A stretch of DNA of 64,000 nt from Polaribacter sp. Q13. Its GTDB lineage: Bacteria > Bacteroidota > Bacteroidia > Flavobacteriales > Flavobacteriaceae. The stretch is taken from positions 1,880,001 to 1,944,000 of the forward strand of contig NZ_CP074436.1 in the NCBI RefSeq assembly GCF_016858305.2, in the 5' to 3' direction. The translations under genes and the position numbers were made by a program. Shown one piece after another: positions 1 through 64,000 of the stretch. The notes below the pieces were generated by a model. That model saw only the letters and a list, made by a program, of their open reading frames with translations. It did not search any database and was not told the DNA's origin. How positions within the stretch are numbered: position 1 is the stretch's first letter; the number at the start of each line of letters is the position of its first letter.

Positions 1-1802
1 TAATAAGGTTTCCAGTCTGGATCTCCAGGACTTACCACCGGGTATACATTTGCCACCGGAAATGGATCATTTACCCCAACACCCAACATAAATTTAAAGG
101 TTTGATGCGCTTTTTCTGCATCTATAGTTCCGTGTAAAAAGGCCAATACATTTCCTAAAACATCACAACGCCAGCTAAAATCGAAAGGAGTAGTTTGTGC
201 AATTAAATAAGAAGTATCTCCTAATGTAAATTGCTTCTCTGCAAAAGAAACCGATTGAAATAATTTTTGTTGAGTTGAAGGCCAAAAATTCTGTACTATC
301 TCTTTTTTAATTACCTGAGACCATCTAATATGTTCCCCTGCATCCTCATGATTTCCTAACATTTCTAACATACGTCCGAAACACACATTAGATCTATACC
401 AAAGAATTTCATCGTATAAAATATTATAACTTCTACCAAATAAATCTGTCCAGTCTCCTGCTTCCGGAATTTCTAAAAGGGCATCATTATTACTATCATG
501 TGCTCCTAACCAACGCATGGTTTCCTTAATATCTCCAATATATTTTCTTAAGAAATCTATATCTTTGGTAACATTAACATATTCATAAAAAGCAATTACT
601 ACCCAAATACCACTATCTATAGAACAAATTCCACCAACTCCAGAATAATCTGGCTCACCATCTTTTAATCTAACATTTGCAGGTATTTGTCCATTTCTAG
701 AAATATTATCTATTAAGGTGACTAATGTCTGTCTTTGGCATTTGTGAATTTCTTCATCATCAATTAAAGACAGCGAACCAATGACTGTAATTGCGCCATC
801 TCTAGCCCAAACACTATGATAATTTTCATCGGTACCATTAGGAATATTATCCTTTATAGAACATGCAGAAAAACCAAGCGGCGTAATATTTTTCTTAAGG
901 GCTTCAATTGCTTTTATATATCCTTCTTTAATTAATGCTACTTTTTCATCGGTATCTTCTTGTGTAAAATTCTCTTTCTCTTTTTTGATAAAAAAATCTT
1001 CTGAGTGATCTATTACAACATCATTAATTGCCTTTTCTGGTAAAATTCCGTAGAAAATTAATCCCTCTACAACTCCATCTCCTTTTTCTTTTTCTGTATG
1101 ATATACCTTTTTATGCTTTGTGTATAAGTACAACTCTTCATGAGCATTTGCAACCACAATTCCGAATACATCTTTTAAATCGAACATGGCAGAATCATTA
1201 CCACTATCTCCTGCAACTAAAACCTGATTAGATTTAAGTTTCAAGCGTCTTAATAGCCAACGTAAAGCGTTTCCTTTATTAGCCCATTTTGGTAATACGT
1301 CTAAAAATTTATTGCCCGAATACACAATATTAACATCCATGTCTGCATCTGCAAAATCTTGCTCTATACTTTCTATAAGTTCATTACTTGCATCATGAAA
1401 AAAATAGCTTCTTTTATAGGAGTGTTGAAATTTACTTGGTTGGTCACTAATAGGATGTTCTATTTTATGAATAATACTTTCAACAGATTCTAAATTCCAA
1501 CCATCATCTAAAACATCATTAAATTCTTTTTCTACTGCCCCTTTTTTATAATTATAGATATGAGTTCCTACCCCAGAAATAATATAATCTGGTTTTGGAA
1601 GTACCTTTTTTTCTATTAAATCTAAAACATCATCAATTAAACGCCCCGTATTGTAAGTTAGAAGTACATCGTTTTCATCTTCATATTTTTCCCATATTTT
1701 TTTAAAGTTACTTTTATAAGTATGAAAATCTATTAAGGTATTATCAATATCAAATGATAATAATTTTATTTTATTTTCAATTTTTACGCTTTTTACAGTC
1801 AT
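1..1802 (-). CDS. HAD-IIB phosphatase fused to an (alpha/alpha)6 glycosidase-like domain (3' end outside window)
   Basis: The frame is open from an ATG at 1800-1802 to the left edge (600 codons). The N-terminal 250 residues form a HAD-IIB phosphatase of the sucrose-phosphate phosphatase type: nucleophile motif DIDNT (D18, D20), a NTGR motif, and GDSGND near residue 200. After a linker, residues from about 260 carry a second domain with VWARDG, SIDSGIW, EAGDWTDLFGR and DEILWYRSN motifs. These resemble the C-terminal domain of amylo-alpha-1,6-glucosidases and GH100 neutral invertases. Inference: one polypeptide dephosphorylates a sugar phosphate and hydrolyses a glucoside, perhaps in sucrose or glucosylglycerate turnover. 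The substrate cannot be read from sequence. No signal peptide is visible, so it is probably cytosolic. The fusion is confidently seen; the glycosidase family is less sure. Confidence 0.75.
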   Translation of the reverse strand, partial: MTVKSVKIENKIKLLSFDIDNTLIDFHTYKSNFKKIWEKYEDENDVLLTYNTGRLIDDVLDLIEKKVLPKPDYIISGVGTHIYNYKKGAVEKEFNDVLDDGWNLESVESIIHKIEHPISDQPSKFQHSYKRSYFFHDASNELIESIEQDFADADMDVNIVYSGNKFLDVLPKWANKGNALRWLLRRLKLKSNQVLVAGDSGNDSAMFDLKDVFGIVVANAHEELYLYTKHKKVYHTEKEKGDGVVEGLIFYGILPEKAINDVVIDHSEDFFIKKEKENFTQEDTDEKVALIKEGYIKAIEALKKNITPLGFSACSIKDNIPNGTDENYHSVWARDGAITVIGSLSLIDDEEIHKCQRQTLVTLIDNISRNGQIPANVRLKDGEPDYSGVGGICSIDSGIWVVIAFYEYVNVTKDIDFLRKYIGDIKETMRWLGAHDSNNDALLEIPEAGDWTDLFGRSYNILYDEILWYRSNVCFGRMLEMLGNHEDAGEHIRWSQVIKKEIVQNFWPSTQQKLFQSVSFAEKQFTLGDTSYLIAQTTPFDFSWRCDVLGNVLAFLHGTIDAEKAHQTFKFMLGVGVNDPFPVANVYPVVSPGDPDWKPY

Positions 1803-2153
1803 TTCATTGTGTTTTTAAGAGAGAATCATCAATAACACTGAATTTAATTAAAAATTAAAGAGCAACCAAAACTTAAGCGACCTATCGTTATTTGTAGCCC
1901 CATTTTTATGATTGTGATAATTATGACTATCAAAAAATAGTAAATAGAGAATGATAAAAATTATTTTCATAATTTACCTCCTATAAAAATAAACCTTGTT
2001 AATTATAAATTATAAGTACCTATAATTGCATGAAAAAAAAATAAGGAGTTGCTATTCGTTTCCTAAATTATGAAAGAAATTATATGATTTCACTTAAAAA
2101 ATGATGCAGAATGAGGTATTTGATAGTCTAAAAAACATGCTTTACTGACCGGT
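1803..2153. other. Intergenic stretch with no recognised gene
   Basis: Very AT-rich sequence between the start of the HAD/glycosidase gene and the decayed YdeI-like remnant. It presumably holds the promoter of the fusion gene, but no clear TAnnTTTG box is seen at a sensible distance. A short stretch near 2101-2146 could be more of the decayed gene but does not match the family well. Confidence 0.4.
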
Positions 2154-2159
2154 ATTTAA

Positions 2160-2423
2160 CTTATTTTTTATAAAGTAGAAAATGAAGAAGGAGCTATACG
2201 TTGATAAGAAGCTGTAAAAGTAGCTTTATCTTATGGTTGGGTAGATGCTACTGTAAAAAATTTAGGTGATGGAAAACGTAGACTATATTTCTGTTCTAGA
2301 AAATCTAAAAATTTTTAAAATTTACACTAAGTTATAGAAAACAATACTTGTACTGGATTCATCAAGCAAGTCGAAAAAAGACAAGAAAAAACCGAATTAT
2401 AGAAATAATTCGGTTGTGTTATC
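2160..2423 (+). pseudogene. Decayed YdeI/OmdA-family gene remnant
   Basis: Plus-strand reading gives LIFYKVENEEGAIR, then two stops (2202-2207), then EAVKVALSYGWVDATVKN and an LYFCSRKSKN block ending at a stop at 2316. In another frame at 2350-2403 it gives YWIHQASRKKTRKNRIIE. These match, in order, the WLvfyKK, EALcfGWIDs, FTPRK and WI..AKR.ETR.KRI.E blocks of the bacteriocin-protection YdeI/OmpD-associated family as I remember it. About 60 residues between the last two blocks are missing and the frame is broken, so the gene is dead. Family assignment is from memory of the motif order. The 3' end overlaps the terminator of the neighbouring minus-strand operon. Confidence 0.65.
2384..2415 (-). 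terminator. Rho-independent terminator of the AAA ATPase/VWA operon
   Basis: An 11-bp perfect stem (2390-2400 with 2405-2415, 4-nt loop AGAA). On the minus strand it is followed by a T-rich tract (A-rich 2384-2390 on plus). It lies 42 bp past the stop of the AAA ATPase gene. Confidence 0.75.
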
Positions 2424-2456
2424 ATACTATTAAAACTATTGGAACTCGGTCATTAA

Positions 2457-3923
2457 TTACAGTCCACTCATAAAATTGCCATAAGGATCTTTAAACTGAG
2501 TACCTTCTGCAAAACGATACTTACTTAGTTTTTTAAATTCAACCAAAGCCCACAATACAAATTCTTTCATAAAATAAGTATCTGTTTCATTTAAGTTTGG
2601 TTGGTATTCTTTAATAAAAACATCTAAAGGTTTTACCTTATCTAATTCAGCTTTGTATTGCGCTTCTGTATATTCATCTAACAATTCAAAATCTTCATCA
2701 GCATTAAAGAACCAAGAAATAATATCATCATAAGGAGTTTCCGCTTCTTGTTTTTCTAACTTTTTAATCTCCGGAAAATAGGTTGGAAACAACGTTTTAA
2801 TAGCATTTTTAATTAATGTTTCTGCCACTACTTGCGCTCCTTCTTGTTCGCCTTCATATACCAACTCTACTTTTCCTGTAATTGCAGGAATAATTCCGTC
2901 GAAATCATTTAGCCGAATCATTGTTTTTTCATCACCAGAAAGCAATGCTCTTCTTTCTGCCGTACTTAATAAGTTTTCAAACGCAGAAATACTTAAACGT
3001 GCACTTACACCACTTTTAGCATCTATATACTCACTTTCTCTCGCTTCAAAAACAATTTGTTCTAACAAGTCTTTTGCAAGTTCTGGTACTGTTATAAATT
3101 CTTTTTGAGAACCTACCTTGTTTGCTTCTTGTTGTGTAATGGTTTTAGCTGTTTCAATATCTTCTGGATAATGCGTTAAAATCTGTGAACCAATTCTATC
3201 TTTTAAAGGTGTAACAATACTCCCTCTATTGGTATAATCTTCTGGGTTTGCTGTAAACACAAACTGCATATCTAAAGGTAACCGTAACTTAAATCCTCTA
3301 ATTTGAATATCGCCTTCTTGTAAAATATTAAACAACGCAACCTGAATTCTAGCTTGTAAATCTGGCAATTCATTAATTACAAAAATACATCTGTTAGCTC
3401 TCGGTATCATTCCGTAATGAATTACCCTATCATCTGCATAAGACAATTTTAAGTTTGCTGCTTTTATAGGATCTACATCTCCAATAATATCAGCAACAGT
3501 AACATCTGGTGTTGCTAACTTCTCTGCATAACGCTCACTTCTATGCAACCAATAAATTGGAGTCTTATCTCCTTTTTCTTTAATCAACTCAATGGCAAAC
3601 CTAGAAATAGGGTTTAATGGATCATCGTTAATTTCAGATCCTTCTACAACAGGTATATATTCATCCAACAAATTTAACATCAATCTAGCCAAACGTGTTT
3701 TTGCTTGCCCTCTTAAACCTAACAAATTAATATTATGCCTGCTTAAAATAGCTCGTTCCAATTCTGGAATTACGGTATTTTCATACCCATAAATCCCTTT
3801 AAAAGCAGATTCTTTATTTTTTATTTTAGTTATCAGGTTTTCTCTTAACTCATCTTTAATTGATTTTGATTTGTATCCTAACTTTTCTAAATCTCCTAAT
3901 GTTTTTATATTTTCTAAATTCAT
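2457..3923 (-). CDS. MoxR/ChlI-type AAA ATPase (magnesium chelatase subunit I-like)
   Basis: A 488-residue AAA+ ATPase with a Walker A variant GLRGQAKT at 69-76, Walker B CIFVINEL at 179-186, ALFNILQEGD (196-205) and a FVFTANPEDY sensor-1 region. No chlorophyll genes are near, so a true chelatase role is unlikely. Proteins of this group usually act with a VWA protein as a remodelling or metal-insertion chaperone pair. The VWA gene (4014-5138) lies directly upstream on the same strand, 90 bp away with an inverted repeat between, which supports a two-gene unit. Family is sure; client protein unknown. Confidence 0.88.
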   Translation of the reverse strand: MNLENIKTLGDLEKLGYKSKSIKDELRENLITKIKNKESAFKGIYGYENTVIPELERAILSRHNINLLGLRGQAKTRLARLMLNLLDEYIPVVEGSEINDDPLNPISRFAIELIKEKGDKTPIYWLHRSERYAEKLATPDVTVADIIGDVDPIKAANLKLSYADDRVIHYGMIPRANRCIFVINELPDLQARIQVALFNILQEGDIQIRGFKLRLPLDMQFVFTANPEDYTNRGSIVTPLKDRIGSQILTHYPEDIETAKTITQQEANKVGSQKEFITVPELAKDLLEQIVFEARESEYIDAKSGVSARLSISAFENLLSTAERRALLSGDEKTMIRLNDFDGIIPAITGKVELVYEGEQEGAQVVAETLIKNAIKTLFPTYFPEIKKLEKQEAETPYDDIISWFFNADEDFELLDEYTEAQYKAELDKVKPLDVFIKEYQPNLNETDTYFMKEFVLWALVEFKKLSKYRFAEGTQFKDPYGNFMSGL

Positions 3924-3937
3924 GTAATTCGATTTTT

Positions 3938-4006
3938 GCTATTAGCTTTTTGCCTTTAGCGCTTACTCTTGTGTTTTCTAACAGCTAAAAGCCAAAGGCT
4001 AATAGC
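3938..4006. repeat. Imperfect intergenic inverted repeat
   Basis: Arms at 3938-3960 and 3984-4006 match at 20 of 23 positions when one is reverse-complemented (GCTATTAGC...TTTAGC type). The repeat lies between the VWA gene and the downstream ATPase gene and could form a hairpin in their shared transcript. Similar A/T-rich palindromes sit in other gaps of this window. Confidence 0.7.
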
Positions 4007-4013
4007 TAAATTG

Positions 4014-5138
4014 TTACCCTCTAATTCTCTTTTTCCTATTTGTTTCGTAATCTTCAAAAATCATTTCTCCCAAACCTTTTAAACCAGTATAAAATGCTTT
4101 TCCTTGGTTTGCTTGTGTAAATGCTCTTACAAACTGCATCAAATACGGATCTTGTGCAATCATAAAAGTGGTAATAGGAATGTGTAATTTTCTAGCTTGT
4201 TGTGCCATTGCATAGCATTTATTTACAATGTATTTGTCTAAACCATTACTGTTCTTATAATATTGACCGTCTGGTAAACGCAAACAACTTGGTTTCCCGT
4301 CGGTAATCATAAAAATTTGTTTATTGGTATTTCTTTTTCTTCGGAGTAAATCCATTGCTAATTGTAAACCTGCCACCGTATTGGTATGATAAGGACCTAC
4401 TTGTAAATACGGTAAATCTTTAATTTTGATAGCCCACGCATCATTACCAAAAACAATAATATCTAACGTGTCTTTAGGATAACGTGTGGTAATTAATTCT
4501 GCCAACGCCATCGCCACTTTTTTGGCAGGTGTAATTCTATCTTCACCATATAAAATCATAGAGTGACTAATATCAATCATTAACACGGTACTCATTTGGC
4601 TTTTATGCATAGTTTCTTCTACTACCAAATCATTTTCAGTTAAATTGAAACTGTCAATTCCGTTGTTAATTTGAGCATTCCGAATACTTTCTGTCATAGA
4701 AACTTTGTCTAAGGCATCTCCAAACTGATATCCTCTTAAATCTCCCGTATGTTCATCTCCAATTCCTGGAGATTTACTTTTATGATTTCCTGCGCCACTT
4801 CTTTTTATGTTACCAAAAATTTGGTTCAACGCTTGCTGACGAATGGCACGTTCCGTTTTTGGAGTTATCTTAATACCTCCCGTTCCATCACCTTTAATCT
4901 CTTCCTTTATATACCCTTTCTTTTTAAGATCTTCTATAAAATCATCAATAGTATAATTCTCATCCGTTAATTTATATTCTTTGTCTAAAGAACGCAACCA
5001 GTCTATGGCTTCATCAAAATCTCCAGAAGTATGCGTAATCAATTCCTTAAAAATTTCGAATAATTTTTCGAAAGGAGATTGGTTTTCTGCTTCATAGGTT
5101 TTAAAAACAAAACCTTTTCTTTTTTTGTTGTTTTTCAT
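4014..5138 (-). CDS. VWA domain protein, partner of the AAA ATPase
   Basis: A 374-residue soluble protein. Residues 183-370 form a von Willebrand A domain with a complete MIDAS metal site: D189-x-S191-x-S193 (DISHS), a Thr in HTNT at 251-254, and D280 in MITDGKP. The N-terminal 180 residues are helical and charged. There is no signal peptide or membrane segment, so it should be cytosolic. MoxR/ChlI ATPases and VWA proteins are encoded side by side in many bacteria and work together, the VWA protein presenting a metal-dependent client-binding face. First gene of the pair. Specific client unknown. Confidence 0.88.
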   Translation of the reverse strand: MKNNKKRKGFVFKTYEAENQSPFEKLFEIFKELITHTSGDFDEAIDWLRSLDKEYKLTDENYTIDDFIEDLKKKGYIKEEIKGDGTGGIKITPKTERAIRQQALNQIFGNIKRSGAGNHKSKSPGIGDEHTGDLRGYQFGDALDKVSMTESIRNAQINNGIDSFNLTENDLVVEETMHKSQMSTVLMIDISHSMILYGEDRITPAKKVAMALAELITTRYPKDTLDIIVFGNDAWAIKIKDLPYLQVGPYHTNTVAGLQLAMDLLRRKRNTNKQIFMITDGKPSCLRLPDGQYYKNSNGLDKYIVNKCYAMAQQARKLHIPITTFMIAQDPYLMQFVRAFTQANQGKAFYTGLKGLGEMIFEDYETNRKKRIRG

Positions 5139-5261
5139 CCCTATAAAAGTACAATTTTATAAGGATGAAAAATAAAGATTAACATTGCTTTATTATATGT
5201 AAGCATAAATTTGTTTTATAAGAATTAAAAAACATTAAACAAAAATAATTATCTTTACAAT

Positions 5262-6137
5262 ATGGCAAAAATAATTATAACTGGTGGTACAGGTTTAGTC
5301 GGCAAAAGATTATCAAAATTACTGATTGATAAAAAGCATGAGGTTGTAATTTTAAGCCGTACTCCTAAACATAAAAATGAGTTTAAGTGGGATGTTTCTT
5401 CCAATTATATTGATGAAAAAGCATTACTCAATACAGATTACATTATTCATTTAGCAGGAGCAGGAATAGCAGATAAACGCTGGACTAAAGAAAGGAAACA
5501 AGTTATAATTGATAGCAGAGTTAAAACGGCTAATTTACTTTTTGATAAAACAGCTGCATTAAACATTCCTTTAAAAGGATTTATTTCTGCTTCTGGCGTT
5601 GGCTATTATGGAGCAATAACTTCTAATTTAATATTTACAGAAACAGACAAAGTAGGGGCTGATTTTTTAGGTGATGTTTGCCAAAAATGGGAAAATGCAG
5701 CACATCAGTTTTCAACAAAAAAAATACCGGTAACCATTTTAAGAACTGGTATTGTTTTAGCGGATAAAGGTGGTGCTTTAGAAAAGATGAAAACACCCAT
5801 CGTTTCTCCTTTAGGTTCTGGCAAACAATTTTTACCTTGGATCCATTTAGATGATTTATGTGGAATATACATAAAAGCCGTTGAAGATAACTTATCAGGA
5901 ATTTTTAATGCAGTTGCCCCAGAACATCATACAAGCAAAAGTTTTTCTAAAGCATTGGCTAAAAGTATTAGAAAACCATACTTAGGTATTGGAGTTCCTG
6001 GTATTTTATTAAAACTTATATTTGGAGAAATGGCAATTATTCTTTTAGAAGGAAGTAAAATTTCGGCAAAAAAAATCGAAAAGAACGGTTATTCTCTTCG
6101 ATTTAAAACACTAAAAAAAGCGTTATATAATTTATAA
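5262..6137 (+). CDS. TIGR01777-type SDR epimerase (YfcH/SDR39U1-like)
   Basis: A 291-residue extended short-chain dehydrogenase with a nucleotide-binding GGTGLVG at 8-14, a VGYYG active-site segment near residue 110, and the C-terminal DUF1731-like region usual for this family. These proteins bind NAD(P), but their substrate is not firmly known. The gene stands alone on the plus strand, divergent from the VWA gene and convergent with the YceI gene 6 bp away. A TATCTTTA near-match to the -7 consensus lies at 5250-5257, close to the ATG. Confidence 0.85.
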   Translation: MAKIIITGGTGLVGKRLSKLLIDKKHEVVILSRTPKHKNEFKWDVSSNYIDEKALLNTDYIIHLAGAGIADKRWTKERKQVIIDSRVKTANLLFDKTAALNIPLKGFISASGVGYYGAITSNLIFTETDKVGADFLGDVCQKWENAAHQFSTKKIPVTILRTGIVLADKGGALEKMKTPIVSPLGSGKQFLPWIHLDDLCGIYIKAVEDNLSGIFNAVAPEHHTSKSFSKALAKSIRKPYLGIGVPGILLKLIFGEMAIILLEGSKISAKKIEKNGYSLRFKTLKKALYNL

Positions 6138-6143
6138 AAATTC

Positions 6144-6773
6144 TTAGAAAGTTGTTGTAATATTTAAAGCTACATCACTCCATGTTTTAGAAACTCCGTC
6201 TGCCCCTTTATGTAAATCTAAACAAGCAGTATTTAAAGAAGCCAAAGCAGCACCAGCATTCCATTTTGTAATATCCATGGTACCTGTCATATTAAAAACA
6301 TTTCCTACAATTGTATAGGTAAAAGCTACTTTTTCTGTAACTCCATTCATTTTTATTTCCGCAACACCGTTAGTATCATCTGTTAAAAGTAACTTACCAG
6401 AAAGTAATTTAGTGTTATCCATAATACCAAAAAAGAATTTTTTGATTTTAAAATCTCTACTCGTATCTTTTGTGAAAATACTACTTACAGGAATTGAAAA
6501 TTCCGTATTATTAATAGCCTCTTTAACAGAATTTCCTTCTCCACCAGAGATAATATTTACGGTATTAAACTGACCTCCTACAGGAACTTTATCTGTAGTT
6601 TTATAAGCCACAAAGTTAATTTCGTTTTTCGATTGCTTTAAAGAAAAAGCAGCTGTACTTTTCTTTACTTCCATTTTACTTTCAGTCTCCTTATCAGATT
6701 TCTTTTCTGATTTACAAGAAGAAAAATTAAACGCTACAACCATTAATAATGATAAAATTACTACTTTTTTCAT
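6144..6773 (-). CDS. YceI-family lipoprotein
   Basis: 209 residues with a lipoprotein signal peptide: hydrophobic 1-16, lipobox ending at C20 (FSSC), then a charged Ser/Lys/Glu linker. Residues 45-209 form a YceI-like lipocalin-type barrel, a fold that binds isoprenoid-like lipids. It is the last gene of the rsfS-to-yceI minus-strand run, 4 bp after the acyl-CoA-binding protein gene. The lipid context (cdsA, psd, acyl-CoA-binding protein) fits a lipid-binding envelope role, which is an inference. The exact ligand is unknown. Confidence 0.85.
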   Translation of the reverse strand: MKKVVILSLLMVVAFNFSSCKSEKKSDKETESKMEVKKSTAAFSLKQSKNEINFVAYKTTDKVPVGGQFNTVNIISGGEGNSVKEAINNTEFSIPVSSIFTKDTSRDFKIKKFFFGIMDNTKLLSGKLLLTDDTNGVAEIKMNGVTEKVAFTYTIVGNVFNMTGTMDITKWNAGAALASLNTACLDLHKGADGVSKTWSDVALNITTTF

Positions 6774-6777
6774 GATA

Positions 6778-7044
6778 TTATTTTTTAATATTTAAAACTT
6801 GATTTGCTAATTTTATATACTCTAGTTTTGCTTCGTCAGATTTCATTCCGTTTAATTGCATCCATGCATTCAATTTAAATGCACTTCTAACGTTATGTTC
6901 ATCATTAAAAGAAAATTTATTGCCAAAGTTAGCTTGTTTATTATAAGCATAAAACATTAGCATTATATCTGGGGCAATCGCTTTTCCCAATTTAGAAATT
7001 TTACAGAAAGCTTCATTAAACTCTTCGTCTAAATTAAACTCCAT
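6778..7044 (-). CDS. Acyl-CoA-binding protein
   Basis: 88 residues, the usual length for this four-helix family. The ligand-site sequence FYAYNKQANFG (residues about 31-41) matches the classic YxxYKQAtxG signature. The later AFKLNAWMQLNGMKSDEAKLEYI matches the K-x-x-A-W-x-x-x-x-GM-S-x-x-E-A block. It binds long-chain acyl-CoA in the cytosol and would serve as a carrier or buffer for lipid synthesis, consistent with cdsA and psd directly upstream. Confidence 0.9.
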   Translation of the reverse strand: MEFNLDEEFNEAFCKISKLGKAIAPDIMLMFYAYNKQANFGNKFSFNDEHNVRSAFKLNAWMQLNGMKSDEAKLEYIKLANQVLNIKK

Positions 7045-7049
7045 ATTCT

Positions 7050-7706
7050 TTATTTTTCTGCAATTACTTGAACTCCACCTTTCACTTTATCTCCTAAAGA
7101 TACATTTAACTTTGTACCTAATGGAAGAAAAAGATCTACTCTAGAACCAAATTTAATAAAACCTGCATCTGCTCCTTGTACAGCTGTATCTCCTACTTTG
7201 GCATAGTTTACAATTCTCTTAGCTAAAGCACCTGCAATTTGTCTGTATAACACATCACCAAAAACCTTGTTATTAACAACTACAGTAGTTCTTTCGTTTT
7301 CTGTGGATGATTTTGGATGCCATGCTACCAAATATTTTCCTGGATGATATTTGCTATATTTTACCACTCCACTCATAGCATATCTAGTTACATGCACGTT
7401 AATTGGAGACATAAAAATTGAAACTTGTAATCTTTTACCTTTGTAGTATTCTGGCTCTTCTACCTCTTCAATAACAACCACTTTACCATCTACAGGTGCA
7501 ACTAATACATTATCATTTAAAGGTGCAATTCTTTTAGGGTTTCTAAAAAATTGTAAAACAATCACTAGAAAAGCAAGAAATATAACCTGAATTGCTTTTA
7601 CTAGCCAAGGAATATCAATGAATTTTTCAGCTAAAATAACACCTGCTATTGTTATAATAAAAGTAATAACAATTATTTTATACCCTTCTTTGTGAAAACG
7701 AATCAT
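7050..7706 (-). CDS. psd: Phosphatidylserine decarboxylase proenzyme
   Basis: 218 residues, the short form of the enzyme. Two N-terminal hydrophobic segments (about 12-30 and 35-53) anchor it in the inner membrane. The self-cleavage site is FGS at 186-188, where Ser188 would become the pyruvoyl group of the small chain. D73 (PVDGKV) and H105 (NVHVTR) sit in the conserved catalytic blocks. It makes phosphatidylethanolamine from phosphatidylserine and follows cdsA by 2 bp, so both steps of phospholipid head-group synthesis are co-transcribed. Confidence 0.93.
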   Translation of the reverse strand: MIRFHKEGYKIIVITFIITIAGVILAEKFIDIPWLVKAIQVIFLAFLVIVLQFFRNPKRIAPLNDNVLVAPVDGKVVVIEEVEEPEYYKGKRLQVSIFMSPINVHVTRYAMSGVVKYSKYHPGKYLVAWHPKSSTENERTTVVVNNKVFGDVLYRQIAGALAKRIVNYAKVGDTAVQGADAGFIKFGSRVDLFLPLGTKLNVSLGDKVKGGVQVIAEK

Positions 7707-7708
7707 AC

Positions 7709-8503
7709 TTAAATTATAAAATTAATATACAAATATACAAATGGCGCAGCAAATAGCAAACTATCCAATCTATCTAAAATACCACCATGACCTGGCATAA
7801 TACTACCACTATCTTTCATATTAGCTTGTCTTTTAAATTTAGACTCTACTAAATCTCCTATAGTACCAATTACACTTATTATAACAGCTATTACCAACCA
7901 ATTTACAGCTGTAAAATCTACATTTAACTTGCTAATTATAAAAGCAGCTATTAATGCAAAAACCAAACCACCTAAAAAACCTTCTTGCGTTTTTTTAGGA
8001 GAAACGGAAACAAACAATTTTCTTTTTCCAAAATTTTTACCCACTAAAAAAGCAAAACTATCATTCACCCAAATAAGAATAAGAATAGAAATTATTAAGT
8101 GAGGATTATAGATTCCTTTATAAATAGGTAAAAGGATTAAAAAAATCATAGAAAAAATAGGATACCTAATTAGTAAACCAGATTTAGATCTATCGTTAGA
8201 AAAAGTAATTTCTTTTTTAGTAAATAAAGAATAGATAAGAAATAAAGATGAAACTATTGTAATCCCTAAAACACCTACAACAGCATAGCTTTCTGGTCTT
8301 TTTAACATTAAAAACAATGCTAAAGCAAAGAAAATATACCCTATATATCCTTTAAAATTAATTAGTTTAGAAAACTCCCAAACACATAAAAAACCAAAAA
8401 TAGTTGTTAAAATTACATACGATTCTTTTGAAAAAAGAATCGCTGATATAAAAATTAAAACGTAGATAATGCCCGATAGGCTCCTTCTTAAAAGGTTACT
8501 CAT
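7709..8503 (-). CDS. cdsA: Phosphatidate cytidylyltransferase (CDP-diacylglycerol synthase)
   Basis: 264 residues, polytopic with about seven to eight membrane segments. The C-terminal third holds the family signature: SPKKTQEGFLGG, then GDLVESKFKR and the end block KDSGSIMPGHGGILDRLDS. It makes CDP-diacylglycerol from phosphatidate and CTP at the inner membrane. Packed between the LUD gene (1 bp gap) and psd (2 bp gap). Confidence 0.95.
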   Translation of the reverse strand: MSNLLRRSLSGIIYVLIFISAILFSKESYVILTTIFGFLCVWEFSKLINFKGYIGYIFFALALFLMLKRPESYAVVGVLGITIVSSLFLIYSLFTKKEITFSNDRSKSGLLIRYPIFSMIFLILLPIYKGIYNPHLIISILILIWVNDSFAFLVGKNFGKRKLFVSVSPKKTQEGFLGGLVFALIAAFIISKLNVDFTAVNWLVIAVIISVIGTIGDLVESKFKRQANMKDSGSIMPGHGGILDRLDSLLFAAPFVYLYINFII

Positions 8504-8504
8504 A

Positions 8505-9092
8505 TTATAAATCTTCTAATAGCAGCAAATATAAGTTTTTTGAGTTACTGTTTCCGTAGTTTAAGAAATTATCATCATTTTTATTAATGCTGTAATTTTT
8601 TATGGCAGAAATATTGGTAGGTAAATCACCCTTGTGGTGTATTTTAATACCTGTTAAACCCTGCCCCATATCTTTAACCAATTGGCTCGTAGTTGCGTAC
8701 ACTATAAAGTTCTGTGGCATCTCCGATAACTTAATACTTTTTAATTGTTTTGAAGAAAATAAAATATCTCCATTATCTGCAACTAAATGCTCACAATTCA
8801 AGAAAACAGGAATGTTAGAATGAAAATTACTATTCATTGCTACATCATTTTTGTTAAAAAAAGAAGATAACTGATTATCTAAAACTGTTATTTGATTCCA
8901 GTTATTCTCTTTTAGAATATTTTTTAAATTTTCTACAACTTCATTTTCTTTTAAACAATACAAAAACTTACCTCCTTTTTCCAAAAAATTATGCACAAAC
9001 AAGTCATCCAAAGACAAATCTACTTCTTGCCTTTGGATTTCCTTTTCTTCTTTAACGGATGCTATGTTGAATAACTTTTTAAAAAAATTCAT
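8505..9092 (-). CDS. LUD-domain protein (LutC/YkgG-like)
   Basis: 195 residues with the LUD (DUF162) fold: LNCEHLVADNGDILFSS around 112-128, then IVYATTSQLVKDMGQG and a C-terminal LLLLEDL. LutC-type proteins belong to lactate oxidation complexes, but no lutA or lutB gene is near. The gene lies inside the ftsH-cdsA operon, so a role tied to membrane biogenesis or quality control is possible but unproven. Family call is firm, function open. Confidence 0.8.
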   Translation of the reverse strand: MNFFKKLFNIASVKEEKEIQRQEVDLSLDDLFVHNFLEKGGKFLYCLKENEVVENLKNILKENNWNQITVLDNQLSSFFNKNDVAMNSNFHSNIPVFLNCEHLVADNGDILFSSKQLKSIKLSEMPQNFIVYATTSQLVKDMGQGLTGIKIHHKGDLPTNISAIKNYSINKNDDNFLNYGNSNSKNLYLLLLEDL

Positions 9093-9097
9093 TTATA

Positions 9098-11071
9098 TTA
9101 TTCTTCAGTATTTAATTTAACTGGTGAAATAGCTTCTTTTTCATCTACAATTTCCACTTCAAGAGCTTCTTCAAAAGGTCTTTTTCCGAATATCTTTTCT
9201 AAATCGTCTTTAAAGATTACTTCCTTTTCTAATAACAATTCAGCTAAAATTGTTAGTTTATCTTTATTTTCATCTAATATTTGAATTGCTCTTACATATT
9301 GCGCTTCAATTATTTTAGAAATCTCTTGATCTATTGTTTTACCTGTTTCTTCACTATAAGGTTTTACAAAACCATCATTTCCAGAAGAATCATAATATGT
9401 AACATTACCAACGGCTTCATTTAATCCATAAACAGTAACCATTGCTTTTGCTTGCTTAGTTACTTTTTCTAAATCACTTAAAGCTCCTGTAGAAATTTTA
9501 TTAAACATTACTTTTTCCGCAGCTCTACCACCCATAGTAGCACACATTTCATCTAACATCTGTTCTGTCTGCACAATCATTCTCTCTGCAGGTAAATACC
9601 AAGCAGCACCTAAAGATTGTCCTCTTGGTACAATTGTCACTTTTACCAATGGAGCAGCGTGTTCTAACATCCAACTAATTGTTGCATGACCTGCTTCATG
9701 AAAAGCAATCACTTTTTTCTCTTTTGGCGTAATTACCTTATTTTTCTTTTCTAAACCTCCAACAATTCTATCTACAGCATCTAAGAAATCTTGATGATGA
9801 ATTGCTTTTTTACCATTTCTGGCAGCAATTAATGCAGATTCATTACACATATTAGCAATGTCTGCTCCAGAAAAACCAGGAGTTTGTTGTGCTAAGAAAT
9901 CTATCTTAACATCTCCTGCTAGTTTTAAAGGTTTAATATGTACTTCAAAAATTTCTTTTCTTTCGTTGATGTTTGGTAAATCTACATAAATCTGTCTATC
10001 AAAACGACCTGCACGCATTAAAGCACTGTCTAAAACATCTGCTCTATTGGTTGCAGCCAATACAATTACATTTACATCTGTACCAAAACCATCCATTTCT
10101 GTTAGTAATTGATTCAACGTATTTTCACGTTCATCATTACCACCAGTCATACTATTTTTTCCACGAGCTCTACCGATGGCATCAATCTCATCAATAAAAA
10201 TAATAGAAGGAGATTTTTCTGCCGCTTTTTTAAATAAATCTCTTACACGAGAAGCACCAACACCCACAAACATCTCAACAAAATCTGAACCAGATAAAGA
10301 GAAAAAAGGAACATCAGCTTCACCTGCAACGGCTTTAGCTAATAAAGTTTTACCTGTTCCTGGAGGTCCTACTAACAAAGCTCCTTTTGGAATTTTACCT
10401 CCTAAAGAAGTATATTTTTCTGGGTTTTTTAAGAAATCTACAATTTCTTGCACCTCTTCTTTAGCACCTTCTAGTCCGGCTACATTTTCAAATGTAGTTT
10501 TTACCTTTGTGTCTTTATCAAATAATTTCGCTTTAGATTTACCAATGCTAAAAATTTGACCACCACCACCAGCGCCTGCTCCACCGCCAGACATTCTCTT
10601 CATAAAAAACAACCAAACGGCAATTAATATTATGAAAGGTAAAAAGCCTAAAATAGTATCAAGTACACTTGTTTTATTTTCGTTTTTTATATCAAAATCT
10701 AAAGTATTAGCAACTCTTGCTTTTTCTATATTATTCTCAAAATTTTGTAAATCACCAAAATTATAGTCATAAAAAGAAGACCCTTTTGTATAAAAAGCAG
10801 AATTGATCACTTTTCTGTAACGTTCTTTCTTCTGCGCTTCTTCCTTAATATAAATTTGAGCTATATTGTTATTTAAAACAACAATTCTAGAGATATCGTT
10901 CTCTTTTAAAATATCATTAAACTCATTTTTCGAAATACTTTTAGTAGCTAAATCTCCACTACTAAAAAACTGAAATGCCATTATGACAACAAATATTGCA
11001 CCATAGATCCAATACGCGTTAAACTTAAATTTAGGCAAATTTGCTTTATTATCTTTTTTTGAATCACTCAT
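9098..11071 (-). CDS. ftsH: ATP-dependent zinc metalloprotease FtsH
   Basis: 657 residues. Two membrane segments (about 20-36 and 138-157) flank a periplasmic domain, followed by a Gly-rich linker (161-171) and the AAA domain: Walker A GPPGTGKT at 235-242, Walker B IFIDEID at 291-297, and an arginine-finger region near 353-359. The M41 protease has HEAGH at 458-462. It degrades misassembled membrane proteins and regulatory proteins as a hexamer in the inner membrane. Second gene after rsfS in the operon. Confidence 0.98.
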
Positions 11072-11090
11072 TTATTTAAAATAAAAAAAT

Positions 11091-11459
11091 TTAAACTGAT
11101 TTTATCTCTGTAATTTTTGCATCACCCCAAAGACTTTCAATATCATAATACTCACGAACCTGTTTTTGAAAAATGTGTACTACTACATTTACATAATCCA
11201 TTAAAACCCATTCAGAGTTTGTTTGGCCTTCTATATGCCAAGGTTTGTCTTTAAGTTCTTTGCTAACTATTTTTTGAATAGAACCAGAAATTGCATTTAC
11301 TTGTGTATTTGAGTTTCCTGAGCAGATTATAAAATAATCACAAACAGTATTCTCTATATCTCGTAAGTCTAATAATTGAATATCTTCTCCTTTTACTTCA
11401 TCAATCCCTTTAATAATTAAAGCAATTAAATCATCTGTACTTACTTGTTTTTTCGTCAT
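11091..11459 (-). CDS. rsfS: Ribosome silencing factor RsfS
   Basis: 122 residues, full length for the RsfS/Iojap family. The core motif DYFIICSGNSNTQV lies near residues 41-54 and HIEGQTNSEWVLMDY near 79-93. It binds ribosomal protein uL14 and blocks subunit joining when nutrients are short. First gene of the ftsH operon; a -7 box lies 23 bp before its ATG. Confidence 0.95.
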   Translation of the reverse strand: MTKKQVSTDDLIALIIKGIDEVKGEDIQLLDLRDIENTVCDYFIICSGNSNTQVNAISGSIQKIVSKELKDKPWHIEGQTNSEWVLMDYVNVVVHIFQKQVREYYDIESLWGDAKITEIKSV

Positions 11460-11481
11460 TAACTTTTTTCTATATTTAACG

Positions 11482-11489
11482 CAAAGTTA
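11482..11489 (-). promoter_or_regulatory. Candidate -7 box of the rsfS-ftsH operon
   Basis: The minus strand reads TAACTTTG, an exact TAnnTTTG match (Bacteroidetes primary sigma factor consensus), ending 22 bases before the rsfS ATG. No good TTTG -33 element is seen at the normal spacing. Confidence 0.5.
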
Positions 11490-11546
11490 TTATTTTTTTG
11501 CGAGTATTTTATGTATTATTACAGTTGTTTACACTTTATTTAACAC

Positions 11547-12278
11547 TTGAAAATAATCAAACTTAGTGCCACCGATTCTACAAATTCTTTTTTAAAGGAT
11601 TTATCGCAAAATTCTACCCTAGAGAATTTTACTACTATTGTGGCTCAAAACCAAACAAAAGGTAGAGGCCAACAGCATACAATATGGGAGTCTGCACCTT
11701 ATAAAAACCTCACATTCAGCACATTTATATCTTTTGAAAATTTAAAAATAGTGCACAAAAAATATTTAAACTTTGCTATTTCTTTGGCTATTTATGATGT
11801 TTTATTCGCTAAAAAACTTCCTAAAACTTCTATAAAATGGCCTAACGACATTCTGTCAGCAAACAAAAAAGTTTGCGGTATTTTAATAGAAAATACTTTT
11901 TACGGAGATAGAATTAAGAATTCTTTTGTAGGAATTGGACTAAATGTGAATCAAGAATCATTTCCAGCATACTTAACCAATGCCACTTCTTTAAAACTAG
12001 AAACAGGCGCTACTTATAATTTAGATAATTTATTAACTACTATTATAGAAGAATTTCAACAAAAAATAAAATTGCTAACTTCTCAAAAGTTCAATCTTTT
12101 AGAAGAACAGTATTTAGATGTATTGTATAAAAAAAATATCCCTACTATGTTTAAAAATAGTAAGGATGAAATTTTTATGGGTATGATTTCGGGTATTTCC
12201 GATTTCGGAAAATTACAAATTCAATTAGAAGATGATTCTATAACTGAATTTGGATTGAAAGAAATATCGTTCCTTTAA
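11547..12278 (+). CDS. birA: Biotin--[acetyl-CoA-carboxylase] ligase
   Basis: 243 residues with a TTG start (11547) giving MKIIKLSATDSTNS, the expected beginning of the catalytic domain; no ATG is available upstream. The biotin-binding loop KGRGQQ near 39-44 replaces the common GRGRxxR. The catalytic KWPNDI segment and CGILIEN follow. It has no N-terminal DNA-binding domain, so it is a class I ligase that only charges biotin carrier proteins. The last 4 bp overlap the convergent SRPBCC gene. Confidence 0.92.
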   Translation: MKIIKLSATDSTNSFLKDLSQNSTLENFTTIVAQNQTKGRGQQHTIWESAPYKNLTFSTFISFENLKIVHKKYLNFAISLAIYDVLFAKKLPKTSIKWPNDILSANKKVCGILIENTFYGDRIKNSFVGIGLNVNQESFPAYLTNATSLKLETGATYNLDNLLTTIIEEFQQKIKLLTSQKFNLLEEQYLDVLYKKNIPTMFKNSKDEIFMGMISGISDFGKLQIQLEDDSITEFGLKEISFL

Positions 12279-12664
12279 AGTTTCCCTATATTTTCTGTTA
12301 GAGTATCTACAAATTTTGTCAATGGTTTTTTAATCATCATTGCCATCATTGCATTAAACTCGCCGTCAAATTTTAAAGTTATTTCTGTATTTTTTTCAGA
12401 AACCTCATTAATATCCGCAGCTAAAGTAAAAGGTAACTTACTACTTGCAGCACCTAAAGTAATATTAGAAAATGGTGTTTTTTCTTTTAATACCAATCTA
12501 ATTTCTGGCATACCAGGTAAACCAAAAATAAAAGATTCTCCATCTACTTCAAATTTTTGAATATTTTCTGGCATTAATTGCTCAAAATTTTTCAAATCTG
12601 AAAAAAAAGTAAACACCTCTTCTGCAGATTTTTTAATGGTAACTGTATTTCCGTTTATATTCAT
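12275..12664 (-). CDS. SRPBCC/START-like fold protein
   Basis: 129 residues with the alpha/beta helix-grip pattern of the SRPBCC superfamily: FTFFSDLKNFEQLMP near residues 19-33 and a C-terminal amphipathic helix LTKFVDTLTENIGKL. Such proteins bind hydrophobic ligands, but no ligand is predictable here. It follows pyrE by 9 bp on the same strand and is likely co-transcribed. It overlaps the end of birA tail to tail. Confidence 0.75.
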   Translation of the reverse strand: MNINGNTVTIKKSAEEVFTFFSDLKNFEQLMPENIQKFEVDGESFIFGLPGMPEIRLVLKEKTPFSNITLGAASSKLPFTLAADINEVSEKNTEITLKFDGEFNAMMAMMIKKPLTKFVDTLTENIGKL

Positions 12665-12673
12665 GCTTCCGTT

Positions 12674-13315
12674 TTATTGTTTCCACTCACTTGGATTCTT
12701 TCTCCAATCGTTTAACGTAATTAGCTCTTTATCTGTAATATAATTACTATCTAAAGCTTGTTCTAGTAAGTTATCGTAACTACTTAAAGTGGTTAATCTT
12801 ACGTTTTTTTCCTCGAAATTTTTAGTTGCAACATCAAATCCATAAGAAAAAATAGCCACCATACCTTTTACAACAGCACCTGCTTCTTTTAAAGCCTCTA
12901 CTGCATTTAAGCTACTATTTCCTGTACTTATTAAATCTTCAATAACCACAACATTCTGCCCTCTTTCTAAATGCCCTTCAATTTGGTTCTTTCTTCCATG
13001 CTTTTTTGGCTCTGGCCTCACATAAATAAAAGGAACACCTAATTCTTGCGCAACTAAAACACCAATAGCAATTGCACCTGTAGCTACACCTGCAATTACG
13101 TCTGGCTTACCATATTCTAATTCTACAATTTTAGCAATTGCTTCCTTTAAAAAAATACGAACTGGAGGATAAGATAACGTAATTCTGTTATCACAGTATA
13201 TTGGAGATTTCCAACCTGATGCCCAATTAAAAGGGTCATTTGGACTTAACTTTATTGCTTTTATTTGCAACAAAAGTTCAGCCGTTTTTTTTGCCGTATC
13301 TTTGTTTAAACTCAT
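12674..13315 (-). CDS. pyrE: Orotate phosphoribosyltransferase
   Basis: 213 residues from the ATG at 13313-13315 (MSLNKDTAKKTAELLLQ); a longer reading to 13363 adds 16 residues not seen in the family. The PRPP loop is VVVIEDLISTGNSS, and VRPEPKKHGRKNQIEG is the flexible loop. It converts orotate and PRPP to OMP in pyrimidine synthesis, as a cytosolic dimer. Its start lies only 7 bp from that of the divergent NUDIX gene, and its -7 box overlaps that gene's ATG, so the transcript is probably leaderless or nearly so. Confidence 0.95.
   Translation of the reverse strand: MSLNKDTAKKTAELLLQIKAIKLSPNDPFNWASGWKSPIYCDNRITLSYPPVRIFLKEAIAKIVELEYGKPDVIAGVATGAIAIGVLVAQELGVPFIYVRPEPKKHGRKNQIEGHLERGQNVVVIEDLISTGNSSLNAVEALKEAGAVVKGMVAIFSYGFDVATKNFEEKNVRLTTLSSYDNLLEQALDSNYITDKELITLNDWRKNPSEWKQ
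13297..13304 (+). promoter_or_regulatory. Candidate -7 box of the NUDIX gene
   Basis: TATCTTTG is an exact TAnnTTTG match, 18 bp before the NUDIX ATG and inside the first codons of pyrE. It argues against using the in-frame TTG at 13302 as the start. Confidence 0.6.
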
Positions 13316-13319
13316 ATCG

Positions 13320-13327
13320 CAAATGTA
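13320..13327 (-). promoter_or_regulatory. Candidate -7 box of pyrE
   Basis: The minus strand reads TACATTTG, an exact TAnnTTTG match ending 4 bp before the pyrE ATG. With the usual box-to-start distance, transcription would begin at or next to the ATG. The box overlaps the NUDIX start codon. Confidence 0.55.
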
Positions 13328-13925
13328 TAAAGTTTTTGTAAATGATTCGCCAATAATTATCACTTCTTCTACAAAAAAAGAAAATATTTTTCCTGTTTAC
13401 AATTTTAAGAATGTAGTTATTTTAGAAATCATAGATAAATTAAGGAATAATGAGCTTAAAGGGATTAATTTATACTCTACAGACTTAGAGCAAGATTGGA
13501 AATCTTTTTTAAGTAATATGAAACTCATTCCCGCCGCTGGCGGATTGGTTTTAAACCCAGAAAACAACGTACTATTTATTTATAGAAATGGTATTTGGGA
13601 TTTACCAAAAGGTTGGGTTGAAAAAGGAGAAACAATAGAAACCGCAGCAATTAGAGAGGTAGAAGAAGAGTGTGGCATTACAAATCTTACACTTCGCCAA
13701 CCTTTAATTACTACCTATCATATTTATTTTCATAAAGGAATAAAACTAAAACAAACCTATTGGTTTTTAATGTCTTCTGATTATTCAGATACGTTAACCC
13801 CTCAACTAGAAGAAGGAATTACAGAAGTTGGTTTTAAAAATAAATCAGAAATTAAGACTGCTTTAAAAAATACCTATGCCAATATACATTTGGTATATCA
13901 AGCATATATAGATACTTGTATTTAA
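13323..13925 (+). CDS. NUDIX hydrolase
   Basis: 200 residues from the ATG at 13323; an upstream in-frame TTG (13302) falls inside a promoter box and is rejected. The Nudix box GWVEKGETIETAAIREVEEECG has all the Mg-binding Glu residues (G-x5-E-x7-RE-x-x-EE-x-G). Residues 1-75 are an extra N-terminal segment. The class hydrolyses nucleoside diphosphate-linked compounds; substrate unknown. Head-to-head with pyrE, a pairing that may reflect nucleotide metabolism (inference). Confidence 0.88.
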   Translation: MYKVFVNDSPIIITSSTKKENIFPVYNFKNVVILEIIDKLRNNELKGINLYSTDLEQDWKSFLSNMKLIPAAGGLVLNPENNVLFIYRNGIWDLPKGWVEKGETIETAAIREVEEECGITNLTLRQPLITTYHIYFHKGIKLKQTYWFLMSSDYSDTLTPQLEEGITEVGFKNKSEIKTALKNTYANIHLVYQAYIDTCI

Positions 13926-14145
13926 GTGCAGACAACAACTGCTATATGCTTAGAAGTTCATAAAAATAGTTGGTCCTATTTTAGTCCTTTTAAAATTTTA
14001 AAACCTACCTTTTCTCTTTATCTCATAAAGTATTTTATAATTAGGTATTGCAAATTAAGATATTGAGCACTTACTTATCTGATCAGTAAATTTATAGGAA
14101 TTAACGATACTTTAAAATCAAGGATAGTTTTCTAAAAAAACCTTC

Positions 14146-14153
14146 TATCTTTG
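14146..14153 (+). promoter_or_regulatory. Candidate -7 box of the SulP gene
   Basis: TATCTTTG, an exact TAnnTTTG match, 24 bp before the SulP ATG. A weak GTTT stretch lies near the -33 position. Confidence 0.5.
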
Positions 14154-14177
14154 CCGACTTGAAAAATTACCCAAATT

Positions 14178-16070
14178 ATGACTGATTTTATTAGAAAAAT
14201 ATTACCAAATGCAAAAGATGATGTCCTTGCAGGAATAACCGTTTCCCTAGCAATGATACCAGAAGTTGTCGCTTTTGCCTTTGTAGCACAAATAAGTCCG
14301 ATTGTGGCATTATTTGGTGCTTTTGTAGTAGGAATTATTTCAGCCTCTTTTGGTGGAAGACCAGGTTTAATCTCTGGGGCTGCAGGTGCCGTAGCAGTAA
14401 TTTTTGTACACATGATACAAGAAGGACATGCAAAAGGATTGCTATTTGACAACCCAGTAGAAAACATGGGCTACTTTTATCTCTTAGCCGCCGTAGTATT
14501 AATGGGTGTAATACAAATATTTGCTGGTATTTTTAAATTAGGAAAATTTGTACGTTTAATTCCTCATCCTGTAATGATGGGATTTGTAAACGGTTTGGCC
14601 ATCGTTATTTTTATGGCGCAATTGGGTATGTTTAAAGAGAATAAGAAAGATTTCTTCGGACAAAACATGCGTAAAACAGCCTCTAAAGAATTGGTTTATA
14701 AGGTTTCTAACAACCAAGTAAAAGATTTAATGTCTGATACGGTATTATTTACTATTGATGGTACTTCTGTTAAAAACAGCAATACAAACCAAGAAGTATT
14801 TGTAGTCTCAGACGGTCAGGTTTTTGATGCAAAAACTAAAAAGGTAGTTTTTAATGCTTCGGATGAAGGCTTTTATTCTGTAAAAGATAGTGGTGTTGTA
14901 AAAACAACCATGCAAGGAAATACTTTATATATAATGATTGGTTTGGTATTATTAACCATGTTTATTGTTTGGGGTTTACCTAAATTAACTACAAAAATTC
15001 CGGCAGCCTTAACAGCTATTTTAATTGTTACTTTAATTTCTATTTTTAGTGGTTTAGGCTCTATTAATGTTGGAGATTTTATTAGAAATGGTGGTGGTGC
15101 TGGTTTAAACGGAATTGCAGAACTTTCTAAAAACTTAAATGTTGTAGAACTGTGGAGCAACCTTCCTTTTAACTTAGATACTTTAAAATTTATTGCTCCG
15201 TATGCTTTTTTAGCGGCATCAGTTGGTTTAATAGAAACCTTAATGACCATGAATTTGGTTGATGAATTAACAGAAACTAGAGGAAACGGAAATAGAGAAT
15301 GTATTGCCCAAGGAGCAGGAAACATTGTTAGTGGTGCCTTTGGCGGAACGGGTGGTTGTGGAATGATTGGACAAACAGTTATAAATATTAATGCTGGCGG
15401 ACGCGGACGTTTGTCTGGTATTATGATGGCATTAACACTACTTACCTTTATTTTATTTGCTGATAAATATATTGAACAAGTACCAATCGCTGCACTTGTT
15501 GGGGTAATGTTTATGATGGTGATTGAAACCTTTGCTTGGTCTAGTTTTAGAATCTTAAAGAAAATACCAATGTCTGATGCTGCTGTATTAATCATAGTTT
15601 CTGCCGTAACGGTTTTCTTTGATTTAGCAATTGCTGTTTTTGTTGGGGTTATTATTTCTGCTTTATCTTTTGCTTGGACAAGTGCTAAAAAAATTAGAGC
15701 TAGAAAACGTTTTAAAGAAGACGGAACAAAAATTTATGAAATTTGGGGTCCTCTTTTCTTTGGAAGTATCACTGAGTTTAACGGTAAGTTTGATATAAAA
15801 AATGATCCTGATGTAGTAGAAATAGATTTTGTAGAAGCACGTGTTTCTGACCATTCTGCTATAGAAGCTATTTTTAATTTGGTTGAAAAATACCAAGCTG
15901 CAGGCAAAAAAATTACACTAAAACACTTAAGTGAAGATTGTAAATTGTTGCTATTTAAATCGAGCCCAGTTTTTAAAGATGTCATCTTAGAAGATATCGA
16001 TGATCCTCGTTATCATTTAGCTGCAAATCCAGAGGATTTCCCTAAACCGTTAGGGGAATATAAGTTTTAG
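14178..16070 (+). CDS. SulP-family inorganic anion transporter with STAS domain
   Basis: 630 residues. N-terminal membrane domain with the SulP hallmarks: DDVLAGITVSLAMIPEVVAFA at the start, FGGRPGLISGAAGAVAV, and GNIVSGAFGGTGGCGMIGQT in the second half. A cytosolic STAS domain follows (about 515-610). It transports sulfate, bicarbonate or another anion; substrate cannot be fixed. Odd: a polar insertion of about 90 residues (roughly 155-250) interrupts the membrane domain and probably faces the periplasm. Single-gene unit ended by a strong hairpin. Confidence 0.92.
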   Translation: MTDFIRKILPNAKDDVLAGITVSLAMIPEVVAFAFVAQISPIVALFGAFVVGIISASFGGRPGLISGAAGAVAVIFVHMIQEGHAKGLLFDNPVENMGYFYLLAAVVLMGVIQIFAGIFKLGKFVRLIPHPVMMGFVNGLAIVIFMAQLGMFKENKKDFFGQNMRKTASKELVYKVSNNQVKDLMSDTVLFTIDGTSVKNSNTNQEVFVVSDGQVFDAKTKKVVFNASDEGFYSVKDSGVVKTTMQGNTLYIMIGLVLLTMFIVWGLPKLTTKIPAALTAILIVTLISIFSGLGSINVGDFIRNGGGAGLNGIAELSKNLNVVELWSNLPFNLDTLKFIAPYAFLAASVGLIETLMTMNLVDELTETRGNGNRECIAQGAGNIVSGAFGGTGGCGMIGQTVININAGGRGRLSGIMMALTLLTFILFADKYIEQVPIAALVGVMFMMVIETFAWSSFRILKKIPMSDAAVLIIVSAVTVFFDLAIAVFVGVIISALSFAWTSAKKIRARKRFKEDGTKIYEIWGPLFFGSITEFNGKFDIKNDPDVVEIDFVEARVSDHSAIEAIFNLVEKYQAAGKKITLKHLSEDCKLLLFKSSPVFKDVILEDIDDPRYHLAANPEDFPKPLGEYKF

Positions 16071-16095
16071 AGAAAGGTATTTAGTATATTATATA

Positions 16096-16127
16096 AAAAA
16101 GGTTAGACAATGTCTAACCTTTTTTTG
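16096..16127. terminator. Strong bidirectional terminator
   Basis: Perfect stem GGTTAGACA/TGTCTAACC at 16101-16119 with A-tract before and T-tract after, between the convergent SulP gene and the PLD/helicase gene. It can stop transcripts from both sides. Confidence 0.88.
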
Positions 16128-16233
16128 TTTAGAAAATTCGGCAACATTATTTTCGATTTTTTAAATTTCGCAGACAGTGTTTGCCGTTTTCGTTTTACAA
16201 TTTTTATAGGCATCTAATTCGACAACATTAAAG

Positions 16234-19200
16234 TTAATTTAAAACTTCGACAAATTCCCCAATAACTCTCATTTCAGTAATATTATCTTCATTTAAGATT
16301 ATATTTTCAAAACTCTTATCATAAGAATTAGGTTTTAATACAATTGCATCATGCTGCCAACCTTCTTCAGAAACTGTTTTCTCGCTTGAATATGTTTTAA
16401 CAGTAAAAGCCGAATTAAAATCAGGATCAAATGAGTCTCTATTTTCAATTAATAAAATTTTTCCACTACGAGAACCACTTACATTTTTTTTGAATATGCA
16501 TATTGAATTATTAGGAATAATCTTATTCATTGATTCTCCAATCACTTTACAAGCGAAATAATCATCTGTAGCGTATTTTTCAGGAGCTGATGTTAAATTG
16601 TATTCTCTTTCATCTTGCATTTCACTAAAGCTTCCTGCTGCTGCGTAGAAATCATATAAAGGAATTGTGAATTCTGATAATTTTAGTTCTACTTCTTTTT
16701 TACCTAATTGTTCTTCAGGCTTTACTATGGTTAAAGGTTCTTTTTTCCTATTGATAGATGTTATATAATTATACAAATCATCTTTTACAGGTTGTTCCAA
16801 TTGGAATTTAAAATGAACAACTGGTTTTCCAGATTCAGGCATTTCTGCTTGCTGAATAGAATCTTTAATAATTGATGCGTCACCCATAAAATAAAAATCA
16901 GTTCCTTCCGCATCTTCTTTTTTCACAAACAATAGTATGCGTTTTGAATTGATTACATTCTTTATTTCATTACTAGAAAGTTTCCTGTTTGACCTTGACT
17001 CCCAAGCAAAAACTGAAGGAGAAACAAAGTAATCGTTATATTTTATAGTATCTTCAATATCATCAGATTTATGATAAGTAACGAAACAGGGAGTGATTTC
17101 ATTTCTTGTTCTGTAGCCATAAACAGTGCTACTTATATCATTTTCCCAGTTTAACAATCTACAAACATCCTTACGGCTGTATTTATTAAACAACAACAAT
17201 CCATCTTTATAAAGATCTTTTTCAAAATTATTATTGAAAGTATTAATTGAATACTTTATTGAGTCCAGAAGAAATTCTTTAAAAATATCGTTAGATAGTA
17301 TCTTTAAAAATTCATCATGCAATTTGAGTACATCATTTTCTAGAAATATGATTTCCTCTTCCTTTCGAATAAAGCCAAAATTGATGTTTGAAATACAAGA
17401 TTTAATAGTTTCTAAACTTGGTTTATATTGATATTTATCAAATATAATTTCATTCAGTTTTGAAACACTCAGTTCATTTCTACAAAGTAATTCTTTTAAA
17501 ATAAAACTTTCTTCAACCCTTTTTGCATTATTTATCTCTTTTGAAAAAAGTTCTAATAATTCAGAGTATTTTGCATCTAACTTTTTGTCAAATGACTTAT
17601 CAACTTTATTGATAAAATTATAATATGACTTAGAATATTCAATGAATGAAAATGGCTCTCTAGCTTCATTCCTTACAAAATCCATCATCATTGGAATTCG
17701 TCCAATTCTGCTTTTTAAGTTATTGTAATCTATTTTTAAATCCGTAAGCAATTGCATCTTTGCAGAATCAATTGAAGCATATATTCTTTCTTTCGTAATT
17801 TCATCAAAATTAATAGTAGATTCTCCTGGAATCATACTACTACCTTCAGAAATTAACTTTCTAATTTTATCTTTATTAAAAGAAGTGTCTCCATATAAAG
17901 CTATTGGAATTAAATAATTGTTTTTATAATTACCAATAAAGTCAATGACAGTTAAATAATATTTATTGTCAGTTTTCCTTAAACCTCTTCCTAATTGTTG
18001 AATAAATATTATTGCTGATTGTGTTGGACGAATCATTATAACTTGATTAATTTTAGGAATATCTATTCCTTCATTAAAAATATCAACAGTAAATATGTAG
18101 TCTAGTTTTATAGATAAATTATCACTTTCTAATAGTTCTATTGCCTTTGCTCTTTCATCTTCGGAACTGTCTCCTGTTAAAGCAACCGTCTTATAACCTA
18201 TTTCATTAAATTTTTCAGACAATTCTTTTGCTTCATTTTTAAATGAACAAAAAACCAATCCTCTAGTTATGCCATTATCCGAACCATAAAATTCAATTTT
18301 TGAAATAATCTTTGAAACTCTTTCATTTGCTGTTAAAAGCCTAAAATCTGATTCTTTTTCAAGTACTTCATCATTTAAACTTAAATCTGTTACACCATAA
18401 TAATGAAAGGGAATAAGCATGTTCTCTTCCATTGCTTTATTCAGTCTAATTTCATATGCTATATTATGGTCAAAAAGACTGTAAATATCTTTGTCATCAG
18501 TTCTGTCAGGTGTTGCCGTCATTCCTAGAAGAAACTTAGGATTGAAATACTCTATCAATCGAACGTAAGAATCTGCTCCTGAACGATGTGATTCATCTAT
18601 AATTATGTAGTCGAAAAAATCGTTTTCAAATTGTTCTAGATGATTTGTTTTTGAAATAGTTTGTACTGTTGAAAAAACAAAATCCTTATCTAATTCCCTT
18701 TGTTGCCCAGAGTACAATCCCATTGTTTTACTGTCTCCAAAAATAGTTTGAAAGGTTTCCATTGCCTTTTTTGCAATGTTTAACCTGTGAACAACAAATA
18801 ATAGTTTTTTCGGGTTAAATGCTTTCGCATCAAAAGCTGCTAAAAATGTTTTACCTGTTCCAGTTGCAGATATTATTAACGCTTTGTTGTTTTTCTCTCG
18901 TAAGTTTTCTAAATTCTCTAATGCTTCTTTTTGCATTGAGTTTGGAATTACTTCTAAGTTAAGTTCTTTAGAAAACTCTTCTTCACTCTTTTTATAAACT
19001 AGAAATTGCTTTTTATAAATAGCTTCATATTTTTCTATATAAGCTTCATTTACAATTTCTCCTATTCTAAAATCATCTTGAAATTCAGTGATTACTTTAT
19101 CTACTATAGAACTTGAGTTTCTTGCAGAAACTTTCATATTCCATTCTTTATTAGTAGATAATGCCGAAGAAGTTAAATTACTACTTCCAATTACTAAATT

Positions 19201-19608
19201 ATAATAATCTGAATGTTTAAAAATATAACCTTTAGAGTGTGAATTTTCTTTAGTTACTATTTTTAATTCTATGTTCTTAAACTGAGATAGCCTTTTTAAA
19301 GCTTCAGGTTGTGTAAAGTTTAAATATTGAGAAACAAGTATTTTTCCTTTGACACCTTTATCATCAAGAATTTTAAAAGTATTTATTAATGCTGCAACAC
19401 CGCTTGTTGTAACAAATGCAACAGAAATATAAAAGCTTTCACAGTTTTCTAGCTCTTTTATAATTGTTGATAAAACTTTTTTCCTTGGAATTTTTCTATT
19501 TACAAGTAACTCTGGTTGATAAAGAGCCTCAGAATCTAAATCTTTATCAATAAACCCTGTAAGTAAACTGTTTTTAAAACTATCATTAAAAACTTTATTC
19601 ATCTTCAA
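16234..19608 (-). CDS. PLD-nuclease / SF2 helicase / DUF3427 / S24-peptidase fusion
   Basis: 1124 residues in four parts. (1) A phospholipase D-like domain, about 40-180, with one HKD motif: H124-x-K126 and GSSN at 141-144. (2) A superfamily II helicase, about 215-570: Walker A ATGTGKT ending at 254, DESH 338-341, MTATP 363-367, and QQLGRGLRK 537-545. (3) A DUF3427-like region, about 600-980. (4) A C-terminal LexA-type S24 domain: AAAG with Ala991-Gly992, S1026 in VIGESM, K1071 in FTVKTY. Helicases with PLD and DUF3427 domains occur in accessory defence loci. The gene overlaps an upstream NUDIX gene by 14 bp, so the two are one operon. Inference: a nucleic-acid-targeting defence or repair system. 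Confidence 0.87.
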   Translation of the reverse strand: MKMNKVFNDSFKNSLLTGFIDKDLDSEALYQPELLVNRKIPRKKVLSTIIKELENCESFYISVAFVTTSGVAALINTFKILDDKGVKGKILVSQYLNFTQPEALKRLSQFKNIELKIVTKENSHSKGYIFKHSDYYNLVIGSSNLTSSALSTNKEWNMKVSARNSSSIVDKVITEFQDDFRIGEIVNEAYIEKYEAIYKKQFLVYKKSEEEFSKELNLEVIPNSMQKEALENLENLREKNNKALIISATGTGKTFLAAFDAKAFNPKKLLFVVHRLNIAKKAMETFQTIFGDSKTMGLYSGQQRELDKDFVFSTVQTISKTNHLEQFENDFFDYIIIDESHRSGADSYVRLIEYFNPKFLLGMTATPDRTDDKDIYSLFDHNIAYEIRLNKAMEENMLIPFHYYGVTDLSLNDEVLEKESDFRLLTANERVSKIISKIEFYGSDNGITRGLVFCSFKNEAKELSEKFNEIGYKTVALTGDSSEDERAKAIELLESDNLSIKLDYIFTVDIFNEGIDIPKINQVIMIRPTQSAIIFIQQLGRGLRKTDNKYYLTVIDFIGNYKNNYLIPIALYGDTSFNKDKIRKLISEGSSMIPGESTINFDEITKERIYASIDSAKMQLLTDLKIDYNNLKSRIGRIPMMMDFVRNEAREPFSFIEYSKSYYNFINKVDKSFDKKLDAKYSELLELFSKEINNAKRVEESFILKELLCRNELSVSKLNEIIFDKYQYKPSLETIKSCISNINFGFIRKEEEIIFLENDVLKLHDEFLKILSNDIFKEFLLDSIKYSINTFNNNFEKDLYKDGLLLFNKYSRKDVCRLLNWENDISSTVYGYRTRNEITPCFVTYHKSDDIEDTIKYNDYFVSPSVFAWESRSNRKLSSNEIKNVINSKRILLFVKKEDAEGTDFYFMGDASIIKDSIQQAEMPESGKPVVHFKFQLEQPVKDDLYNYITSINRKKEPLTIVKPEEQLGKKEVELKLSEFTIPLYDFYAAAGSFSEMQDEREYNLTSAPEKYATDDYFACKVIGESMNKIIPNNSICIFKKNVSGSRSGKILLIENRDSFDPDFNSAFTVKTYSSEKTVSEEGWQHDAIVLKPNSYDKSFENIILNEDNITEMRVIGEFVEVLN

Positions 19609-19993
19609 TTAGTTTGTTAACTATAGGAATATCCGCTTCAGCCCAATCCAGTTTATCGATATCTTTTATTGCTAACCATTCAGAAGAAATATGTTCATTT
19701 AATTGTATGTCTTTTGTCTCTGAATAACATTTAAAACTGTGCATTTTTAATTCAAAATCAGGATATTTATGAATAACAGTTACAAATAAGTCATCTATTT
19801 TAGTTGGAATAAAGTTCAACTCTTCAATAAGCTCTCTTTTTAAAGCTTCTTTTTCAGTTTCTCCTTTTTCAATTTTCCCACCTGGGAATTCAAACTTCCG
19901 GGAAATATAACTTAACTTATTTTTTGGTCTTTGTACACAAAAAATTTCATTTTCAAAACAAATTATTGCAGCTACAACTTCAACTTTTTTCAT
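19595..19993 (-). CDS. NUDIX NTP pyrophosphohydrolase (MutT-like) in the PLD/helicase operon
   Basis: 132 residues, the size of MutT or CTP pyrophosphohydrolases. Full Nudix box: G39, E45, then RELIEEL at 53-59 inside GGKIEKGETEKEALKREL. The beginning MKKVEVVAAIICFENEIFCVQRP is typical of the (deoxy)nucleoside triphosphate pyrophosphohydrolase group. Its 3' end overlaps the helicase start by 14 bp, implying coupled translation. It could remove a modified or damaged nucleotide, or a nucleotide signal, linked to the helicase's job (inference). No obvious promoter box. Confidence 0.88.
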   Translation of the reverse strand: MKKVEVVAAIICFENEIFCVQRPKNKLSYISRKFEFPGGKIEKGETEKEALKRELIEELNFIPTKIDDLFVTVIHKYPDFELKMHSFKCYSETKDIQLNEHISSEWLAIKDIDKLDWAEADIPIVNKLIEDE

Positions 19994-20157
19994 TTAAATT
20001 TTTATGATATTATTCAAAACCTACTTTTGACGAAATTAAACTTTTAAGTATTTAAAAACAAGTTAAAAGCTCCAAAAAGGAACAAAAGAAAACTCCCAAT
20101 TTGCTTTTCTATATAATATAAAAATCAAGCTCATTTTACTATTTTTAATCAAAAACT

Positions 20158-21846
20158 TTACTCACAATCCACACTCTTAAAACCATCTCCAACATCCTCA
20201 GTTCTTAAACTCGGAACAATTTTATAATATTTTTTGATAAAGTCAATTTGTTTAGTATTTACAGCTGGCAAAGGAGTATTCCCTGCAGTCCAGAAATAAC
20301 TTTCTTTTGTTGGCGAATTATAGTGAAACCCATTTTCTATCTGTTCTTCAAAATCGGGACTCATACTAGAATTTACATTTGGTTCTAAAATATTTTCAAA
20401 TTTTAAAAGACTTGTTTTTGTATTCGTTTTTTTAATGGTGGTATAATTACTGAGTTTTAATTCTGTTAAAAAAGGAACCAAACTTAATAACAAACTCACA
20501 GCCATAAAAAATACAATTGTTTTTTCTTTTCTAAAAAACCAAACACAAATTTGCATGGCAAAGAATAACATATAAAAAAAGAAAAAACGGTATTGAGGAG
20601 AAAAAATCCAAGCCAATACAAAATGTAAAACACCAATTACATACAATATAAACACTGCTTTTTCTTTACTTTTAAAATACCATAAAAAAGGAAAAGAAAT
20701 TAGAAGCGTCGTAAATATGATATTGATAATTCCATTGAATTTAAACGAGGTTATCCAAGCAATAAACAATTGAGAGGTAGAAAGGTTTGCTAATTCTTGA
20801 TAATCGAAAGCAGCATTATACGTCCCTACTTTAAACAATTGAATGAGTGCTGTTGGCACTTTCCAATCTACATTTAAAACATCTAAAATTTGTAATGGAT
20901 ATAACAAGTATCCCGTAAGAAATACATTTTTCATTAAAAACAACACCAACACAAAAAAAGAGAAGAGTATTGGTTTTACCAACTTACCTTTTAAGAGACT
21001 ATAGTGTTTTACCAATAAAATAATGGGTAATAAAACCAACACACAAGTGGTTATTTTTATGACACATAAGAAAATTGTTAGTAATAAAATAAGCATAAAA
21101 CGAGAGTAATCAATCTCCTTAAAATGTTTTATAAAAAGATAAAACAACAACTGACTGATTAAAAAAACTGGTAAATCTGGTGATGGTGCATTGATAAAAA
21201 AGATGATAAAAGGCAAGCCAACCAACACACTACCTACATACAATTGATTTATCTTTTTACTTGTTTTATACTGATGCAATTGTTGAACGCAGAAAAAAGA
21301 AAAAATGACTAAGAAATAGCCATTCAAATCATTGAAATTCGTTTCTAAAAACGGAAAAGTAAACGTTGCTTGCAAAATATGCCAACTAGACATTTGGGCA
21401 AAAAAGATATGCAAATTCCCCAACCCTTTTACAAAACCATATTCATTTAACCACTTAATGGTTTGTATATAATAACTTTCATTATCAAAAATGGAAGGCG
21501 TAACCGAAGACATTGCCAACGCAATGCTAAAAATAAAAAGGAGTCCTAGTTTATACGTTTTGCTAAATAAGATCCAACTATTTTTAAATTGGGTAAAATG
21601 TGTTTTAATATCACTCTTAAAAAGCCATAAACCTGCAATTGTTATGCTAGACATAATACCATAAAAAACAAGATCTAAAGCAAAGAAAAAAGCATAGCAC
21701 CAACTAAATAATGTAATTGAAAATAGGCCTAAAATATGGTGAATGGTAAAATTATGGGATTCAATTTTAAAAAGTTTTTTTAGTAAAAAACCAAAGCTTA
21801 AGGAGGAAATAAAAATATAAATCCAATTAATTAAAATTAAAAGCAT
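20158..21846 (-). CDS. Polytopic membrane protein, GT-C-like
   Basis: 562 residues with about 13 hydrophobic segments and no signal peptide beyond the first helix. An acidic loop after the third or fourth segment (SIFDNESYYIQTIKWLNEYG, near 117-136) resembles the first periplasmic loop of GT-C glycosyltransferases, which holds the catalytic Asp. The C-terminal tail (about 470-562) is soluble. I recall similar flavobacterial and leptospiral proteins being annotated only as uncharacterised membrane proteins (LIC_10190-like). It stands alone, so substrate and role are unknown. Confidence 0.6.
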   Translation of the reverse strand: MLLILINWIYIFISSLSFGFLLKKLFKIESHNFTIHHILGLFSITLFSWCYAFFFALDLVFYGIMSSITIAGLWLFKSDIKTHFTQFKNSWILFSKTYKLGLLFIFSIALAMSSVTPSIFDNESYYIQTIKWLNEYGFVKGLGNLHIFFAQMSSWHILQATFTFPFLETNFNDLNGYFLVIFSFFCVQQLHQYKTSKKINQLYVGSVLVGLPFIIFFINAPSPDLPVFLISQLLFYLFIKHFKEIDYSRFMLILLLTIFLCVIKITTCVLVLLPIILLVKHYSLLKGKLVKPILFSFFVLVLFLMKNVFLTGYLLYPLQILDVLNVDWKVPTALIQLFKVGTYNAAFDYQELANLSTSQLFIAWITSFKFNGIINIIFTTLLISFPFLWYFKSKEKAVFILYVIGVLHFVLAWIFSPQYRFFFFYMLFFAMQICVWFFRKEKTIVFFMAVSLLLSLVPFLTELKLSNYTTIKKTNTKTSLLKFENILEPNVNSSMSPDFEEQIENGFHYNSPTKESYFWTAGNTPLPAVNTKQIDFIKKYYKIVPSLRTEDVGDGFKSVDCE

Positions 21847-21920
21847 GTGTTTTTTAAAATTGATTTTAGAGATTACAAGTTACGAATAAAATAATTTTTT
21901 ACTTCATTAAATATCGAATT

Positions 21921-22096
21921 GTTCTCGACTGCGCTCGAACAGTCAACTCTTAAAAAAATTGACCACATAGACACATAATAAACATAGGTTTTGTGTGTAA
22001 AGAATGAAACCAATTTAAATTCACAATGTCCTCCTGAGCTTGTCGAAAGATCTTTAACACGCTAAAAAGTCTTCGACAAGATCAGACTGACAATGC
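21921..22096. repeat. Two intergenic palindromes (TCGAnCGCAGTCGA and GAGCTTGTCGAAG types)
   Basis: At 21921-21942 lies a CTCGACTGCGCTCGA palindrome. At 22024-22096 is an inverted repeat with core arms CTTGTCGAA (22039-22047) and TTCGACAAG (22072-22080) and outer complementary AATGTC.../...GACAAT ends. A relative of the first (GTCGAGCACAGTCGA) recurs at 61538-61552. They fill the gap between the membrane protein gene and the lactonase gene. Confidence 0.65.
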
Positions 22097-22124
22097 ACTA
22101 TCGGAATTGTAACTATAAAAAGAA

Positions 22125-23246
22125 CTAAAATAAAATACAAACTGGCATTGGCGCAGCAACTTCATTTACAAAAGTTAATTTCCCTGTAACAACATCTCTT
22201 TTAAAAGAAACAATATTATTGGTGTCTTGATTGGCAACTAATAGAAACTTTTCATCAGGAGACAATGAAAAATTACGTGGGTTTTTTCCTAAAACAGGTT
22301 CGTAACCAATTGTTGTTAATGTTCCGTTTTCTGAATTCACGGCATAAATAACAATCGATTCATGTCCGCGATTTGAAGCATACAAAAATTTTCCATCTTT
22401 AGTAATATGAATATCTGCTGCTTTACTAAACGTTGTAAAATCCTTTGGTAATGTAGCTATTGAAGAATCTACATAATAATTCCCTTCTTTTTCTTTTACT
22501 AAAGAAACCGTGTTGTTCAATTCATTTAAAACATAGATCCATTTATTATTTGGATGAAACGTTACATGTCTTGGTCCTGCTCCGTCTGCCATTTTTAAAG
22601 ATGCTTGTTTGGTAGGAACTAATTCATTTTTTTGAGAATCTATGGTAGAAAACAATAATTCATTGGTTCCTAAATCTACAGAAATAACTTCTTTTTTTGT
22701 TGGATGAAACCAAGCTGAATGTGCATGAGGTCCTTTTTGTCTTTTGGTTGTTCCTTTACCAACATGTTGTTGTACGTTTAATAACGTAGATAATTTCCCT
22801 GACGTATCTGCTTTTAGTAAACCTACACTTCCGCCACCGTAATTTGCGGTTACAATATAATTATCTTCATTTATGGCAACAAAACAAGGTCCTGCTCCAC
22901 CAGATTCTTCTTTGCTAATTAATACCAAAGAATCCCCTTCAATTTTAAAAGACTTTATAAACCCTGTTCCGTTTACGTTGGTTTCTCCAACCGCAAAAAG
23001 TGTTTTTTGATCTTTAGATTTTGCTAAAAAAGTAGGATTTACGGTTTCTGCAACCAATCCTATTTTTTTTAACGCTCCTTTTTCTGAAAGTTCATATTCA
23101 TAAATTCCTTTAGAATCTTTTTGGGTATATGTACCAACATAAAAAGAAGTAGTCATGGTGTCTTTTTTAACAGTTGCTGTTTTTTTAGTTACGGTTTTAC
23201 ATCCGAAGAAAAATATTGATAATAGAAATATTGGTAGTAATTTCAT
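22125..23246 (-). CDS. Lactonase-family (YbhE-like) beta-propeller lipoprotein
   Basis: 373 residues. Lipoprotein signal with C16 (FFFGC), then a seven-bladed propeller of the 6-phosphogluconolactonase/YbhE family: TSFYVGTYT near 31-39, GPCFVAINED, PHAHSAWFHPT, GPRHVTFHPN, and GKNPRNFSLSPDEKFLLVANQD near the end. The cytosolic relatives open 6-phosphogluconolactone. This copy carries an export signal, so a periplasmic sugar lactone is a better guess than the pentose phosphate step. It lies 3 bp after the M14 peptidase gene, same strand. Confidence 0.83.
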   Translation of the reverse strand: MKLLPIFLLSIFFFGCKTVTKKTATVKKDTMTTSFYVGTYTQKDSKGIYEYELSEKGALKKIGLVAETVNPTFLAKSKDQKTLFAVGETNVNGTGFIKSFKIEGDSLVLISKEESGGAGPCFVAINEDNYIVTANYGGGSVGLLKADTSGKLSTLLNVQQHVGKGTTKRQKGPHAHSAWFHPTKKEVISVDLGTNELLFSTIDSQKNELVPTKQASLKMADGAGPRHVTFHPNNKWIYVLNELNNTVSLVKEKEGNYYVDSSIATLPKDFTTFSKAADIHITKDGKFLYASNRGHESIVIYAVNSENGTLTTIGYEPVLGKNPRNFSLSPDEKFLLVANQDTNNIVSFKRDVVTGKLTFVNEVAAPMPVCILF

Positions 23247-23249
23247 AAA

Positions 23250-25007
23250 TTAAAATGTTTTAAAAATTGGCAATCTCAAATGAACTGGTTCGTAATAAGG
23301 TGATTTTTTGTAGATATAGTTTAATTGTTCTCTTGGGTTCTTAGCAAACTCAGTATCCGATTTTAATTTTTCTTCAAACTCCTTTTTTACAGATGGGTTA
23401 TCAATCAAAAATTGTGCTGCTATATCTTCAAAAACATAGGCAGAATAGCCTTCTTTTTGTTGTAAAACAGTATCGAAAAAATTCCAATTAAAAAACGAAT
23501 CTGTTGCTGCTGCTTCTAACGTTTCTAACAAATAACGCACTCCGTTTTGATGTGTAGGAATATAAATGTCTCCTTTTCTAAATTGAAAATTTTCAGTAGA
23601 CAGATTTACAGTAGTATTATAATGTAAATAATGACCTTCATAGGCTGTTTTTCGAGTTTCAAATTCAGCAATATGATTCACTTCCACTTCAATTGTGGTA
23701 TCGTTTTTAAAACGTATAAACTTTATTTGATTGTTCTTTAATCGATCTATAATTTTATGCCAACCTTTTTGTAAAATATAGGCTTTCGGGATTGCTACAG
23801 ACTTTGTTGTCTCAAAATTATTGTAATATTTTACCGATTTTGTATATGGTTTTGTTCTATCATAAAACAACCTTTTTCCTGTGGTTGCTTTACTATCTAT
23901 ATATTCTCCTTGGTATCCTTTAAACTGTAATTCTGTCGGTTTTTTTGTATCCACCTTAAAAGCAATAGGATAGGTTTTATTTGCCAAAACCTCAGCCATA
24001 GCATTTGCTCTTAATTCTTTAATTTCTGCAGAATTTTCTTCAGTAAAATCTAACGCAGAAAACAGCAATTGATAGGTTTGAGCTACTCTTAACTTATATG
24101 GTTTTAGCATGTGCGTTTCTACCATCAATCCTAAGGTATTAAATAAGGTTGTGTAACCCGTAGAATATCTTGGCGAATCGAAAAACTGAGACCAACCGTC
24201 TTCTGGTGTGGTACCCCAAACATTAACATACGGAGTAATTGAAATTCCTTTTTTAAGTAACAAATTCTCTAAACTCGGACGCATTTTCGTTTCTATAAAA
24301 GTACCTAAACCGCCACCTAATTTATTGTGTTGTGTAAATAAATGTGTAATTGCATATTGATAATCGGCACCATTACTTACATGATTGTCTATAAAAACAT
24401 CTGGATTAACCGCATGAAAAATTTCTGCAAAAGCGGCTGCATTTTTAGTGTCTTGTTTTATAAAATCTCTATTTAAATCGTAGTTTCTGGCATTTCCTCT
24501 AAAACCATATTCTTTTGGTCCGTTTTGATTTGCCCTTGTATGAGAATTTCTATTTAAAGCACCGCCTACATTATAAACCGGAATGACACAAATAATAGTG
24601 TTTTTATATTTCTCTATTAAGGAATCGTTTTGTACGAGGTCTCTAAGCAATAACATGGACGCATCAATTCCGTCTGATTCTCCTGGGTGAATTCCGTTAT
24701 TAATTAAAATTCTATTTTTTGGTGATTCTTTAATTTCATCAACATTAAAAACACCTTCCCTATTGTAAACAACAAGATGCAAAGGCTCTCCGGAATCTGT
24801 TTGTCCGAAAGAAAATAAAGAAACAGAAGCATACTCGTCTGCTAACTCTTTATAATAAGAAATTACCTCTTTGTATTCTGGGGTTTCGGTTCCTTCTAAT
24901 TTTTCGAAAAGTGTTGTAAAATCTTTATTTTTATTGGAAGAATTATCACAAGAAAACAGCAACCATAAAACAGTAAAAAAAAGTATTGTTTTAAATATTT
25001 TATACAT
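23250..25007 (-). CDS. M14-family zinc carboxypeptidase lipoprotein
   Basis: 585 residues. Lipoprotein signal ending at C20 (WLLFSC). The metal site HPGE has H107 and E110, and the later DNHVSNGADY supplies the third His region. Further blocks are RANQNGPKEYG and ARNYDLNRDF (substrate Asn/Arg region). The C-terminal 250 residues lie outside the peptidase core. It should trim peptides in the periplasm or at the outer membrane. It lies 2 bp after coaD and just before the lactonase gene. Confidence 0.87.
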   Translation of the reverse strand: MYKIFKTILFFTVLWLLFSCDNSSNKNKDFTTLFEKLEGTETPEYKEVISYYKELADEYASVSLFSFGQTDSGEPLHLVVYNREGVFNVDEIKESPKNRILINNGIHPGESDGIDASMLLLRDLVQNDSLIEKYKNTIICVIPVYNVGGALNRNSHTRANQNGPKEYGFRGNARNYDLNRDFIKQDTKNAAAFAEIFHAVNPDVFIDNHVSNGADYQYAITHLFTQHNKLGGGLGTFIETKMRPSLENLLLKKGISITPYVNVWGTTPEDGWSQFFDSPRYSTGYTTLFNTLGLMVETHMLKPYKLRVAQTYQLLFSALDFTEENSAEIKELRANAMAEVLANKTYPIAFKVDTKKPTELQFKGYQGEYIDSKATTGKRLFYDRTKPYTKSVKYYNNFETTKSVAIPKAYILQKGWHKIIDRLKNNQIKFIRFKNDTTIEVEVNHIAEFETRKTAYEGHYLHYNTTVNLSTENFQFRKGDIYIPTHQNGVRYLLETLEAAATDSFFNWNFFDTVLQQKEGYSAYVFEDIAAQFLIDNPSVKKEFEEKLKSDTEFAKNPREQLNYIYKKSPYYEPVHLRLPIFKTF

Positions 25008-25009
25008 AT

Positions 25010-25465
25010 TTATTTAACTCTTACCGTTTTAGGTACTAATTTGGTATAATCTCCATCATTTCTAATTACATCTCTTACAATTGATGATGATATGTAAGAT
25101 GTACTTGCAGCCGTTAATAAAAATACGGTTTCAATGGGACCTAAATCTCGGTTTGTATGTGCAATGGCTTTTTCGAACTCAAAATCTGCGGGATTTCTTA
25201 AACCTCTTAAAATAAAATCGACATTATTTTCTTGACAAAAATGAACTGTTAAACCTTTATAAGTGACCACCTTTATTTTAGGTTCGTGCGCAAAACAATC
25301 TTCAATAAATTTTTTACGTTCCTCTAAAGTAAACATGTAATTTTTATCAGCATTTACACCAATAGCGATAATAAGTTCATCGAACAATTTTACACCTCTT
25401 TCAATGATATCAAAATGACCTAATGTTATTGGATCAAAGGATCCGGGGAAAATTGCTCTCTTCAT
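25010..25465 (-). CDS. coaD: Phosphopantetheine adenylyltransferase
   Basis: 151 residues from the ATG at 25463-25465, giving MKRAIFPGSFDPITLGH, the conserved N-terminus with the T/HxGH nucleotidyltransferase motif. A longer reading to 25534 adds 23 residues foreign to the family. The C-terminal STSYISSSIVRD is the ISSTxxR-type motif. It performs the fourth step of coenzyme A synthesis, adenylylating 4'-phosphopantetheine. Confidence 0.96.
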   Translation of the reverse strand: MKRAIFPGSFDPITLGHFDIIERGVKLFDELIIAIGVNADKNYMFTLEERKKFIEDCFAHEPKIKVVTYKGLTVHFCQENNVDFILRGLRNPADFEFEKAIAHTNRDLGPIETVFLLTAASTSYISSSIVRDVIRNDGDYTKLVPKTVRVK

Positions 25466-25555
25466 TTTTTTTTTAAAATTTGATAATTTTGATAATTTTG
25501 ACACATGAAACACGACAGATAATGAATCTTTCAATATTCTTACTTTATAATAAAA

Positions 25556-25915
25556 TCACTTATCTAAAGAGTCTATGAAATTTGATATTTTTTGTTGTAA
25601 TTTTTGAATTCTTTTTTCTAAATCGAGAAAAGTTTCATGAGACATAAAATTTAAATTATTACAAATTATAATTTGTGTCTCCCATTCAAAAGCAGAACCT
25701 AAACTATGTTCTAAAAAAGTAACAAAATGTTTATTAGTCCTTTTACTTGTTCCTTCGGATATATTAGAAGGAATAGAAACAGCACATCTGTTTAATTGAC
25801 TCACCAAACCAAATTTTTCAAAATCAGGTAAAGTTGACGTGAATTTATAGTTTAAGGTAACTAATTCTATTGCTTCTTGCCAAATTTGTAACTTTTTAAA
25901 ATTATGTCTTTTCAT
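25556..25915 (-). CDS. Four-helix-bundle (S23/IVP-like) protein
   Basis: 119 residues from the ATG at 25913-25915 (MKRHNFKKLQIWQEAIEL); 14 more residues are possible from 25957 but are low in complexity. It carries the family blocks: LQIWQEAIELV, LVSQLNRCAVSIPSNISEG and FLEHSLGSAFEWETQI. Relatives are encoded in rRNA intervening sequences or as free-standing genes, and their function is unclear. Here it is free-standing next to coaD, with no rRNA nearby. The upstream region is made of a 51-bp tandem repeat. Confidence 0.85.
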   Translation of the reverse strand: MKRHNFKKLQIWQEAIELVTLNYKFTSTLPDFEKFGLVSQLNRCAVSIPSNISEGTSKRTNKHFVTFLEHSLGSAFEWETQIIICNNLNFMSHETFLDLEKRIQKLQQKISNFIDSLDK

Positions 25916-26014
25916 AGCTTTGTTATGTTTTTGATTTTTTTGATGCTTTTGAACCAAGAACCAAGAATTATTCTGGTTTCTACAATATACATAAATTAGT
26001 TTTTACTTCTTTTT

Positions 26015-26151
26015 TCAAAAAAAATCTTGTCTCAAAAATATCCTGATTCAATGACACAACAGTGATAATCTTGTTTCGTGGTTCAAAAACATCCTGTCTC
26101 AATCTCACAACAGTGATTATCTTGCCTCGTGGTTCAACATCATCTTGTCTC
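26015..26151. repeat. 51-bp tandem repeat, two full and two partial units
   Basis: Full units at 26033-26083 and 26084-26134 share about 85% identity, with conserved ends CACAACAGTGAT and CTCGTGGTT/TTCGTGGTT. Partial heads (CAnnATCnTGTCTC-like) precede at 26015-26032 and follow at 26135-26151. No spacers separate units, so it is not CRISPR. It lies between ddl and the four-helix-bundle gene. Confidence 0.8.
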
Positions 26152-26163
26152 TAAAAACACTCT

Positions 26164-27138
26164 CTATTTAAGAGCAGATTGTATGGCATTGTCAAATAAC
26201 TCTTCTAATGATATTCCTGCTGCTTTTGCTTGTTGTGGTAAAATACTATTTTCTGTTAAACCTGGCACCGTATTCATTTCTAAGAAATGTGGCACTCCTT
26301 CTACTAAAATATATTCTGATCGTGAAAAACCAGACATGTTTAAAATTCCATATACTTTTTTAGCAATCTCTTCTACTTTCGTCTTTTCTCTTATGGTTAT
26401 TCTTGCAGGAGTAATCTCTTGCGATTTTCCTTCGTATTTGGCTTCATAATCAAAGAAATCATTTTCTGTAACAATTTCTGTAATTGGCAATACTTTTATT
26501 GCTCCTTTATATTCAATTACGCCAACAGAAACTTCTGGTCCGTCTAAAAAGGACTCTATTAAAATTTCTGAATCTTCTTTATACGCTTTTTCTATGGCTG
26601 GTAAAATAGCTTCTTTGGTGTGTGCTTTAGAAATTCCGTAACTAGAACCCGCATTGTTTGGTTTTATAAAACAAGGCAAACCAACTTTAGCTACAATTTT
26701 ATCTAAATCTACAACGTCTCCTTTATTTAAATAAATAGAAACAGCTGTTTTTATTCCGTATTCTTTAACAACACTTAACGTATCTCTTTTATTAAACGTT
26801 AATGCCATTTGATAATAAGGAGCAGAAGTGTGTTTTAAATTAATGAGATTAAAATAAGCTAATAATTCTCCATTTTCTCCAGGATTACCATGAATTGCGT
26901 TAAAAACACAAGTAAAAGTGATTTTTTTATCATCTAAAATGAAAGAAAAATCGTTTTTATTGATAGGATACTCTTTATCAGCAGCATCTAAAGCAACCCA
27001 TTTATCTTTTAAAATATGGACTCTAAAAGGATTGTATTTCTCTTTATTTAAGTGATTGTACACTACATTTCCGCTGGTAAGGGAAATATTAACTTCGGAT
27101 GAATACCCACCCATAACAATAGCAATATTCTTTTTCAT
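26164..27138 (-). CDS. ddl: D-alanine--D-alanine ligase
   Basis: 324 residues, an ATP-grasp enzyme. MKKNIAIVMGGYSSEVNISLTSG opens it (GGxSSE block), HGNPGENGELLAYF binds the first D-Ala, and KPNNAGSSYGI lies in the ATP-grasp loop. The end block FLEMNTVPGLTENSILPQQAKAAG holds the metal ligands and omega-loop. It makes the D-Ala-D-Ala dipeptide of peptidoglycan in the cytosol. It is divergent from a PASTA protein gene, and both have clear -7 boxes in the 92-bp gap between their ATGs. Confidence 0.96.
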   Translation of the reverse strand: MKKNIAIVMGGYSSEVNISLTSGNVVYNHLNKEKYNPFRVHILKDKWVALDAADKEYPINKNDFSFILDDKKITFTCVFNAIHGNPGENGELLAYFNLINLKHTSAPYYQMALTFNKRDTLSVVKEYGIKTAVSIYLNKGDVVDLDKIVAKVGLPCFIKPNNAGSSYGISKAHTKEAILPAIEKAYKEDSEILIESFLDGPEVSVGVIEYKGAIKVLPITEIVTENDFFDYEAKYEGKSQEITPARITIREKTKVEEIAKKVYGILNMSGFSRSEYILVEGVPHFLEMNTVPGLTENSILPQQAKAAGISLEELFDNAIQSALK

Positions 27139-27157
27139 GGTTTCTAAAATAATAAAA

Positions 27158-27190
27158 CAAATTTATCAAAATAATTATAGAAATAGCAAC
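27158..27190 (-). promoter_or_regulatory. Candidate ddl promoter
   Basis: The minus strand has -7 box TAAATTTG (27158-27165), an exact TAnnTTTG match, with GTTG at 27187-27190, 21 bp upstream of it, near the expected -33 place. The box ends 19 bp before the ddl ATG. Confidence 0.55.
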
Positions 27191-27202
27191 GTTTAGTTTT
27201 TA

Positions 27203-27210
27203 TATCTTTG
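27203..27210 (+). promoter_or_regulatory. Candidate -7 box of the PASTA gene
   Basis: TATCTTTG, exact TAnnTTTG, 20 bp before the ATG at 27231. It rules out the overlapping in-frame GTG at 27210 as a start. Confidence 0.55.
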
Positions 27211-27230
27211 TGCGTTCTAAAAATCAAAAA

Positions 27231-27788
27231 ATGAGTGTTTTTCAATTTCTAAAAAGTAAATCCTTCTTTAAACAAGTTGCCATTGCAATTGTAGGTTTAT
27301 TGGTATTTATTTTTGCCTTAAAATATTGGTTAGGATATTCTACCAATCACGATCAAAAAATTCAAGTTCCTAATTTACATAAAATGTCTTTGGAGGATGT
27401 AGACCTAAAGCTAAAAGAACTTAATTTAGATTTTATTGTAATTGATAGTGCTAGCTACAACCCAGATTATCCAAAAAAATCTGTAATTGAGCAATCTCCA
27501 GAAACCGGCGATTTTGTTAAAGAAAAACGTAAAATATACTTAACATTAAACCCTTCTAAATATAGAGATGTTACGGTACCCGATTTAAATGGTAGAACAA
27601 AAAGACAAGCAACTTCTCACCTACGCTCTATTGGTTTTAATATTGGTACCAACCCAATTTCTGTTAGTGATATCGGTAAAGATGTTGTTCGTGGATTGCG
27701 CTACAAAGGAAAAATATTAAATCAAGGAGATAAATTACCACTAAACTCTGTTGTAGATTTGGTTTTAGGTGACGGAAACGGGAACTAG
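27231..27788 (+). CDS. Membrane-anchored PASTA-domain protein
   Basis: 185 residues from the ATG at 27231. One membrane segment (about residues 11-32) is followed by two PASTA repeats (about 43-110 and 112-183): VPNLHKMSLEDVDLKLKEL and VPDLNGRTKRQATSHLRSIG. There is no kinase or transpeptidase domain. PASTA domains bind uncross-linked peptidoglycan or muropeptides. Placement next to ddl supports a cell-wall role. Common stand-alone form in flavobacteria. The stop codon lies in the first unit of a 7-bp tandem repeat. Confidence 0.88.
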   Translation: MSVFQFLKSKSFFKQVAIAIVGLLVFIFALKYWLGYSTNHDQKIQVPNLHKMSLEDVDLKLKELNLDFIVIDSASYNPDYPKKSVIEQSPETGDFVKEKRKIYLTLNPSKYRDVTVPDLNGRTKRQATSHLRSIGFNIGTNPISVSDIGKDVVRGLRYKGKILNQGDKLPLNSVVDLVLGDGNGN

Positions 27789-27828
27789 TTATCAGTTATC
27801 AGTTATCAGTTATCAGTTATCAGTTATC
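27787..27828. repeat. 7-bp tandem repeat (AGTTATC)6
   Basis: Six perfect copies of AGTTATC, the first overlapping the TAG stop of the PASTA gene. Possible slippage site; copy-number change would not alter the protein because the stop is in unit one. Confidence 0.95.
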
Positions 27829-27898
27829 AAAATTAAAAAAACAAACAGGTAAATCTTGATATTTTAAATGAATATCAATTTAAACATAAAAATAAATT

Positions 27899-28939
27899 TT
27901 GCAAGAAAATCAACCTCAAGAAATAGAAAACGACGATTTATACGAACATCACAGATTTACGGCTAGTGAAGGGCAAGAACCTTTAAGAGTTGATAAATTT
28001 TTAATGAATTTTGTAGAAAACGCCACGAGAAATAAAATTCAACAAGCTGCTAAAGCAGGAAATATTTTGGTGAATGATGCGGTTGTAAAATCGAATCATA
28101 AAGTAAAACCAAATGATGTTGTTAGAGTTGTTTTGGCATATCCGCCAGCAGAAAATTTATTGGTTGCAGAAGATATTCCGTTAGATATTGTTTATGAAGA
28201 TGACACTGTAATTGTAGTAAACAAACCTGCAGGAATGGTAGTACATCCAGGACATGGAAACTACTCTGGGACTTTGGTGAATGGCTTAATTCACCATATA
28301 GAAAACTTACCGACCAATTCTAATGAAAGACCCGGTTTGGTGCATAGAATTGATAAAGACACCAGTGGTTTATTGGTGGTTGCAAAAACCGAATTTGCCT
28401 TAGCTCATTTATCAAAACAATTTTTCGACAGAACTACGGAGCGTTTGTATTACGCCTTAGTTTGGGGAAATGTAGAAGAAGATGAAGGCAGAATTGAAGG
28501 AAATATAGGACGTAGTTTAAAAAACCGTTTGCAGATGTCTGTTTTTCCTGATGGAGATTTCGGAAAACATGCCGTTACACATTACAAAGTTTTAGAGCGT
28601 TTAACTTATGTAACCTTAGTACAATGTAAATTAGAAACGGGTAGAACACACCAAATTAGAGCACACTTTAAACATATTGGTCATACTCTTTTTAATGATG
28701 AACGTTATGGTGGAGATGATATTTTAAAAGGAACAACGTTTACCAAATACAAACAATTTGTACACAATTGTTTTAAAGTATTACCTAGACAAGCGCTACA
28801 TGCAAAAACACTTGGGTTTACACATCCAAAAACAGGAGAGTTTATGCAGTTTAATTCTGAAGTACCATCCGATATTACTGAGTGTTTAGAAAAATGGAGA
28901 ACATATTCTGAAAATTCAAAGAATATTGAATTAGAGTAA
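27899..28939 (+). CDS. rluD: Ribosomal large subunit pseudouridine synthase (RluA/RluD family)
   Basis: 346 residues, probably from a TTG at 27899; the next in-frame ATG would cut the S4 domain. The S4-like RNA-binding domain (about 24-90) has RVDKFLMNFV and the synthase domain has the catalytic GLVHRIDKDTSGLLVVAK with its Asp. GRTHQIRAHF and HAKTLGFTHP follow, as in RluD. It makes pseudouridines in helix 69 of 23S rRNA if it is the true RluD. It is 110 bp behind the PASTA gene. Confidence 0.92.
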   Translation: MQENQPQEIENDDLYEHHRFTASEGQEPLRVDKFLMNFVENATRNKIQQAAKAGNILVNDAVVKSNHKVKPNDVVRVVLAYPPAENLLVAEDIPLDIVYEDDTVIVVNKPAGMVVHPGHGNYSGTLVNGLIHHIENLPTNSNERPGLVHRIDKDTSGLLVVAKTEFALAHLSKQFFDRTTERLYYALVWGNVEEDEGRIEGNIGRSLKNRLQMSVFPDGDFGKHAVTHYKVLERLTYVTLVQCKLETGRTHQIRAHFKHIGHTLFNDERYGGDDILKGTTFTKYKQFVHNCFKVLPRQALHAKTLGFTHPKTGEFMQFNSEVPSDITECLEKWRTYSENSKNIELE

Positions 28940-28954
28940 CTAATTTAAAAAAAA

Positions 28955-29090
28955 GAGGCTATCTAAAAAGGATTACATCTTAAGGTACTGAACTTATTTC
29001 AATACCTCAACTTACTAAAGTTCAACCTTTATAAGAATCTGAAATATATTCAGATTGATAAAAATCTTACTTTTTAAACGACCTCTTTTT
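28955..29090 (+). repeat. MITE-like element, copy 1 (with terminator-like ends)
   Basis: About 131 bp bounded by inverted ends GAGGCTATCTAAAAAG (28955-28970) and CTTTTTAAACGACCTC (29070-29085), then a T-tract. The interior matches the reverse complement of the element at 57386-57511 over its whole length (shared CTGAACTT-TTTCA, AAGAATCTGAAAT, CTTTTTA blocks). No ORF. It follows rluD and could serve as its terminator. Confidence 0.8.
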
Positions 29091-29234
29091 TACTTTAAAT
29101 AGAAATTATCTATCAAAAAGAACTAACACTATTACATTTACTTATAATAGTATTAAATATTACTCTTAAAACACTTTTAAGATAGCTATAATCCTTTGTA
29201 TTTTTATGCTATAATTATTTCTGAATTACATCCT

Positions 29235-29993
29235 ATGAAAATCATCATATCTCCAGCAAAATCTTTAGATTTTGAATCTAAAGTACCTACAACGTTACAC
29301 ACACAACCTCGTTTTTTAGAGCAATCTAATAAATTGAACAAAAAACTAAAAACACTTTCTAAGAAGAACATCTCTGAGTTGATGAAAATTTCTGATGATT
29401 TATCTGCTTTAAATTATGAAAGAAATCAATCTTGGTCAACTCCTTTTACAACTACAAATGCAAAACAAGCTATTTATGCATTTACCGGAGCAGTTTTTAA
29501 AGGAATTGATGTAAATTCTATTGAAGAAGAAAAATTACCATTACTTCAAAATAATTTAAGAATTTTATCAGGTTTGTATGGTTTGTTAAAACCATTAGAT
29601 TTAATTCAGCCTTATCGTTTAGAAATGGGAACTCGTTTAAAAGTTGGTAGTACAGAAAATCTTTATAAATTTTGGGATAACTCTATTGCAAACTCATTAA
29701 ATGAAGAGTTAAAAGGTGGTGAGTTATTAGTAAATCTAGCAAGTACAGAATACTTTAAAGTGATCCCTAAAAAAGTTTTAAAAGTACCAATGATTACACC
29801 TGTTTTTAAAGATTTTAAAAACGGAGAATATAAAATTGTAATGACCTACGCTAAAATGGCTCGTGGTTTAATGGTGCGTTATATTATTGATAACAACGTT
29901 AAAACAATTGAAGATTTAAAAGGTTTTAATGTTGATAAATATCGTTTTTCTGAAGAATTATCTTCTGGAAATGATTTAGTATTTACACGTTAA
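29235..29993 (+). CDS. yaaA: Peroxide stress protein YaaA (DUF328)
   Basis: 252 residues from the ATG at 29235, giving the invariant start MKIIISPAKSLDFES; 13 extra upstream residues in frame are not family-like. The LRILSGLYGLLKPLDLIQPYRLEMG block and the KMARGLMVRYII segment near the C-terminus are the conserved DNA-binding fold regions. In E. coli YaaA lowers free intracellular iron under peroxide stress. Single gene, convergent with the serine dehydratase gene. Confidence 0.95.
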   Translation: MKIIISPAKSLDFESKVPTTLHTQPRFLEQSNKLNKKLKTLSKKNISELMKISDDLSALNYERNQSWSTPFTTTNAKQAIYAFTGAVFKGIDVNSIEEEKLPLLQNNLRILSGLYGLLKPLDLIQPYRLEMGTRLKVGSTENLYKFWDNSIANSLNEELKGGELLVNLASTEYFKVIPKKVLKVPMITPVFKDFKNGEYKIVMTYAKMARGLMVRYIIDNNVKTIEDLKGFNVDKYRFSEELSSGNDLVFTR

Positions 29994-30012
29994 AAAAAAG
30001 TCTACAGTTTTT

Positions 30013-30057
30013 CAGTCTTCAGTTAGCAGTCACAAACTGACTGCTAACTGAAGACTG
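30013..30057. repeat. Perfect 18-bp inverted repeat between convergent genes
   Basis: Arms 30013-30030 and 30040-30057 (CAGTCTTCAGTTAGCAGT and its complement) with a 9-base loop. It lies between the 3' ends of yaaA and the serine dehydratase gene. There is no U-tract, so it is not a standard terminator; it belongs to the CAGT-word palindromes also seen near 58713. Confidence 0.85.
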
Positions 30058-30068
30058 CCGACTGATTT

Positions 30069-31493
30069 CTAACAATCTACAATTCTCACCGTAACTGCCA
30101 AACCACCTTCTGAGGTTTCTTTGTAGTTTTTATTCATGTCTTTAGCAGTTTCCCACATCGTGTCAATTACACTATCTAAATGTACCAAAGCTTCTTTGGG
30201 GTCTGTTTCTAACGCAATTTCTGCGGCATGAATTGCTTTTATTGCGCCCATAGAATTCCTTTCTATACATGGTACTTGCACCAAACCACCAATAGGATCG
30301 CAGGTTAAACCTAAATGATGTTCCATAGCAATTTCTGCGGCCGACAAACATTGTGCTGCTGTACCCCCCAACAATTCTGTTAAAGCTGCTGCTGCCATTG
30401 CAGAAGACACTCCTATTTCTGCCTGACAACCTCCCATTGCTGCAGATATTGTAGCATTCTTCTTAAAAATACTGCCAATCTCACCAGCGGTTAATAAGAA
30501 TTTTTTAACCTGACTAAAATCTGCTTCGTGATTTTCTATCACCATATAATACATTAAAACAGCAGGAATTACACCTGCACTTCCGTTTGTGGGTGCTGTA
30601 ACCACTCTACCCAAAGCCGCATTTACTTCATTTACAGACAGCGCAAAACAACTTACCCATTTTAATATTTCTCTAAATTTTACTTCTGTACTTCTAATGG
30701 CAGTAATCCACTCTTTTGGATTTGTATAACTAGTATCTTTTATTAATTTTTGATGTGTATCAAAAGCACGCCTTTTTACATTTAAGCCTCCCGGAAGCCT
30801 TCCTTCTGTATGGCAGCCAATGTACATGCTCTCTAACATGGTATCCCAAATTCTATGCAATTCTTTATCTATATGTTCTGCGGAATTAAGTTCTAATTCA
30901 TTTAAATGAACAACTTCAGAAATTGATAGATGATCTTTCTCACAATATTCCTCTAACTGAATGGCTCTATTAATTGGATAAGGAAAATTCTTTTTATTGA
31001 TTTCTATTTCTTCTTCTAGGTGATCATTTTCTTGCACAATAAACCCACCTCCTATAGAATAATAGGTTTCTGTAGAAATCTCATCTCCATTACAAAAGCC
31101 ACTAAACGTAATTCCGTTTGCATGAAAAGGAAGAAATTCTTTATTAAATACAATAGATTTTTTATAAAAAGGAATTCGTTTACCTCCTTTAAATAAAATT
31201 TCTTCTTCTTCATTTATTCTATCAACAATAATAAAAACATCTTCTATAGGTATATATTCTGGGTCAGCTTCACTTAAACCTAATAGTATTGCTAAATCTG
31301 TGGCATGCCCTTTTCCTGTAAGAGAAAGAGATCCGTATAAATCAACCTGAATAGCATCCATTAAAGAAAACTTATTATTTTCTTTTAAATGGCGAATCCA
31401 CTGTTCGGCAGCACGCCAAGGTCCAAGCGTGTGAGAACTAGAAGGTCCAACACCTATTTTAAGCATATCAAAAACACTAATAAATTGCGACAT
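30069..31493 (-). CDS. sdaA: L-serine ammonia-lyase (iron-sulfur, single chain)
   Basis: 474 residues, the single-chain bacterial type. The beta domain begins with the serine-binding GVGPSSSHTLGP (residues about 14-25). The alpha domain has GGCQAEIG, then CDPIGGLVQVPCIERN, supplying cluster Cys residues, and ends with the conserved C-terminal Cys (IVDC), which plugs the active site in this family. It turns L-serine into pyruvate and ammonia with a 4Fe-4S cluster. Confidence 0.95.
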   Translation of the reverse strand: MSQFISVFDMLKIGVGPSSSHTLGPWRAAEQWIRHLKENNKFSLMDAIQVDLYGSLSLTGKGHATDLAILLGLSEADPEYIPIEDVFIIVDRINEEEEILFKGGKRIPFYKKSIVFNKEFLPFHANGITFSGFCNGDEISTETYYSIGGGFIVQENDHLEEEIEINKKNFPYPINRAIQLEEYCEKDHLSISEVVHLNELELNSAEHIDKELHRIWDTMLESMYIGCHTEGRLPGGLNVKRRAFDTHQKLIKDTSYTNPKEWITAIRSTEVKFREILKWVSCFALSVNEVNAALGRVVTAPTNGSAGVIPAVLMYYMVIENHEADFSQVKKFLLTAGEIGSIFKKNATISAAMGGCQAEIGVSSAMAAAALTELLGGTAAQCLSAAEIAMEHHLGLTCDPIGGLVQVPCIERNSMGAIKAIHAAEIALETDPKEALVHLDSVIDTMWETAKDMNKNYKETSEGGLAVTVRIVDC

Positions 31494-31519
31494 TCGTAAG
31501 GTTTAATTAAGAATAGTTG

Positions 31520-31558
31520 TAAAAATAAAAAATCCAACTCAATGAGTTGGATTTTTTT
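31520..31558 (-). terminator. Terminator of the DUF2853 gene
   Basis: Hairpin AATCCAACTC/GAGTTGGATT (31531-31553) with T-rich runs on both outer sides. On the minus strand it lies 20-40 bp past the DUF2853 stop. Confidence 0.75.
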
Positions 31559-31577
31559 ATTGAAAATATAATTTATA

Positions 31578-31916
31578 TTAGTTGTATATAGACTCTTTAC
31601 CAAATTCAACAGCTAACATATAATAAACTACTGCTCTATATTTACTTCTTTCAGATTTACCGATTGCTTCCACAACTTTATTAATTGCTTCATCCAATTT
31701 AGGACCATCTGCTAAACCTAACTTTTTAATTAAAAAATTATTTTTAACCGTTAACAATTCTTTTGCATCTGAACCAGATACAGTTTCAGCATCTCTTTTA
31801 TAAATAGAAGGGCCTAATCCTTTTGTTACCGCTTTTAATAAGTCTGCATTATACTTTAGACCTTTATCGTCCATAAACTTAGAATACTGTGCTACTTTTT
31901 CGTCAAATTTACTCAT
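31578..31916 (-). CDS. DUF2853-family protein
   Basis: 112 residues from the ATG at 31914-31916 (MSKFDEKVAQYSKFMDDKG). A longer reading from 31967 adds 17 residues, but the promoter-to-ATG distance and family length favour the shorter form. It is soluble and helical, with KNNFLIKKLGL and RSKYRAVVYYMLAVEFGKE blocks. I recognise the family but no function is known. It has its own well-formed promoter and terminator, so it is expressed alone. Confidence 0.82.
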   Translation of the reverse strand: MSKFDEKVAQYSKFMDDKGLKYNADLLKAVTKGLGPSIYKRDAETVSGSDAKELLTVKNNFLIKKLGLADGPKLDEAINKVVEAIGKSERSKYRAVVYYMLAVEFGKESIYN

Positions 31917-31978
31917 GATTTTTTTTAGAATTTTAGATTTATAACTTATAGATTTACTTTGTATCAAATAGAACTACC

Positions 31979-32009
31979 CAAATATAAGGAATTAAAAACT
32001 ATATTCAAA
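31979..32009 (-). promoter_or_regulatory. Full Bacteroidetes-type promoter of the DUF2853 gene
   Basis: Minus strand: -33 TTTG (32006-32009), 19-bp spacer, -7 TATATTTG (31979-31986). Both elements match the consensus with the standard spacing. The leader to the ATG at 31916 is about 57 bases. Confidence 0.75.
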
Positions 32010-32042
32010 TAATCTTCCTATTCAATATATTAGATACATTTT

Positions 32043-32092
32043 ATGTCATAATGTCACATCAATTTAAAATATTTTTTTAAAATAACTGACAT
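32043..32092. promoter_or_regulatory. Possible enhancer site upstream of the dnaK sigma-54 promoter
   Basis: Three copies of ATGTCA: 32043-32048 and 32051-32056 in direct orientation, and 32087-32092 inverted (TGACAT). They lie 20-70 bp upstream of the -24/-12 element, the range used by sigma-54 activators. The activator is not identified. Confidence 0.4.
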
Positions 32093-32111
32093 TTACTAGT
32101 CAAAAAGCGGT

Positions 32112-32126
32112 TGGCACACCATTTGC
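32112..32126 (+). promoter_or_regulatory. Sigma-54 (-24/-12) promoter of dnaK
   Basis: TGGCAC-A-CCAT-TTGC matches TGGCACGN4TTGC at all conserved bases except one G, with exact GG-to-GC spacing. The predicted start is about 12 bp downstream, leaving roughly a 40-base leader before the dnaK ATG. No good TAnnTTTG box lies between. Confidence 0.75.
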
Positions 32127-32178
32127 CTAATAGAAAACGTAAAATTGAATTTAAAATATTAATATAAAATAAATTATT

Positions 32179-34080
32179 ATGAGTAAAATAATTGGAATTG
32201 ATTTAGGTACAACAAACTCTTGTGTTTCTGTAATGGAAGGAAATGAGCCAGTTGTAATTCCTAACGCAGAAGGAAAAAGAACTACACCATCTATTGTTGC
32301 CTTTGTAGAAGGAGGAGAACGTAAAATTGGTGACCCAGCTAAAAGACAAGCTGTAACAAACCCAACAAAAACAGTTTATTCTATTAAACGTTTTATGGGT
32401 AATAAATTTTCTGAATCTTCTAAAGAAGCAGGAAGAGTACCTTATAAAGTAGTAAGAGGAGATAATGATACACCTAGAGTAGATATTGATGGTCGTTTAT
32501 ATACACCACAAGAAATTTCTGCAATGGTGTTACAAAAAATGAAAAAAACTGCTGAAGACTATTTAGGAACTGAGGTTACTGAAGCAGTTATTACAGTACC
32601 AGCATATTTTAACGATGCACAAAGACAAGCTACAAAAGAAGCTGGTGAAATTGCAGGTTTAGCTGTAAAAAGAATTATAAACGAGCCTACTGCTGCTGCA
32701 TTAGCTTACGGATTAGACAAATCTCATGACGATAAGAAAATTGTTGTTTTTGATTTTGGTGGTGGAACGCATGATGTTTCTATCTTAGAATTAGGAGATG
32801 GTGTTTTTGAAGTATTAGCTACAGATGGAGATACGCATTTAGGTGGTGATGATGTTGATGAAAAAATCATTAACTGGTTAGCTGAAGAGTTTAACTCTGA
32901 TGAAGGAATTGATTTACGTAAAGATCCAATGTCTTTACAACGTTTAAAAGAAGCTGCTGAAAAAGCGAAGATTGAATTATCTTCTTCTGCTTCTACAGAA
33001 ATTAACTTACCATATGTTACTGCTACCGCTAGCGGACCAAAACACTTAGTAAGAACTTTAACAAGATCTAAATTTGAGCAATTAATTCACGATTTAATCA
33101 AAAGAACAATTGAGCCTTGTCAAACTGCATTAAAAAATGCTGATTTAACAATTGCTGATATTGATGAAGTAGTTTTAGTTGGTGGTTCTACAAGAATACC
33201 TGCTGTACAAGAAGCTGTTGAAAAATTCTTTGGTAAAGCGCCAAGTAAAGGTGTAAACCCTGATGAAGTTGTTGCTTTAGGAGCTGCAATTCAAGGTGGT
33301 GTTTTATCTGGAGATGTAAAAGATGTATTGTTATTAGACGTTACTCCTTTATCTTTAGGTATTGAAACTATGGGGAATGTTTTCACTAAATTAATTGATG
33401 CAAACACAACAATTCCTACTAAGAAATCTCAAGTATTTTCTACAGCTGTAGACAATCAGCCTTCTGTTGAAATTCACGTTTTACAAGGTGAAAGAGCAAT
33501 GGCTGCAGATAATAACACAATTGGTCGTTTCCATTTAGATGGTTTACCACCAGCACAAAGAGGTGTACCTCAAGTAGAAGTTACTTTTGATATTGATGCC
33601 AATGGTATTATTAAAGTTTCTGCTTTAGACAAAGGAACAAACAAATCTCATGAAATTAGAATTGAAGCTTCTTCTGGATTATCTGAAGATGATATCAAAA
33701 AAATGAGAGAAGATGCAGAAGCAAATGCGGATGCTGATAAAAAAGCTAAAGAAACTGCAGAAAAAATTAACGAAGCAGATTCTATGATTTTTCAAACAGA
33801 AAAGCAATTAACTGAATTTGGTGATAAATTATCTGCGGATAAAAAAGCACCAATCGAAGCTGCTTTAGTTGAATTAAAAGCTGCTCATGAATCTAAAGAT
33901 TTAGCACCAATCGAAGCTGCTTTGGCAACTATTAACGAAGCTTGGAAAGTTGCATCTGAAGAGATGTATGCTGCACAAGGTGGTGCTGAAGGAGCTAATG
34001 CTGGTGCACAACAAGGTCAACCAGAAGCAGATACTCAGGGAGACAATGTTGAAGATGTAGATTTCGAAGAAGTTAAGTAA
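32179..34080 (+). CDS. dnaK: Molecular chaperone DnaK (Hsp70)
   Basis: 633 residues, standard length. The nucleotide-binding domain has [11 protein letters not shown] (3-13), [40 protein letters not shown] and [10 protein letters not shown]. The substrate domain starts after [15 protein letters not shown] (about 385-399), and the C-terminus ends in an acidic, Gln/Gly-rich tail with EDVDFEEVK. It folds nascent and stressed proteins with DnaJ and GrpE, which are not next to it here. The upstream DNA carries a sigma-54-type promoter. Confidence 0.99.
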
Positions 34081-34244
34081 GTGAAATAGAATTTTGATAA
34101 ATCAAAATTCGTTATTGAACTTATCCCGATGAAAGAGGGATCTTCATAAAGAAATCCCCGATTATTCATTGGGATCTCATAAAAGTTATCTAAACTTAAT
34201 TTGAGATTTTTATAAAAAGAAAAACATTTTTTCTTAAAATAACT

Positions 34245-34279
34245 AAAACGCAATCATTAATTTGATTGCGTTTTTTTTT
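34245..34279 (+). terminator. Terminator after dnaK
   Basis: AAAACGCAATCA hairpin with TGATTGCGTTTT and a long T-tract. Its sequence is nearly identical to the terminator at 40977-41010 and close to the one at 34951-34984. Confidence 0.9.
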
Positions 34280-34418
34280 AATCAACAACCTCACCCCACG
34301 AATACGAATTATGCTTCTGCGATAAATATTTCTCATTTCAAAGCAAGCCTCTGAGAACAAAACCCTTGGCTATTGCCCCGTGATTAAAAAAACACTATTT
34401 ACAAAACATAAATATTAA

Positions 34419-34446
34419 TTCGGAAACTAAAACAAGTCATTCGGAA
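34419..34446 (+). promoter_or_regulatory. Candidate LytTR response-regulator operator upstream of the cadherin-like lipoprotein gene
   Basis: Direct repeats TTCGGAA at 34419-34425 and 34440-34446, start-to-start 21 bp (two helical turns), 55 bp before the ATG. CGGAAACTAAA-N7-ATTCGGAA is shared with the site at 38416-38443. Confidence 0.6.
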
Positions 34447-34501
34447 ATAATTATGTAAAATAACAATAAAACTTTTCTTTTTTTGAGTAAAATAAATAAC
34501 T

Positions 34502-34915
34502 ATGAAAAATTTAATTAAAGTAATGCTTTTATTTGTAATGTGTGTAACCATTATAAATTGTACTGAAGATGACTCGCCAATTGCAACTGTAATTACTACT
34601 GCAGATTTAACTACTAATGCAGATGAAAACATTTCACAAGGATCAGCTCTTGGCACAGTTACAGGGAGTTCTAGCACAGATAAAGCAGTAACTTTTAGTA
34701 TTACAACGCAATCACCAAGTGGTGCATTAGCTATTAACGCAACATCAGGGGTTTTAACAGTTTCAGATGCTAGTGCATTTGACTATGAAACAAATACTCA
34801 AATTACAGCAACCGTAAAAGTAGCAGAAGATACTGTAAGTGAAAACGCAACTGTAACCATAAATATAAATAATCTTGAAGAAGGTAAAAAAGGAGATCTT
34901 ATAATAGCAAAATAA
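34502..34915 (+). CDS. Small cadherin-like lipoprotein
   Basis: 137 residues. Signal peptide with C20 (IINC), then an acidic stretch (TEDDSP). Residues about 33-129 form one cadherin-type beta-sandwich: GALAINATSGVLTVSDASAFDYE and ITATVKVAED are the calcium-site-type repeats. Surface or periplasmic, possibly for adhesion. It is preceded by the LytTR-type operator and followed by the kinase/regulator genes, so it is a likely target of that system. Confidence 0.78.
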   Translation: MKNLIKVMLLFVMCVTIINCTEDDSPIATVITTADLTTNADENISQGSALGTVTGSSSTDKAVTFSITTQSPSGALAINATSGVLTVSDASAFDYETNTQITATVKVAEDTVSENATVTININNLEEGKKGDLIIAK

Positions 34916-34950
34916 GTAAATAGAAGAAAAAGTGAATTTTAAGTTAAGTT

Positions 34951-34984
34951 AAAAACGTAATCATTCATGTGGTTGCGTTTTTTT
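34951..34984 (+). terminator. Terminator after the cadherin-like lipoprotein gene
   Basis: AAAACGTAATCA with TGTGGTTGCGTTTTTTT. The changes from the sister terminators keep pairing through G-U pairs. Confidence 0.82.
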
Positions 34985-35083
34985 AGTTAGAAATACTTCA
35001 ACTTAAAATTTTTAAGAATCAATTTAAACCTAAATTTACAATTCAACTATATTTTAAATTTAAAAATATCTAGAATTTACTTC

Positions 35084-36325
35084 ATGGAAAAAATAAAATC
35101 GCTCTACAATAAAATAATGAATATTGGTGTATATGAAGATACCGTGAAAGAATATAAAAAAATCCGCTTGTTAAATGCTTTTAGCTTAACCTGGGCAGGT
35201 TCTATTCTATTGTTTATGATGTTCGACCCTTTTTTCAGTCAAAATCTTTTCCAAAGTTTAAAAGTACACGGTTTTTCTTTTCTATGCATTATTATTGTTT
35301 ATACACTTCAGAAATTTAAAAAATACACATTAGCTAGAGTTGTTTATATTTCCGCATTAATTTCAGTTACTTTTATTTTTTCAAATTTTATAGAACCTTT
35401 AAGATTAATGGAGAATTTTTACTTTGTTTTCCCTTTAATTGCGCTTGTTTTTATTGATACCAGATGGATCACTATAACTATTATGATTGTTTGTTGGTTG
35501 CTTTATTATGTGCCTTTTAAGTTAGAAACAAATAAGTACCCAGAAGGTATGATGAATCCTGTTTTAATTCTAACAGTTTTTACAGGAACTTATATTATCT
35601 TAAACTACTCCAAAGTTTTAAATAAAAAAAGTGAGCAAAAACTGTTAAAAAGTAATCAAAAATTAGAGTTAGCTTATATAGAGTTAGAAGAACGTAAAAA
35701 AAGTGAATTTGCACACCTACAATTAAAATCGTTACGAGCTCAAATGAATCCACATTTTATGTTTAATGCCATGAACTCTATACAAAGTTTAGTTTTAAAA
35801 GGAGATAAACATGAGGCCTATAGTTACCTTACAAAATTTGCATCACTTATTAGAGAAAATTTAAATATGAGTGAAAAAAGTTTTATTGAATTTGATGAAG
35901 AATTATCACTCTTAAAAAAATATTTAGAGTTAGAAAAACTTCGATTTCGTGAGGATTTTGAATATAAAATTATAAACGAACATGAAATAAATGACATTAA
36001 AATACCTTCTATGATTATTCAACCTTTTATAGAAAATGCTATAAAACACGGTTTATTACATAAAATAGAAGGACTTAAAAAAATAAAAATAGAGTTCTAT
36101 TTAGATACTGTTCTTAAATGCATTATTACAGATAATGGTGTAGGAATAGAAGCTTCAGAAAAAATTAATCAAGAAAACCTTACAAAAGAAGTTTCATTTT
36201 CTACAAAAGCAATTAAAGACAGATTGCTATTATTAAAAGACTATTATAAATCTGATATTGGTTTTGAATATGAAGAAATCTTAGAAGGCACAAAAGTAAT
36301 TTTAAAAATACCTTATAACACTTAA
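35084..36325 (+). CDS. LytS-type sensor histidine kinase 1
   Basis: 413 residues. Six hydrophobic segments within residues 30-175 form a small membrane sensor without a periplasmic domain of note. A coiled-coil linker (about 180-210) leads to the His_kinase block: H224 in MNPHFMFNAMNSIQS, then the N-box PFIENAIKHG and the G-box DNGVGI. It should phosphorylate the LytTR regulator two genes downstream. A second kinase of the same design follows directly, with near-identical kinase cores. The signal is unknown. Confidence 0.9.
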   Translation: MEKIKSLYNKIMNIGVYEDTVKEYKKIRLLNAFSLTWAGSILLFMMFDPFFSQNLFQSLKVHGFSFLCIIIVYTLQKFKKYTLARVVYISALISVTFIFSNFIEPLRLMENFYFVFPLIALVFIDTRWITITIMIVCWLLYYVPFKLETNKYPEGMMNPVLILTVFTGTYIILNYSKVLNKKSEQKLLKSNQKLELAYIELEERKKSEFAHLQLKSLRAQMNPHFMFNAMNSIQSLVLKGDKHEAYSYLTKFASLIRENLNMSEKSFIEFDEELSLLKKYLELEKLRFREDFEYKIINEHEINDIKIPSMIIQPFIENAIKHGLLHKIEGLKKIKIEFYLDTVLKCIITDNGVGIEASEKINQENLTKEVSFSTKAIKDRLLLLKDYYKSDIGFEYEEILEGTKVILKIPYNT

Positions 36326-36444
36326 TAATTAACTAAAAACTTATAATCATAACAAAATGCCAGAAGATTCTATTATTAATTTAAAAGATTAAAGTTCAAC
36401 TAGAACTATATTAAAAAAAAAGTCCAATAAATTGCAACTATAAA

Positions 36445-37659
36445 ATGAACAAAAAATTAGAAAGCATTTTTACTATTGGTTTTAATAAGATTAATTCTGA
36501 GAAAGAAAATAAGAGAATAAAACTCTTAAATATTTTTTGCTTTACATGGTGCATTATGATACCAGTAATTACTTTTTTTGACATTCTTTTTAATCGAGAA
36601 TTAAAAGACAGTTTAATTATGCATGGAATTTCTTATGTTATCATAGGTTTTATCTACCTATTTCAACAGAAAAGATATTACATAATTGCAAGAGTTCTTT
36701 TTATATCTGCAATCATAGGAATTACTTATGTTTTTACAAATTACACTACACCACATAGTCTAATTGAAAACTTCTATTTCATTTATCCTTTGATAGCACT
36801 TATTTTAATTGAAGAAAAATGGATAAACATTAGCATACTTATTCTCTGTTTTTTCCTCTATTTTGTTCCTAATTTATATTTTGAACACTACCCAGTAGAA
36901 ACAATTTTACCTGTATTAATCTTTTGTGTATTTTCAGGTGCTTTTGTTATTTTAAATTACTCTAAAGTAATGAATATAAAAAGTGAAGAAAAACTAGAGG
37001 CAGCATATAAAGAATTAGAAAAACGTAAAAAAAGTGAATTTGCTCACTTACAATTAAAATATTTAAGAGCCCAGATGAATCCACACTTTATGTTTAATAC
37101 CATGAATTCAATACAAAGTTTGGTTTTAAAAGGAAATAAACTAGAAGCTTACAATTACCTTAACAAGTTTGCCTCATTAATTAGGGAAAATTTAAACATG
37201 AGTGAAAAAAGTTTTGTTCAGTTTGATGAAGAATTATCATTGTTAAAAAAATATTTAGAACTAGAAAAGTTACGTTTTCAAGAAGATTTTGAATTCGATA
37301 TTATTGGAGAAAATGAAATTAATAATATTAAAATACCATCAATGCTAATTCAACCATTTATAGAAAATGCCATAAAACATGGTTTGTTGCATAAAATGAC
37401 AGGCATAAAAAAAATTAAAATAGAATTCTCCATAAATAACGTTCTTAAATGTATTATAACAGATAATGGAGTTGGTATAAAAGCCTCCCAGAAAATTAAA
37501 ACAGAAAATCTTACCAAAGAACCTTCCTTTTCTACCAAAGCAGTAAAAGATCAATTAGAAATACTAAAAGACTATTATAAAACTGATATAGGTTTTTATT
37601 ATGAAGAAGTTTTAGAGGGCACCAAAGTAGTCTTAAAAATACCTTATATCACAGAATAA
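36445..37659 (+). CDS. LytS-type sensor histidine kinase 2 (tandem paralogue)
   Basis: 404 residues, laid out like kinase 1: six membrane segments, short coiled coil, H214 in MNPHFMFNTMNSIQS, and the N-box PFIENAIKHG. The kinase halves of the two are highly alike while the membrane halves have drifted, which suggests a tandem duplication with sensor divergence. The stop is 2 bp before the response regulator ATG, so this kinase and the regulator are coupled. Confidence 0.9.
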   Translation: MNKKLESIFTIGFNKINSEKENKRIKLLNIFCFTWCIMIPVITFFDILFNRELKDSLIMHGISYVIIGFIYLFQQKRYYIIARVLFISAIIGITYVFTNYTTPHSLIENFYFIYPLIALILIEEKWINISILILCFFLYFVPNLYFEHYPVETILPVLIFCVFSGAFVILNYSKVMNIKSEEKLEAAYKELEKRKKSEFAHLQLKYLRAQMNPHFMFNTMNSIQSLVLKGNKLEAYNYLNKFASLIRENLNMSEKSFVQFDEELSLLKKYLELEKLRFQEDFEFDIIGENEINNIKIPSMLIQPFIENAIKHGLLHKMTGIKKIKIEFSINNVLKCIITDNGVGIKASQKIKTENLTKEPSFSTKAVKDQLEILKDYYKTDIGFYYEEVLEGTKVVLKIPYITE

Positions 37660-37661
37660 AT

Positions 37662-38402
37662 ATGGATACAATAAATGCAATTATTATTGATGACGAAATA
37701 AATGCGAGAGAAAACTTACGTTATTTATTGAACGAATTTTGTAAAAATATAACCGTTATTTCTGAAGCTAAAAATGTAGATGAAGCAGTTCTAAAAATTA
37801 AAAAACACAAACCTCAACTTATTTTTTTAGACATAGAAATGCCTCAAAAAAATGGCTTTCAACTTTTAAATTCGTTTACAGAAATAGACTTTCAAATAAT
37901 ATTTGTTACTGCCTATGATAAATACGCTGTAAAAGCTTTTGAAGTGGCTGCTTTAGATTACTTATTAAAACCAATAGAAATAGAAAAACTAGTAAAATCT
38001 ATCAAAAGAGCAACTACATCAATAGTAAATAAAACGAATAATAACAGAATAACTCTTTTAAAAGAAAATAAAAAAACGGTTAAAAAAATTGCCATCCCTT
38101 ATAAAAGTGATTATGTAATTTTAAACATTACAGACCTTTTATACATAGAAGCAGATAGAATGTATTCTATTATACATACCAAAGGTGATAAAAAATATCT
38201 TGCTTCAAAAAAATTAAGTTATTATGAAAACTTACTTTGTGATGAAAATATTTTTATAAGAGTACACAGGTCTTGGATTATAAACTCTAATAAAATAGTA
38301 TCCTACTCTAAAAAAGATAAAATGATAACGTTAGATAGTCATTTTAAAATTCCTGTAAGTAAAAGCTACAAAGAAACCTTCGAGAAAATGTTTTCTAGTT
38401 AA
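37662..38402 (+). CDS. LytTR-family response regulator
   Basis: 246 residues. Receiver domain 1-120 with D10/D11, phospho-acceptor D57 (FLDIEMP), T83 and K103 (LLKP). The LytTR DNA-binding domain (about 140-244) has YLEADRMYSIIHTK-like and IRVHRSWIIN blocks. LytTR regulators bind two direct repeats about 21 bp apart, which is the arrangement seen upstream of the two flanking surface genes. Last gene of the two-kinase operon. Confidence 0.93.
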   Translation: MDTINAIIIDDEINARENLRYLLNEFCKNITVISEAKNVDEAVLKIKKHKPQLIFLDIEMPQKNGFQLLNSFTEIDFQIIFVTAYDKYAVKAFEVAALDYLLKPIEIEKLVKSIKRATTSIVNKTNNNRITLLKENKKTVKKIAIPYKSDYVILNITDLLYIEADRMYSIIHTKGDKKYLASKKLSYYENLLCDENIFIRVHRSWIINSNKIVSYSKKDKMITLDSHFKIPVSKSYKETFEKMFSS

Positions 38403-38415
38403 ATTTTAGAAACCT

Positions 38416-38443
38416 TTCGGAAACTAAAGGTATCCATTCGGAA
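38416..38443 (+). promoter_or_regulatory. Candidate LytTR operator upstream of the T9SS adhesin gene
   Basis: TTCGGAA at 38416-38422 and 38437-38443, start-to-start 21 bp, 68 bp before the ATG. It shares CGGAAACTAAA-N7-ATTCGGAA with the site at 34419-34446. Confidence 0.6.
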
Positions 38444-38511
38444 TGAATTTTTACCTAATGATATTTAAATAGCATTTTTTTGCTTCATAACTATATAAAA
38501 AAACACATATT

Positions 38512-40941
38512 ATGAAGAAAAAAATACTTATACTCTCACTTTTAATTAGTGGTTTTATGCACGCGCAAGTGCCAACAGATGAAATTTTACATTATTCTTT
38601 TACAGGTGGAAGCTTAACAAATATTGTATCCCCAGGTACTGGAGATTTAGTTCAATCGGGAAATGCAGCTACATATAATCAACTAGACCATTATGGAGTA
38701 TCTTATCATAACACTCTTAAATTAAATGGAGATCAATTTACAGGTGGTACCGTAAATTCTTCAAATTCTGCATTAACGGTAAGTTTATGGCTAAAACCAA
38801 CGTCAATAAATACAAATTGGGAACGAATTTTTCAAATATATGGTGCTTCTTCTAGAGGATTTAGGCTAGAGCAAAAAGGCGGAAACGTATTTGGTTGGTC
38901 TGGCTATGCAAGCAATTATGTTGGAGGTAATAATGGTAGAAGTGCTACTTTAACAAACTTGTATGATGGCAATTGGCATCATATTGTTATTAAGTTATTT
39001 AGAAACGGTGGTAATTATAACACTTATTTTGAAGTGTATATTGATGGGGTTAAAAACGGGAATTTATCTAACAAATTAGTTGGTACAGGACACAATCTTA
39101 TTACTAATGGAACTTTTATTATTTCACCTTCTTCCGTTGCTAATTATAAAAAAGAAATAGACGATATTAAGGTGTATAGTAGAGCTTTATCTCCATCAGA
39201 AATTACAGCACTATACAACTTATGTGAAAATTGTTACACTTTAACAACAAACACAACTGGCAATGGTACAGTAACTGCAACTCCTTCATCAAACAGCACG
39301 TATGTTTCCGGTACAGTTGTAACATTAACTGCAACCCCAGATGCAGGTTCCGTTTTTAGTGAGTGGTCGGAAGATGTTTCTGGCAATACTGCTACAACAA
39401 CAATTACAATTAATAAAAACACATCTGTAACTGCTGTATTTAAAAAGTTACCAACTTTTGTAGATGCCAATGCAACAGGAAATAATGATGGTACATCTTG
39501 GGCAAATGCTTATACAAATTTACAAACAGCAATAAACAATACTGCTGTGACAGAAGATATTTGGGTAGCAAGAGGTACCTATAAACCTACTATTGCAACA
39601 ATACCAAGGAAATCAACATTCTCAATGAATAAGAGGCAAAAAATTTATGGTGGTTTTCAAGGAAATGAGACTCTTTTAATAGATAGAAATATGAGTTTAT
39701 TATATACTACAAACGCTACAATCTTATCGGGTGATTTAAATGGAAATGATAATACTTCTCTTGTAGAAACAGAAGCATCCAGACAAGAGAATGCTTACCA
39801 TGTGGTAACTATAAAAGGTAACGTTACTACCGGTGGAGAATTAAATGGTTTTTTAATAACAGGCGGTAACTCTAATGGTAGTTTATATAATAGCTGTAAC
39901 ACTGGCTCTTCTAGTCAATACGATAATAGAACAGGTAGTGCTATTTACGCGAACCCAGATAATGAAAATCGCCAAGTAAATATGAAGTTTCTCAATTGTA
40001 CCATTGAAAAAAATACAGGTATCTATTATGCCGTTATGGGTAGATTTAATCCTTGCGGTAGCCAGACTACGGAATCTCATATAGATTTTGAAAGTTGTAT
40101 TATAAAAGATAATTATTCTGCTTTATCTGCTAATATTGGTTATACAGGTAGCCAGCAGTATAACATTAAAAGTTATGGTAAAATAGTTAATTCATTAATA
40201 ACAGGCAATAGCACTAGTGCAACGAATAAATCATCTGTATTATTAATAAGTAGTGGGGGGAGTTCCGGAACAACTCCTTCTGTAGAAGTTAGTGTTATAA
40301 ATACAACAATTACAAAAAATAACTCTCCAAACAATAATGCAATAACCATAAATTTAAATCCAGCAAGTAGTTTTCCTATATATTTTTACAATTCTATTAT
40401 ATATAACAACGGAGGTACTACATCTATAAGTATTGGAGGAACTGGCAACAACGGAAATCAAGCAACTTTTACAAATAATATAGTACAAGGAGGTCATTAT
40501 AGCTCAACAAATTTAGACCCAATGTTTGTAGATCCAGCAAATAAGGTTTTTACCTTACAATCAGGTTCTCCGGCAATAGACACCGGAGTTAATAGTAAAA
40601 TATCTACAAATATTATTGGCGATTTATTAAATAACCAACGTATTTTTAACACTACAATAGATATGGGTGCTTATGAATTTGGATCACCAACTTTAGGTGA
40701 CATAACTCCTACTTTAAATAAATTTGATTTTATTATCTATCCAAATCCAACAAATGGTATTATAAATATTAAAAGTGATACACATATTAAAACTATTGAA
40801 ATTTATGATCTACAAGGAAAAAAAGTAAAAACTTATGTTGACAAAAAAGTAAATATTAGTAACCTAAATTCTGGAATTTATTTTCTAAAAATAACTACAG
40901 AAACCAATCTAATTGAAATTAAAAAAATTATTAAAAGATAA
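38512..40941 (+). CDS. T9SS-secreted LamG/beta-helix adhesin-like protein
   Basis: 809 residues. Signal peptide 1-19 (ending HAQ), LamG-like jelly roll about 25-235 (SLWLKPTSINTNW, DGNWHHIVIK), one divergent InlB-type repeat about 243-313 (GTVTATPSSNSTY, FSEWSEDVSGN), then a right-handed beta-helix/choice-of-anchor-type region (about 318-720). The last 75 residues are a type A T9SS sorting domain (IYPNPTNG...IYDLQGKKV...GIYFLKI). It should be displayed or released at the cell surface. The preceding LytTR operator and kinase operon suggest it is a regulated output. Confidence 0.87.
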   Translation: MKKKILILSLLISGFMHAQVPTDEILHYSFTGGSLTNIVSPGTGDLVQSGNAATYNQLDHYGVSYHNTLKLNGDQFTGGTVNSSNSALTVSLWLKPTSINTNWERIFQIYGASSRGFRLEQKGGNVFGWSGYASNYVGGNNGRSATLTNLYDGNWHHIVIKLFRNGGNYNTYFEVYIDGVKNGNLSNKLVGTGHNLITNGTFIISPSSVANYKKEIDDIKVYSRALSPSEITALYNLCENCYTLTTNTTGNGTVTATPSSNSTYVSGTVVTLTATPDAGSVFSEWSEDVSGNTATTTITINKNTSVTAVFKKLPTFVDANATGNNDGTSWANAYTNLQTAINNTAVTEDIWVARGTYKPTIATIPRKSTFSMNKRQKIYGGFQGNETLLIDRNMSLLYTTNATILSGDLNGNDNTSLVETEASRQENAYHVVTIKGNVTTGGELNGFLITGGNSNGSLYNSCNTGSSSQYDNRTGSAIYANPDNENRQVNMKFLNCTIEKNTGIYYAVMGRFNPCGSQTTESHIDFESCIIKDNYSALSANIGYTGSQQYNIKSYGKIVNSLITGNSTSATNKSSVLLISSGGSSGTTPSVEVSVINTTITKNNSPNNNAITINLNPASSFPIYFYNSIIYNNGGTTSISIGGTGNNGNQATFTNNIVQGGHYSSTNLDPMFVDPANKVFTLQSGSPAIDTGVNSKISTNIIGDLLNNQRIFNTTIDMGAYEFGSPTLGDITPTLNKFDFIIYPNPTNGIINIKSDTHIKTIEIYDLQGKKVKTYVDKKVNISNLNSGIYFLKITTETNLIEIKKIIKR

Positions 40942-40976
40942 AAAAACCTGAGAAAGATAATTGTTTTTAATTAATT

Positions 40977-41010
40977 AAAAACGCAATCATTAATTTGATT
41001 GCGTTTTTTT
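40977..41010 (+). terminator. Terminator after the T9SS adhesin gene
   Basis: AAAAACGCAATCA/TGATTGCGTTTTT hairpin and T-tract, the same sequence as the terminator after dnaK. Confidence 0.9.
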
Positions 41011-41140
41011 GTTTTAAAAATGACAAATAGGAATACTCACTGGCTATGATAATTCAGATTCCTTTGCTAAATTTGCAACAACAAAGAGACACTTCAGGTT
41101 TTTAAAATCTGAAAGGTTTGCATTCATAAAAATAGACCTT

Positions 41141-41668
41141 TTGAAAACCTACAATAAAACCAACTTCTTTAAACATACTTTTTGTGAATTTATACAAATA
41201 GATAACTTTGAATTTCCTGAAAACACAAACTATAAAAGTAAATCTGAAAGTATGTATTATTATACTAAAGACGGTGTTTATAGAAAATCGAATCATTGGG
41301 GCCGTGTAGCTAATTGTAGATGGAAATTACAAGCAAACGAAGATTATAAAAACCAACAAATAGTCATTGGTTTTGCTAAATGGACTGACTTCTACCCTAT
41401 CAATTCAACAGAAAAAATATTTTATATTGATGTCTGTTTTGAAGAAAAAACAGCGATAATTCAACCTAAAAAAGAAGGTAGCAAAAATTATTTATTTACT
41501 TTTTCTGAAGCACAAAATAGAATAAAACAAATAATTCAATTATTTAAAGATGATAAATGGGTTAATTATTTTGATGAAGATTTAGAAACTATTCGCTTTA
41601 AAGTAATCTCAGAATTCATCAATACAAACAAAACTTTACAACAAATAAAACGAGAGCAAAAACAATAA
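41141..41668 (+). CDS. Hypothetical protein
   Basis: 175 residues if read from the TTG at 41141. The frame stays open further upstream but holds no ATG, so the start is unsure; the first in-frame ATG is about residue 38. The protein is soluble, rich in Lys, Asn and aromatic residues. Blocks such as YTKDGVYRKSNHWGRVANCRWKL and QIVIGFAKWTDFYPI look like a compact beta fold. I do not recognise a family. It is likely a real gene: codon use is even and it lies tight before the MBOAT gene (32 bp). Confidence 0.6.
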   Translation: MKTYNKTNFFKHTFCEFIQIDNFEFPENTNYKSKSESMYYYTKDGVYRKSNHWGRVANCRWKLQANEDYKNQQIVIGFAKWTDFYPINSTEKIFYIDVCFEEKTAIIQPKKEGSKNYLFTFSEAQNRIKQIIQLFKDDKWVNYFDEDLETIRFKVISEFINTNKTLQQIKREQKQ

Positions 41669-41700
41669 AATGTATTTTTGCAAGAAAGTTATTTTCTATT

Positions 41701-43119
41701 ATGTTATTTAATTCTTTTGAATTCTTGCTATTTTTACCAACCGTATTTATATTGTATTGGTTTGTATTTAAAAAGTTACGTATTCAAAATATTTTATTAC
41801 TAATTGCTAGCTATATTTTTTATGGTTGGTGGGATTGGCGGTTTTTATTTTTAATTATACTAAGTACTCTAGTTGATTACGCAATTGGAATTCAATTAGA
41901 AAAAACAGATCATCAACAAAAAAGGAAACTGCTTTTATGGTGTAGTTTAATTTTTAACTTAGGCTTGTTAGTCTTTTTTAAATACTTCAATTTTTTTATT
42001 GATAACTGGGTAAACGCATGGTCTAGTATTGGTATTACAATGCATAAAAGTTCTTTAAATATTATATTACCTGTCGGAATTTCTTTTTATACTTTTCAAA
42101 CTTTAAGTTATTCTATAGACGTATATCGTAAAAAATTAAAACCTACAAAAAATTTTATTGCCTTTGCTAGTTTCGTGTCTTTTTTTCCTCAACTAGTTGC
42201 AGGCCCTATAGAAAGAGCTACAAATTTATTACCTCAGTTCTACAAAAAAAGAACCTTTAATTATAATTTAGCTACTTCTGGTCTAAAGCTTATTTTATGG
42301 GGGTTATTTAAAAAAATAGTTATTGCAGACAACTGTGCTATTTATGCCAATGAAATTTTTGATAATTACCAAAATCAATCTAGTATAACGCTAATATTAG
42401 GTGCTATTTATTTTGCTTTTCAAATTTATGGTGATTTTTCTGGTTATTCAGATATTGCCATTGGAACTTCTAGATTGTTTGGTTTTAAATTGATGACAAA
42501 CTTTAATTACCCTTATTTTTCTAGAGATATTGCAGAGTTTTGGAGACGATGGCACATTAGTTTATCAACATGGTTTAGAGATTACTTATACATCCCTTTA
42601 GGAGGCTCTAAGGGTAATAAATGGAAACAAGTAAGAAATGTTTTTATCATTTTTTTAGTAAGTGGTTTCTGGCATGGCGCAAATTGGACTTTTATAGTTT
42701 GGGGGGCCCTTAATGCTTTATTTTTTCTACCGTTATTATTAACCAGTAAAAACAGACAAAACACGAACCTTGTTGCTGAACAACATTTTTTACCATCTCT
42801 TAAAGAATTTCTACAGATGGTAACAACGTTTATCTTAGTTACATTAGCATGGATCTTTTTTAGAGCAGAAACAGTTACTATGGCAATAGATTATATATCT
42901 AGAATATTCTTTAACACTGTTTACATAAATAATTCAATAGAAAAATTTAACTTTATAATCTTACTCTTTATTTTATTAGAGTGGTGTTCTAGAAAAACAG
43001 AAACTTTAAAAATTAAAAATAGAATTTTACGTTATGCTTTCTATTTTTTAATAGTTCAATCAATTTTATTCTATGCTGTTTCTAATAAAGTAGTAGATTT
43101 TATATATTTTCAATTTTAA
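41701..43119 (+). CDS. MBOAT-family O-acyltransferase
   Basis: 472 residues, polytopic (about ten to twelve segments), of the AlgI/DltB/PatA branch. WRRWHISLSTWFRDYLYIPLGG at 281-302 and the catalytic His H325 in SGFWHGANW are the family blocks. It moves acyl groups across the inner membrane to an extracytoplasmic acceptor such as a polysaccharide, lipid or protein. The next gene, overlapping by 1 bp, encodes a membrane-anchored SGNH-like partner, the usual pairing. Confidence 0.9.
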   Translation: MLFNSFEFLLFLPTVFILYWFVFKKLRIQNILLLIASYIFYGWWDWRFLFLIILSTLVDYAIGIQLEKTDHQQKRKLLLWCSLIFNLGLLVFFKYFNFFIDNWVNAWSSIGITMHKSSLNIILPVGISFYTFQTLSYSIDVYRKKLKPTKNFIAFASFVSFFPQLVAGPIERATNLLPQFYKKRTFNYNLATSGLKLILWGLFKKIVIADNCAIYANEIFDNYQNQSSITLILGAIYFAFQIYGDFSGYSDIAIGTSRLFGFKLMTNFNYPYFSRDIAEFWRRWHISLSTWFRDYLYIPLGGSKGNKWKQVRNVFIIFLVSGFWHGANWTFIVWGALNALFFLPLLLTSKNRQNTNLVAEQHFLPSLKEFLQMVTTFILVTLAWIFFRAETVTMAIDYISRIFFNTVYINNSIEKFNFIILLFILLEWCSRKTETLKIKNRILRYAFYFLIVQSILFYAVSNKVVDFIYFQF

Positions 43120-44048
43120 TGAAAAATTTTATAACTAAAACATTCCTAATATCTAGCCTAATTATAGGTGTTAATCTTATTTTTTATACATTATTAAGTC
43201 TTGGAAATTGGATTACTCCAATAGAAACAAAAAAAGCAAGTTTTTTTAATAATACAATAGAAAAACCTATATACGTTATTGCTGGTTCTAGTATGGGAAA
43301 TTCTTTTGACTCTGAGCTGGTTTCAAAAAAATTAAATAGAGAAGTGTTTAATACCTCATTTACATTATCACATAAATCTAATTTTGTTTTATGTTATATA
43401 ACGGACAAAGTAAAAAAAGGAGATATTGTTATTTACGGACCTGAATACGATAATTATTACGACCAAGACAATTCTATATCAACAGCACAATTAGCTTCGA
43501 TTTACAATAATTCTTCTTTATTTAAATATCAAAGTTTTCAACAAAAAATAAAGTTCATATACAATATTCCTAAAATGAATACTTTACTTTCTTACAGAAA
43601 ATTAAAATCCTTTTTAAAACCAAATTTATACAACGATTTAAAAAAATACAACTCAAGAGGTGATTATATTAATCAAAAAAACGAAAAAAGAACTTGGACT
43701 GCTAGTCAAGTAAGCAGATATGAAAAATATAATTACAATCATAAAATAAGCGAAGAGTTTAAAAAAAATATTTTATACGCAAAAAAAGAAGTCGAAAAGA
43801 AAGGAGCTTATTTCTTTATTACGTTCCCTCCTATTGCAGCATCTGAATATGACGATAGATTTTATACTGATATTATAAAATTTTATAAAAAAACAGATTT
43901 AAAACTAATCGGAACCCCTAAAACATTTGTTATTAATGACAGTTTAATATTAAACCATCCTTACCATACAACTTATAGCGGAACAAAAAAAAGAAGTCTT
44001 ATTTTTACAGAAAAATTGAAACCAATTATATTACAATTAAAAAATTAG
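43119..44048 (+). CDS. Membrane-anchored SGNH/DltD-like partner of the MBOAT protein
   Basis: 309 residues. One N-terminal membrane segment (about 8-28) with the rest periplasmic. A GSS motif at 56-58 (VIAGSSMGNSF) and a C-terminal D274...H280/H283 group (INDSLILNHPYHTT) fit the Ser-Asp-His layout of SGNH hydrolases and DltD-type acyl transfer partners. Translation is coupled to the MBOAT gene (TAATG). Inference: it completes acyl transfer to the final acceptor. The acceptor is not evident from neighbours. Confidence 0.7.
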   Translation: MKNFITKTFLISSLIIGVNLIFYTLLSLGNWITPIETKKASFFNNTIEKPIYVIAGSSMGNSFDSELVSKKLNREVFNTSFTLSHKSNFVLCYITDKVKKGDIVIYGPEYDNYYDQDNSISTAQLASIYNNSSLFKYQSFQQKIKFIYNIPKMNTLLSYRKLKSFLKPNLYNDLKKYNSRGDYINQKNEKRTWTASQVSRYEKYNYNHKISEEFKKNILYAKKEVEKKGAYFFITFPPIAASEYDDRFYTDIIKFYKKTDLKLIGTPKTFVINDSLILNHPYHTTYSGTKKRSLIFTEKLKPIILQLKN

Positions 44049-44077
44049 AATCCTTTTAACCATTATTATAAAACAAA

Positions 44078-45373
44078 ATGAACATACCACAAACTAGTTT
44101 TCCAAGAGTTGTAATTATTGGTGGCGGATTTGCAGGTTTAGCTGCAGCCAGAGGATTAGAAGAACAAGAACTGCAAGTTGTTTTAATTGACAAACACAAT
44201 TACCATACGTTTCAACCTTTATTGTATCAAGTAGCAACGGGTGGTTTAGAACCCGATTCTATTGCTTTTCCGTTAAGAAAACGTTTTAATGATGTAGAAA
44301 ATTTCTATTTTAGATTAGCTGAAGTTGAGAAAATCAATCCAGAAAATAATACCATCGAAACTTCTATTGGAAGCTTAGAGTATGATGAATTAATTATAGC
44401 TACGGGCTCTACAACCAACTTTTTTGGAAATACAAACATCCAAAAACACACGATGGAAATGAAGTCCATTCCGCAGTCTTTAAATATTAGAAGTCTAATT
44501 TTAGAAAACTTTGAAGAAGCCCTATTAACATCTAACATTGAAGAAAGAAATGCTTTAATGAATTTTGTAATTGTTGGTGGAGGACCAACAGGTGTAGAAT
44601 TAGCTGGTGCTTTGGCAGAAATGAAAAAAGGAATTTTGCCTAAAGATTATCCAGATTTAGACATTCGTCAAATGCAGATTAACTTAATACAAAGTTCTGA
44701 ATGTATTTTAAAAGGAATGAGTGCAAAAGCTTCTGAAAAAGCAGAAGATTTTCTAATAAAACTAGGCGTTCATGTTTGGAAAAATTTACGTGTTTTAGAT
44801 TATGACGGAAAAACAGTAACCACAAATGGTGAAGATCATTTTAAAGCCGAAACTGTTATCTGGGCAGCGGGTGTAAAAGGACAAATGATTGATGGTTTAA
44901 ACGCAGAATGTGTTATAGAAAGAGCCGCAAGAATTAAAGTGAATCAATTTAGCCAAGTTCTAGAACATCCAAACGTATATGCAATTGGAGATGTTGCTTG
45001 TATGACATCAGAAAAAACTCCCTACGGACACCCTATGATGGCGCAACCCGCCATTCAACAAGGACGATTGGTTGCAAAAAATATATTGGCAAAATTATTT
45101 AACAAAGAACAAAAAGCATTTGTTTATAAAGACAAAGGCTCCATGGCAACTATTGGACGAAATAAAGCCGTTGTAGATTTACCAAAATGGAAATTTCAAG
45201 GAGTTTTTGCTTGGTTTGTTTGGATGTTTGTCCACTTATTTTCCTTAATTGGTTTTAGAAACAAAGCCATCGTTTTTCTAAATTGGGTGTATAGTTACAT
45301 TCGTTTTGATAGAGAAACGCGTTTAATTATTAGACCTTATAAGAATAAAAATAGCTTTAGTTTCAGAAAATAG
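44078..45373 (+). CDS. Type II NADH dehydrogenase (NAD(P)/FAD-dependent)
   Basis: 431 residues. FAD-binding VIIGGGFAGLAAARGL at the start, NAD-binding FVIVGGGPTGVELAGALAEM near 163-182, and NVYAIGDVAC near 310. Two C-terminal hydrophobic helices (about 375-410) bind the membrane. It oxidises NADH with quinone without pumping protons. The following gene starts at the next base after its stop, so they form one transcript. Confidence 0.92.
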   Translation: MNIPQTSFPRVVIIGGGFAGLAAARGLEEQELQVVLIDKHNYHTFQPLLYQVATGGLEPDSIAFPLRKRFNDVENFYFRLAEVEKINPENNTIETSIGSLEYDELIIATGSTTNFFGNTNIQKHTMEMKSIPQSLNIRSLILENFEEALLTSNIEERNALMNFVIVGGGPTGVELAGALAEMKKGILPKDYPDLDIRQMQINLIQSSECILKGMSAKASEKAEDFLIKLGVHVWKNLRVLDYDGKTVTTNGEDHFKAETVIWAAGVKGQMIDGLNAECVIERAARIKVNQFSQVLEHPNVYAIGDVACMTSEKTPYGHPMMAQPAIQQGRLVAKNILAKLFNKEQKAFVYKDKGSMATIGRNKAVVDLPKWKFQGVFAWFVWMFVHLFSLIGFRNKAIVFLNWVYSYIRFDRETRLIIRPYKNKNSFSFRK

Positions 45374-45682
45374 ATGGCTGAAAAAAGAATTATAAAATGT
45401 CCGAACTGTGGGGTTTTCAATACCAATAAAGAGTATTGTTCTAATTGTAACACGCTTATCTCTCATCAAAAGAAAAGAGAGCTCAAAGCAAGTGCTGTAA
45501 AACAGAAAGAAGTAGATAAAGCTATTCATGAAAGAGAGAATCCTAATCTTGCAGAAAGATTAAAAAAGCATCCTAATGTTTTTTACCGTATTGTGGGTTG
45601 GGCTTTATATTCTGCAATTACAATTGTAAGTTTAATTGGTGCTGGTTTGGCTTGGTTTATTGCAATGGTGGCCGCCGGTTAA
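45374..45682 (+). CDS. Small zinc-ribbon membrane protein
   Basis: 102 residues. N-terminal zinc ribbon CPNCG (10-14) and CSNC (22-25), a basic/acidic middle, and a C-terminal membrane segment (about 76-99). It begins directly after the NDH-2 stop and the next gene starts 1 bp after its own stop. The function is unknown. The coupling suggests a link to NDH-2 or to membrane assembly, but this is only inferred from position. Confidence 0.75.
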   Translation: MAEKRIIKCPNCGVFNTNKEYCSNCNTLISHQKKRELKASAVKQKEVDKAIHERENPNLAERLKKHPNVFYRIVGWALYSAITIVSLIGAGLAWFIAMVAAG

Positions 45683-45683
45683 C

Positions 45684-46037
45684 ATGAAAAAAACACTCTT
45701 TTATTATTTTATCATTTCTCTATTAATAGGAATTACGGTCTATTTTCTTCAATACTTTTCAGTTCCTTTACCTAGAGTTATTCGTTTTTATGTGAACGAT
45801 TTTTTAATCATTCCGATTGTTTTATACAGTAGTTTACAGGTTTTAAAATGGTCTAAAAAAGATAAAAGCTACACGTTGAGTTTACCAATCATTCTTTACG
45901 TTTGTTTTATGTATAGCCTTTTATTCGAGTTTATTTTCCCTAAATATTTAGCAAGATATACCAAAGATATTGTAGATGTTATTCTTTATTTCGCAAGCGG
46001 ATTTGTATTCTATTATCTTCAAAAAGATAAAGACTGA
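45684..46037 (+). CDS. Small membrane protein
   Basis: 117 residues from the ATG at 45684 (MKKTLFYYFIISLLIG); a longer frame reading overlaps the previous gene and is not preferred. Four hydrophobic segments cover nearly the whole protein, with a basic C-terminus. I recognise no family. Third gene of the NDH-2 unit. Confidence 0.7.
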   Translation: MKKTLFYYFIISLLIGITVYFLQYFSVPLPRVIRFYVNDFLIIPIVLYSSLQVLKWSKKDKSYTLSLPIILYVCFMYSLLFEFIFPKYLARYTKDIVDVILYFASGFVFYYLQKDKD

Positions 46038-46090
46038 TAAAATTTCGAAATAAAACATTCGCATTTAACACAAGTGCTATTGCAAAAAAA

Positions 46091-46142
46091 ATCTTCTTTA
46101 GAAGGTTCATTCGATCAATCAAAAAATCAGTCTAAAGAAGAT
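46091..46142. repeat. 12-bp inverted repeat between convergent transcription units
   Basis: ATCTTCTTTAGA (46091-46102) and its exact complement TCTAAAGAAGAT (46131-46142), loop 28 bp, between the small membrane protein gene and the peroxidase gene. There is no clear T-tract; it might act as a weak terminator. Confidence 0.6.
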
Positions 46143-46168
46143 ATAAAGAAATAAAACACACTTAATTA

Positions 46169-47992
46169 CTACTTAGACTCTTCATAGTTTTCATCAAGTG
46201 TTTCCGTTAACGTTTTCATAAAAGCAACGATAGCATCTTGTTCATCAGTCGTTAAATTCAATTCATCAAAAGGCAAGGTTTGGTGCTCCAAATCAAAACC
46301 TAATCCACCTCCACCACCAAGGTTATAAAAAGCTACTACTTCCTCTAAAGTATTGTAAACACCATTGTGCATGTAGGGAGCAGTTAATGCTACATTTCTA
46401 ATAGAAGGTGTTTTAAACATCCCTTTATGCAGTTCCTCTTTATAGCTCCAATAAAATCCTAAATCGTCATCTAATTTTTTATTTTCCGCAGTTTCAGGTA
46501 CCCCAATAACTTCTTTTTCAGTCTCCGTAAAAAATGGCGGTACTGTACCATTTGTTAACGGCATAAAATGGCAAGTAGCACACAAAGCTTTTCCCATAAA
46601 TAAATTGTATCCAAGTTTTTCTTCATCAGAAAAATTGTTTTCTTCTCCTCTCATATTTTTATCAAATTTAGAATTGAAACCATTTAAAGTGGAAACATAA
46701 GATGAAATTGCTTTTATAACATCTGTATTATTAGATGACACTTTACCAAAAGCATCTTTAAAAAGAGGCGTGTATGTCGAATCTTTTAAAATAGCATTAG
46801 AAAACTTATGAACATTAGAGTTAAACTCTTTATCGTTTGTAAAAACAGCTGAAATTTGATCTATTAATGTATTTGACCTTCCATCTAAAAAGAAACTTTG
46901 TTGAAAAGCGGTATTTATAAGTGTTGGTGTATTTCGTTGTAAAGGATTCCCTTGATTATCTGAATTAAAATCGACATTATCTGCATAACCTTTGTCTTGT
47001 AAATGACAGCTAACACAAGCCATTTTTCCATTTTCAGAAAGTTTAGGATCTGAAAATAATTTTCTCCCTAAAGCTATTTGTTGATCGGTTGGATTTTGGT
47101 TGATCGCTGGCGTAAAATAATTTAGATTAAAGCTATTATCTTCAAAAAAGGTAGGCGCATCAAAATTAAAAGGCGTGGTATTTATGGGATTCCAAAGTGA
47201 ACTCGCTTTTCTTATTTCAACCCAATTTCTAGTAATCGAGTTCATGTAATCTCTAGTAAATGTAAAACGGTCAAAGGTATCAAAGTCTTCATTTTTTTTA
47301 ATAAACGAAATAGCGCTTTCAATATTACTGTTAAAAGCAGCGTCTAACTCCTTATTTTTTTCTTTTACAACACCCTGTATTGTTTGCTCATAAACGGTTT
47401 GCAAACTTTCTAAAGAAATAATCGTTTCTTTAATTCCTAAATGACTTACGGGTGTATCGAATCCTGAAATAGCCAAACTAACAATTCTTAAAAGCTGCTG
47501 ATGTGTTGCAATAAAAAAACGTTGCGGATTTAAAGTTCGTTTTAGAATCCCTTTTTTAAGATTAGAAAGCATGCCTTTTTGCACATACAATTCTTGATTA
47601 AAATCTGCTTCTGAGGTTTCATTATCAAAAATACTTTCTTCAATTTTTTGATACCCTACTGGTTTTATTATTTTACCCGTATCTTCTTTATAAATTGGTA
47701 AGGCAGGTCCGTTAGCTTTGTGACCAACTTCCGGGTTTAAATAAGATGCATAAGGTTCTGCTTTTTTAAATGCAGCTCTAGATAAAGCAAAATACTTTTT
47801 TGATTTTTCGCCATGCATCCCTGCAACTTCTAAGCTATCTATATACAGCAAAGCAGTATCCAAACTTTGGGCGTAATACTGTTGGGCAGATGTCCAATCC
47901 ACGATAGGAATCATTTCTTTTTTATCCTGATTACAGGATATCAAAAGAATACCAGTTAATAAAAAAAATAACGATTTAAAATATTTAAACAT
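46169..47992 (-). CDS. MauG/CcpA-like di-haem cytochrome c peroxidase lipoprotein
   Basis: 607 residues. Lipoprotein signal with C20 (LLISC). Residues 30-275 are a helical N-terminal region not found in plain peroxidases. The di-haem part follows with CVSCH at 326-330 and CATCH at 471-475. FTSPAINQNP-like NYFTPAINQNPTDQQIALGRKLFSDP introduces it. It reduces peroxide or performs oxidative modification in the periplasm. It lies 73 bp after the PhoX-like gene on the same strand, so the two are probably co-expressed. Confidence 0.87.
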   Translation of the reverse strand: MFKYFKSLFFLLTGILLISCNQDKKEMIPIVDWTSAQQYYAQSLDTALLYIDSLEVAGMHGEKSKKYFALSRAAFKKAEPYASYLNPEVGHKANGPALPIYKEDTGKIIKPVGYQKIEESIFDNETSEADFNQELYVQKGMLSNLKKGILKRTLNPQRFFIATHQQLLRIVSLAISGFDTPVSHLGIKETIISLESLQTVYEQTIQGVVKEKNKELDAAFNSNIESAISFIKKNEDFDTFDRFTFTRDYMNSITRNWVEIRKASSLWNPINTTPFNFDAPTFFEDNSFNLNYFTPAINQNPTDQQIALGRKLFSDPKLSENGKMACVSCHLQDKGYADNVDFNSDNQGNPLQRNTPTLINTAFQQSFFLDGRSNTLIDQISAVFTNDKEFNSNVHKFSNAILKDSTYTPLFKDAFGKVSSNNTDVIKAISSYVSTLNGFNSKFDKNMRGEENNFSDEEKLGYNLFMGKALCATCHFMPLTNGTVPPFFTETEKEVIGVPETAENKKLDDDLGFYWSYKEELHKGMFKTPSIRNVALTAPYMHNGVYNTLEEVVAFYNLGGGGGLGFDLEHQTLPFDELNLTTDEQDAIVAFMKTLTETLDENYEESK

Positions 47993-48065
47993 GTTGAAAG
48001 TTCTAAAAATAAAAGAATCTTCATTGTAAAAATGAAGATTCTTAATATTAAAAATATGGTTTGTA

Positions 48066-49592
48066 TTATCTAGCTAATCCTTTCAATAAAACAATTTGTC
48101 CACCTTGGTTATGTGGTAAACTGCTTGAAACGAAATCATCGCTTTCCCAATAATGCGGTTGTAGATTTAATATAAAAGTATCTGGCACTCCAACTTTATC
48201 AGAAATATCTGTTAATGCACCAAATTCACCAGAAAAACCAGTTGAACCTGTTGGATCTAAGTTATTTTCAATTTTTAAAGCTAAAACAACTTTAGTATTG
48301 TTACCATTTAAATCACTTTGATAAATTTGAGCAGCATGATTTCTAGAAAAAGAGTTTGGATCTTCTTGCGTATAAATAAAGTTTTCTGTTACACAAATAT
48401 TATCTGGACTTTGTAATTCTGAAACATTACCATCTTTATTATTAGTATCTGTATTTCCACTAATAATTTGCGTTAACTTACCTTCTAATGGGTTGGTTGC
48501 ATCTAATTCCATTTTATAAACAGTACCCCAATCATTATAAGTTCCTCTCCCAGGTCCTCTACCAGTTACAGCAAAAAAGACCTCTCTTGCATCTGCATCG
48601 CTACCTTTTCTGTAATCTACATCTTCTACACGCATAAACTGAGAAGCAAATACATTTGTACAAGCTGTTTCCATTTCGTTTTTAGTTAAACTAGCTCCAT
48701 CAACAATTTCAACAAATTCTATATCATACGATTTAGAAAACTCTAAACTTCCTTCGTTGTAAACAGTATTAGCTGTAACATCCATTGTTCCACCAGCACC
48801 ATCAGACACTTGCTTAAATCTTAAAACATATATTTTTCCGTTTTCTAAATCGGCATCACCGTTTTCAGAAACATACATAACAACCTGTCCTTCAGAGCCA
48901 CTAGAATCATCATCACCACCAACAATTACTGTTTTACCAGCATATGCTCCTTGTGGCAAAGGCACTGCATTTTCCCAAGAGAATTCTCCTAAAGCATCTA
49001 AACCAAAATCTGCCGTAGGTGTAGGTGTTTCAACCCAAGGGTCGATACCTTTTACATCGTAAGAAAGACTCTCTGAAGCCGATAAAAAGATGTCTTTATC
49101 ACCACCGTGAATTGCCGCTTCCCACATGGTTCCAGAACATTGTCTAGCATAATCTGACACACCATTATTTAATAACCAATCTCCTTTAATAGGATTCAGG
49201 TCTTTATCAAAACGAATTCTAGAAACAGCATGATCATCTTCTGCATTCACAACATAGATATACTCATCTCCATCTTTTAAAAATCCTGCACCGTCTTGTG
49301 CACCTACTAAACGGAAACCGTTAGAAAGTACATCTGTAGAACTTATTAAAGAGAAAGCTTCTACTGAACTAAAGTCTGACTTTATTGTTACTAAAGGAGC
49401 TAAAGAAGATTTGTTAGAAAACATTTCTGGAGAAGGTGTAAAATCTTCACCATCTGCACCGTCAGATCCATTAATGCCATCAACACCGTCAATACCATCC
49501 ACACCATCTTCAGGATTACAACTCGTAAAAACTGCACTTACAGAAGTTACTACAAAAAGAAATAAAAATAATTTAAAGTACTTGTTCATCAT
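48066..49592 (-). CDS. PhoX/DUF839-like lipoprotein with collagen-like segment
   Basis: 508 residues. Lipoprotein signal with C25 (FTSC). Residues 30-50 have seven Gly-X-Y triplets (GVDGIDGVDGINGSDGADGED), rich in Asp and collagen-like, forming a spacer. The rest is a beta-propeller-like domain resembling PhoX/DUF839, ending with ELQSPDNICV...YTQEDPN and ILNLQPHYW. PhoX relatives are calcium-dependent alkaline phosphatases, but I cannot verify catalytic residues here, so activity is uncertain. It lies upstream of the MauG-like gene and divergent from a TonB receptor gene. Confidence 0.68.
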   Translation of the reverse strand: MMNKYFKLFLFLFVVTSVSAVFTSCNPEDGVDGIDGVDGINGSDGADGEDFTPSPEMFSNKSSLAPLVTIKSDFSSVEAFSLISSTDVLSNGFRLVGAQDGAGFLKDGDEYIYVVNAEDDHAVSRIRFDKDLNPIKGDWLLNNGVSDYARQCSGTMWEAAIHGGDKDIFLSASESLSYDVKGIDPWVETPTPTADFGLDALGEFSWENAVPLPQGAYAGKTVIVGGDDDSSGSEGQVVMYVSENGDADLENGKIYVLRFKQVSDGAGGTMDVTANTVYNEGSLEFSKSYDIEFVEIVDGASLTKNEMETACTNVFASQFMRVEDVDYRKGSDADAREVFFAVTGRGPGRGTYNDWGTVYKMELDATNPLEGKLTQIISGNTDTNNKDGNVSELQSPDNICVTENFIYTQEDPNSFSRNHAAQIYQSDLNGNNTKVVLALKIENNLDPTGSTGFSGEFGALTDISDKVGVPDTFILNLQPHYWESDDFVSSSLPHNQGGQIVLLKGLAR

Positions 49593-49621
49593 TTAATTTA
49601 TAAAGGTTAATTAATCGGTTA

Positions 49622-49629
49622 CAAAAGTA
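49622..49629 (-). promoter_or_regulatory. Candidate -7 box of the PhoX-like/MauG-like unit
   Basis: The minus strand reads TACTTTTG, an exact TAnnTTTG match, 29 bp before the ATG. A TTTG lies 16 bp further upstream, a little closer than usual for -33. Confidence 0.5.
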
Positions 49630-49958
49630 TCCTTAGAAGCCTTTGCAAATATTAACTAAGCATTACTGTTCCCTTAATCTTGAGTAACTTTAGTGTTAAA
49701 AACGTTAATTAAATATTAACGAGTACATGAAATTGAAGCTATAACATTAAGTAAACATGAAGAAAAGAAGAACGCTAATCCTTTCATTTCAAAGACAACC
49801 TAAGATGGACTGTTCATTTTCAACAAACTAAAACAGCATAGATATGAAGAACTTAAAAGGCTTTCTAAAATTCATTAAAAAAAGATAATCATCACATTTA
49901 AAAAGCGTTTATTAAGAAAATTAAAGACAGTTGGCCATATTTTATAAAAACTTTACAA

Positions 49959-49986
49959 TTCATCATTTAAAAATTACAACTCGGTA
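49959..49986 (+). promoter_or_regulatory. Weak LytTR-like operator upstream of the TonB receptor gene
   Basis: TTCATCA (49959-49965) and CTCGGTA (49980-49986), start-to-start 21 bp, 58 bp before the ATG. The right half shares ACAAnTCGGTATT with the site at 57553-57580. Weaker than the other three. Confidence 0.3.
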
Positions 49987-50044
49987 TTTGTTTTTATTTT
50001 CAACATGAATAAGTTCACATCTTTGTATCATCAAAACAACCAAG

Positions 50045-52201
50045 ATGAAACAAATACTACTTTTATTATTAATCAGCTGTCAATTTTCAATCATTGCACA
50101 AACCACCATCTCCGGAAAAGTAACGGACTCTAAAAACAATCCTATCAATGGAGCGAATGTATATTTAGACGGAACGTATGATGGAACTTCGACCAACGAT
50201 AAGGGAGAATTCTCTTTCAAAACTGATGAGAAAGGAACACAAACCTTAATCATCTCTTTTATCTCTTTTGAACCCTTTATAAAAACTACGGATGTTTCAT
50301 CACTCAAAAATTTAAAAATTAAATTAAGAGATGATGTAAATTCTTTAGACGCAGTTGTTATCAATGCAGGTACATTTGAAGCAGGAGAAAAAGCCAAAGT
50401 CACCGTTCTTAAACCATTAGACATTGTTACCACAGCAAGTGCTTTGGGCGACGTTATGGGCGCTTTGCAAACACTTCCTGGAACTTCTACCGTAGATGAA
50501 GATGGACGGTTATTTGTGCGTGGTGGTGAAGCAGAAGAAACTCAGATTTTTGTGGATGGAATTCGTGTTTTTACACCTTATACTCCAAGAGCAAATAACA
50601 TTCCAACTCGTGGACGCTTTTCTCCTTTCTTATTTAAAGGAATTTCTTTTTCTACTGGTGGTTATTCTGCAGAATACGGACAAGCATTATCGAGCGTTTT
50701 ACAGTTAAATACTATTGATGAACCTGTGGAAGAAAAAACAGATTTGTCCTTTATGACGTTAGGTTTAGGTGTTGGAAATACTCAAGTTTGGGGGAACAAT
50801 TCATTTAGTGTAAATACTTCTTACATCAATTTAGCACCTTATCAAGAAGCTTTTCCTGATAGAAATACTTGGAAGAAACCTGTACAATCTTTAAGTGGAG
50901 AAATGGTGTATAGACATAAATTTAAGAATGAATCTTTATTAAAATTGTACGGCGCATTTAGTTATACAGATTTTGATGTTATACAAGATGATATTAATTT
51001 CGTTGATGGATTTCGTTTCGGACTGAAAAATAGAAACCTCTACTTTAATACTTCCTACAAGAACAAATTTGGCGATAATTGGAGAATAGAAACGGGGTTT
51101 AGTTTTACAAACGATCATTCTAACCTTAAAATTATTGACGATTTAGTAACAGACAATGAAAACTCCATGCACTTTAAAGTGAAGCTTAAAAAACAGTTTT
51201 CTAAACGATTTAAAGTAAGTTTTGGATCAGAATATTTTATGACAGATTTTAAAGAAGTTTACAACGCTAATAATAGCAATGAAATAGAATATGGATTTAA
51301 CAATAACATCTTTGCTTCGTTTGTAGAAACAGATATTTTCTTCTCTAAAAATTTAGCAACAAAAATAGGAGTCAGAGCAGAACATTCTGAGTTATTAAAT
51401 GAATCGACAATTTCACCTAGAACCTCTATTGCCTATAAAGTGAATAAAAACGCACAATTTTCCTTGGCTTACGGTCAGTTTTATCAGAATCCGAAAAATG
51501 AATATTTAAAATTCAATCAAGATTTTAAAGCAGAAAACACCTCACATTTAATTGCCAATTATCAACATACAAAACAAGGTCAGATATTTAGAATTGAAGC
51601 CTATTTAAAAGACTATAAAGACTTGGTGAAATATGATGACAACCAACCAATATTTACAAGTAACTTTAACAATAACGGAAATGGGTATGCCAAAGGTTTC
51701 GATATTTTCTGGAGACAAGATGGTAAAATAAAAAACACCGATTATTGGGTATCTTACTCCTATCTAGATACCGAAAGAGATTATAGAAATTATCCAACAG
51801 CAGCAAGACCTAGTTTTGCTTCCGAACATAATTTATCTGTGGTAGCCAAACATTGGATAGCAGATTGGAAAAGTCAAGTTGGTTTTAGTTACAATTTTGC
51901 TTCCAGCAGAAATTATACCAACCCAAATGAAACTGGTTTTTTAAACAATCAGACTAAAAACTACAATTCTTTAAGTTTAAATTGGGCGTATTTAATAGAT
52001 CAACAAAAGATTTTATATTTCTCCGTAAACAACGTTTTAGGAACTCAGAATGTATTTGGCTACAACTATAAAAACACCGCAGAACCGAATGGAAATTTTG
52101 AGCGACAAGCAATTATCCCAAATGCAGACAGCTTCTTTTTTGTAGGTTTCTTTTGGACAATTAGTGATAATACAAAAACAAATCAGTTAGATAATTTGTA
52201 A
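50045..52201 (+). CDS. TonB-dependent receptor
   Basis: 718 residues. Signal peptide 1-19 (ending IIAQ), a carboxypeptidase-regulatory-like domain about 20-108 (ISGKVTDSKNNPINGANVYLDG), a plug domain about 115-235 (VRGGEAEETQIFVDGIRV), and a short 22-strand barrel ending in the aromatic SFFFVGFFWTI. It takes up a large substrate across the outer membrane using TonB/ExbBD energy. Not SusC-like and no SusD is present. The divergent PhoX-like and MauG-like genes suggest a shared nutrient programme. Confidence 0.88.
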   Translation: MKQILLLLLISCQFSIIAQTTISGKVTDSKNNPINGANVYLDGTYDGTSTNDKGEFSFKTDEKGTQTLIISFISFEPFIKTTDVSSLKNLKIKLRDDVNSLDAVVINAGTFEAGEKAKVTVLKPLDIVTTASALGDVMGALQTLPGTSTVDEDGRLFVRGGEAEETQIFVDGIRVFTPYTPRANNIPTRGRFSPFLFKGISFSTGGYSAEYGQALSSVLQLNTIDEPVEEKTDLSFMTLGLGVGNTQVWGNNSFSVNTSYINLAPYQEAFPDRNTWKKPVQSLSGEMVYRHKFKNESLLKLYGAFSYTDFDVIQDDINFVDGFRFGLKNRNLYFNTSYKNKFGDNWRIETGFSFTNDHSNLKIIDDLVTDNENSMHFKVKLKKQFSKRFKVSFGSEYFMTDFKEVYNANNSNEIEYGFNNNIFASFVETDIFFSKNLATKIGVRAEHSELLNESTISPRTSIAYKVNKNAQFSLAYGQFYQNPKNEYLKFNQDFKAENTSHLIANYQHTKQGQIFRIEAYLKDYKDLVKYDDNQPIFTSNFNNNGNGYAKGFDIFWRQDGKIKNTDYWVSYSYLDTERDYRNYPTAARPSFASEHNLSVVAKHWIADWKSQVGFSYNFASSRNYTNPNETGFLNNQTKNYNSLSLNWAYLIDQQKILYFSVNNVLGTQNVFGYNYKNTAEPNGNFERQAIIPNADSFFFVGFFWTISDNTKTNQLDNL

Positions 52202-52212
52202 ACAAAAGGTTT

Positions 52213-54762
52213 TTAAAAAGAAACTCTAAAAAAGAAATTTGGAGTAAAACCTTGAGATTTTGTATCGTTTTTTACTAAAACAGCATTATTATCTGGTGTT
52301 ATTTTACTTTCGTACTCTCTTTTTAAAATATTACCTTGGTTATAAATATTTAATAAAGATACCCCTACTTTCCCTTTTATTTTTTTATTCAGTTTAAAAT
52401 CATAAGCACTAGAAAAATCTAATCGATGGTAATCTGGTAGCCTAGCATCATTAATTCCTTTTCTAAGAATTTCAAAATTATCATTTCGTCCTTCTACAGA
52501 AGAAAAAGGAATACCAACCCTGTAACTAAAGCCTGTAGAGAAAGTAAAGCTTTTATATTTAAAATTATTCGACCAATAAAAAGACTGAGAAACATCAAAA
52601 TTACCACTAAACTCTTTTCCTCCATTAAGATCACTAAAAGTAAAGTTAGAACTACCAGTATTATAACTTACCCAAGTATCAAAGTTATGCCATGTTTTTT
52701 TTATCAGTAAATCTAAACCAAGAGTAATAGCTTCTCCTGTATAAATTTCTTGAATAAAACTATCAAAACCCGTTGTTAAAGTTGTTAATCCTTTTATTTT
52801 TCGTCTATATAAATCTACATCAACTGTAAAATTATTTGCAGAATACAAAGCACCAAAAGTAAACTGATTACTCTCTAACAAAGGGATTTCTTTATTGTTA
52901 GACAAAGCCCAAAGTTGATTTTCCAATCCAAAATCTATGGTATCAAATTCTAATAATTTACTCGTATTTTGTTGTTTAACTTCAAAAGAACTATTCATCC
53001 AAAATTTAGGTAAAACTTTTATTTGCATAAAAATTCTAGGCTCTATAGTATATCTATCAATAGAACTAAAATAGTTACCACGAACACCTGCTTTTAATAC
53101 ATACTTTTTCTTAAAACTATACGAATACTCACTAAACAGGGTGTGAATATTATTACTATTGGTATCTAATGTTAATTTAGTTCCATAAAACTGGTTGCTA
53201 TTTTCTCTTTCCAAAAAGTAAGAAATATCCTGATATCCGTATTGATATCCATATTTCATTTGTTGAAACTTACCTATTGTTTGTAAAAAATCTAGTTTCA
53301 CTTCAAAATTAGCAACATCATTTCTCTTTTCTATTTTAGCATATTCTTCATCATTAGAAACTTTTTGATTATTATAGTTTAAATTGTATTGAGAGTAATT
53401 TACATTAAAATTTTGAGAAAGTTTATCTGTCCATTTTCTTTTCCAGGTTGCACTATAACCAAGGTTGTTTAATCTTAAATCATCCGATCTATCTTCTTTT
53501 AAATCTAAGTTTAAAAAATTATAATCGAAATTATTTAAAATACCTATTTGACTTATAGATAAAAAATCATTTGCTGTTGGTTTGTAATTTATTTTTAAAT
53601 TGTAATCTATAAACTTAAAATTATTATCGCTAATAACATTAAAGTCTTTGGCATCTTTAGCGTCTTCTGTTACTGAAGAATGTTGAAAAGCTTTGTTAGA
53701 CAATTTATCTATTGTAGGCGTTCTCACAATATCTGAAATAGACCTTCTTACAGAAACAATTGCACTTACCTTTTCATTAATCGGCACTTTAATATTTGCG
53801 TCTACATGCGTAAAATTAAAACCAGCAGAACCAGACATTTTAGTTGCAATGTCCGACGATGTTTCTACATCTACAACTCCTGCAATATGATTACCGTATT
53901 TACTATTAGAAGCTGTTCTGTACACTGTAACTTTATCGATTATATATGGATTTAATGCAGAAATTGCACCGAAGAAATGACCGGTATTAAACAATTTAAT
54001 TCCATCGAAAAGTATTAAATTTTGATCTGGTGTTCCGCCACGAACATGCAAACCAGAAGCAGTTTCATCAACATTTAAAATGCCAGGTAATTGTTGTACA
54101 CTTTGTAAAATATCTGGTTCTGTAAGCCCTGGAAGTACATTTTGGTTTTTGGGTCTAAATACGATAGCTCCATCGATTGTTTTAGAAATTGAATTTGTTA
54201 AATAGTTTGTAATAATTACCTCGTCTAAAGAAGTAGACTCTTCAAGCATGGGGATTAATATGCAGTCTTCAAAAAGAAAATTACTAACACTAATATATTT
54301 CGTTTTAAAACCAATAAAAGAAACTTCTAAAACAGCAGAAGTTTCTATATTTTTAAAACTAAATTTCCCTTCGTTATTTGAAAGTACACCAATATTTGTC
54401 CCTTTTATTTTTACAGAAGCTCCTCTTAGTTTCTCTGCAATGTTGTTCTCATTTTGTAATTCTCCACAAATAGTAATCTTCTTTGGAGGTAAAACAATTA
54501 GAAATCTATTTTTACTTAGTTCCTTAATATCTAAATGAATCGTTTTTTTTAATTCTACTATTATTTCTGCTAACTTCTTATGATCAAAATTAAATACAAT
54601 ACTTTTCCCTTTTATTAAATGATTTGCATAGGCAAACTTTATATCAAACTTTGTTTCAATAGTTGTTAATATTTTTTTTAAAGAAATCTCTTTTTGTTTA
54701 TCCTCTTGAGAAAAAATATTTAAGGATAAAATTAAAAAGAAAAGTAAGGTTCGTTTTTGCAA
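52213..54762 (-). CDS. FecA-like TonB-dependent receptor with signalling (STN) domain
   Basis: 849 residues. Signal peptide 1-18, STN domain about 24-93 (FDIKFAYANHLIKGKSIVF), a carboxypeptidase-like domain about 104-180 (GELQNENNIAEKLRGASVKI), then plug (LHVRGGTPDQNLILFDGIKL) and barrel. The STN domain normally touches a FecR anti-sigma factor, and the upstream genes on the same strand are exactly a FecR and an ECF sigma factor. So it is a transducer that signals substrate binding to transcription. Substrate unknown. Confidence 0.9.
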   Translation of the reverse strand: MQKRTLLFFLILSLNIFSQEDKQKEISLKKILTTIETKFDIKFAYANHLIKGKSIVFNFDHKKLAEIIVELKKTIHLDIKELSKNRFLIVLPPKKITICGELQNENNIAEKLRGASVKIKGTNIGVLSNNEGKFSFKNIETSAVLEVSFIGFKTKYISVSNFLFEDCILIPMLEESTSLDEVIITNYLTNSISKTIDGAIVFRPKNQNVLPGLTEPDILQSVQQLPGILNVDETASGLHVRGGTPDQNLILFDGIKLFNTGHFFGAISALNPYIIDKVTVYRTASNSKYGNHIAGVVDVETSSDIATKMSGSAGFNFTHVDANIKVPINEKVSAIVSVRRSISDIVRTPTIDKLSNKAFQHSSVTEDAKDAKDFNVISDNNFKFIDYNLKINYKPTANDFLSISQIGILNNFDYNFLNLDLKEDRSDDLRLNNLGYSATWKRKWTDKLSQNFNVNYSQYNLNYNNQKVSNDEEYAKIEKRNDVANFEVKLDFLQTIGKFQQMKYGYQYGYQDISYFLERENSNQFYGTKLTLDTNSNNIHTLFSEYSYSFKKKYVLKAGVRGNYFSSIDRYTIEPRIFMQIKVLPKFWMNSSFEVKQQNTSKLLEFDTIDFGLENQLWALSNNKEIPLLESNQFTFGALYSANNFTVDVDLYRRKIKGLTTLTTGFDSFIQEIYTGEAITLGLDLLIKKTWHNFDTWVSYNTGSSNFTFSDLNGGKEFSGNFDVSQSFYWSNNFKYKSFTFSTGFSYRVGIPFSSVEGRNDNFEILRKGINDARLPDYHRLDFSSAYDFKLNKKIKGKVGVSLLNIYNQGNILKREYESKITPDNNAVLVKNDTKSQGFTPNFFFRVSF

Positions 54763-54767
54763 AATTT

Positions 54768-55700
54768 CTATTTTAAAGTAACGATTTTTTTATCATCAGA
54801 AACGGTATAACTTATATTCATCGGTAATAAAACAGCTTCTAAAGCTTGTTCTAAATTAGTATGCACAAAGCTACCTGTATAAAGTTGGTCCTTTTTTAAT
54901 TCTAAATTTATCATTTTAATATTATACTGTTTTTCTATCGATTTTAAAACAACCAACAATGGCGCACTCACAAAAGAACTTTCTTGTTTTAACCAATCTG
55001 GATTCACTTTCTTAGTACCCAGTTTTAACGGAACAGCATCTTTATATTGTGAAAACGTTTTTCCCTTAGTCAATATAATTACAACATCCTTTCTTTCTAC
55101 TTTTACTTTTCCTTCAAAACATGTAACACTTAAGAAATCTTCTTCTTCAAAAACGGTAAATTGAGTCCCTAAAACACTAATAATTCCTTCGGTAGTTTTT
55201 ACCTGAAACTTGCTTCCTTTTGCTACTTTAAAATAAGCCTCCCCTTCTAACTCTAGCGTTCTATCTTGTTTCCAATTCTTCTTATTATAAGATAAACTAG
55301 ATTTTGCATTTAAAATAACGGTAGAATTATCTGGTAAAATAATGGTTCTTCTTTCTCCGAAACCTGTATTAACATCTGTATTAAAATTTAAAAAATAAAA
55401 AGTACTAACCAGTAATAACAAAGTTGCAGCAACACTCATTATTTTTTTTAAGGTAAAGATTTTTACTTTTTTAGGTTTATCTACAGAAACCGCTTTTTTG
55501 TTTTCTGTAATTTCACTGACTATTTTTGAGAAGACTTCTTCTTTATTAAATTTTGGTTTTTTAAACAATGCGGCTTCTTCTGTAATTCTAGCAAATAATT
55601 GATAATCTTCTGATTTTTTAAACGCACTAAGTTCTTCCTCTGTCATTTCTCCAGAAACCCATTTGGCTAATAATGTTTCAGACTTTTCTATAGCTTCCAT
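54768..55700 (-). CDS. FecR-type anti-sigma factor
   Basis: 310 residues. Cytosolic N-terminus about 1-80, membrane segment about 86-105, then a periplasmic FecR domain (GERRTIILPDNSTVILNAKSSL, GEAYFKVAKGSKFQVKT) and a C-terminal STN-like DUF4974 region (about 230-310). It sits 1 bp after the sigma factor and 5 bp before the receptor gene. It should hold the sigma factor inactive until the receptor signals. Confidence 0.93.
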   Translation of the reverse strand: MEAIEKSETLLAKWVSGEMTEEELSAFKKSEDYQLFARITEEAALFKKPKFNKEEVFSKIVSEITENKKAVSVDKPKKVKIFTLKKIMSVAATLLLLVSTFYFLNFNTDVNTGFGERRTIILPDNSTVILNAKSSLSYNKKNWKQDRTLELEGEAYFKVAKGSKFQVKTTEGIISVLGTQFTVFEEEDFLSVTCFEGKVKVERKDVVIILTKGKTFSQYKDAVPLKLGTKKVNPDWLKQESSFVSAPLLVVLKSIEKQYNIKMINLELKKDQLYTGSFVHTNLEQALEAVLLPMNISYTVSDDKKIVTLK

Positions 55701-55701
55701 A

Positions 55702-56211
55702 TTAAATTCCTTTTATATACGTTCTTATTTCTTTTAAAGCTGCACTCATTCTTTTTTCTACTGTTTTTACAGAAATTTCTAATTCCTCTGCAATTTCTTT
55801 GTATTTCTTTTTATCAATTCTATTCATCAAAAATACTTCTCTTTGTTTTTCTGATAAATTACCAATAACCGTTTGTAATTTTTTTAAAAACTCTTGCTCT
55901 TCTAACACATACTCAGGCGTTTCTGCAGTAACAGCATTCGGTACTATTTTCTGATGTTCTAAAACTACTTTTTGATGTCTATAATCACTTATAAATAAAT
56001 TATTAGCCACCATAAATAAATAGGCTTTTGCTTTATCAAAAAGCACCTTTTTACAGTTAGACCACATGGTTACAAAAGATTCTTGTACAAAATCTTCTGC
56101 CAAATTTTTATTGCCACATTTATAAAACATAAACCCATAAACATCATCTGCATATTTGTTATAGAGTATTTCAAAAATTTTAGAATCACAAACAGACTTC
56201 AATTCTTTCAT
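55702..56211 (-). CDS. ECF RNA polymerase sigma factor (FecI-like)
   Basis: 169 residues with sigma region 2 (about 8-75: ILYNKYADDVYGFMF, NLAEDFVQESFVTMW) and region 4 (about 108-162: GNLSEKQREVFLMNRIDKKKYKEIAEELEIS). First gene of the sigma-FecR-receptor unit. A TACTTTTG -7-like match on the minus strand at 56312-56319 is about 100 bases upstream. The lipoprotein gene at 56354 starts on the other side, and the whole cassette may also control it. Confidence 0.94.
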   Translation of the reverse strand: MKELKSVCDSKIFEILYNKYADDVYGFMFYKCGNKNLAEDFVQESFVTMWSNCKKVLFDKAKAYLFMVANNLFISDYRHQKVVLEHQKIVPNAVTAETPEYVLEEQEFLKKLQTVIGNLSEKQREVFLMNRIDKKKYKEIAEELEISVKTVEKRMSAALKEIRTYIKGI

Positions 56212-56248
56212 AGTATATATTCTTATTTATAAAACGTTTCAACTTGAT

Positions 56249-56282
56249 AAAACCCTACAAAAAATAAAAAGGAGGGTTTTTT
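56249..56282. repeat. Inverted repeat in the sigma/lipoprotein divergent region
   Basis: AAAACCCT (56249-56256) and AGGGTTTT (56273-56280), 16-bp loop. AAAACGTTT also occurs twice (near 56230 and 56288). Either could be a regulatory element; role unproven. Confidence 0.45.
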
Positions 56283-56353
56283 GAAAGTAAAACGTTTAAT
56301 ACTAAAGTCAACAAAAGTAATTACAAATAACAATTCTAAAATTATTTATTATC

Positions 56354-57247
56354 ATGAAAAAACTAACATTATTAGCACTCTGTGTATTCTTAACCTATTC
56401 CTGCACAAATACAGAAGAAGAAAACGGATCTCTTAACGCTCCTATTATTGCCATTGATGTTGTAGAAACGGTTTTCTTACCAAAGAATAGCGTAGAAATA
56501 AATGCTACAATTTCAGATACTGGTAATCAGACACAAACTATTCTATGGAAAAAAACTGCTGGTGGTGCTGCGGATTTTGAAAGCGATAAAAAAGACATTA
56601 CGATTACAAACTTAGTAGAAGGAAACTATAGCTTCACTTTAACTGTAAGTAATAATAACAACCAATCATCCAAAGAATCTATCTCTTTTAGTGTAAGTGA
56701 CGCTAAAGTACTTTACAATTTAGATTTTGAAAATTCTAACGAAGGCTTTACAACAAGTATTTTTGGAAATTACACTGCTGGAAAAGAATTAAGAAACGTT
56801 ACCGAAGAAACAAACCACTGTGGTACCGTATACATGGGTAAAAAAGAAGATTTTACAGATTGGCTTACTTATTCTTATGAAGGCAACAACTCTAACTTTG
56901 TAGCAACAAATATGGGTACTTGTCTAGGTTATTTTACTTCTGCTATTCAAAAAGAAATAACCTTTACAGAAGATTTCTCTAATGGTAAATTAGGAATTCA
57001 ATTTCAATATTATAAACCTGGAGATTTTTCTAAATGGGGAGATTATAATTTAGAAATTCTCATTTTTGAAAATGATTTAAACTATACATCAGAACCAATT
57101 ATGACTTTTACTCCTACTGCAAACCCAAAAGGTTGGAGTTTATATAATGAAAATATAAGCTTAGCAAAAGGCACTTATAAACTTGTAATTAGAAACACCA
57201 ACGCACAAACTGCAATAGATAATATAACCTTTTATAAAAACAACTAA
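56354..57247 (+). CDS. Lipoprotein with PKD-like and carbohydrate-binding-like domains
   Basis: 297 residues. Lipoprotein signal with C17 (TYSC), then an acidic linker. Residues about 28-118 are a PKD/Ig-like beta-sandwich (QTILWKKTAGGAADF, NYSFTLTVSNNN). Residues 120-297 are a second jelly-roll-like domain (LDFENSNEGF, GTCLGYFTSAI, IDNITFYKN). It is divergent from the sigma/FecR/receptor cassette and may be the surface partner that delivers its substrate. A 37-residue ORF starts 1 base after its stop. No close family name known to me. Confidence 0.75.
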   Translation: MKKLTLLALCVFLTYSCTNTEEENGSLNAPIIAIDVVETVFLPKNSVEINATISDTGNQTQTILWKKTAGGAADFESDKKDITITNLVEGNYSFTLTVSNNNNQSSKESISFSVSDAKVLYNLDFENSNEGFTTSIFGNYTAGKELRNVTEETNHCGTVYMGKKEDFTDWLTYSYEGNNSNFVATNMGTCLGYFTSAIQKEITFTEDFSNGKLGIQFQYYKPGDFSKWGDYNLEILIFENDLNYTSEPIMTFTPTANPKGWSLYNENISLAKGTYKLVIRNTNAQTAIDNITFYKNN

Positions 57248-57248
57248 A

Positions 57249-57362
57249 ATGAAAACTACTACTGCTACTACTAAAAAAATCGATCTAAAAAAAATAGGTA
57301 AATTAATATTAAAAGAATTAAAAGAAATAGGGAAAGCTGCTTCTTTTGCAATGAGTCATTAA
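57249..57362 (+). CDS. 37-residue amphipathic small protein
   Basis: ORF MKTTTATTKKIDLKKIGKLI...AMSH with ATG 1 base after the stop of the lipoprotein gene (TAAAATG), so it can be translated by coupling. After a Thr-rich head, residues 9-30 form a basic amphipathic helix (KKIDLKKIGKLILKELKEIG), followed by AASFAMSH. No family known. Spacing and sequence bias argue for a real gene; a spurious short frame cannot be excluded. Confidence 0.5.
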   Translation: MKTTTATTKKIDLKKIGKLILKELKEIGKAASFAMSH

Positions 57363-57385
57363 CTTTAAATACATCTTCTAAAAAA

Positions 57386-57519
57386 GGTTGTCTAAAAAGT
57401 GAATTTTTGTCAATTTGAATTTATTTCAGATTCTTTTGAAATTTGATATTCAGTAAATTAAGATACTGAAACAAGTTCAGCATGACAAGATTTATTTCTT
57501 TTTAGACAGCCTTTTTTTT
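57386..57519 (-). repeat. MITE-like element, copy 2 (reverse orientation)
   Basis: Inverted ends GGTTGTCTAAAAAG (57386-57399) and CTTTTTAGACAGCC (57498-57511), then a T-tract. Its reverse complement aligns along its whole length with the element at 28955-29085. The ends pair into a terminator-like hairpin behind the lipoprotein/small-protein unit. Confidence 0.82.
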
Positions 57520-57552
57520 CGTTATTTATAAAAAAACAAGTATTTTTTACAT

Positions 57553-57580
57553 TTCAGAAACAAAAAACAACAATTCGGTA
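57553..57580 (+). promoter_or_regulatory. Candidate LytTR operator upstream of the DUF2141 gene
   Basis: TTCAGAA (57553-57559) and TTCGGTA (57574-57580), start-to-start exactly 21 bp, 66 bp before the ATG. Same spacing and similar half-sites as at 34419 and 38416. Confidence 0.5.
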
Positions 57581-57646
57581 TTATTCTTGTGTATTTCAAG
57601 TAGAAACATCAGATATTTGAATCATCAATAAAAAAGAAAAACAATC

Positions 57647-58066
57647 ATGAAAAAATTACTTTTAATATTAGCCATCGTTTTTAGTGGCATTTCAACTACA
57701 AACGCACAAGAAAAAACGGCTGATTTAACAATAAATATTTCTGGTTTAAATTCTGATAAAGGCACTTTATTAGTTGGTCTTTACAACAAGAAAGACCATT
57801 TCTTAAAAAAACAATTTAAAGCTGATACCGCAAAAATTAAAGACAAAAAATCTATCGTAATTTTTAAAGATTTACCAAAAGGTGAATATGCTGTTTCTTT
57901 TGTTCATGATGAAAATGATAACAAAAAAATGGACACGAACATGTTTAAAATTCCTAAAGAAGACTATGGTTGCTCAAACAACGCGAGAGGCTTTATGGGA
58001 CCTCCAAAATACGATGATGCTAAATTTCAATTAACAGCAAACAAAACAATTGAAATTAAAATATAA
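57647..58066 (+). CDS. DUF2141 secreted protein
   Basis: 139 residues. Signal peptide 1-20 (ending TTNAQ). The rest is the DUF2141 domain: GTLLVGLYNKKDHFL, FKDLPKGEYAVSFVHDENDNKKMDTNMFKIPKEDYG is the typical Asp-rich block, with GPPKYDDAKFQL near the end. Function is unknown; the acidic block may bind calcium (inference). Followed 24 bp later by a co-oriented gene with which it is probably co-transcribed. Confidence 0.88.
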   Translation: MKKLLLILAIVFSGISTTNAQEKTADLTINISGLNSDKGTLLVGLYNKKDHFLKKQFKADTAKIKDKKSIVIFKDLPKGEYAVSFVHDENDNKKMDTNMFKIPKEDYGCSNNARGFMGPPKYDDAKFQLTANKTIEIKI

Positions 58067-58090
58067 CCCAATTACCTAAAACTTTTTAAG

Positions 58091-58714
58091 ATGAAAAAAT
58101 CTATTTTAATCATTGCAATTTTCATTGCGACAGGGATTGCTGCGCAAACAAAATATCAAAAAGGAATGCAAAAAGCATTCGGATTCTGGCAAAAAGGAAA
58201 CATGACGGAAGCTTCTCATTTATTTGAAAGAATATCTAAAGCTGAACCAAAAAAATGGATGCCCGCGTATTATATCGCAACGGTAGAGATTTTAAGTAGC
58301 TTTGGTTTAAAAGATGAAACTGTTTTAAAAGCGAAATTAACAAAGGCTCAAGAATTTTTAGATGTCGCCAAATCAAATTCAGAAAATAATCCAGAAATTA
58401 TAATTACCCAAGCACTATTAAACCTAGGTTATATTGCCTTTGACGGACAAAAATACGGCATGACGTTATCTGGAGAAACGAGTCAATTATATGCAAAAGC
58501 ATTACAAATAGCACCCAACAACCCAAGAGTTATTTTAGGTAATGCAGAATGGAATATGGGGTCTGCTCGTTTCTTCGGAAAATCTACAAAACCATATTGT
58601 ACAGAAATTAAACGTGCCATTGAGCTTGGCAAAAAAGAGGAAATTGATATTGAATTCTACCCAAAGTTTATGTTAGAGAGAGCTGAAAATGTTTTAAAAC
58701 AATGTGAAAAGTAG
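58091..58714 (+). CDS. Secreted TPR-like protein
   Basis: 207 residues. Signal peptide 1-18 (ending GIAAQ). The mature part is helical with tetratricopeptide-like pairs: MQKAFGFWQKGNMTEASHLFERISKAEPKKWMPAYYIA, LYAKALQIAPNNPRVILGNAEWNMG. It should be a periplasmic protein-interaction scaffold. It shares a transcript with the DUF2141 gene. No specific partner can be named. Confidence 0.75.
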   Translation: MKKSILIIAIFIATGIAAQTKYQKGMQKAFGFWQKGNMTEASHLFERISKAEPKKWMPAYYIATVEILSSFGLKDETVLKAKLTKAQEFLDVAKSNSENNPEIIITQALLNLGYIAFDGQKYGMTLSGETSQLYAKALQIAPNNPRVILGNAEWNMGSARFFGKSTKPYCTEIKRAIELGKKEEIDIEFYPKFMLERAENVLKQCEK

Positions 58715-58777
58715 TATTCAGTTTTCAGTCGCCGTTTTCAGTTAATCATGGACTGAATACTGCAACTGTTAACTGCC
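58713..58777. repeat. CAGT-word palindrome after the TPR-like gene
   Basis: AGTATTCAGT (58713-58722) and ACTGAATACT (58752-58761), with further CAGTT/AACTG words around. The left arm overlaps the last codons of the TPR-like gene. It lies between convergent genes, as does its relative at 30013-30057. Confidence 0.65.
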
Positions 58778-58783
58778 AACTTA

Positions 58784-59869
58784 TTAAGAGAGTATCTTTC
58801 TTACTAATTCTTGCTTCGCAACCTCATCATCACCAAACAACCATTGCAACACATTATCTTCCCAAATTTGTCCTTTTTCTGTTTCTGTAATAATATTCTC
58901 ATTAACTGCTAAATCTAAAATTTTACCAGGATAAGAAGACTGTGCATCACTTTCCATTTCTCCTAACGGATACGGATCGTCTAAACCCATTAAAACCTGA
59001 CTTACACCTTGTCTTTTAAACATTAATTTTAACGAATCGGTATCATGGACCAACGTATCAAAAAAGATATTTTTATGTCCGACTGCCTTTCTAGGATGCG
59101 TTTTACCTTCAAACAAATCGGGTCTACCATCAAAACCCTGAATCCTTCTTCCTAAGTTCATTTGTGCCAATTGACCACCATGCGCAAAACACGTTCTTAT
59201 GTTTTTAAAACGCTCTTGCATTCCGTTTAAAGTATAAAAATGATACGCATCTCCGCATTGTGCCAACATCCAAATTAAATGAAAACGCCAATTGGTATTT
59301 TCTAATTTTATCATTTTATCACCATCATACGGGTGAATTTCTATTGCCAATTTATATTTATCTGCCAATTCAAAAATCCGATCATTTTCTTCATCAAACA
59401 CACAACGCCATTGCCCAATAGAATCCATAAAATGTGTAGGTAAGCATAATACTTTTAAGCCTAATTCTTCTACACACCGTTTTATTTCATCTAAAGCACC
59501 ATAAATAAAACCAGGATGAACCACAAACCCACACGTAAATTTAGATGGATGTTCTCTTTGCACTTTTGCATTAAAATCATTCTGAAAACGCAACGCTTTT
59601 TTCATTTCTTCTAAACGCAATCCATTACCGTATAATTGAGAAAGATTTAAAACAACCGCATGGTCTAGCTTGTTTTTTTCCATCCACAATAATTTCTCAT
59701 CTAAGAAAAAACTAGAATCTGTTACAGGACGTTTCCATCCTTTCTGCAACATGTGTTTACGCTCATCATCTACCCAAAAAATTTCTTTTTCCTTCATAAA
59801 ATCAGGAATTTCTTCTGGATATGGTAATAAATGCGAATGTCCGTTTATGCGAAGTTTTCTTTTTTCCAT
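58784..59869 (-). CDS. 2-amino-3-carboxymuconate-6-semialdehyde decarboxylase (ACMSD)-type amidohydrolase
   Basis: 361 residues of the amidohydrolase superfamily. Metal ligands H11 and H13 (NGHSH), IEIHPYDGD for the next His, CFAHGG, and GLDDPYPLGE near residue 300 for the Asp. The last block is the hallmark of ACMSD. It removes CO2 from aminocarboxymuconate semialdehyde, the product of the 3-hydroxyanthranilate dioxygenase encoded next to it. Together they run the kynurenine catabolic branch. It lies at the 3' end of the cluster. Confidence 0.9.
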   Translation of the reverse strand: MEKRKLRINGHSHLLPYPEEIPDFMKEKEIFWVDDERKHMLQKGWKRPVTDSSFFLDEKLLWMEKNKLDHAVVLNLSQLYGNGLRLEEMKKALRFQNDFNAKVQREHPSKFTCGFVVHPGFIYGALDEIKRCVEELGLKVLCLPTHFMDSIGQWRCVFDEENDRIFELADKYKLAIEIHPYDGDKMIKLENTNWRFHLIWMLAQCGDAYHFYTLNGMQERFKNIRTCFAHGGQLAQMNLGRRIQGFDGRPDLFEGKTHPRKAVGHKNIFFDTLVHDTDSLKLMFKRQGVSQVLMGLDDPYPLGEMESDAQSSYPGKILDLAVNENIITETEKGQIWEDNVLQWLFGDDEVAKQELVRKILS

Positions 59870-59897
59870 CTTTCTGAATTAATTTCAGTGTTACGGT

Positions 59898-59976
59898 GTC
59901 ATTGCGAAGAAAGTTTTTTTACTTTCTGTGGCAATCTCATTTTTGAGAATGAGATTGCTTCGTTCCTCGCAATGAC
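59898..59976. repeat. Nested double palindrome between ACMSD and dioxygenase genes
   Basis: Outer arms GTCATTGCGA (59898-59907) and TCGCAATGAC (59967-59976). Inner 11-bp arms GCAATCTCATT (59931-59941) and AATGAGATTGC (59948-59958). This GTCATTGCGAGGAACGAAGCAATCTC-like sequence is one I recall as widespread in bacterial intergenic DNA. It can fold in the cluster's mRNA. Confidence 0.8.
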
Positions 59977-60011
59977 GACCAATTTATTTTTTTACTGCAT
60001 ACCATAACTGA

Positions 60012-60545
60012 TTAACTGCCAACTTTTTTCGGAGCTTCCATTACCGTTCCACAATTATCACACGTACATTTATTTATGTCAGAATAAAATTTATCAAAAA
60101 TTATTGGCAAGTCAACTTCTATATTTTTTAGCTTAAATTTCTTTCTATACAACAAGTTTCCACAGTTTTCACAATACCATTGCAAAGCATCTTTCATCTT
60201 TTTGCTTCGCGGATATTCAATTACCAAACCAACCGTATTTTCTTTTCTTTGCGGCGAATGTGGTACTTTTGCGGGCAACAAATAAATATCACCTTCATTA
60301 ATTTCTACATCAATTTGTTCGCCTTTGTCATCAATGATTTTTAAAATCATATCACCTTCAACCTGATAGAAAAACTCCGGAGTTTCATTATAATGATAAT
60401 CTTTTCTATTATTTGGCCCACCAACAACCATAACAATATACTCACCATTATCCCAAACTTGCTTGTTACCAACGGGTGGTTTTAATAAATGACGATGTTC
60501 ATCAATCCACTTTTTAAAATTTAAAGGCTGTACTAAATTTCTCAT
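60012..60545 (-). CDS. nbaC: 3-hydroxyanthranilate 3,4-dioxygenase
   Basis: 177 residues of the bacterial cupin form. The iron site is H51 (DYHYNETPEFFYQ), E57 and H96 (KVPHSPQR). C-terminal Cys pairs 125/128 and 162/165 form the rubredoxin-like extra metal site known in bacterial enzymes. It opens 3-hydroxyanthranilate to aminocarboxymuconate semialdehyde, the ACMSD substrate. Upstream neighbour of the ACMSD gene, same strand. Confidence 0.94.
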   Translation of the reverse strand: MRNLVQPLNFKKWIDEHRHLLKPPVGNKQVWDNGEYIVMVVGGPNNRKDYHYNETPEFFYQVEGDMILKIIDDKGEQIDVEINEGDIYLLPAKVPHSPQRKENTVGLVIEYPRSKKMKDALQWYCENCGNLLYRKKFKLKNIEVDLPIIFDKFYSDINKCTCDNCGTVMEAPKKVGS

Positions 60546-60650
60546 ATTGTTTGGGTATTTAGATGTTTAAAACAAAAATCTATACTTTATAAAGTTAGTC
60601 TAAAATATTTTCGTTTTAAATATCTTTATTCTTAATTCTTATAAATATTT

Positions 60651-60729
60651 GGGCGTTCCCTAAAGGTCGGGCTTTTTACTATATCTTTTTGCAAAAAAGC
60701 AAAAAGGATGCCGTTTCAATCCCTAACGC
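60651..60729. repeat. Interspersed intergenic repeat with CTTTTTGC hairpin
   Basis: The segment begins GGGCGTTCCCTAAAGGTCGGG, ends CCGTTTCAATCCCTAACGC, and carries hairpin arms CTTTTTGC (60685-60692) and GCAAAAAG (60699-60706). I recall this arrangement as a common interspersed element in flavobacterial genomes. It lies between the SDR and dioxygenase genes. Confidence 0.65.
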
Positions 60730-60742
60730 AAAATCCGTTAAA

Positions 60743-61519
60743 CTATAAACTTTTCGTTCTTCCACCATCAACCGGAAGATTAATACCATTAATATAACTT
60801 GCTTGTTCACTTGCTAAAAAAACAATAGCTGCAGCAGTTTCTTCGGATTTTGCAAAGCGTTTTGCGGGCACATAATTTTTCATAATTTGCTCCATTTCTG
60901 CTTCTGTAGTGTGCTCAATTTTTGCTTTGATCTTAATAATCTCATCTAAACGAGCCGTGTCTGTAAAACCTGGCAACACGTTATTTACTGTTATTTCAAA
61001 TTCTGCCAATTCTGTAGACAATGTTTTTGCCCAATTTCCAACCGCATTTCTAATCGTATTAGAAACTCCTAAACCAGGAATTGGCTCTTTTACAGACGTA
61101 GAAATGACATTAATAATTCTACCAAATTTTTCTTTTTTCATAAACGGAACCAAAGCTTGTACCAAAATCTGATTACAAACAACATGCATTTGAAACGCAT
61201 TTATTAAATCTGACGAAGTTGCAGAAATTAAAGCGCCACTTTTTGGACCGCCTGTATTATTGACTAGAATATGAAATTTTAATTTAGTCCTTTCTAAAAC
61301 TTTTTGCAGCTCTTGTGGGGTAGAAAAATCGGCAACCAAATAACTATGACACTGATTATTATTGGGTAATTCTGCTAAAACAACTTTTAACTTTTCTTCA
61401 TTTCTAGCAATTAAAGTCACATTTATGCCTTCTTCTGCTAATAAAATTGCAGTTGCTTTTCCTATTCCTTGTGTGCTTCCACAAACTAAAGCGTTTTTGT
61501 TATGTAATCCTAAATTCAT
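60743..61519 (-). CDS. SDR-fold oxidoreductase with altered catalytic motif
   Basis: 258 residues. Rossmann motif CGSTQGIGKA (13-22), NNTGG (87-91) and a PVDGGRT end as in classical SDRs. At the place of the YxxxK catalytic pair the sequence reads SNTIR (153-157), so both the Tyr and the Lys are absent, while Ser140 remains. Such proteins are found near kynurenine-pathway genes. It may be a non-reductive SDR or use another mechanism. Part of the 3-hydroxyanthranilate cluster. Confidence 0.82.
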   Translation of the reverse strand: MNLGLHNKNALVCGSTQGIGKATAILLAEEGINVTLIARNEEKLKVVLAELPNNNQCHSYLVADFSTPQELQKVLERTKLKFHILVNNTGGPKSGALISATSSDLINAFQMHVVCNQILVQALVPFMKKEKFGRIINVISTSVKEPIPGLGVSNTIRNAVGNWAKTLSTELAEFEITVNNVLPGFTDTARLDEIIKIKAKIEHTTEAEMEQIMKNYVPAKRFAKSEETAAAIVFLASEQASYINGINLPVDGGRTKSL

Positions 61520-61537
61520 ATTTTATGTTTATGTCTA

Positions 61538-61637
61538 GTCGAGCACAGTCGAAAATTATATCATTTTACAATCTATGCAATTTGTCTCTTGTCTCTTGTC
61601 TCTTTTTCCTTGATTCTTTGTTCTTGATTCTTGGTAC
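61538..61637. repeat. Low-complexity and palindromic intergenic stretch
   Basis: GTCGAGCACAGTCGA (61538-61552) is a relative of the palindrome near 21925. It is followed by TTGTCTC-type direct repeats (about 61579-61600) and TTGATTCTTTG/TTCTTGATTCTTGG words (61608-61635). It lies between the SDR gene and the 72-residue gene. Confidence 0.6.
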
Positions 61638-61856
61638 TTATTTATGATCTAAAACCATTTGTTTAATCTTCACGGCTTTTTCAAAATGATCTAATTTATG
61701 AGTTTCAATCCACCATTTTGCGACTTCCATTAACAAAACCGGATTGTCATTTTTATTCTTAAAAAAAGCATAAAATGACAAACCAACACTAGTTCCTTTT
61801 TTAGCTATTTTTTCATCACAAACTTCAATTATTTTTTCTTTTATATCTTTATTCAT
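61638..61856 (-). CDS. Small hypothetical protein
   Basis: 72 residues, helical and Lys-rich: MNKDIKEKIIEVCDEKIAKKG and LLMEVAKWWIETHKLDHFEKAVKIKQ. No membrane segment or signal. It begins 3 bp after the monooxygenase gene's stop on the same strand, so it is in that operon. I recognise no function. The tight spacing supports a real gene. Confidence 0.7.
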   Translation of the reverse strand: MNKDIKEKIIEVCDEKIAKKGTSVGLSFYAFFKNKNDNPVLLMEVAKWWIETHKLDHFEKAVKIKQMVLDHK

Positions 61857-61859
61857 ATT

Positions 61860-62996
61860 TTATTTTTCTAATTGATATAATGCTATCATTTTCTTATTTA
61901 TAATACTTTTAGGAACATTTTTTAAGATAAAATTCCGAAAACTTTGACCATATTTCCAATGTGCCATTTTACCGGTCATCCAAGATTGATTAACAACCAA
62001 ATTCACTTTCTTTTGTCTTTTCTGTTGAAACAACTCAAAAACATTTTTGTCTTTATTTTCAGCTATTAAATTACTTAAATAATAGGCATCTTCAATAGCT
62101 TGTGCTCCTCCTTGTCCCATATTTGGAGTTGTAGCATGACCAGCATCTCCAATTAAACAAATATTATTTTTATGCCATTTTTTAAGTGGGTTTAAATCGT
62201 GAATATCACTTTTTATAATTTGATAGATTTCTGTTGCAGCAATTAAGTCAGTTATTAAAGGATCAAAATCAGAAAACATTTTTAGCAACTTCTCTTTTAC
62301 CAAATTAACCTCTACTTCCTCATTTTCTTTTGCCAAAACAACTGCAAACCAATAGGTTTTATCTTTTGAAACTTTCGATATTCCGAATCTAATTTTATTT
62401 CCCCAAAGTTCAAATCCTCTGTGTAATAAATCGTCTTCTAACACCCTATTTGTAATTCCTCGCCAACAAGTTTGCCCAGAATATCTTTTGCTACTTTCTG
62501 GAAATAACTGTTGTCTGACTTTAGAGTTGATACCATCTGCAGCAATTAAAAAATCTGTTGTTGTTTTAGAAGCATCATTAAATGTAACTTCTATTTTATT
62601 AGCTGCTATTTCTTTAAAAGATTCAAAACCTTTGTTTAAAAATATTTTCTCTTTCGGAATTTTATCAAATAACAATTTTTGAAGCGCTGCTCTATGAATT
62701 GCAACGGTTGTATAGCCAAAAATATCTTTTATAAAATCTTGATTACTATCTGAAATTGGTGATAAATCTTGTTTGCCAATGGTAATTCTATCAATAAAAT
62801 TGCCGTTAGCAATTACGTCTTCTAAAACACCTAAACTTTCTAAAACTTGCAATGCATTTGGCGCTAACCAAATTCCGGCGCCGACTTCATTTAAAACAGG
62901 TGCTTTTTCAAAAATTTGGTATTCGATTCCTTTTTGTTCAAAAGCCAATGCTGTCGTCAATCCACCAATTCCTGCGCCAATGATTGTATATTTCAT
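61860..62996 (-). CDS. FAD-dependent aromatic monooxygenase
   Basis: 378 residues. FAD motif IIGAGIGGLTTALAF (4-18), DG motif AADGINSKVR, and GDAGHATTPNMGQGGAQAIEDA for the second FAD block. These mark the PHBH/salicylate hydroxylase group. Its place beside 3-hydroxyanthranilate genes suggests an aromatic substrate, but its sequence does not look like kynurenine 3-monooxygenase, so I do not use kmo. It overlaps nothing; the DUF1697 gene lies 7 bp upstream. Confidence 0.85.
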   Translation of the reverse strand: MKYTIIGAGIGGLTTALAFEQKGIEYQIFEKAPVLNEVGAGIWLAPNALQVLESLGVLEDVIANGNFIDRITIGKQDLSPISDSNQDFIKDIFGYTTVAIHRAALQKLLFDKIPKEKIFLNKGFESFKEIAANKIEVTFNDASKTTTDFLIAADGINSKVRQQLFPESSKRYSGQTCWRGITNRVLEDDLLHRGFELWGNKIRFGISKVSKDKTYWFAVVLAKENEEVEVNLVKEKLLKMFSDFDPLITDLIAATEIYQIIKSDIHDLNPLKKWHKNNICLIGDAGHATTPNMGQGGAQAIEDAYYLSNLIAENKDKNVFELFQQKRQKKVNLVVNQSWMTGKMAHWKYGQSFRNFILKNVPKSIINKKMIALYQLEK

Positions 62997-63003
62997 ACCA
63001 ATT

Positions 63004-63528
63004 TTAATTGCTTTCTGCCAACTCTAATAACTTTAATGTGGTATTATAATTTCTAGTTGTTGCGCTTACATACAAGCTTCTCTCAAATAAATTATTAGAA
63101 AGTTTAGTTTTAGCAAAACCAGTTTCGCAATAAATATATACCATATCATTATCTATTAAATATTTATCATTCTCAATATCTTTTACCTCAACTTTTGTTT
63201 CATATACTTTTTTATTTAAAAAAACAAAGGCAACTATTTTGGTGTTGTCTGTAGGAAAAGGGTAACTAGCAATTGCTTTTTTTAATTGAGGAATTGTTCT
63301 TGCAATTACAGGAATATCAAAACCAAATTTATTTTGAATTCCTTCATTAATTTTCTTACAAATCACAGATTTACCATCATCAGATTCTAAAATAATGTTT
63401 CCACTCTGAATGTATGTTTGTACGTTTTTAAAACCTAAATCGTTTAATAAATCACGTAGTTCTGCCATTGGGAGTTTATTTTTTCCCGACACATTTATTC
63501 CTCTTAATAAAACAATAAAACTCTTCAT
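63004..63528 (-). CDS. DUF1697-family protein
   Basis: 174 residues from the ATG at 63526-63528 (MKSFIVLLRGINVSGKNKLPM), the conserved start of the family. A longer reading to 63588 would overlap the next gene and is not favoured. FKNVQTYIQSGNIILES and the C-terminal SATTRNYNTTLKLLELA are the family blocks. Function unknown. First or second gene ahead of the monooxygenase. Confidence 0.9.
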   Translation of the reverse strand: MKSFIVLLRGINVSGKNKLPMAELRDLLNDLGFKNVQTYIQSGNIILESDDGKSVICKKINEGIQNKFGFDIPVIARTIPQLKKAIASYPFPTDNTKIVAFVFLNKKVYETKVEVKDIENDKYLIDNDMVYIYCETGFAKTKLSNNLFERSLYVSATTRNYNTTLKLLELAESN

Positions 63529-63536
63529 AATATGAA

Positions 63537-64000
63537 CTAATTGGTTGGTTTTTGTAATGTTATTTTTACTTTTCTTATAAAACAGCAATTTGCAGTATCT
63601 TCTTTTTTAAGTAAAAACCTTTTAAAAGATACTGTTTTTAACTTAAATTCTTCTCGCTTCATTTCTGAATTATTACTTGTAAAATAAAACAAATGTTTAG
63701 GATTTTTTAAATCAATTTTATGATAAAAAAGATTTTTAATACTACCCTCTAGTTTTTCCTTTTTTAATTCCTCTTCGCTAAAATCAATAAAACTGACTTG
63801 TCTTTCATTTATTCTATCAATTCTTAACATTCTTTTTTGAAACTTAGAAAGCTTTTTCTTTTTATCCATTAATTTTAAAAGCATCTTTTTCTCTTTTTCT
63901 GTATGAAAAAAAGTATTACAAACATTGTAATTAATTTCATTTTCAACATTAGTAAAAATACTTAATCTTACTTTTAAAGAATCTTTTTCTAGATAAGCAC
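63537..64000 (-). CDS. Unrecognised protein, C-terminal part (5' end outside window)
   Basis: The minus frame is open from the right edge to a stop at 63537-63539, giving at least 154 residues. An internal ATG at 63882-63884 would give 115, but codons before it are equally gene-like (LSIFTNVENEINYNVCN). It is very Lys-rich, with MDKKKKLSKFQKRMLRIDRINERQ and FYFTSNNSEMKREEFKL. No domain recognised. It lies 8 bp before the DUF1697 start, same strand. Confidence 0.65.
   Translation of the reverse strand, partial: AYLEKDSLKVRLSIFTNVENEINYNVCNTFFHTEKEKKMLLKLMDKKKKLSKFQKRMLRIDRINERQVSFIDFSEEELKKEKLEGSIKNLFYHKIDLKNPKHLFYFTSNNSEMKREEFKLKTVSFKRFLLKKEDTANCCFIRKVKITLQKPTN

Follow-up and report, generated by a model that had tools for sequence, protein, structure and literature searches.

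In the 64,000-nucleotide stretch of Polaribacter sp. Q13 DNA analysed here (the window), a NUDIX hydrolase gene precedes the gene for a SauUSI-type Type IV restriction enzyme that carries a LexA-like S24 domain at its C-terminus. With modest confidence, we read the pair as a Type IV defence enzyme with two brakes against autoimmunity, in which the NUDIX protein would clean the nucleotide pool and the S24 domain would act as an OFF switch. The pair is intact in the window and comprises the following features, with residues of the large protein numbered from the TTG codon as residue 1.

19595..19993, minus strand: NUDIX hydrolase gene, 132 aa (Pfam NUDIX/NUDIX_4, PADLOC PDC-S07, similarity to 3GWY)
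16234..19602, minus strand: gene for the SauUSI-type Type IV restriction enzyme with C-terminal S24 domain (ATG start)
19595..19602, minus strand: 8-bp overlap of the two genes (ATGAATAA), read from the sequence
19075..19461, minus strand: PLD-type nuclease domain, HxK = H124 and K126 (Pfam PLDc_2; aligned to SauUSI H119/K121)
17977..18945, minus strand: SF2 helicase-like ATPase/translocase (Pfam ResIII and Helicase_C)
16684..17733, minus strand: segment swapped among relatives, residues about 626-975 (identity of the window protein to L034)
16759..17547, minus strand: DUF3427, comprising the coupler end and an SRA-like target-recognition domain (Pfam, 256 bits)
16672..16758, minus strand: variable linker between the target-recognition and S24 domains (mean column identity 0.36)
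16237..16671, minus strand: LexA/UmuD-type S24 domain (Pfam S24, 27.8 bits; cut-off 23.3)
16633..16638, minus strand: predicted self-cleavage site Ala991-Gly992 (FYAAA/GSF; conserved Ala and Gly)
16531..16533, minus strand: catalytic Ser1026 of the S24 dyad (120/120 and 58/58)
16396..16398, minus strand: catalytic Lys1071 of the S24 dyad (120/120 and 58/58)

Both open reading frames named in the preliminary description were present on the minus strand. Its figures of a 14-bp overlap and 1124 residues are corrected to 8 bp and 1122 aa, because the probable start of the large gene is the ATG at 19602, which yields 1122 aa, rather than the alternative TTG at 19608; the database copy of the protein (P0003) also has 1122 aa. 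The 8-bp overlap recurred in 49 of 77 related loci, and translational coupling of the two genes is likely. Judged by eye, the flanking genes encode a SulP-type transporter and a membrane protein of 562 aa; neither seems to have anything to do with the pair, in agreement with the preliminary description. Where homologous neighbourhoods were read (three sister genomes), the same slot was occupied by different cassettes of modification or defence type.

SauUSI, a 5-methylcytosine-dependent Type IV restriction enzyme, has a full-length relative in the large protein. This protein matched SauUSI (PDB 7clg) with 760 bits over residues 4-950 and PADLOC mREase_IV with 779 bits, and 7clg was the best match of its full-length structure model (E 1.9e-68). 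The domain string described earlier was borne out, with PLDc_2 (50-178), ResIII (222-369), Helicase_C (444-544), DUF3427 (688-950) and Peptidase_S24 (983-1117) each above the curated Pfam cut-off, and NUDIX matched in the small gene. The PLD nuclease, SF2 motor, coupler and SRA-like DUF3427 are common to both enzymes over all 953 residues of the Staphylococcus aureus protein. We compared 120 proteins, namely the window protein and 119 relatives (P0003, being the same as the window protein, was left out). The previously proposed HxK pair, H124/K126, was His and Lys in 113 of these, with gaps in seven, and Walker K253 and D338-E339 of the SF2 part were found in 115, with gaps in five. The SauUSI pocket residues Y831, F841, D858 and W868 correspond to Y832, F842, D859 and W869, present in all 120 and variable among a small number of remote relatives (L114, L116, L118, L119, L079 and L101). 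Most of the methylcytosine pocket is thus shared, with M829 replaced by Tyr and I842 by Val in the window protein. SauUSI cleaves both 5mC and 5hmC DNA (PMC3874153), and we infer ATP-dependent cleavage of such DNA, and its exact site, for the large protein.

These matches rule out, for the core, an undescribed helicase-nuclease system, for which the pair had been named the best candidate in the window: biochemical and structural work on the SauUSI family is published (PMC7913695), both proteins have PADLOC names, and adjacency of MutT and SauUSI genes is in print. The broader suggestion of a phage-defence or DNA-damage function held for defence against foreign DNA, with the fusion now identified as a SauUSI-type enzyme. 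The window enzyme differs from SauUSI in its S24 domain, its co-translated NUDIX partner and the repeated swapping of target domains among its relatives. In 50-residue windows, its identity to L034 was 80-100% for starts 1-601, 24-64% at 626-951 and 72-94% from 976. The target-domain type changed 23 times on the core tree, which was built without six sequences truncated, broken or split in the ORF list (L052, L103, L077, L094, L110 and L080) and two duplicates (L148 and L149). Such swapping is how these enzymes may alter specificity. Among viral_contigs, a scan with the L114 protein returned no relatives, and one with A1 returned 17; most of these were partial or distant, and no NUDIX match accompanied any of them.

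The closest solved relative of the NUDIX protein is 3GWY (Q5LBB1) of Bacteroides fragilis, which matched end to end with 133 bits and 47% identity; this bit score lies within the range of SauUSI-linked NUDIX copies. 3GWY hydrolyses 5-Me-dCTP and 5-MeOH-dCTP with kcat/Km values of 4.8e6 and 4.4e6 (PMC5158307). The NUDIX protein also matched PADLOC PDC-S07, a candidate phage-defence gene, almost end to end (144.9 bits, residues 1-130); the description consulted gives PDC-S07 as a candidate without a mechanism, whereas the window copy can be assigned to a 5mC-dependent nuclease as its partner. The Nudix box residues G39, E45, R53, E54, E57 and E58 were present in 85/85 aligned rows, and the last Gly of the box is replaced, by Asn60 in the window and variably among relatives; L046, L092 and L110 were dropped from the NUDIX alignment. 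NudG was dropped as a label, since the match to NCBIfam PRK10546 reached 71.2 bits against a cut-off of 156.

Of 80 loci, 78 had the NUDIX gene upstream of the SauUSI-type gene and on its strand, and the two misses were at contig ends. In a search of 390 Bacteroidota genomes, NUDIX matches of at least 110 bits occurred in nine, the same nine that had a SauUSI-type gene in context, and adjoined the nuclease in 9/9; the next best match had 91 bits. The NUDIX gene was gained and lost together with the nuclease gene. Three lactobacillus plasmids and a Hymenobacter likewise had it upstream of the nuclease, and in two gut contigs it lay downstream. Of 11 Bacteroidota loci with divergent DUF3427 proteins (target-domain score 19-38), 6 had an adjoining NUDIX gene, and among the five misses L160 was at a contig end; the pairing thus extends beyond the S24 type. 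Context was read for 20 of the 46 other genomes matched in the Bacteroidota search. No adjacent NUDIX gene was found at six distant relatives (L116, L120 and L166-L169), including the 4-kb flanks of L116 from Fusobacterium. In 2 of 3 lactobacillus loci, the nuclease was directly adjoined by a MazG-like gene, a relative of dCTP pyrophosphatase 1 and unrelated to NUDIX; in 4 of the 80 loci from the Bacteroidota search (L079, L089, L100 and L101), such genes also occurred at a distance from the nuclease, so that a MazG-like gene nearby is by itself no evidence. In Streptococcus, MutT-SauUSI adjacency has been reported (PMC7641849, Fig 9 legend) and co-localisation counted as 23/23 (PMC12813430); the passages concerned give no mechanism. 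Taken together, the activity of 3GWY, the residue conservation and the tight gene linkage make the NUDIX protein a probable 5-methyl/5-hydroxymethyl-dCTP pyrophosphatase. A link between this substrate and the target of the enzyme was not found among the open-licence literature matches listed.

The S24 domain is a clean C-terminal addition to the SauUSI core and is new relative to SauUSI. It was absent from 24 of 89 proteins compared and, among nine sampled Bacteroidota genomes with a SauUSI-type gene, from three; as SauUSI itself also lacks it, the domain is not required; in 23 of the 24 S24-less relatives the chain stops 1-8 residues past the target domain. The model of the domain (pLDDT 84) matched LexA (1jhe), LexA-RecA (8gms), lambda repressor and UmuD, and its 29 best structure matches were all LexA, lambda repressor or UmuD entries. 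In the full-length model, pLDDT was below 50 at model residues 951-976, which suggests that the linker before S24 is probably unstructured, and the S24 domain was of low confidence, so that its position relative to the core is uninformative. Besides the fold, the Ser-Lys dyad and the Ala-Gly site are shared with LexA, UmuD and lambda repressor. Cleavage-site Ala and Gly were found in 120/120 proteins; in the window and 57 loci, Ala was found in 58/58 and Gly in 57/58, with one Ser. The domain has a mean column identity of 0.79, and cleavage site and Ser lie 35 residues apart, the same spacing as in E. coli LexA. These invariant catalytic and cleavage residues suggest that the domain would be competent for self-cleavage. 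Unlike those S24 domains, the one in the window sits behind a nuclease-helicase, and no helix-turn-helix was among the Pfam matches of the large protein, which rules out its identity as a LexA repressor. No description of an S24-SauUSI fusion was found among the open-licence literature matches listed.

With Type IV enzymes there is no methylase to protect the host, which must itself stay free of the modified base. No C5-cytosine methyltransferase (PF00145) was matched in the host genome, and none of the ORFs neighbouring the pair was evidently a methyltransferase by eye. Among SauUSI-type genomes, 9/32 (31 distinct) had a C5-methyltransferase, compared with 178/390 of the phylum sample (uncorrected p 0.064); with duplicate and shared genomes removed, the counts were 9/31 and 175/381 (two-sided p 0.09, not phylogeny-matched). 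At this p value, and with coexistence in nine of the 31, avoidance of these methyltransferases is suggestive at most and not established, and it was set aside as strong support. The LexA DNA-binding family also had no match in the host genome, which may mean that the host lacks a classical LexA regulon.

In the mechanism that we propose, the DUF3427/SRA domain would recognise 5-methyl- or 5-hydroxymethyl-cytosine in incoming DNA, the SF2 motor would translocate, and dimeric PLD nuclease domains would cut. The domains, motifs, fold match and pocket residues of this core were all observed here. As the first brake, the NUDIX protein would keep methylated dCTP from entering host DNA. As the second, DNA damage would trigger the S24 self-cut at Ala991-Gly992, most likely via RecA filaments; LexA-like cleavage can also proceed independently of RecA, as in IrvR (PMC7101444). 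The cut would free a SauUSI-length core ending in -FYAAA, whose removal would amount to built-in restriction alleviation. Removal is suggested because this end resembles that of the host tmRNA tag (GEDNYALAA) and LexA-type ClpXP degrons; a degron role is thus proposed from the likeness of chain ends only. Self-cleavage of LexA leads to Clp degradation of its N-terminal part (PMC11442139), and that of IrvR exposes a ClpXP degron (PMC7101444). In restriction alleviation of EcoKI by ClpXP (PMC4231737), a translocating restriction enzyme is likewise proteolysed to spare the host, whereas in the window enzyme the trigger would be built in through self-cleavage.

Least certain in this scheme is the OFF direction. 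Were S24 instead an ON switch, the intact protein would be inactive or tethered, and a self-cut upon phage-caused DNA damage would free an active core of 991 residues; we hold this to be somewhat unlikely. Such a core would contain the whole of SauUSI (4-950) plus the linker and would resemble the S24-less relatives that end just past the target domain, and UmuD is activated by cleavage (PMC11442139). SauUSI needs no such activation, however, its targets would be marked already before damage, and the new FYAAA terminus is like degrons exposed through LexA-type cleavage. A purely structural S24 module, serving dimerisation or protein contact without proteolysis, is the least probable of the readings considered here. 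S24 folds can dimerise, and no DNA-binding part adjoined the domain in the Pfam search, but such a role would leave the near-invariance of Ser, Lys and the P1 and P1' residues, and the high identity of the whole domain, unaccounted for.

For the NUDIX protein, an offensive role seems unlikely. It would strip phage-made 5-hydroxymethyl-dCTP or 5-methyl-dCTP and so starve phages with modified DNA, and 3GWY indeed acts on the former as on the latter (PMC5158307); phage DNA without the modified base would, however, escape the partner nuclease, setting the two activities against each other. We judge it improbable that the gene is a chance passenger of the operon, with a general repair function or a MutT-like role in sanitising 8-oxo-dGTP. 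MutT (TIGR00586) was its best NCBIfam match, at 79.7 bits under a cut-off of 97.9, and a streptococcal neighbour, a MutT homologue, was labelled 'DNA repair' by Bell et al. (PMC7641849). Identity to MutT was nevertheless 34%, lower than that to 3GWY, and of 53 positions conserved in the linked NUDIX set, 48 matched 3GWY and 25 matched MutT. The position of MutT Asn119, a residue with a role in MutT, was Asp in 96/96 nuclease-linked copies and in 3GWY; the same Asp is seen in 5x1x, whose deposited name is mutator MutT protein, and is therefore no proof of substrate. The 3GWY-like residues, the joint gain and loss with the nuclease, and the restriction of matches of at least 110 bits to nuclease genomes in the 390-genome sample rule out a housekeeping MutT, and we retain pool cleaning as the favoured function.

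Going by the literature matches listed, the SauUSI core family and the MutT-SauUSI adjacency were known already, and the S24 fusion and the link between NUDIX substrate and enzyme target appear to be new. We put forward tentatively, at somewhat less than an even chance, that both brakes are dedicated and co-encoded, one a pool hydrolase for the very base attacked and the other a LexA-type domain destroying the enzyme on host DNA damage. How a host avoids the modified base while methylated DNA is shredded and recycled in its cell seems an open problem, and a linked NUDIX protein related to a measured 5-methyl-dCTP hydrolase would be a specific answer to it, in a pairing that reaches past Bacteroidota to lactobacilli. 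If this is true, a defence enzyme would be protected by nucleotide-pool sanitising in place of an antidote or a methylase, which would be a new principle for telling self from non-self, and a LexA-like domain on a restriction motor would mean that restriction alleviation is built in.

Both reading frames proposed in the preliminary description were confirmed on the minus strand:

19595..19993, minus strand: NUDIX hydrolase
16234..19602, minus strand: SauUSI-type enzyme with a C-terminal S24 domain

The small protein exceeded the curated Pfam cut-off for NUDIX, and PLDc_2, ResIII, Helicase_C, DUF3427 and Peptidase_S24 all exceeded theirs in the large protein. The overlap of the two genes was retained, but its proposed length of 14 bp was not: the large gene likely starts at the ATG at 19602 and encodes 1122 aa, the length of its database copy (P0003), and this start gives an 8-bp overlap (ATGAATAA). 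Residues are numbered here from the TTG codon at 19608. The 8-bp overlap recurred in 49 of 77 related loci. Overall, 75 of the 77 had an overlap or gap no longer than 30 bases, and the script detected no ATG in the remaining two.

The pair had been regarded as the best candidate for an undescribed system, which is not valid for the core of the large protein, because this core belongs to a known family. SauUSI cleaves 5mC/5hmC DNA in an ATP-dependent manner (PMC7913695, PMC3874153) and is a dimer combining a PLD nuclease, an SF2 ATPase, a coupler and an SRA-fold target domain (PMC7913695). A phmmer search against the PDB aligned residues 2-952 of the SauUSI structure 7clg to residues 4-950 of the large protein (760 bits), PADLOC labeled it mREase_IV (779 bits), and SauUSI was the top PDB match of the full-length AlphaFold model (E 1.9e-68; mean pLDDT 72). 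The residues named for the flipped methylcytosine in SauUSI (PMC7913695) correspond to Y832, F842, V843, D859 and W869, which were unchanged in all 120 proteins of a set comprising the window protein and the best 119 of 1044 matches; the inserted Met829 of SauUSI was replaced by Tyr, Gly or Asn in these proteins. In a wider set (n=89), a few far relatives deviated at one of the methylcytosine residues.

Residues from about 980 to 1124 were modeled with a LexA-like fold (domain model, pLDDT 84, 58 sequences) that matched LexA (1jhe), LexA-RecA (8gms), lambda repressor and UmuD; the top 29 PDB matches were, without exception, LexA, lambda repressor or UmuD entries. Ser1026, Lys1071 and Ala991-Gly992 were constant in the same set (120/120), and the window plus 57 more varied loci gave 58/58 for Ser, Lys and Ala and 57/58 for Gly. 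The spacing from Ala991 to Ser1026 is 35 residues, equal to the site-to-Ser spacing in E. coli LexA (84 to 119). The nuclease ORF included S24 in 61 of 80 loci (the best 80 of 241 confirmed relatives). The Bacteroidota sample gave nine SauUSI-type loci with context, counting the window, and six of these had S24. Since 23 of 24 relatives without S24 stop 1-8 residues past the target domain, S24 is a clean add-on that follows a variable linker. The S24 label changed 4 times (shuffled mean, 21) on a tree of 87 cores, a quick build with several long branches. In Polaribacter filamentus (L077:7001-11357), the fusion gene is interrupted, and its N-terminal and S24-bearing parts are separate ORFs approximately 1.3 kb apart. 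S24-bearing versions in two records titled gammaproteobacteria (L055 and L073; Psychromonas arctica and a Neptunomonas MAG) suggest horizontal transfer, with contamination as a possible alternative.

The target domain behaved differently on the core tree, where target type, judged from one marker residue (830), changed 23 times compared with 4 for the S24 label; 13 of these changes were forced by well-supported branches, and 7-9 of 500 shuffles (mean, 29) were as low as the observed value. Compared with its Lacinutrix mariniflava counterpart (L034), the window protein was 80-100% identical in 50-residue windows starting at 1-601 and 72-94% identical in those from 976, versus 24-64% in between. 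The L034 target domain instead reached 94% identity with the one in L098, a protein with a more distant core. These identity profiles indicate that the target domain has been swapped between relatives.

In 78 of the 80 loci (genome-contig search), the NUDIX gene was upstream of the nuclease gene and shared its strand, and in the two exceptions the contig ended 0 and 172 bp upstream. The NUDIX query (P0002) matched at 110 bits or more in exactly 9 of 390 Bacteroidota genomes (next best, 91 bits). The same nine had a DUF3427 match with E <1e-70 in a near-identical draw of 395 genomes, and NUDIX adjoined the nuclease in all nine; a tenth DUF3427 match (G380, E 3e-62) was a 3.6-kb contig fragment without context. 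Among sister genomes lacking the nuclease, G407 and G414 had no NUDIX match and G422 only one of 24.6 bits. Outside Bacteroidota, NUDIX was upstream in three lactobacillus plasmids and downstream of the nuclease in two contigs from the human gut that had been deposited as phage; this persistence despite altered gene order argues for a functional pairing. No NUDIX was found within 4 kb in a Fusobacterium locus (L116). Divergent DUF3427 helicase proteins (about 1050 aa) adjoined NUDIX in 6 of 11 Bacteroidota loci (L156, L157, L159, L161-L163), and one of the five misses lay at the end of a contig. A second NUDIX-like ORF in the window (13302-13925; 207 aa, by eye) overlaps the start of a pyrE-like ORF, accompanies sulP in five sister genomes and is unrelated to the pair.

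The nearest solved relative of the NUDIX protein was 3GWY from Bacteroides fragilis (Q5LBB1_BACFN; 133 bits end to end), a score within the SauUSI-linked range (110-177) and above unlinked proteins, although the scores come from different programs. In a 74-substrate screen, the kcat/Km of 3GWY was 6.7e6 for 5-Me-CTP, 4.8e6 for 5-Me-dCTP, 4.4e6 for 5-MeOH-dCTP and 8.5e4 for 5-OH-dCTP (PMC5158307). The DNA that SauUSI attacks carries 5mC or 5hmC (PMC3874153), the bases of 5-Me-dCTP and 5-MeOH-dCTP. Among 53 positions conserved in at least 90% of 85 SauUSI-linked NUDIX rows, 48 matched in 3GWY, 36 in 5x1x (deposited as MutT protein) and 25 in E. coli MutT. All 96 linked copies had Asp at the MutT Asn119 position, which by itself does not prove the substrate because 5x1x shares it. 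A MazG-like gene (PF12643) related to dCTP pyrophosphatase 1 directly followed the SauUSI-type gene in two of the three lactobacillus loci:

L115:6868-7188, plasmid, MazG-like gene
L117:6930-7241, plasmid, MazG-like gene

The closest solved relative of its product was the pyrophosphatase 4qgp, and it also matched dCTP pyrophosphatase 1 and RS21-C6, described as pool sanitisers hydrolysing 5-methyl-dCTP (PMC10742078). The presence of two unrelated hydrolase families beside one nuclease type suggests that both act on one kind of substrate. Shredded DNA would yield 5-methyl-dCTP, which the NUDIX protein would bar from the chromosome of a host carrying a 5mC nuclease; on the simplest logic, its purpose would be self-protection against the host's own 5mC-dependent nuclease.

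Cleavage at Ala991 would set free a SauUSI-length enzyme with FYAAA at its end, and the tmRNA tag of the host reads GEDNYALAA. After LexA cleaves itself, its N-terminal part is degraded by Clp, and self-cleavage of IrvR exposes a ClpXP degron (PMC11442139, PMC7101444). From this end, the tag and these fates, S24 self-cleavage is likely an OFF switch for the enzyme, analogous to the ClpXP-driven restriction alleviation of EcoKI (PMC4231737). UmuD-like activation by the cleavage is a possible alternative. The genome contained one further S24 match, a 144-aa UmuD-sized protein; the LexA DNA-binding family had no match there.

A figure legend in Bell et al. 2020 (PMC7641849) identifies small 'DNA repair' proteins adjoining streptococcal SauUSI homologues as homologues of MutT, with no function given for them in the section concerned. 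PDC-S07 and RM type IV co-localised in 23/23 in S. suis (PMC12813430). Among the matches listed, 'HKD family nuclease/SOS-response transcriptional repressor LexA' is already one of the database names for the fusion proteins. No open-licence paper among those listed was on an S24-fused Type IV enzyme or on 5-methyl-dCTP sanitation as a partner function of one. The core is known and the add-ons are new: the pair is a real, widespread S24-bearing SauUSI variant with a tightly linked NUDIX partner.
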